Below, piece by piece: positions 1 through 20,134 of a stretch of DNA of 20,134 nucleotides. The stretch comes from a virus. The stretch is taken from the IMG/VR virus record IMGVR_UViG_3300017697_001529, positions 1 through 20,134 of that record; one strand, written 5' to 3'. Below the pieces are notes generated by a model. That model was not told the DNA's origin and searched no databases. It saw only the letters and a program-made list of their open reading frames with translations. Within the stretch, counting starts at the first letter, position 1. Every line of letters begins with the position of its first letter. The translations under genes were made by a program, and so were the position numbers.

Positions 1-126
1 CTAGCTTCTTCTGCAATCCTAGCTTCTTCTGCAATCCTAGCTTCTTCTGCAATCCTAGCTTCTTCTGCAACCCTAGCTTCTTCTGCAATCCTTGCTTCTT
101 CTGCAATCCTTGCTTTTTCTGCATCG
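1..126. repeat. 18-bp tandem repeat, about 7 copies, coding
   Basis: Seven consecutive 18-bp units begin at 1, 19, 37, 55, 73, 91 and 109. The consensus on the plus strand is ctagcttcttctgcaatc. The first three and the fifth are identical, the fourth has one change, and the last two drift (cttgc). Read on the minus strand each unit encodes I-A-E-E-A-R in frame with the FN3 protein. The array very likely continues past the left edge. The gradient from identical to diverged copies suggests recent expansion by slippage or unequal recombination at the edge side. Confidence 0.95.
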
Positions 127-752
127 AGCATTGCCTGCTCTTCTTTCTCTAGCCTTAGCCTTTCAGCTTCTGCATTACGAGCGGCCTCTTCTTCTGCTGC
201 TTTTTTCTTAGCTGCCTCTTCTGCCTCTTTCTCCTGTCTCTCTTTTTCTGCCAACCTAGCTGCCTCAGCCTCCTGCTCAGACGCTAACCTTGCAGCCTCT
301 TCTTGCTCGGCCAGTGCGGTTTCACTGTCTACAAAAGACTGTTCTACAGTCGTGACGACAGTACTTGACCAATCGGAGTAAGCCGCTTGAGAATCATTAT
401 CTGATCTAACCTTAAAGCTAAACGTTCCAACACAATCAGATACGCCAAATAATGATTGGAAACTTTCGCAGCTGAACAAGTATTTAGTATTCAGGGCTGT
501 GCTATCTCCAACATTTCCAGTGGCTACAGCATAAGTGAATGAATCGTCCGCTCCAAAAAAAATGGCATACCTCTCAGCACTTAGAGACCCCGTATTAGGA
601 TCGTCCCAAGTGATAAGAATAGTACCTTCAGAATATTCTGCTATGACGTTTTCTGGGGCACTTACCAATGACGCCGCAGCCGCTGGGCCTGCAATAAACA
701 CAGGGCCAACGGCTAACAGGGAAATCGCAAATAGAAGATAGACTCTTTTAAT
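1..752 (-). CDS. Secreted FN3-like plus coiled-coil protein, 3' end beyond window, ATT start
   Basis: The frame is open from an in-frame TAG just upstream to the left edge, at least 250 residues. It starts K-R-V-Y, then a hydrophobic stretch LLFAISLLAVGPVFIAG and AAAAS, a textbook Sec signal peptide with cleavage near residue 27. Residues about 33-137 look like one fibronectin type III fold: ITWDDP early, RYAIFFG in the middle, FKVRSDN and YSDWSSTVV near the end, plus two cysteines that could pair. From about residue 145 it is Glu/Ala/Arg/Lys-rich and should form a long coiled coil or single alpha helix, ending in I-A-E-E-A-R hexapeptide repeats. No ATG, GTG or TTG lies in frame before the hydrophobic core. 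An ATT at 752-750 sits 5 nt after AGGAG, so I infer ATT initiation. It follows the holin-like gene. A surface, virion-fibre or lysis-accessory role is possible, but the function is unknown. Confidence 0.75.
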   Translation of the reverse strand, partial: MKRVYLLFAISLLAVGPVFIAGPAAAASLVSAPENVIAEYSEGTILITWDDPNTGSLSAERYAIFFGADDSFTYAVATGNVGDSTALNTKYLFSCESFQSLFGVSDCVGTFSFKVRSDNDSQAAYSDWSSTVVTTVEQSFVDSETALAEQEEAARLASEQEAEAARLAEKERQEKEAEEAAKKKAAEEEAARNAEAERLRLEKEEQAMLDAEKARIAEEARIAEEARVAEEARIAEEARIAEEARIAEEA

Positions 753-757
753 TTTAA

Positions 758-762
758 CTCCT
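758..762 (-). promoter_or_regulatory. Ribosome binding site that fixes the ATT start
   Basis: AGGAG on the minus strand is followed by 5 nt (TTAAA) and then ATT at 752-750. No other start-like codon in the frame lies at a workable distance, and the downstream residues begin a signal peptide. This is why the start was placed at 752. Confidence 0.65.
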
Positions 763-786
763 AAAAAAATAGCAGACTAATGCTAT
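763..786 (-). terminator. Weak rho-independent terminator or attenuator after the holin-like gene
   Basis: On the minus strand ATAGCA (786-781) and TGCTAT (774-769) form a 6-bp stem with a 6-nt loop, followed directly by six further T. The stem is short with only two G-C pairs, so termination would be partial. It ends at the ribosome binding site of the FN3 gene, so it could lower read-through into that gene. Confidence 0.45.
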
Positions 787-799
787 AAGTTTTAGTTAT

Positions 800-1039
800 T
801 TAGTTATCATTTGCCTGAGAGGCATTTTCAAAAGCCTGCTCAACTTCATCTTTTGTCAGCTTACCATCTGCAATGTAAGCACGGGCCATGTCATCTAATA
901 CCTGACCAACACCAATGAAACCAGCAATGACTAGCGTTTTCCACCATTCAATATCAAGAATTGCACCGCCAGCAAGGACAGCAAACACATTCACAACAAA
1001 AACAGCAAACATACGACCAATTAAATTAAAAACAAACAT
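800..1039 (-). CDS. Small membrane protein, holin-like
   Basis: This is a 79-residue protein with two hydrophobic segments, about residues 5-28 and 35-48, separated by a short polar turn with W32-W33. A charged, soluble C-terminal tail of about 30 residues follows. Small size, two membrane segments and a charged tail fit phage holins, and a secreted protein gene follows directly. No endolysin is visible in the window, so lysis function is inference from shape only; another small phage membrane protein is equally possible. The ATG at 1039 is preceded by AAGGAA about 10 nt upstream. The gene diverges from the SNase gene across a 101-bp regulatory gap. Confidence 0.6.
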   Translation of the reverse strand: MFVFNLIGRMFAVFVVNVFAVLAGGAILDIEWWKTLVIAGFIGVGQVLDDMARAYIADGKLTKDEVEQAFENASQANDN

Positions 1040-1057
1040 AGGGGGGAGTTCCTTTCG

Positions 1058-1088
1058 ATAATAGTAGAATAACTACTAATACTATTAT
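1058..1088. promoter_or_regulatory. Nested inverted repeats with two alternative hairpins in the divergent gap
   Basis: ATAATAGTA (1058-1066) and TACTATTAT (1080-1088) are perfect 9-bp inverted repeats with a 13-nt loop. Within them, TAGTAG (1062-1067) and CTACTA (1073-1078) make a 6-bp stem with a 5-nt loop. The two stems share bases 1062-1066, so only one can form at a time. In the minus-strand transcript they lie just upstream of the ribosome binding site of the holin-like gene. The repeats are seen; a switch or operator role is inferred. Confidence 0.4.
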
Positions 1089-1103
1089 ATCCCTATGTTT
1101 AAA

Positions 1104-1133
1104 TTTTTGTTGTATAAAAATACAGTATACTGT
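1104..1133 (+). promoter_or_regulatory. Promoter of the SNase gene with palindromic -10/operator
   Basis: TATACT at 1126-1131 is a good -10 box ending 9 nt before the ATG at 1141. A weak -35 (TTTTTG, 1104-1109) lies 16 nt upstream. No Shine-Dalgarno precedes the ATG, so the transcript would be leaderless or nearly so. The -10 lies inside ACAGTATACTGT (1122-1133), a perfect 12-bp palindrome, so the same TATACT also reads on the minus strand toward the holin-like gene. The site could be a two-way promoter, a repressor operator, or both. Confidence 0.5.
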
Positions 1134-1140
1134 TGTTACT

Positions 1141-4577
<3,437 letters not shown>

Positions 4578-4594
<17 letters not shown>

Positions 4595-4994
4595 AAAGCA
4601 GCCTCAATCTTTCTGTAATTGTTTTAACATCATCTTCTGTACCAAATATTTCTATCTTGCCAATGAGCGGTACCCCTGTTTTGGCTGAGATCATTTCTGC
4701 AGCCTTACAGAAATGGGCTCCAAAATTAGTATTTCCAGTCCCAATAACCCCACGAAGCATGTCTCTGTTTGATCTAACATTAAGAAACTTCTTTACCTGA
4801 GAAGGAATAACATGGCTACCCCGACCAGCTCCATATGTTGGCAATACGAGAACAAACTCTCGACTATGCAAATATGGGTTTTCGTGATCCCAAGCTAAAG
4901 GAATTCTCCAGCTAACATCACTTAGTTTATCTACAAATCTTTTAGTGTTTTCAGACTTATTAGAAAAGTAAACTAAATCAATTGGTAAACTCAA
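4578..4994 (-). CDS. nrdI: Flavodoxin-like NrdI, activator of NrdF
   Basis: NrdI is a small FMN protein that generates the oxidant used to assemble the dimanganese-tyrosyl cofactor of NrdF. The 138-residue product begins with a strand and FMN phosphate loop, [14 protein letters not shown]. It continues with PTYGAG and [12 protein letters not shown], the flavin-contacting loops of the family. The start codon is TTG at 4994, preceded by a purine-rich AGAAAGAG. The usual NrdI N-terminus lies right there and no ATG is available before the FMN loop. It is the first gene of the tightly overlapped nrdIEF unit. Confidence 0.93.
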
Positions 4995-5006
4995 TTATAC
5001 TCTTTC

Positions 5007-5036
5007 TTTATACAAAATCTAGTGGTTGAATCTGAA
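5007..5036 (-). promoter_or_regulatory. Candidate promoter upstream of nrdIEF
   Basis: In the 62-bp gap between terL and nrdI, the minus strand has TTCAGA (5036-5031), 18 nt, then TATAAA (5012-5007). A start near 5000 would leave a leader of only about 6 nt before the TTG. A second -10-like TATAAT (4999-4994) overlaps the start codon and would miss it. The gap is among the few large enough for a promoter, but the match is weak. Confidence 0.25.
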
Positions 5037-5056
5037 AAAATGCCTAGTGTTTGTGG

Positions 5057-6847
5057 TTAAACCAAACCAAGCCTATCCAAATAGTCTCTTACGTCTTCTG
5101 GCATTTCTTTGGACTTATAGTGTATCACGTTATCTGGTAGATCTTCAAGTCGTGTCTTAGATCTGTCCCTAAATGTATGAACCTCTACCTCAAGGTTGTT
5201 GCTCTTTGGGGTATGGGAGATAGCACCAAAGACAGCACCACACACAGCATCAGCCAAGTCCTTAGAGCTTTTACGTGGGTGGTCTACTCGGTTACCCTTC
5301 ATAATCTTAAGCTCTGTAAGCTCTTCAAACAAAAGCTCGATAGTTGGCATGACCAATCTTTCTTCATAGATTAGCATGGCCATATCTTCATAATGTTTCT
5401 TAGCTACAGACACAGTCTCTGTTCTCATACCAACAGACTTAAGTTCGTTCTGAATATCAAACGATTGCCAGCGGTCAAAGCTAACTATGCCAATGTCAAA
5501 GCCTAGCCTACGAAGGTTCTGGATCCATTGCTTAACTTCCGACAGGTTGACTGGCCCCTCGATCTTTGGCTCCCACCACGCCACAGCATCCACAACAACA
5601 AATGGAGCAACCTGCTCGTAGTCTTTAATGACCTGGATGTTAACCCACTTATCCACGTGAGCAATTGCTACAGCACACTTGTCGTGGCGTTGAGCAAGGT
5701 CAGCATGGACAAAGTATTTCTTATCTGGGTCTGGCTTAAAGTTTTCTTCAAACCTTCTGAAAGCATCCAGTGGATTGCGAAGGGTCATACATGCACGAAC
5801 CTTGTCCCTCTGCTTGAAGAATGCGTCAGAGGAGTATGTTGGGACACAAAGGAAGCGCATCATGGCATCCCCCAGGTCTGTGTAGAACGCCAACTTAAAA
5901 TCATCAATCTTTCTTGTTGGGTTTACTTCCCAAGTAGGACGCTTTAAGGCAAACACATTGGGATACTTATACCCAGTAATCTGGTCTTCTTCCCAAGCAA
6001 TATCTAAGGTGTTCCCAGGAGAGTCTTCTGGAAGATCTGGATTAATAACAAACTTGTGGGCTCTTTCTATTACTTCTTTTTCTAAAATAGCATCATCATA
6101 CTTGGACGAAATAAAGTCGCCAGGATAACGTGGGAAGGACAGCAAGGCAACCTTTCCCAAGTCTGGGAAACGAGAGTCTACGGTACCACGAAATGCTTTA
6201 TAGATATTTTCAGCTGTCTTTCCCTGCTCATTACCAGTTCCAACATCGGAGGAGAAGCCAGAAATCTCATCAAGGACTGCTACCAAAAGGTTTAGGCCCT
6301 CGTGAGACTCTCTCTCGGAGTGGCCAGAGTAAACAGTAACAGTTTTATCAAACTCAATAGAGTCCATCTTGGAATAATATTTACCAGCAAACCAAGGAGA
6401 CTTCTCAATCTTTGTTTTGAACCCCTTAAAGAAAACGTTCTTTGCCTGCTGTGCGTTGATTGCGATGTTGATAATATCAATGGCGTCACCAGAAGGCTTA
6501 CCGTAATATCTTGCTGGATCTTTAAGGCATAGAAGTTTATATACAACATATGCCACGGCTACGGTGGAAACAAAATCTTTACCACTACCCTTGCCAAGCT
6601 GCAAAATAACTTCATTCTTTGTAAACTTTTTAAAGTACTGGGCACCAGCTTCTTGACCCATCAAAACAATGAGATCTTCTTTTCGATAGATCTGGCTCAT
6701 TGCTTCTACGATGTCATACTGGATCTTAGACAACGGTGGCTGGCCCAAAAAATTTTCATCTTCTACAAACGTGTGTGCATCTACAGGAGTTTCTTCAAAT
6801 GGGCTGTCCTCCAATGCCTCCAGAAAGTCATCAAACATCGTGGACAA
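5057..6847 (-). CDS. terL: Terminase large subunit (ATPase and nuclease)
   Basis: TerL drives DNA into the procapsid and cuts concatemers. The 596-residue product has both domains. The P-loop is LQLGKGSGKD (82-91) with K90, and the Walker B is LLVAVLDEISGF (187-198) with D193 and E194. The RNase H-like nuclease shows D383 in YFVHADLAQ, D458 in IVSFDRWQS, and D530/D533 in SSKDLADAV. Residue 91, usually Ser or Thr after the P-loop lysine, is Asp. The gene overlaps terS by 17 nt, the usual terS-terL order. No portal gene follows; the nrd genes lie downstream instead, so structural genes must be elsewhere. Confidence 0.95.
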   Translation of the reverse strand: MSTMFDDFLEALEDSPFEETPVDAHTFVEDENFLGQPPLSKIQYDIVEAMSQIYRKEDLIVLMGQEAGAQYFKKFTKNEVILQLGKGSGKDFVSTVAVAYVVYKLLCLKDPARYYGKPSGDAIDIINIAINAQQAKNVFFKGFKTKIEKSPWFAGKYYSKMDSIEFDKTVTVYSGHSERESHEGLNLLVAVLDEISGFSSDVGTGNEQGKTAENIYKAFRGTVDSRFPDLGKVALLSFPRYPGDFISSKYDDAILEKEVIERAHKFVINPDLPEDSPGNTLDIAWEEDQITGYKYPNVFALKRPTWEVNPTRKIDDFKLAFYTDLGDAMMRFLCVPTYSSDAFFKQRDKVRACMTLRNPLDAFRRFEENFKPDPDKKYFVHADLAQRHDKCAVAIAHVDKWVNIQVIKDYEQVAPFVVVDAVAWWEPKIEGPVNLSEVKQWIQNLRRLGFDIGIVSFDRWQSFDIQNELKSVGMRTETVSVAKKHYEDMAMLIYEERLVMPTIELLFEELTELKIMKGNRVDHPRKSSKDLADAVCGAVFGAISHTPKSNNLEVEVHTFRDRSKTRLEDLPDNVIHYKSKEMPEDVRDYLDRLGLV

Positions 6848-7367
6848 TCGTTACCGTTTCATTTAGTTTAGTAGATGCTTCAGAAAGCCTTCTCATAATT
6901 TTATCTCTAATCTCTGGGTGCTCTGCGGCAACATCTTTAAGAATGCCTACGAGTATTGCCTGACGATTTTCAATCTCAAGCATTTCCTCTGCAAGCTCTT
7001 TATTCTCTAACAGGCCAGCCTTCTGTAGCATCTCAATACGCTTAGACTCGATGTCCATAACTAACTTGATACCGCCAGACTTAGACCGCAAGTCCCCATT
7101 GGTATCTGCATCATCAATGATTTCATAAGACTTAGAGATAAGCCTCCCAAAATGTTCGTCTGCGGCAGCCAAAGCTTCTCTGGCTCTGGCCCGAATGGTG
7201 TCATTGGCAGAAGCCATCTGCTTCCACTCATTAAGGTATTCAACTACCTTGGTGCGGGGAATGCTAAGCTGCTTAGAAATTTTTGTTGGGTCTGTACCTT
7301 TGAGATATTCTCCAACGACCTTATTTACTGTGTCAAGGTGTTGGACTAGCTGTTGTTCGTTTTGCAC
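6831..7367 (-). CDS. terS: Terminase small subunit (DNA recognition)
   Basis: This is a 178-residue protein directly upstream of and overlapping terL. Residues about 25-48 (TDPTKISKQLSIPRTKVVEY) form a helix-turn-helix, as in TerS proteins that bind the packaging site. The rest is mostly helical and charged (for example MLQKAGLLENKELAEEMLEI), fitting the oligomerisation region. The start is GTG at 7367, preceded by GAGGAG at 5-nt spacing, one of the strongest ribosome binding sites here. The call rests on the HTH, size and position rather than close family recognition. Confidence 0.75.
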   Translation of the reverse strand: MQNEQQLVQHLDTVNKVVGEYLKGTDPTKISKQLSIPRTKVVEYLNEWKQMASANDTIRARAREALAAADEHFGRLISKSYEIIDDADTNGDLRSKSGGIKLVMDIESKRIEMLQKAGLLENKELAEEMLEIENRQAILVGILKDVAAEHPEIRDKIMRRLSEASTKLNETVTIVHDV

Positions 7368-7641
7368 GGCGACTCCTCTTCTTTGGAATTCTCTTTACTC
7401 TATCTATCTTAAAGGATCTTAGCACACCTGTACGCATTTTATAGACCTCAAAGCAGTCTACCCATTGGGCACCAGTCTCGGTATTAGTAACAAGACTATC
7501 AAACTTAAATCTCATACCCCACTCGTCTTTGACCTTGATGATCTCTCCTTTTTCAATCACAAATCCATCTATTGTGATTTCTGGGAAACGAAAAAACTTA
7601 GTAGGAGTATCTCCTGTACCTGTTCTACGAGCACGAAGCAT
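7333..7641 (-). CDS. Unrecognised small basic beta-rich protein upstream of terS
   Basis: The 102-residue product is predicted mostly strands: TIDGFVIEKGEIIKVKDEWG, then MRFKFDSLV, WVDCFEVYKM and VLRSFKIDRVKRIP. This suggests a small SH3-like or KOW-like barrel. The C-terminal 20 residues are Lys/Arg-rich (RIPKKRSRRAKR), so nucleic acid binding is plausible. ATG at 7641 follows AAAGGAA at good spacing. It overlaps terS by 35 nt, which implies coupled expression, and it may assist packaging; that is only context. I do not recognise the family. Confidence 0.7.
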   Translation of the reverse strand: MLRARRTGTGDTPTKFFRFPEITIDGFVIEKGEIIKVKDEWGMRFKFDSLVTNTETGAQWVDCFEVYKMRTGVLRSFKIDRVKRIPKKRSRRAKRTTASPTP

Positions 7642-7643
7642 TA

Positions 7644-8672
7644 TTATTCCTTTGCGTGTGGCTTGGTTTCATTTAGTGAATTGCTTGATACTCTATTATA
7701 CATGCTCTCGTGATAGAAGTCAATAAGATTATTTACACCAGTGTAGGACAGCGCACTACGCAATCCTGCCTTAAAGTCATTAATAATATTATCAACTGAT
7801 CCAACGAAAGGCACGGTAGTCGTAATACCCTCCACACCAGATACAGAGCCTCTACCCTCCTCCTGTGCCTCCCTAGAAGCCATTCCACGAAAGACCTTCC
7901 TTCCATCAACAATGTCTCCAGGTGATTCTGTTGTTCCAGCAAGTAGTCTGCCAAGCATTACAACATTTGCTCCAGCGGCTAAAGCTTTAGCTGCATCCCC
8001 AGAATTACGAACTCCCCCATCAGCAATGATGCTTGGACCAGTTCCATACTCAACCCTCTTACGAATATCTATAATTGATGCAAGAGTAGGAACCCCGTGA
8101 GCACTAACTACCCTTGTTGTACACGCAGAGCCCCCACCAATACCAACACGAATCGAGTCTGCCCCAGCGTCTGCAAGTCTTGCATAACCATCCCAGCTAG
8201 CAACATTGCCAGCCATGATATGTAAACTTTTACCAAACATACTTCTCAGACTCTTAACTGCTTTTATGGCGTGCTCACTGTGTCCATTGGCAACATCAAT
8301 TAGGATTAGGGCCGCTCCGGCATTTACTAAATGAATTGCATCAGAAACGAACCCCCCTCTTGCTCCGACAGAGCCACCAGAAATAGCAGAAAAAGCCTTG
8401 GCCATTTCGATATGATGGGCCTGATTTTCTACAGAAGAATACCTATGCATAATGCCAAGACCGCCAGCTTTTCTAATTGCAATAGCCATCTCTCTTTCAC
8501 AAACGGTATCCATCGGTGCCGCAAGTACCGGGACGTCCAGCTCGATGCTTCCTAAACCAGACCCAAGCCTTGTCCTTAAACTAACATCTTTACGAGAACT
8601 AATATCGGAATGTTGTGGGACAAGCAGGATGTCATCAAAAGACAACTGCTCTAAATTACTATACTCTCTCAT
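7644..8672 (-). CDS. IMP dehydrogenase/GMP reductase family enzyme without CBS domains
   Basis: This is a TIM-barrel purine enzyme of 342 residues from the ATG at 8672. SFDDILLVPQ near the start, AGNVASWDG, the catalytic-cysteine loop GIGGGSACTTR and IADGGVRNSGDAAKALAAGA (phosphate loop) are all family motifs. The CBS pair that makes bacterial IMP dehydrogenases about 490 residues is absent. Length and the short flap (GMASREAQ to VPFVG) resemble GMP reductase, and the Arg-Tyr pair of the dehydrogenase flap is not seen. LAGTTESPG instead resembles IMP dehydrogenase. It either makes XMP for GTP supply or returns GMP to IMP; I cannot decide. A longer frame to a TTG at 8687 lacks a ribosome binding site. 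It overlaps the Nmad1 gene by 14 nt. Confidence 0.88.
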   Translation of the reverse strand: MREYSNLEQLSFDDILLVPQHSDISSRKDVSLRTRLGSGLGSIELDVPVLAAPMDTVCEREMAIAIRKAGGLGIMHRYSSVENQAHHIEMAKAFSAISGGSVGARGGFVSDAIHLVNAGAALILIDVANGHSEHAIKAVKSLRSMFGKSLHIMAGNVASWDGYARLADAGADSIRVGIGGGSACTTRVVSAHGVPTLASIIDIRKRVEYGTGPSIIADGGVRNSGDAAKALAAGANVVMLGRLLAGTTESPGDIVDGRKVFRGMASREAQEEGRGSVSGVEGITTTVPFVGSVDNIINDFKAGLRSALSYTGVNNLIDFYHESMYNRVSSNSLNETKPHAKE

Positions 8673-8931
8673 TTCTTTCCTTTGCAATCAGCAATAGGAC
8701 AAGGTATCCTATCAAATCAAACACCGTATCATCTCCAGGATACTCATGACCCCTCTGGATTCTCGACAGCTTGTCATCAATGCGTACATAAATCTGTTGA
8801 ATGGCATCATCCTTAGAGAATACCCGAACAGGATCTAAGGCAGAATCTCCGTAAGCCCTATTCTTTTCAATTAGCATTGTTTCAATGCCAGACATTACTT
8901 CTGTTATTTTTTGCTCTGTCTCTTTGCTCAA
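8659..8931 (-). CDS. DUF1599 / nucleotide modification associated domain 1 (Nmad1) protein
   Basis: The 90-residue all-helical protein has the layout of this family: KNRAYGDSAL at 23-32, then IYVRIDDKLSRIQRG, then DTVFDLIGYLVLLLIAKE. The acidic and Tyr-Gly residues are those conserved in DUF1599 (PF07659). That family was named for its occurrence beside nucleotide-modifying phage genes; its reaction is not established. The start is TTG at 8931, which shares bases with the TGA of the upstream HTH gene (TTGA), and AAGGAA lies upstream. Its neighbour downstream is the GuaB-like gene, so a role in purine nucleotide metabolism is reasonable but inferred. Confidence 0.75.
   Translation of the reverse strand: MSKETEQKITEVMSGIETMLIEKNRAYGDSALDPVRVFSKDDAIQQIYVRIDDKLSRIQRGHEYPGDDTVFDLIGYLVLLLIAKERNERV
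8678..8683 (-). promoter_or_regulatory. Ribosome binding site choosing the GuaB-like start
   Basis: AAAGGA on the minus strand lies 5 nt before the ATG at 8672. It lies inside the longer frame that could begin at TTG 8687, so initiation at 8672 is favoured and the first five residues of the longer frame are dropped. Confidence 0.65.
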
Positions 8932-9083
8932 CGCTTTGATTTCCTTAATTTAAACTTAGCTAAATATACATAAATTGTTTCTACAGTTGCCCCGCATTCT
9001 TTTGCAATTTCTTGTGGAGTCTTTTTATCCATTAGAAATCTTTTGCGAAGCCAGGCTTCATTTGTATAAAGTTTAGCAGGCAT
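8928..9083 (-). CDS. 51-residue helix-turn-helix protein
   Basis: A short frame from ATG 9083 to TGA 8928 encodes 51 residues. Residues about 21-43 (TPQEIAKECGATVETIYVYL) make a clear helix-turn-helix of the kind found in sigma-70 region 4, resolvases and HNH-nuclease DNA-binding tails. It is preceded by AAGGAG at 6-nt spacing, a strong ribosome binding site. It ends in a basic tail (KFKLRKSKR). The TGA overlaps the TTG of the next gene as TTGA. It may be a small transcription regulator or a detached DNA-binding module. Its target is unknown. Confidence 0.8.
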   Translation of the reverse strand: MPAKLYTNEAWLRKRFLMDKKTPQEIAKECGATVETIYVYLAKFKLRKSKR

Positions 9084-9095
9084 AGTATCTCCTTG

Positions 9096-9671
9096 TCAAC
9101 CCAGCTTAGACCAATTGTTTATTGAATAGTGACCAATGCCAATTGCATCTGACACATCATTATCATTTATGTTCTTATCATAAATAGTATTAACAAACTT
9201 GATAGTCCTTTGTTTACGGAACTCTCGCTCTTTAGTCTTGTACCAAGAGTCACTCTTCCCTGGATTATCAGATCTGATAACTTGCTTCTCTGGAGTAGTT
9301 AGCCTGCCATTACCAATAAAGGTTTGCCAAGCAATTGGGTTAATTGATTTAATTTGCTTTACCCCGATCACTGACATTGCCCCAAGCAAGGCCCCCTGAA
9401 CTAGGGCAAGGTCTGCTTGAGTCTTTGGGCTATTCATAAACACCGTGTGCTCAATGACAACAGCATCAAAATTACCGTATACATTAAAAAATGCCTGTGT
9501 CTTTATAGCAGCGTCTGCTAGTTTCTTGTAGGTGTTTATGCCTTCAAACCTGATCTTGCCACAGGCTTCAAGCTCATCCTTGTCAAAGATGGCAAAGGCT
9601 AAGCTATTAGTGCTAGCATCTATTGCACATATTCTATTAGGTTGATTTGTTATCTGGCTTAGTTTTACCAT
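9096..9671 (-). CDS. RuvC-like Holliday junction resolvase
   Basis: The 191-residue protein has the RNase H-like fold motifs of phage RuvC-type resolvases. ICAIDASTNSLAFAIF carries D18 in the first strand, DAVVIEHTVF gives E74, and NDNDVSDAIGIGHY has D172 and D175 in the last helix. These four acids bind the two metals that cut four-way junctions symmetrically. It would resolve recombination intermediates or debranch DNA before packaging. It overlaps the upstream zinc-finger gene by 35 nt and is 12 nt ahead of the HTH gene. Start is ATG 9671. Confidence 0.85.
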   Translation of the reverse strand: MVKLSQITNQPNRICAIDASTNSLAFAIFDKDELEACGKIRFEGINTYKKLADAAIKTQAFFNVYGNFDAVVIEHTVFMNSPKTQADLALVQGALLGAMSVIGVKQIKSINPIAWQTFIGNGRLTTPEKQVIRSDNPGKSDSWYKTKEREFRKQRTIKFVNTIYDKNINDNDVSDAIGIGHYSINNWSKLG

Positions 9672-9942
9672 CTACGATACCCTTAATTTCTTTTAAAGCT
9701 TTTAAGACATCTCCTGGGTTAATAACACAAGATAAACAAAGAACATCATCATTATAAGCTGATATCAAGGCCCCGCAAGATTTACAATATCTTTTTTTCT
9801 CCATCATCTTTGCTCTACGAGAAATAGCATATCTTTGAGATATCTTATCTTTCGTTGCAGCATTTCGACATTCTGGAGAACAGTATATCTGGTAGCCTAC
9901 GTTTGCCTCAAAGGAAGTATCACACCATTGACAGGGCTTCAT
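9637..9942 (-). CDS. Double zinc-finger protein
   Basis: From the ATG at 9942 the product is 101 residues with two four-cysteine clusters. The first is C4, C7, C21 and C25 (CX2C-X13-CX3C, with YCSPECRNAA, a treble-clef look). The second is C53, C56, C69 and C72 (CX2C-X12-CX2C). A basic linker (SRRAKMMEKKR) lies between. Such modules bind nucleic acids or partner proteins; the exact job is not known. The same frame is open to 10086, but the extra 48 residues only overlap the nuclease gene and read poorly. GGAG 7 nt before 9942 fixes the start. It overlaps its neighbours by 23 and 35 nt. Confidence 0.8.
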   Translation of the reverse strand: MKPCQWCDTSFEANVGYQIYCSPECRNAATKDKISQRYAISRRAKMMEKKRYCKSCGALISAYNDDVLCLSCVINPGDVLKALKEIKGIVDGKTKPDNKST

Positions 9943-10717
9943 CCAAGGGCTCCAATGATTTAAGTTTGAGATCTCCAGTCCCAGCATCTGCACAGACTTT
10001 TGCCAAGGGGCATGTCTTACAGATCTTAGAATTAGATCGATAGTTTTTTGTAGGCAGGGTCTTTGCTTCCCACGCCTTACGAACATCTCTCATCCACTCA
10101 AATGCTTGGTTTACCCATGTAATGTAGTAATCATTTATTTCAACTGGAATAGTCAGCAGTTCATGATTATTCTTGTTTTCATAAATGAGAACGCCTTTTG
10201 CTTTTTTAAGAATCTTCATATAGATAAGAATCTGGATCAAGTGACCACTCTTAGCCTTACGACTTTTCTTTCTATACTCGAACCCCTCTTGCATAGCTGT
10301 CTTGATCTCACCAAGAAGCTCTTCTCCATTCCAGTCCAAGAGTACGTCTCCATACCCAAAGATTGGTGGGTCTTCATTAATAATTTTAAACTCGGAATCA
10401 ATAAGCATTCCAGCATCCCCCATTGCTTTCTGAATACGCTCATGAGACTTAGTCCCATTAGTCATATTAGCACCAGCAAAAGGATCAGCATAGTCTTCAA
10501 AGGTACCGCCCTCAAAAGCGAGGTACCAATACCTAGCACACTCACCGTGACCATAAGCAATAGTAGAAGGAGCAAAGCTTTTCTTCTGCTGATGCCTAGG
10601 ACCACGATTAGCGATATATCCAGACTGAATCTTTTGGATTAAGGCATCCATATCGGGAGAAGACTTTTGTGTCCTCTCACCCTTTTCCATTAATTCGTTT
10701 AATAAACTTTTAGCCAT
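9920..10717 (-). CDS. Cas4/RecB-like PD-(D/E)XK exonuclease with Fe-S cluster
   Basis: The 265-residue protein has the RecB-type nuclease order: H92 in GTKSHERIQ, D124 in IFGYGDVLLD, E137 and K139 in LLGEIKTAM, and Q162/Y166 in HLIQILIYM (the QxxxY motif). C60 in GHGECARYWY and C233, C236, C242 near the C-terminus (ICKTCPLAKVC) are placed to hold a 4Fe-4S cluster, as in Cas4 and AddB. It likely resects DNA ends to make single strands for the RecA-like protein. No cas1 or CRISPR array is nearby, so an adaptation role is not supported. ATG 10717 has no strong ribosome binding site and follows the upstream stop by 6 nt, suggesting coupling. Confidence 0.9.
   Translation of the reverse strand: MAKSLLNELMEKGERTQKSSPDMDALIQKIQSGYIANRGPRHQQKKSFAPSTIAYGHGECARYWYLAFEGGTFEDYADPFAGANMTNGTKSHERIQKAMGDAGMLIDSEFKIINEDPPIFGYGDVLLDWNGEELLGEIKTAMQEGFEYRKKSRKAKSGHLIQILIYMKILKKAKGVLIYENKNNHELLTIPVEINDYYITWVNQAFEWMRDVRKAWEAKTLPTKNYRSNSKICKTCPLAKVCADAGTGDLKLKSLEPLDEALSMV
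9950..9953 (-). promoter_or_regulatory. Ribosome binding site choosing the zinc-finger gene start
   Basis: GGAG lies 7 nt before ATG 9942 on the minus strand. It supports this start over the longer frame that opens at 10086 inside the Cas4-like gene. Confidence 0.55.
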
Positions 10718-10723
10718 TTTATA

Positions 10724-11032
10724 TTATCGGGTAATATACTTAAGTGCAGCAACCAGCTCATGAATAGATGATGCTGCTGTAAAGTATATGTTCTTCTTCG
10801 CCCTGTCTCCTTTATCTACGTTAGCCATCCAAGTTGCCTTGAAAGACATCTTAGTTGCGATTGCTTGTAAGCGTACAATTTCTAGTGTAGCAACATTGAT
10901 TGGAATATCTGGCTTTAGAATTAGTTTAGCTACCATAGTGAGAGCTTGTGTAAGATCTTCATCATCCATAAACTCTGCTATTTCTGATAAACCATTAACC
11001 ATGTCAATGGTTGTTTTGTTTTCTGTAGTCAC
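10724..11032 (-). CDS. Unrecognised helical protein between two nuclease genes
   Basis: The 102-residue product is almost all helix. It has an acidic first third (SEIAEFMDDEDLTQAL), a hydrophobic middle (TMVAKLILKPDIPINVATLE) and a mixed C-terminal half (AIATKMSFKATWMANVDKGD). No cysteine cluster, signal peptide or membrane segment is present. The start is GTG at 11032, 4 nt after the upstream stop; ATG at 11002 is an alternative. Its place between a DEDDy exonuclease and a Cas4-like nuclease suggests a DNA-metabolism accessory role, inferred from context only. Confidence 0.7.
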   Translation of the reverse strand: MTTENKTTIDMVNGLSEIAEFMDDEDLTQALTMVAKLILKPDIPINVATLEIVRLQAIATKMSFKATWMANVDKGDRAKKNIYFTAASSIHELVAALKYITR

Positions 11033-11036
11033 TATA

Positions 11037-11648
11037 CTATTGTACCATCTTCTCAGGGTCTGAGATTTCTCTCTTCTCTCTAATGCTTACGCTACTAGCT
11101 CCTGGAAGCCAAGGAAGCAACACACGATAAAGCTCCTCTAGAAGAACAACATCCTGAATCTGGTACTTCTTCATCTCACGCCATGCCTTATCGTCACCAG
11201 CCATGCAGTCAATCCAAAGATCAAATCCAGAGTGCTTAAACTTTGCACCAACACCAAGGGCTTGTGCTACATAGTCCAGCTTGTTAGATGGGAATTTAAA
11301 GTTAGCCTTTACAACACTCATAAGGTCTAGGTCTTTAACAATTGACGGAGGAGTCATTCCATTTTCAAGGAACTCCCTCTTGATGTGCTTGTGGTCAAAG
11401 GCTGCAGAGTTCCAACCAACAAGGGCATCTGCTTCTTCCATCATGCTATGAAGCTCTTTAAGCATGGCCTCTTTGCCATCGTGATGAACCGACTTAAAAG
11501 TCACTGGCTTCTTACCTTGCCACTTTGCACCGAAGCACATCATCTCGGTAGGCTTGATGATTTGATTGATACCAATGTTCTGGTCCCAAAGACCCCAGGT
11601 ATATACTTGCATTGGTGTAGTTTCTATATCCAGCATTAATATTTTCAT
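11037..11648 (-). CDS. DEDDy-type 3'-5' exonuclease (DnaQ-like superfamily)
   Basis: The 203-residue protein shows the ordered acids of the DEDD superfamily. D7 and E9 lie in ILMLDIETTP, D85 in LVGWNSAAFD, and Y162 and D166 in YQIQDVVLLEELY. Tyr four residues before the last Asp makes it a DEDDy type, as in family B polymerase proofreading domains. The phage DnaE in this window has no DnaQ domain of its own, so this enzyme could proofread in trans; it could equally trim recombination ends. The ATG at 11648 overlaps the stop of the upstream gene (ATGA), a sign of coupled translation. Confidence 0.88.
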   Translation of the reverse strand: MKILMLDIETTPMQVYTWGLWDQNIGINQIIKPTEMMCFGAKWQGKKPVTFKSVHHDGKEAMLKELHSMMEEADALVGWNSAAFDHKHIKREFLENGMTPPSIVKDLDLMSVVKANFKFPSNKLDYVAQALGVGAKFKHSGFDLWIDCMAGDDKAWREMKKYQIQDVVLLEELYRVLLPWLPGASSVSIREKREISDPEKMVQ

Positions 11649-11935
11649 TGTTCTCTCTCTTCTAGCAATTGTTCTAGCAATGCCATCTCAATGACTGCTA
11701 GCCTTGTCTTTATACCCTCGCTACCTATAACTACAACTATAGCAGGGTCTTTGTTAGATTTCAAGGCATCAGTCGTAGCTTTTGCCCATACATCTTTGTT
11801 TAAGGTAAAACTTTTACCAACTTCTTTGAAGTCAATAACAAAGTTATACCAGCTTGCATCACCTTTTTTAGTATTCCGTCCAGAGTTTTTATGTAGCTTG
11901 GCTCCGATTCTTTTACCCTCAGACCTTTCGCTCAT
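11645..11935 (-). CDS. Hjc-like PD-(D/E)XK endonuclease, probable
   Basis: From ATG 11935 the product is 96 residues. The segment IGAKLHKNSGRNTKKGDASW (10-29), then VIDFKEVGKSF and, further on, PAIVVVIG, matches the arrangement of small archaeal-Hjc-like phage nucleases. These have an N-terminal Glu (E3 or E6), a Ser-Gly loop, Gly-Asp (D26) and an acid-x-Lys motif, here D35-F-K37. Asp instead of the usual Glu in the last motif is tolerated in the superfamily. A longer frame to a GTG at 11971 has no ribosome binding site and only extends into the upstream gene. It overlaps that zinc-ribbon gene by 17 nt and shares ATGA with the exonuclease gene. Confidence 0.7.
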   Translation of the reverse strand: MSERSEGKRIGAKLHKNSGRNTKKGDASWYNFVIDFKEVGKSFTLNKDVWAKATTDALKSNKDPAIVVVIGSEGIKTRLAVIEMALLEQLLEEREQ

Positions 11936-12098
11936 AATCTTTCTTATTCTTTTTAGTTTGTAGCGACACACGACTAAGGTGTTTGTCAGGACACATCCAT
12001 GTCATAACCTTTGTTCCCCCATATAGTCGAAGAGTTCCCACCTCACCTTTACAAGTGTGGCATTGAAACTTTCCGGGGAATATCGTATAGTTAGCCAT
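11919..12098 (-). CDS. 59-residue zinc-ribbon protein
   Basis: A short frame from ATG 12098 to TGA 11919 encodes 59 residues. It has C13-x2-C16 (FQCHTCKGEV) and, after a strand-rich stretch, C36 and H40 (MTWMCPDKH), enough for one zinc ribbon. A lysine-rich tail (LQTKKNKKDYERKV) follows. GAGGG lies 9 nt before the ATG. The ATG overlaps the recA stop by 8 nt (ATGGCTAA), and its own end overlaps the Hjc-like gene, so it fills an otherwise empty gap exactly. Probably a nucleic-acid-binding accessory; the family is unrecognised. Confidence 0.8.
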   Translation of the reverse strand: MANYTIFPGKFQCHTCKGEVGTLRLYGGTKVMTWMCPDKHLSRVSLQTKKNKKDYERKV

Positions 12099-13098
12099 CG
12101 ATACTTGCCCTCAACTTTTCTTGCAAGGACTTGTCTTCTTTTACCTTTTCAATAAAAGCTTCCCGTCCCTGAACCTTAGTCCCGTCTTCAAGCTGATACC
12201 ACGCACCAGTCCTAGAGACATGCCCAAGCATTTCTGCGGTATCTACAAGATCTCCAATAGCGTCAATTCCTATCTGGCTTCCCCTAAAGTAGAAGTCGTA
12301 CTCTCCAGACTCTCCTGGAGCAGAAGTCTTAGAGTTCTGGACCTCCCAACGAACTTTACGACCAACCTTTTGTTCAATCAACTTGTCTCCAGACTTAATC
12401 TTATTCTTGATAGCCTGATTGTCTGATGACGACGAGAACAGTTTAATGATTGTAGATGAGAAGAACTGTGTTGCATTACCACCAGTAGGAACAGACTGGG
12501 TATACATTGGTGTAATGTTGTTCCTAGCTTGAGAGATAGCCATAATCAATGAAGGCTTCTCATGGTTGTTTGCATAGTTGATCATCATCCAAGCATGTTT
12601 AAGATCTTTGGACTCAGCACCAATCTGCTTGGTCTGATCAAGCTGCTTCAGCTCGTTAGAATCTTTCTCAAAATAAACTGCTGGTAACAGAGAGCTAATA
12701 CTATCAATAACAATCAGGTCAACGCCTGCGTGTAGCATTGCTACAGTGACGTCTACCATATCATTAATACTACGAGCCTCTGAGTATAATAGCTGTGAGG
12801 TGTCTACCCCCAGCTTTTGTGCCCAACTTTCATCATAGGACATCTCTGCGTCCACCCAAGCACAGAGCTTTCCTTCTTTTTGCGCTAGACCAATAGTCTG
12901 CATGCACAAAGAAGACTTGGCACTAGCCTTGCTTCCCCAAAGGAGAACCTGCCTCCCATAAGGAAGCCCACCACCCAATGCTCGATTTAACCCTGGGCTA
13001 GGGGTGGGCTGAAATTCAGTTTTAATCCCAACTGCTGGCCCTAACCTTTTTCTAATCTTTGGATCTAGCTGCGCTAGAGCCTCATCAATTGTTGTCAT
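12091..13098 (-). CDS. recA: RecA/UvsX-like recombinase
   Basis: This ATP-dependent strand-exchange protein has 335 residues, near the RecA core length. The P-loop is LLWGSKASAKSSL (52-64) with G55, K61 and S62; the residue before Lys is Ala instead of the usual Gly. VDAEMSYD supplies the catalytic Glu, LIVIDSISSLLPA is Walker B, and SQARNNI...GGNATQFFSS covers the nucleotide sensor and the DNA-binding loop L2. It would load on single strands made by the Cas4-like nuclease for repair or recombination-primed replication. ATG 13098 overlaps the upstream TGA by one base (TGATG). RecA-like versus UvsX-like is not settled by motifs. Confidence 0.93.
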   Translation of the reverse strand: MTTIDEALAQLDPKIRKRLGPAVGIKTEFQPTPSPGLNRALGGGLPYGRQVLLWGSKASAKSSLCMQTIGLAQKEGKLCAWVDAEMSYDESWAQKLGVDTSQLLYSEARSINDMVDVTVAMLHAGVDLIVIDSISSLLPAVYFEKDSNELKQLDQTKQIGAESKDLKHAWMMINYANNHEKPSLIMAISQARNNITPMYTQSVPTGGNATQFFSSTIIKLFSSSSDNQAIKNKIKSGDKLIEQKVGRKVRWEVQNSKTSAPGESGEYDFYFRGSQIGIDAIGDLVDTAEMLGHVSRTGAWYQLEDGTKVQGREAFIEKVKEDKSLQEKLRASIDG

Positions 13099-13421
13099 CA
13101 GAACCTAACACCGTGCCTTTCTGGTCTTTCTTTATTAAAGTTAACTTTGTTTTCTAGGGCCTGGTCTAGAGAAATGTCTGTATAATTATTTTCCACTAGT
13201 CCAGCATATAGGTCAAGTGTGCGAATGATAATGTCAGCCATCTCATCTGCTATCTCGACCTCCCCCTTGTCTTTCCTGATTGCTTCCATAACCTCTACGG
13301 CTTCAGACACTACCATCATAAGTTGCTTGGTAATAAAAATGTCATCGACCACCTCTGGCCAGAAGCCCTTTTCTGTTGCGACTTGGTGCAGGTGTTCTGC
13401 CATTTCATCCAAGTATGTCAT
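13098..13421 (-). CDS. MazG-like nucleotide pyrophosphohydrolase
   Basis: The 107-residue all-alpha protein has the metal-binding pattern of NTP pyrophosphohydrolases. E40, E43 and E46 lie in MMVVSEAVEVMEAI, and E60 and D63 in EIADEMADIIIRTLDL. Members hydrolyse (d)NTPs to monophosphates or lower alarmone levels; the substrate cannot be read from sequence. The length equals the single-domain phage form. It is coupled to the polymerase gene (17-nt overlap) and to recA. In a window with NrdIEF, a GuaB-like enzyme and Nmad1, it fits nucleotide-pool control. ATG 13421 has a poor ribosome binding site; ATG 13403 is an alternative start. Confidence 0.85.
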   Translation of the reverse strand: MTYLDEMAEHLHQVATEKGFWPEVVDDIFITKQLMMVVSEAVEVMEAIRKDKGEVEIADEMADIIIRTLDLYAGLVENNYTDISLDQALENKVNFNKERPERHGVRF

Positions 13422-16400
13422 CTAATATCACTGTCCCGTCTTTTGTTTTTCCGAAAGAGAATGTGTGAACACTGCCCTCCTGAATCTTCATGTATGCTTT
13501 AGCAAAAACAGTTGGGAACACCAACACAGAGTGTAGTTCTCTAGAAGAGTCTGCCACCGTTAGCGTTGCCATCTTTTTGCCAGCTTTAGTTACCCTTGGC
13601 TTAAACGAAACCACAAACATCTCGTCATCTTTATAGGGCAACATCTTGTAATTTAAAAACTTAATGATTGCGGCATCAGAACCTTTGATTTCGTCAGCTG
13701 GGATAGCAGAAACAATACGATTATCACTTGCAAGCAATAGGTATGTTTTCCCTGTTTCAATGCCCGTCTGCTCTTCATCAAAGATGCCAACAGACCCAGT
13801 CTTGTCCAAGATCTCTACCCGAGACCAGCCCTTACCCCTCTTTATGGCCTTGACCATGCCCATAAGGATAAAGCACCCCTTCTCTTCAAAGTCTATGACC
13901 TCGTTAATAAAAGCGTGGTAGTGGGAAGGTACCGTAATATTAAACTCTGGCAAGTTTAAATATTCATATAGGTTAGACCTAATCTCTTCTTCGTCTCTTG
14001 GATTATCTGCAAAGTTTGCTGCTCCAATAACCCTAAGTGCCTGTAAGGACCTTGAGTTAACCCCAGTACCTTTACGTAGAGAAAACTCTTCTAGCTCTGC
14101 GTAAGAAGCAAATGGCCTTGCCGCCATAAACTTAGAAGCAATGTTATCTGAAATATATTTGATTCCAGAAAGACCAAACCTAATTCCCTTGCCCTCAATC
14201 TTAAAGTCGATGTCAGAATCATTGACGTGAGGCAACTTAATCGGAATCCCCATACGCTTTGTTTCAATCAGATACTCTGTCCTAGCGTCTTTGTCTTTTT
14301 CATTTTTCAGAATAGAGAACATAAACTCTAGCGGGTAGTGATACTTTAGCCATGCTGTCCAATAGGATAGAGTAGAATAAGCAACAGCGTGGGACTTATT
14401 AAAAGAGTACCCCGCGTGAGCCTCAAAGTCGTGCCACAAATCTGTAGCGGCATTAGGGGCCATGAACTTAGAAGCCCCTTCCACAAACTTATCCTTGAAC
14501 ACGTCAAACTCTTTGGCATCCTTCTTCTTACCAATGATCTTACGGACTTTGTCTGCCTCGACCATAGACATCCCGCCCAAGTTTACACAAGCCTGCATGA
14601 CCTGCTCCTGGTACAAGATACAGCCATAGGTCTCTGAGGTAAACTCTTTCATAATTTGGTGATGAAAACGAATACTCTGCTTGCCATGCTTACGAGCGAT
14701 ATAGTCTTTTCCAATGGTGTTCATGGCACCAGGTCGAACCAAAGCATTAGAAGCAGCCAGCTCGTCAAAGTTGCTAACACCCATCTTAATCAGAAGGTTC
14801 GTATACGGAGTTGCTTCACACTGGAAGACGCCTTTTGTATATCCACTAGAAAGCATTTCATAAATATTGGGGTCATCTAGATCGATCTTGAGCAAGTCAA
14901 TATCTTTCTTGTGACGCTCTTTAATAATATCAAGTGCACTACGGAGAACGCTTAGCGTTTTTAGACCCAAGGCATCAATCTTAATCAGACCAATACGTTC
15001 TGCCTCTTCCATATCTACCGCCACAACTGGGATACGCTCTCCAGAACCTGGAGCGGTACGTGTTTCCATTGGAGCATGACGAAAGATAGGCTCTTTACTG
15101 GTTACAACACCAGCGGCATGGATTCCGGTGCCACGAATGCGACCACGCAACTGGTCACCATACTTCTCAATCTCTGGATACTTTTCACGGAACCAGGCTG
15201 TTTGTCTGGAAGAGCAGTAGTCCTCCCAGGTGTCAAATAACTTTCCAACCTTATTAACGTCTGTCAGGGGTATGTGCAGTACCCGAGCAATGTCACGCAC
15301 AACACCCTTGTCTTTAAACTGCAAGAATGTTGCAATAGAAGCCACGTGTCGGTATTGCTTAACTAGATAATCTTTAACCTCTTCACGCCTTGTGTCTTGA
15401 ATGTCGGTATCAATATCTGGGAAGTCATTACGGTCTGGGTTAATAAACCTAAAGAATAGAAGCCCATATTTAATTGGATCAATGTCTGTGATCTTTAGGG
15501 CATAGCACAGCAAAGAGCCAGCAGAAGAACCACGTCCAGGACCAACCTGGATTCCCTCCTTCTTTGCCCAGTTAATCATGTTGCGAACAACAAGGAAGTA
15601 TGGCCCAAAGCTCTTTGACTCAATGACCTTAAGTTCTTCCTCTAGCCTGTCAAGGTACTCTTGGGTCTCTACTCCACGCTCTTTTAATCCTTCTAAGGCT
15701 AGGGTACGAAGCTCTTGGTCAGGGTTTTGGTACTGAACTGGAAGAAGGTCCAGCCCATCCTTAATACTATAGTCTTCTACCTTATCAGCAATCTCTAAGG
15801 TAGATTCATAGATATCTTCTCTATCAATACCCTGAGACATCATCGCTGCCCGCATTTCTTCATCGGACATAAGGTGGATATCAAACTTGTTAAAACTCAT
15901 TTGTCGATCTGCACCATAAAGATAATCAAGTCTGTCCATGAGATTGGCATGCTTCTTAGACTTTTCAAAGGTAGCGTCTTTTTCAATCTTATTACTGTAT
16001 GTATTAAGAATTAGTTTAAGCTCTTGGATGTCTTTCTGCCCTGTGTGTGCATGGTGGCAGTCTGGAGTCACCACTGGCTTTACCCCGAACTCGTCTGCCA
16101 GTGCTAGTAGTTGGTGGTTAATCTCGGCTGGGTTGTGTGGCATTACCTCAATGTAATAGTCATCGCCAAAAACACCCTTGTGCCACTCTATTTGTCGCTT
16201 AGCCTCTGCGATCTCTCCAACTTCAATTGCCTTAGCAACAGTTCCGCTAAGACATCCAGAGGTAACAATAATGCCCTCTTTATACTGATTTAAAACTTCA
16301 TAGTCAATGCGTGGCTTCTTGTAGAAGCCCTCTGTCCAGCCAATCTCATTGAGCCTATTGAGATTTTCTAAACCTTTTTGGTTCTTGGCTAGGAGGACTA

Positions 16401-16677
16401 TGTGATTGTAGACCAAGTCTAAAAGACCTTCTCTACTGTCCCTATCCCGCTTGTCAAAGCGGTCTTCGGTAATATAGCCCTCCACGCCAAGTATTGGCTT
16501 AATGTTCTTACTTTTTGCAGCGCGATACATCTCTCTGTGACCAGAAAGAGAACCGTGGTCAGTGATTGCCAAGGCAGTCATTCCCAGTTCTGCTGCTCTG
16601 TCTACGTACTCCTGTGGAGTAGCGATTCCATCAAAAAGACTGAAATGAGTGTGAACGTGTAAGCCAACGTATCCCAT
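13405..16677 (-). CDS. dnaE: DNA polymerase III alpha subunit, DnaE type, with intact PHP domain
   Basis: This is a replicative family C polymerase of 1090 residues. The N-terminal PHP domain keeps all nine metal ligands expected in an active one: H7 and H9 in LHVHTHFSLFDG with D16, H41, E66, H92, C142, and D206/H208 in TPDCHHAH. The palm follows, with GPGRGSSAGS (379-388), PDIDTDIQ (420-427) and D568 in KIDALGLKTL as catalytic acids. Near the C-terminus FILMGMVKAIKRGKGWSRVE begins an OB fold. There is no inserted exonuclease domain, so it is not PolC. The intact PHP may proofread, as in some actinobacterial DnaE1. ATG 16677 starts right after the upstream stop. It overlaps the MazG-like gene by 17 nt. 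Confidence 0.95.
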   Translation of the reverse strand: MGYVGLHVHTHFSLFDGIATPQEYVDRAAELGMTALAITDHGSLSGHREMYRAAKSKNIKPILGVEGYITEDRFDKRDRDSREGLLDLVYNHIVLLAKNQKGLENLNRLNEIGWTEGFYKKPRIDYEVLNQYKEGIIVTSGCLSGTVAKAIEVGEIAEAKRQIEWHKGVFGDDYYIEVMPHNPAEINHQLLALADEFGVKPVVTPDCHHAHTGQKDIQELKLILNTYSNKIEKDATFEKSKKHANLMDRLDYLYGADRQMSFNKFDIHLMSDEEMRAAMMSQGIDREDIYESTLEIADKVEDYSIKDGLDLLPVQYQNPDQELRTLALEGLKERGVETQEYLDRLEEELKVIESKSFGPYFLVVRNMINWAKKEGIQVGPGRGSSAGSLLCYALKITDIDPIKYGLLFFRFINPDRNDFPDIDTDIQDTRREEVKDYLVKQYRHVASIATFLQFKDKGVVRDIARVLHIPLTDVNKVGKLFDTWEDYCSSRQTAWFREKYPEIEKYGDQLRGRIRGTGIHAAGVVTSKEPIFRHAPMETRTAPGSGERIPVVAVDMEEAERIGLIKIDALGLKTLSVLRSALDIIKERHKKDIDLLKIDLDDPNIYEMLSSGYTKGVFQCEATPYTNLLIKMGVSNFDELAASNALVRPGAMNTIGKDYIARKHGKQSIRFHHQIMKEFTSETYGCILYQEQVMQACVNLGGMSMVEADKVRKIIGKKKDAKEFDVFKDKFVEGASKFMAPNAATDLWHDFEAHAGYSFNKSHAVAYSTLSYWTAWLKYHYPLEFMFSILKNEKDKDARTEYLIETKRMGIPIKLPHVNDSDIDFKIEGKGIRFGLSGIKYISDNIASKFMAARPFASYAELEEFSLRKGTGVNSRSLQALRVIGAANFADNPRDEEEIRSNLYEYLNLPEFNITVPSHYHAFINEVIDFEEKGCFILMGMVKAIKRGKGWSRVEILDKTGSVGIFDEEQTGIETGKTYLLLASDNRIVSAIPADEIKGSDAAIIKFLNYKMLPYKDDEMFVVSFKPRVTKAGKKMATLTVADSSRELHSVLVFPTVFAKAYMKIQEGSVHTFSFGKTKDGTVILDDILG

Positions 16678-16683
16678 CCTAGA

Positions 16684-17340
16684 TTACCACTCCACGTTAG
16701 TGGCAGAGGTAACAGAAGGTGTGTCAAAGCCCAAGTAGTAGGCTTCTTGTTCTGCGTAGGGGACCTGCGTCAAAGCCAATTCAAGATCGAATGGCTCTAC
16801 ACTACCCCAGGCAAACGGCTCGCTATCTGGAGCCGAAGGAATAAGCGTATAGCTTGTTTCCGTACCCTGACCGTTACGCTTAAGCTTCCAGGTAAGATTT
16901 GAAATGCTACCCGTCTCCAAAGCGTATTCCCGAATGGTGTTGAAAGATGACATCTTGCTTACACCCATTGACCAGATAGCAACGTATGGTTCTTCAATTC
17001 CATCGTCAACGAGAACGTTGCAATAGAAACGAAGACGCCCACGCCACCCAGCTTTTGGATCCTTGCGGTGCATCTCTTCAGCCCAGTCTCGGCCCTCTGA
17101 GTCCATAGTGTCTACAGCCTTGCGACGGTAGTCTTTTGGATTGGTGTGTTCTTTAACCACCATAGAGAGGCCACGGCCTTCACTATAATTGGCAGACTCT
17201 TCATCCAGTTCTTCGACAAAACGAATCTTTACTGACTGTGAATCTGCTAGTTTCAGCCAACGAACGCGAGGCTTATCGCTGTCGTACTTTGGCTTGTCGA
17301 GCAGGGCATTAATATTTTTGAGACCCTTAACTACGCTCAT
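16684..17340 (-). CDS. Probable phage single-stranded DNA-binding protein
   Basis: The 218-residue protein sits between primase and polymerase, the place where many phages keep their SSB. RWLKLADSQSVKIRFVEELD (27-46) begins a strand-rich core. GWRGRLRFYCNVLVDDG and VAIWSMGVSKM continue it with alternating basic and aromatic residues, as in an OB-fold nucleic acid binder. Gp32-type proteins have a zinc site, but the corresponding stretch (DSEGRDWAEEMHRKD) has no cysteines. The C-terminus (TSATNVEW) is only weakly acidic. AAGGAG 7 nt before ATG 17340 is very strong, fitting an abundant protein. SSB is inferred from position and general shape, not from a firm family match. Confidence 0.55.
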   Translation of the reverse strand: MSVVKGLKNINALLDKPKYDSDKPRVRWLKLADSQSVKIRFVEELDEESANYSEGRGLSMVVKEHTNPKDYRRKAVDTMDSEGRDWAEEMHRKDPKAGWRGRLRFYCNVLVDDGIEEPYVAIWSMGVSKMSSFNTIREYALETGSISNLTWKLKRNGQGTETSYTLIPSAPDSEPFAWGSVEPFDLELALTQVPYAEQEAYYLGFDTPSVTSATNVEW

Positions 17341-17361
17341 ATTTTTCTCCTTATGTGTTTT

Positions 17362-17390
17362 GGTATACTTTGTTTATATTGTTATTGTAA
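17362..17390 (-). promoter_or_regulatory. Candidate promoter for the SSB-like gene
   Basis: In the 41-bp gap after primase, the minus strand has TTACAA (17390-17385), 17 nt, then TATACC (17367-17362). The spacing is ideal and the start would leave about 14 nt including AAGGAG. The hexamers themselves are only fair matches, and the -35 overlaps the primase stop region. Confidence 0.3.
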
Positions 17391-18326
17391 TATTTCGGCT
17401 ATTGACTGGTCGAAGCTAAAGCTTAGAGCTTTAATATCTTCGTCATTCATGTCACCAATATCTTTATATTTTGTTTCTAACAATAAGACAGAGACGCGAG
17501 AACCAAGCTTTTCTATAAGCCTGGTTTTCATGTTGCCGCCTGCCTCATCATTGTCTGCAATGACAATTATATCATTGAAGTATTTTTTTAGCAAGTCTAC
17601 TTGGAAATTAGATACGTTTGAGCCAAGTGTTGCTACCGCCGCGAAACCGCACTGGTCAAGGCGTATGGCGTCAAAAGAGGACTCCACCACATATACAGTA
17701 CGTGAATTCTTTACACGGTTTAAATTAAATAAAGTCTTACCTTTTGGAAGACCTGGGGTATTCTTAAAGGTCTTACCTTCTACAGATCTTCCCACAAACC
17801 CAACAAGCATCCCATCTGGGGCATGAACTGGGATAGTGATCATATCCTGCTTCTCAGAGTAGCCCAGGCCGAACTTCTTAATAGAGCTATCTGTAATCTT
17901 ACGACCACTATAGTATGTCTGGGCACGAGGGGATTCTATCGCTGTAGAGTGTAGCCTCTTTACCTGCAGCTCATCATATTGAACATACATAGGCTTCTCT
18001 ATAAGTTTTTGATTTATCTCAGACTCAAGGCTGGTTGCTACCTCCTTGCTCTTAATAAACCTAATGGCTTCAAAGTAAGTTCTGCCAGTCTGGTGCATAA
18101 CGAACTCAGCAAGGTCTGCGACGTGGTGGCAGGAGAAACAAAAGAATGTTCCACGAACCTTATCGATTTCTCCAGCTGGAGTCCTGTGGTTTCCGTGAAA
18201 AGGGCAGAAGATAATGAAGTCTGTGTCTACCTCAGACTCTATGTCTACGCCACTTCCTGCCAAGATTCGTTTGATTTGCTCTGGTGCATAGGAATGACCA
18301 GTGTTCCGTCTATCCCGAATATCCAT
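17382..18326 (-). CDS. DnaG-type primase (CHC2 zinc finger plus Toprim)
   Basis: The 314-residue primase makes RNA primers on the lagging strand. The zinc-binding domain is FCPFHGN with C41 and H44, then FFCFSCHHVADL with C63 and C66. The Toprim fold has E215 in VYVVESSFDAIRL and D258/D260 in IIVIADNDEAGG, the acids that hold magnesium. It is about half the size of bacterial DnaG and lacks the C-terminal helicase-binding part, as in many phage primases. The first cysteine lies about 40 residues from the start, as in E. coli DnaG, supporting ATG 18326 despite an 82-nt overlap with the upstream gene. It lies near the dnaB-like gene. Confidence 0.93.
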   Translation of the reverse strand: MDIRDRRNTGHSYAPEQIKRILAGSGVDIESEVDTDFIIFCPFHGNHRTPAGEIDKVRGTFFCFSCHHVADLAEFVMHQTGRTYFEAIRFIKSKEVATSLESEINQKLIEKPMYVQYDELQVKRLHSTAIESPRAQTYYSGRKITDSSIKKFGLGYSEKQDMITIPVHAPDGMLVGFVGRSVEGKTFKNTPGLPKGKTLFNLNRVKNSRTVYVVESSFDAIRLDQCGFAAVATLGSNVSNFQVDLLKKYFNDIIVIADNDEAGGNMKTRLIEKLGSRVSVLLLETKYKDIGDMNDEDIKALSFSFDQSIAEILQ

Positions 18327-18571
18327 TCGCTCTTTCTCTTCCCTACGTGAATTCCATACATTGAAAGCTTAAATTTAAAACCTTTTATGTTTTCATTATA
18401 CTCTATAGTAAAGTCTTCGTCAATGTCTAGCCTTGGAACATACCCCGCAAATCGCATCTCTGCAATTAAAAGATCTGCATACTCTATGCGTAGTCTCCAA
18501 AGAATAGAGTCGTCATAGATGTTGCCCTCTAGATTGTAGAGTTTTAGTGGTTTATGGTGTATGCTTTCCAT
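18245..18571 (-). CDS. Unrecognised protein overlapping the primase start
   Basis: The 108-residue product reads MESIHHKPLKLYNLEGNIYD, then helical ILWRLRIEYADLLIAEMRFA, then strands around FTIEYNENIKGFKFKLSMYG. No known motif is seen. The last 27 codons share DNA with the primase N-terminus in another frame, an unusually long overlap for this window. No ribosome binding site precedes ATG 18571, but TATAAT lies 6 nt before it, so it may be translated from a leaderless message. A replication accessory role is suggested only by its place between helicase and primase. Confidence 0.6.
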   Translation of the reverse strand: MESIHHKPLKLYNLEGNIYDDSILWRLRIEYADLLIAEMRFAGYVPRLDIDEDFTIEYNENIKGFKFKLSMYGIHVGKRKSEWIFGIDGTLVIPMHQSKSNESWQEVA

Positions 18572-18577
18572 TCATCT

Positions 18578-18583
18578 ATTATA
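18578..18583 (-). promoter_or_regulatory. Perfect TATAAT -10 box, leaderless geometry
   Basis: The consensus hexamer ends 6 nt before the ATG at 18571, the distance expected if transcription starts at or next to the A of ATG. No Shine-Dalgarno is present. No clear -35 is seen in the AT-rich run upstream. It would drive the unknown gene and the primase independently of the helicase. Confidence 0.45.
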
Positions 18584-18598
18584 AAGCCCATTTACTTA

Positions 18599-18616
18599 TT
18601 TAATTATTTAATTAAA
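18599..18616. repeat. AT-only palindrome at the helicase gene end
   Basis: TTTAATTA, two bases, then TAATTAAA form 8-bp inverted repeats over 18 bp made only of A and T. The helicase stop codon lies inside it. It sits just upstream of the TATAAT box, where a -35 or operator would be. It could be a repressor site or a helix-unwinding element. Confidence 0.45.
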
Positions 18617-19831
18617 GTCTTGCACATCTTTATACTTATAATGTCCCTTATCAAAGTCTACCTGGACCATGAACTCCCCCATAAAACCATTACGGTTCTT
18701 TCTAAATACACACTCCATGACATCACTATTGCTACCCCGACCCAAAGCTATCACCCAGTCAGCGTCATAGGCTATCTGACGGCTCCAGGCAGTCTGACCT
18801 AGGGTTGGAACAGTGTCTAATTTTGTAACGTCGTCAGGTGTCGCTGAGGAGATTGCAATGATAGGAACCTCTTCAGAGATTGCCATAAGCTTAAGCTCAC
18901 GAGACAGGTTCTTCATACGAACAGTCTCATTGTCCGACTTCTGGTTTGGGCTCATAAGCTGAAGGTAGTCTACAATTACGAAGTCTGGCTTGTACTGATC
19001 AATCTTTCCACGCAAAACCGATGGAGTAATCTCTCCACCACTATCATTAGAAATGATATGGAACTCTGGCTTACCCTGCAAATGATTCTTGTGCCATGTT
19101 GCCAAGGTATCTAGTTCAATATCTCCAGAACTTAGTTTCCTGTGAGACCAAAGTCCCTCCCCCATAATAGTGAATACTCGGTTACGAACCTCTGTCTCAG
19201 ACATCTCCAAGCTAATAATTAATGGAGACCTGCCCTGCTTCCAAGCCTGTACCGCAAAATATAGCGATAGCCAAGACTTACCAATACCAGGATAAGCAAG
19301 GAAAACCCCAAGCTGTCCAGGCATAATTCCTGAAGGTAGATAGTCATCAAAACCTGGCAAGCCAGTCTTAATACCAATAGATCCAGCTTCTTGTTGCTTC
19401 TTTACATTTTCAAAGAATGCAATAGCAGAATCTAAATCTGTGACATCAATGTCTCTGATTGTCGAGGTATTCTTTTTAAGCTCTGAGGTCTGTCCAATAA
19501 GCTTTTCTAGTGCTTCCGAGCCCTGCCCAAGCTGAACCTCTGTTGCAGCATTACGCAAAATATCTTTAAGGCTGTCGTTTAGATACTCAACCTGAAGCTC
19601 ATCTAGGTGATGCTTTGTTGCTCCAATACCCTTGAGAGGTTCAAAGTCTCTAAACTTTTCTACGACTAGGCCGACTGGAGGAACAGAATGATTGCTCTCA
19701 AAGTAGTTTCTAACAAACTGCCACACATCATTGTGGGTGCGCAACAGATTGTCTACATTTGCCTGAAGCAATACGTGAACCTGCTTGTCTTCTAGAACTG
19801 CAGAAAGCAGCTTAGCCTCTGTGTTACTCAT
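18608..19831 (-). CDS. Replicative DnaB-type helicase
   Basis: The 407-residue protein is a hexameric 5'-3' helicase of the DnaB family. Residues about 1-110 are a helical N-terminal domain, then a linker. The RecA-like motor starts at GIKTGLPGFDDYL (153-165). The P-loop is AYPGIGKSWLSL with K185 and S186, LIISLEMSE carries the catalytic E209, VIVDYLQLM is Walker B with D288, and CVFRKNRNGFMG (375-385) holds the arginine finger. It is slightly shorter than bacterial DnaB (about 470), typical of phage versions. ATG 19831 overlaps the upstream stop in ATGAGTAA. It would pair with the primase in this block. Confidence 0.93.
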   Translation of the reverse strand: MSNTEAKLLSAVLEDKQVHVLLQANVDNLLRTHNDVWQFVRNYFESNHSVPPVGLVVEKFRDFEPLKGIGATKHHLDELQVEYLNDSLKDILRNAATEVQLGQGSEALEKLIGQTSELKKNTSTIRDIDVTDLDSAIAFFENVKKQQEAGSIGIKTGLPGFDDYLPSGIMPGQLGVFLAYPGIGKSWLSLYFAVQAWKQGRSPLIISLEMSETEVRNRVFTIMGEGLWSHRKLSSGDIELDTLATWHKNHLQGKPEFHIISNDSGGEITPSVLRGKIDQYKPDFVIVDYLQLMSPNQKSDNETVRMKNLSRELKLMAISEEVPIIAISSATPDDVTKLDTVPTLGQTAWSRQIAYDADWVIALGRGSNSDVMECVFRKNRNGFMGEFMVQVDFDKGHYKYKDVQDFN

Positions 19832-20132
19832 TTAACCACGCCCTTGCCATCTTTTGCCTTTCGGCTCTCTCTTGTAAATCTTGGTCTACTCGTCTTCTAG
19901 CTTCAATGATCTTGTCAGCATAGTTGGCAAAGTATGACCAACTTGGACTTGGGGAAACATCAAAGTAGTACTGCATTAACTCGTAGCAAGTTGGCATGCC
20001 ATAGGACTCTATAAGACCATCGGCAGACCACTGCTCTTTGTTAATGTTGTGTACTGGCTTCTCTCCATAACGCAGCGTATGCAACTTACTGTAGCGACTG
20101 AGCAAAGCCATTCGGTCTTTGCGGTCCGCCAC
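19824..20132 (-). CDS. Unrecognised small protein upstream of the helicase, possibly cut by the edge
   Basis: At least 102 residues from a GTG at 20132, two bases from the edge, so the real start may lie outside. The product is mixed helix with aromatic patches (CYELMQYYFDVSPSPSWSYF) and a long charged C-terminal helix (IIEARRRVDQDLQERAERQK). No catalytic motif is recognised. It overlaps the helicase gene by 8 nt, so it is co-translated with it. A helicase loader or other replication partner is possible from context only. Confidence 0.65.
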   Translation of the reverse strand: MADRKDRMALLSRYSKLHTLRYGEKPVHNINKEQWSADGLIESYGMPTCYELMQYYFDVSPSPSWSYFANYADKIIEARRRVDQDLQERAERQKMARAWLNE

Positions 20133-20134
20133 TA

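Follow-up and report, generated by a model that had tools for sequence, protein, structure and literature searches.

We find that ATT and ATA start codons recur within a single family of phage genes, which encode secreted proteins with an FN3 domain, and this recurrence is what is new here. One member lies at the edge of the window, the whole 20,134-base virus record analysed here, and very probably starts at ATT 752-750 on the minus strand. The explanation that we favour, and consider likely from the comparisons below, is that this gene belongs to a lysis locus and encodes a secreted FN3-stalk protein, and that its weak AUU start serves to tune translation down.

The gene content of the window (including NrdA/B/I, terminase, IMPDH, RecA, a DnaE-type polymerase, primase and helicase) and its few DNA matches to Streptomyces phages point to an actinobacteriophage as the source. 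Among named phages, the FN3 protein matched only Actinomycetia phage DSL-LC01, a lake phage with Actinomycetia as its predicted host (PMC10611076).

An earlier note on this DNA had placed the gene at 1-762 and credited its product with a Sec signal peptide and an FN3-like domain. The frame is indeed open there, but coding starts at 752, so that 762-753 are leader, and the gene runs past the window edge. Both protein features were recovered. The signal peptide was recognized by inspection from its hydrophobic core and Lys/Arg n-region and ends in AAAAS, and the FN3 domain is supported by family profile matches and by an AlphaFold model (pLDDT 94) with FN3 structures among its top Foldseek matches; the Pfam fn3 profile gave no match to the window sequence alone. 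In the stalk, an 18-bp tandem repeat (1-123, 6.8 copies) encodes EEARIA, and the record ends within it. Across the family, a signal peptide is followed by one FN3 domain and then by a stalk that is of low complexity or of the EEARxA type; either the C-terminus carries hydrophobic segments, or a separate small membrane protein is encoded just downstream. We note that a small membrane protein of the WTLLGxFIAWVVLEGSAK type follows the FN3 gene at L046:6454-6624 and L051:3121-3294, and that a similar segment forms the C-terminus of the FN3 protein itself in L031, which suggests that these two parts work together.

Table 1. Features of the FN3 gene and its surroundings, in window positions.
Feature	Position	Strand	Basis or detail
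Secreted FN3-domain protein gene	1..752	-	Open frame, Shine-Dalgarno sequence, homologues; 3' end beyond window
Charged Ala/Glu/Arg-rich stalk	1..341	-	Translation
FN3 domain	342..656	-	Profile matches to FN3; AlphaFold/Foldseek
Sec-type signal peptide IKRVYLLFAISLLAVGPVFIAGPAAAAS (putative)	669..752	-	By inspection: hydrophobic core, Lys/Arg n-region
ATT (AUU) start codon (very probable)	750..752	-	Only near-cognate near Shine-Dalgarno sequence; kept in L003; ATT/ATA/NTG site in family
Shine-Dalgarno AGGAG	758..762	-	Sequence; identical in L003
Leader hairpin (predicted)	756..800	-	Inner stem 786-781/774-769, then 7-T run; outer stem 795-790/766-761; fold and L003
79-aa holin-like membrane protein gene	800..1039	-	ATG start; near FN3 genes in many loci
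TATAAT-like -10, candidate promoter of holin-like and FN3 genes	1084..1089	-	Sequence match only

The ATT start of the window gene is well supported. Read on the minus strand, the frame runs TAG (779-777) TCT GCT ATT TTT TTA GGA GTT AAA ATT (752-750) AAA AGA GTC. As the earlier note had claimed, the Shine-Dalgarno (SD) sequence AGGAG (762-758) lies 5 nt ahead of the ATT, with TTAAA as spacer, and no in-frame ATG, GTG or TTG occurs between the upstream stop and the signal peptide. The earliest in-frame NTG is GTG 701-699, located 17 codons past the ATT and inside the hydrophobic core, while ATT 752-750 is the sole in-frame near-cognate codon at a usable SD distance. Among the 27 genes listed in the window, only the FN3 gene is without a usable canonical start. 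An AUU-started gene should have AUU as its only in-frame start behind a properly spaced SD, and should keep the site in homologues. We find both for the window gene: the homologue alignment that the earlier note had proposed reveals ATT in the close homologue L003 and ATG, TTG or ATA in the same column in more distant relatives.

This close homologue (L003, IMGVR_UViG_3300000101_000135) comes from a separate metagenome and was the sole one in the collections searched. It was reached via the holin-like neighbour, which is 91% identical between the two contigs, and the other relatives via FN3 alignments. Its FN3 protein shares 68% identity with that of the window over signal peptide and FN3 domain. 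The start region of L003, AGGAGTTAAA ATT ATT AAA AGA, retains SD and ATT with one ATT more than the window, and AGGAG-TTAAA-ATT is identical in both. Downstream of the start, the indels between the two have lengths divisible by three; ahead of the SD, there is a one-base difference in the T-run. Other searches were less productive: the window N-terminus as a protein query against viral contigs gave no matches, an exact DNA motif search returned the known relative and three loci that seemed unrelated on inspection, and SNase-neighbour, holin and FN3 queries against genome_contigs found no relatives.

The comparison with L003 also bears on two other readings of the frame. Translation could begin at the internal GTG, leaving the upstream frame untranslated and the signal peptide incomplete; in favour of this, the GTG is the earliest canonical start, and L003 has it too. 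We consider this very unlikely, as the GTG has no SD and lies within the hydrophobic core, no NTG lies in the vicinity in other family members, and the codons ahead of it are under coding constraint (pN/pS 0.16/0.33 for codons 2-17 and 0.19/0.38 for the rest of the gene, on small numbers). As the window comes from an uncultivated virus, the ATT might instead reflect a sequencing or assembly error from ATG, or the gene might be a decayed remnant. Such an error is extremely improbable, as the same ATT is present in the independent and clearly diverged L003 contig and the start regions of L093/L094 and L123/L124 are repeated on separate contigs; decay is equally hard to credit with pN at about half of pS.

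Similar starts recur in the family. FN3-domain profile searches of IMG/VR, with up to 80 loci per search, allowed us to assign starts in 58 members from frame, SD and signal peptide, roughly where an SD is absent: ATG in 20, TTG in 19, GTG in 8, ATT in 7 (window, L003, L044, L088, L089, L093, L122) and ATA in 4 (L081, L103, L119, L123). Besides the window and L003, nine more members thus bring ATT/ATA to 11 of 58. A clear SD (AGGAG, AAGGAG, GGAG or GAAAGGA) precedes ATT/ATA by 5-9 nt in 9 of the 11, the SD being imperfect, weaker or distant in L093 and L081. In most of them Lys/Arg-rich residues come next and lead into a hydrophobic core, with an AxA-like end after it. Downstream, the first NTG is 9-169 codons away, and five of the nine further members have none for at least 38 codons. 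In a gap-free alignment of ten members (L035, L032, L040, L038, L034, L043, L053, L127, L103 and L119) the start column holds ATG three times, TTG five times and ATA twice; similarly, the relatives L122 and L123 have ATT and ATA, respectively, at the same place. On a tree of FN3 domains, 9 changes are required to explain the ATT/ATA state, and well-supported branches force at least 7 of them; gain cannot be distinguished from loss on this tree, and signal peptides may recombine apart from FN3 domains.

We note two further observations on individual members. In L044, whose N-terminal query matched itself alone and which thus offers no close relative with which to compare its ATT, an out-of-frame ATG GCC CCC TAT TAA (L044:2961-2975) overlaps the ATT start, where an error in the C5 run or a +1 shift could matter. 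Separately, L081 carries a second, apparently ATT-started gene (L081:585-884; GGAGG AATAAT ATT TTT TTA GAA GTC), and its homologue in L078 reads ATG AAA CTT GAA GTT, with the ATG exactly at L081's ATT.

A canonical start upstream in another frame, joined to the coding frame by slippage or frameshifting in the T-run of the window and L003 or at ATG GCC CCC T in L044, would also account for a missing NTG. In its favour, L003 has an in-frame upstream TTG, absent from the window, before a T8 run, and the out-of-frame ATG of L044 precedes a C5 run. Against this, the TTG of L003 has no SD, and no NTG in any frame lies close upstream in the window or in most ATT/ATA members. Six ATT/ATA members, furthermore, have a TATAAT-type -10 at 35-44 nt before the start, a spacing that would hardly accommodate another start codon upstream. 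Slippage is accordingly, in our judgement, highly improbable. The internal GTG, the upstream TTG of L003 and frameshifting were each considered and judged unlikely on the absence of SDs, pN/pS and the absence of NTG codons.

The excess of ATT/ATA was compared with other frames of at least 120 aa on the same loci (n=352). Under a mechanical rule, requiring an SD-supported ATT, ATC or ATA and no NTG in the next 12 codons, 7 of 59 family frames and 5 of 352 control frames scored (Fisher p=4e-4). After hand-checking, the counts were 11/58 and 1/352 (p=2e-9, with relatives that are not independent samples): in four of the five control cases a later ATG offers a plausible start, and the fifth is the L081 gene with ATT in place of L078's ATG. 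Of 334 SD-like sites within the other genes on these loci, 21 (6.3%) were followed 4-9 nt later by an ATT/ATA in frame. Given this low frequency and the preservation of SD and ATT in L003, their combination in the window is not attributable to chance.

Canonical starts in the family also lean to TTG and GTG where an SD supports them. ATG makes up 7 of 21 SD-supported canonical starts in the family vs 126 of 154 in controls (p=1e-5). This bears on whether the ATT, although real, is neutral, with start codons drifting and a weak start having no regulatory meaning. In favour of drift, about a third of the family starts with ATG, which shows that the gene can do without a weak start, and the tree has about 24 start-codon changes overall. 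However, other genes on the same contigs show a far weaker shift from ATG to TTG, GTG, ATT and ATA, and the family leaders are unusually structured. We therefore regard neutral drift as rather unlikely, and a weak start that tunes output down for a reason as probable.

The structure of the leaders was seen in the window itself, where the hairpin that the earlier note had placed just upstream of the start was confirmed by folding (755-800, -10.0 kcal/mol, z -2.7; z -1.9 in L003). Its outer stem starts 5 nt past the stop codon of the holin-like gene and pairs the first two SD bases, so that pairing of the SD is only partial in the prediction. Between the window and L003 the loop is altered and the stems are unchanged, with no compensatory base changes in the pair, and a consensus terminator scan requiring at least 3 G-C pairs did not list the window hairpin. 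Across the family, 45-nt leaders have a mean z of -1.09 (40 members, relatives not being independent) vs 0.04 in 101 control genes (p=1e-5); within the 40 members, folding did not differ clearly between ATG and ATT/ATA starts. The earlier note's reading of deliberate low or regulated expression stands in part: low output fits the excess of TTG/GTG over ATG and the structured leaders, and a deliberate or conditional character is something that we only infer.

Promoter-like elements are also found close to the FN3 genes. The extended -10 motif TGNTATAAT occurs in 12 of 60 upstream intervals of the family vs 0.003 expected per interval, and is likely a phage promoter. It lies, often as ATAAAATGNTATAAT, ~15-55 nt ahead of the FN3 frames in L088, L089, L093, L122, L123, L095, L100, L120, L126 and others. 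The window FN3 gene has no such close -10 promoter and comes after the holin-like gene. In L042 (2376-2396, GAGGAGTAAATGTTGTAA) and L061, a strong SD with the minimal frame ATG TTG TAA stands just upstream of the FN3 gene and is possibly a leader minigene.

The neighbourhood suggests what the protein might do. Compared with Pfam and PHROG holin families as a candidate r1t-type holin, the holin-like protein has a weak match to the holin family phrog_443 (E 0.0035); its best match is phrog_26427, and the nuclease label of that family looks like a misannotation for a small membrane protein. Of 40 loci examined, 20 have a holin-like homologue near the FN3 gene, and endolysin domains (Amidase_2, CHAP, VanY, M23 with PG_binding_1) lie close by in several loci. 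Adjoining holin and endolysin genes, the mark of a lysis cassette, are thus seen across loci, the window itself showing the holin-like gene only. Whether the FN3 protein acts in lysis is, on this evidence, about evenly balanced; of the possible roles, we favour that of an envelope-spanning lysis accessory, comparable in place to LysZ.

Returning to the weak AUU start that we favour, the strong SD would position the 30S subunit correctly at AUU, and the mismatch between AUU and initiator tRNA, checked by IF3, would make initiation inefficient. The hairpin just past the holin-like stop codon may partly occupy the SD, and we infer that a ribosome terminating on the holin-like gene probably opens it, coupling both genes. 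The outcome would be a low, tuned output of a Sec-exported protein, probably one that spans the envelope and assists in lysis. A more elaborate version, in which AUU/AUA initiation is repressed with ample IF3 and rises late as the IF3:ribosome ratio falls, forming an IF3-gated timer with leader hairpins coupling to the holin gene, we regard as improbable.

ATT/ATA starts are usually seen as isolated curiosities. Here, an FN3 family of aquatic actinobacteriophages repeatedly gains or loses them, with a strong SD kept and the codon weakened, and thereby offers a natural setting in which to compare start-codon strengths as a means of dosage control. Such starts are also an annotation blind spot: as the earlier note had anticipated, routine callers would miss or shorten these genes, and since calling limited to ATG, GTG and TTG removes the signal peptide, secreted proteins look cytoplasmic or get missed. 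In our partial coverage of the literature, no paper title on an AUU/ATT-started phage gene was found.

The earlier note had called ATT starts very rare, with infC as the known case; AUU starts are, however, also known for pcnB in E. coli and cvfC1 in S. aureus (PMC13009471), and ATT/ATA is recurrent in this family. E. coli infC, which encodes IF3, and pcnB resemble the window gene in starting at AUU, from which initiation is expected to be low and sensitive to IF3. They are host genes, in contrast to a phage gene for a secreted protein whose divergent family repeatedly has ATT/ATA in the same position. S. aureus cvfC1 (AUU) and ccpN (AUA) share with the window gene a strong SD and an AUU/AUA kept in relatives, and such starts gave about 10% of the AUG yield in reporters (PMC13009471). 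Those two genes are chromosomal with a conserved non-canonical start, whereas the phage FN3 family switches between ATG, TTG, GTG, ATT and ATA. In the actinobacterium Streptomyces, sigR likewise has a non-canonical start that holds output down, a GTC repressed by IF3 (PMC5472188); it differs in codon and in encoding a sigma factor, and the IF3 control established for sigR is here a proposal. For E. coli mutants of infC fidelity, rises of 3-15 fold are reported (PMC5472188). On the side of the product, corynephage LysZ is similarly a phage-encoded envelope protein proposed to aid lysis outside the membrane; compared by description, it has 177 aa and one TMD, and the part of its description that was available mentions no FN3 domain or cleavable signal peptide (PMC13056207). 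The nearest named counterpart, WJZ48438.1 of DSL-LC01, has a homologous FN3 domain (45% identity), a signal peptide by inspection and a holin-like homologue in the same region, but is 945 aa long and starts with ATG.
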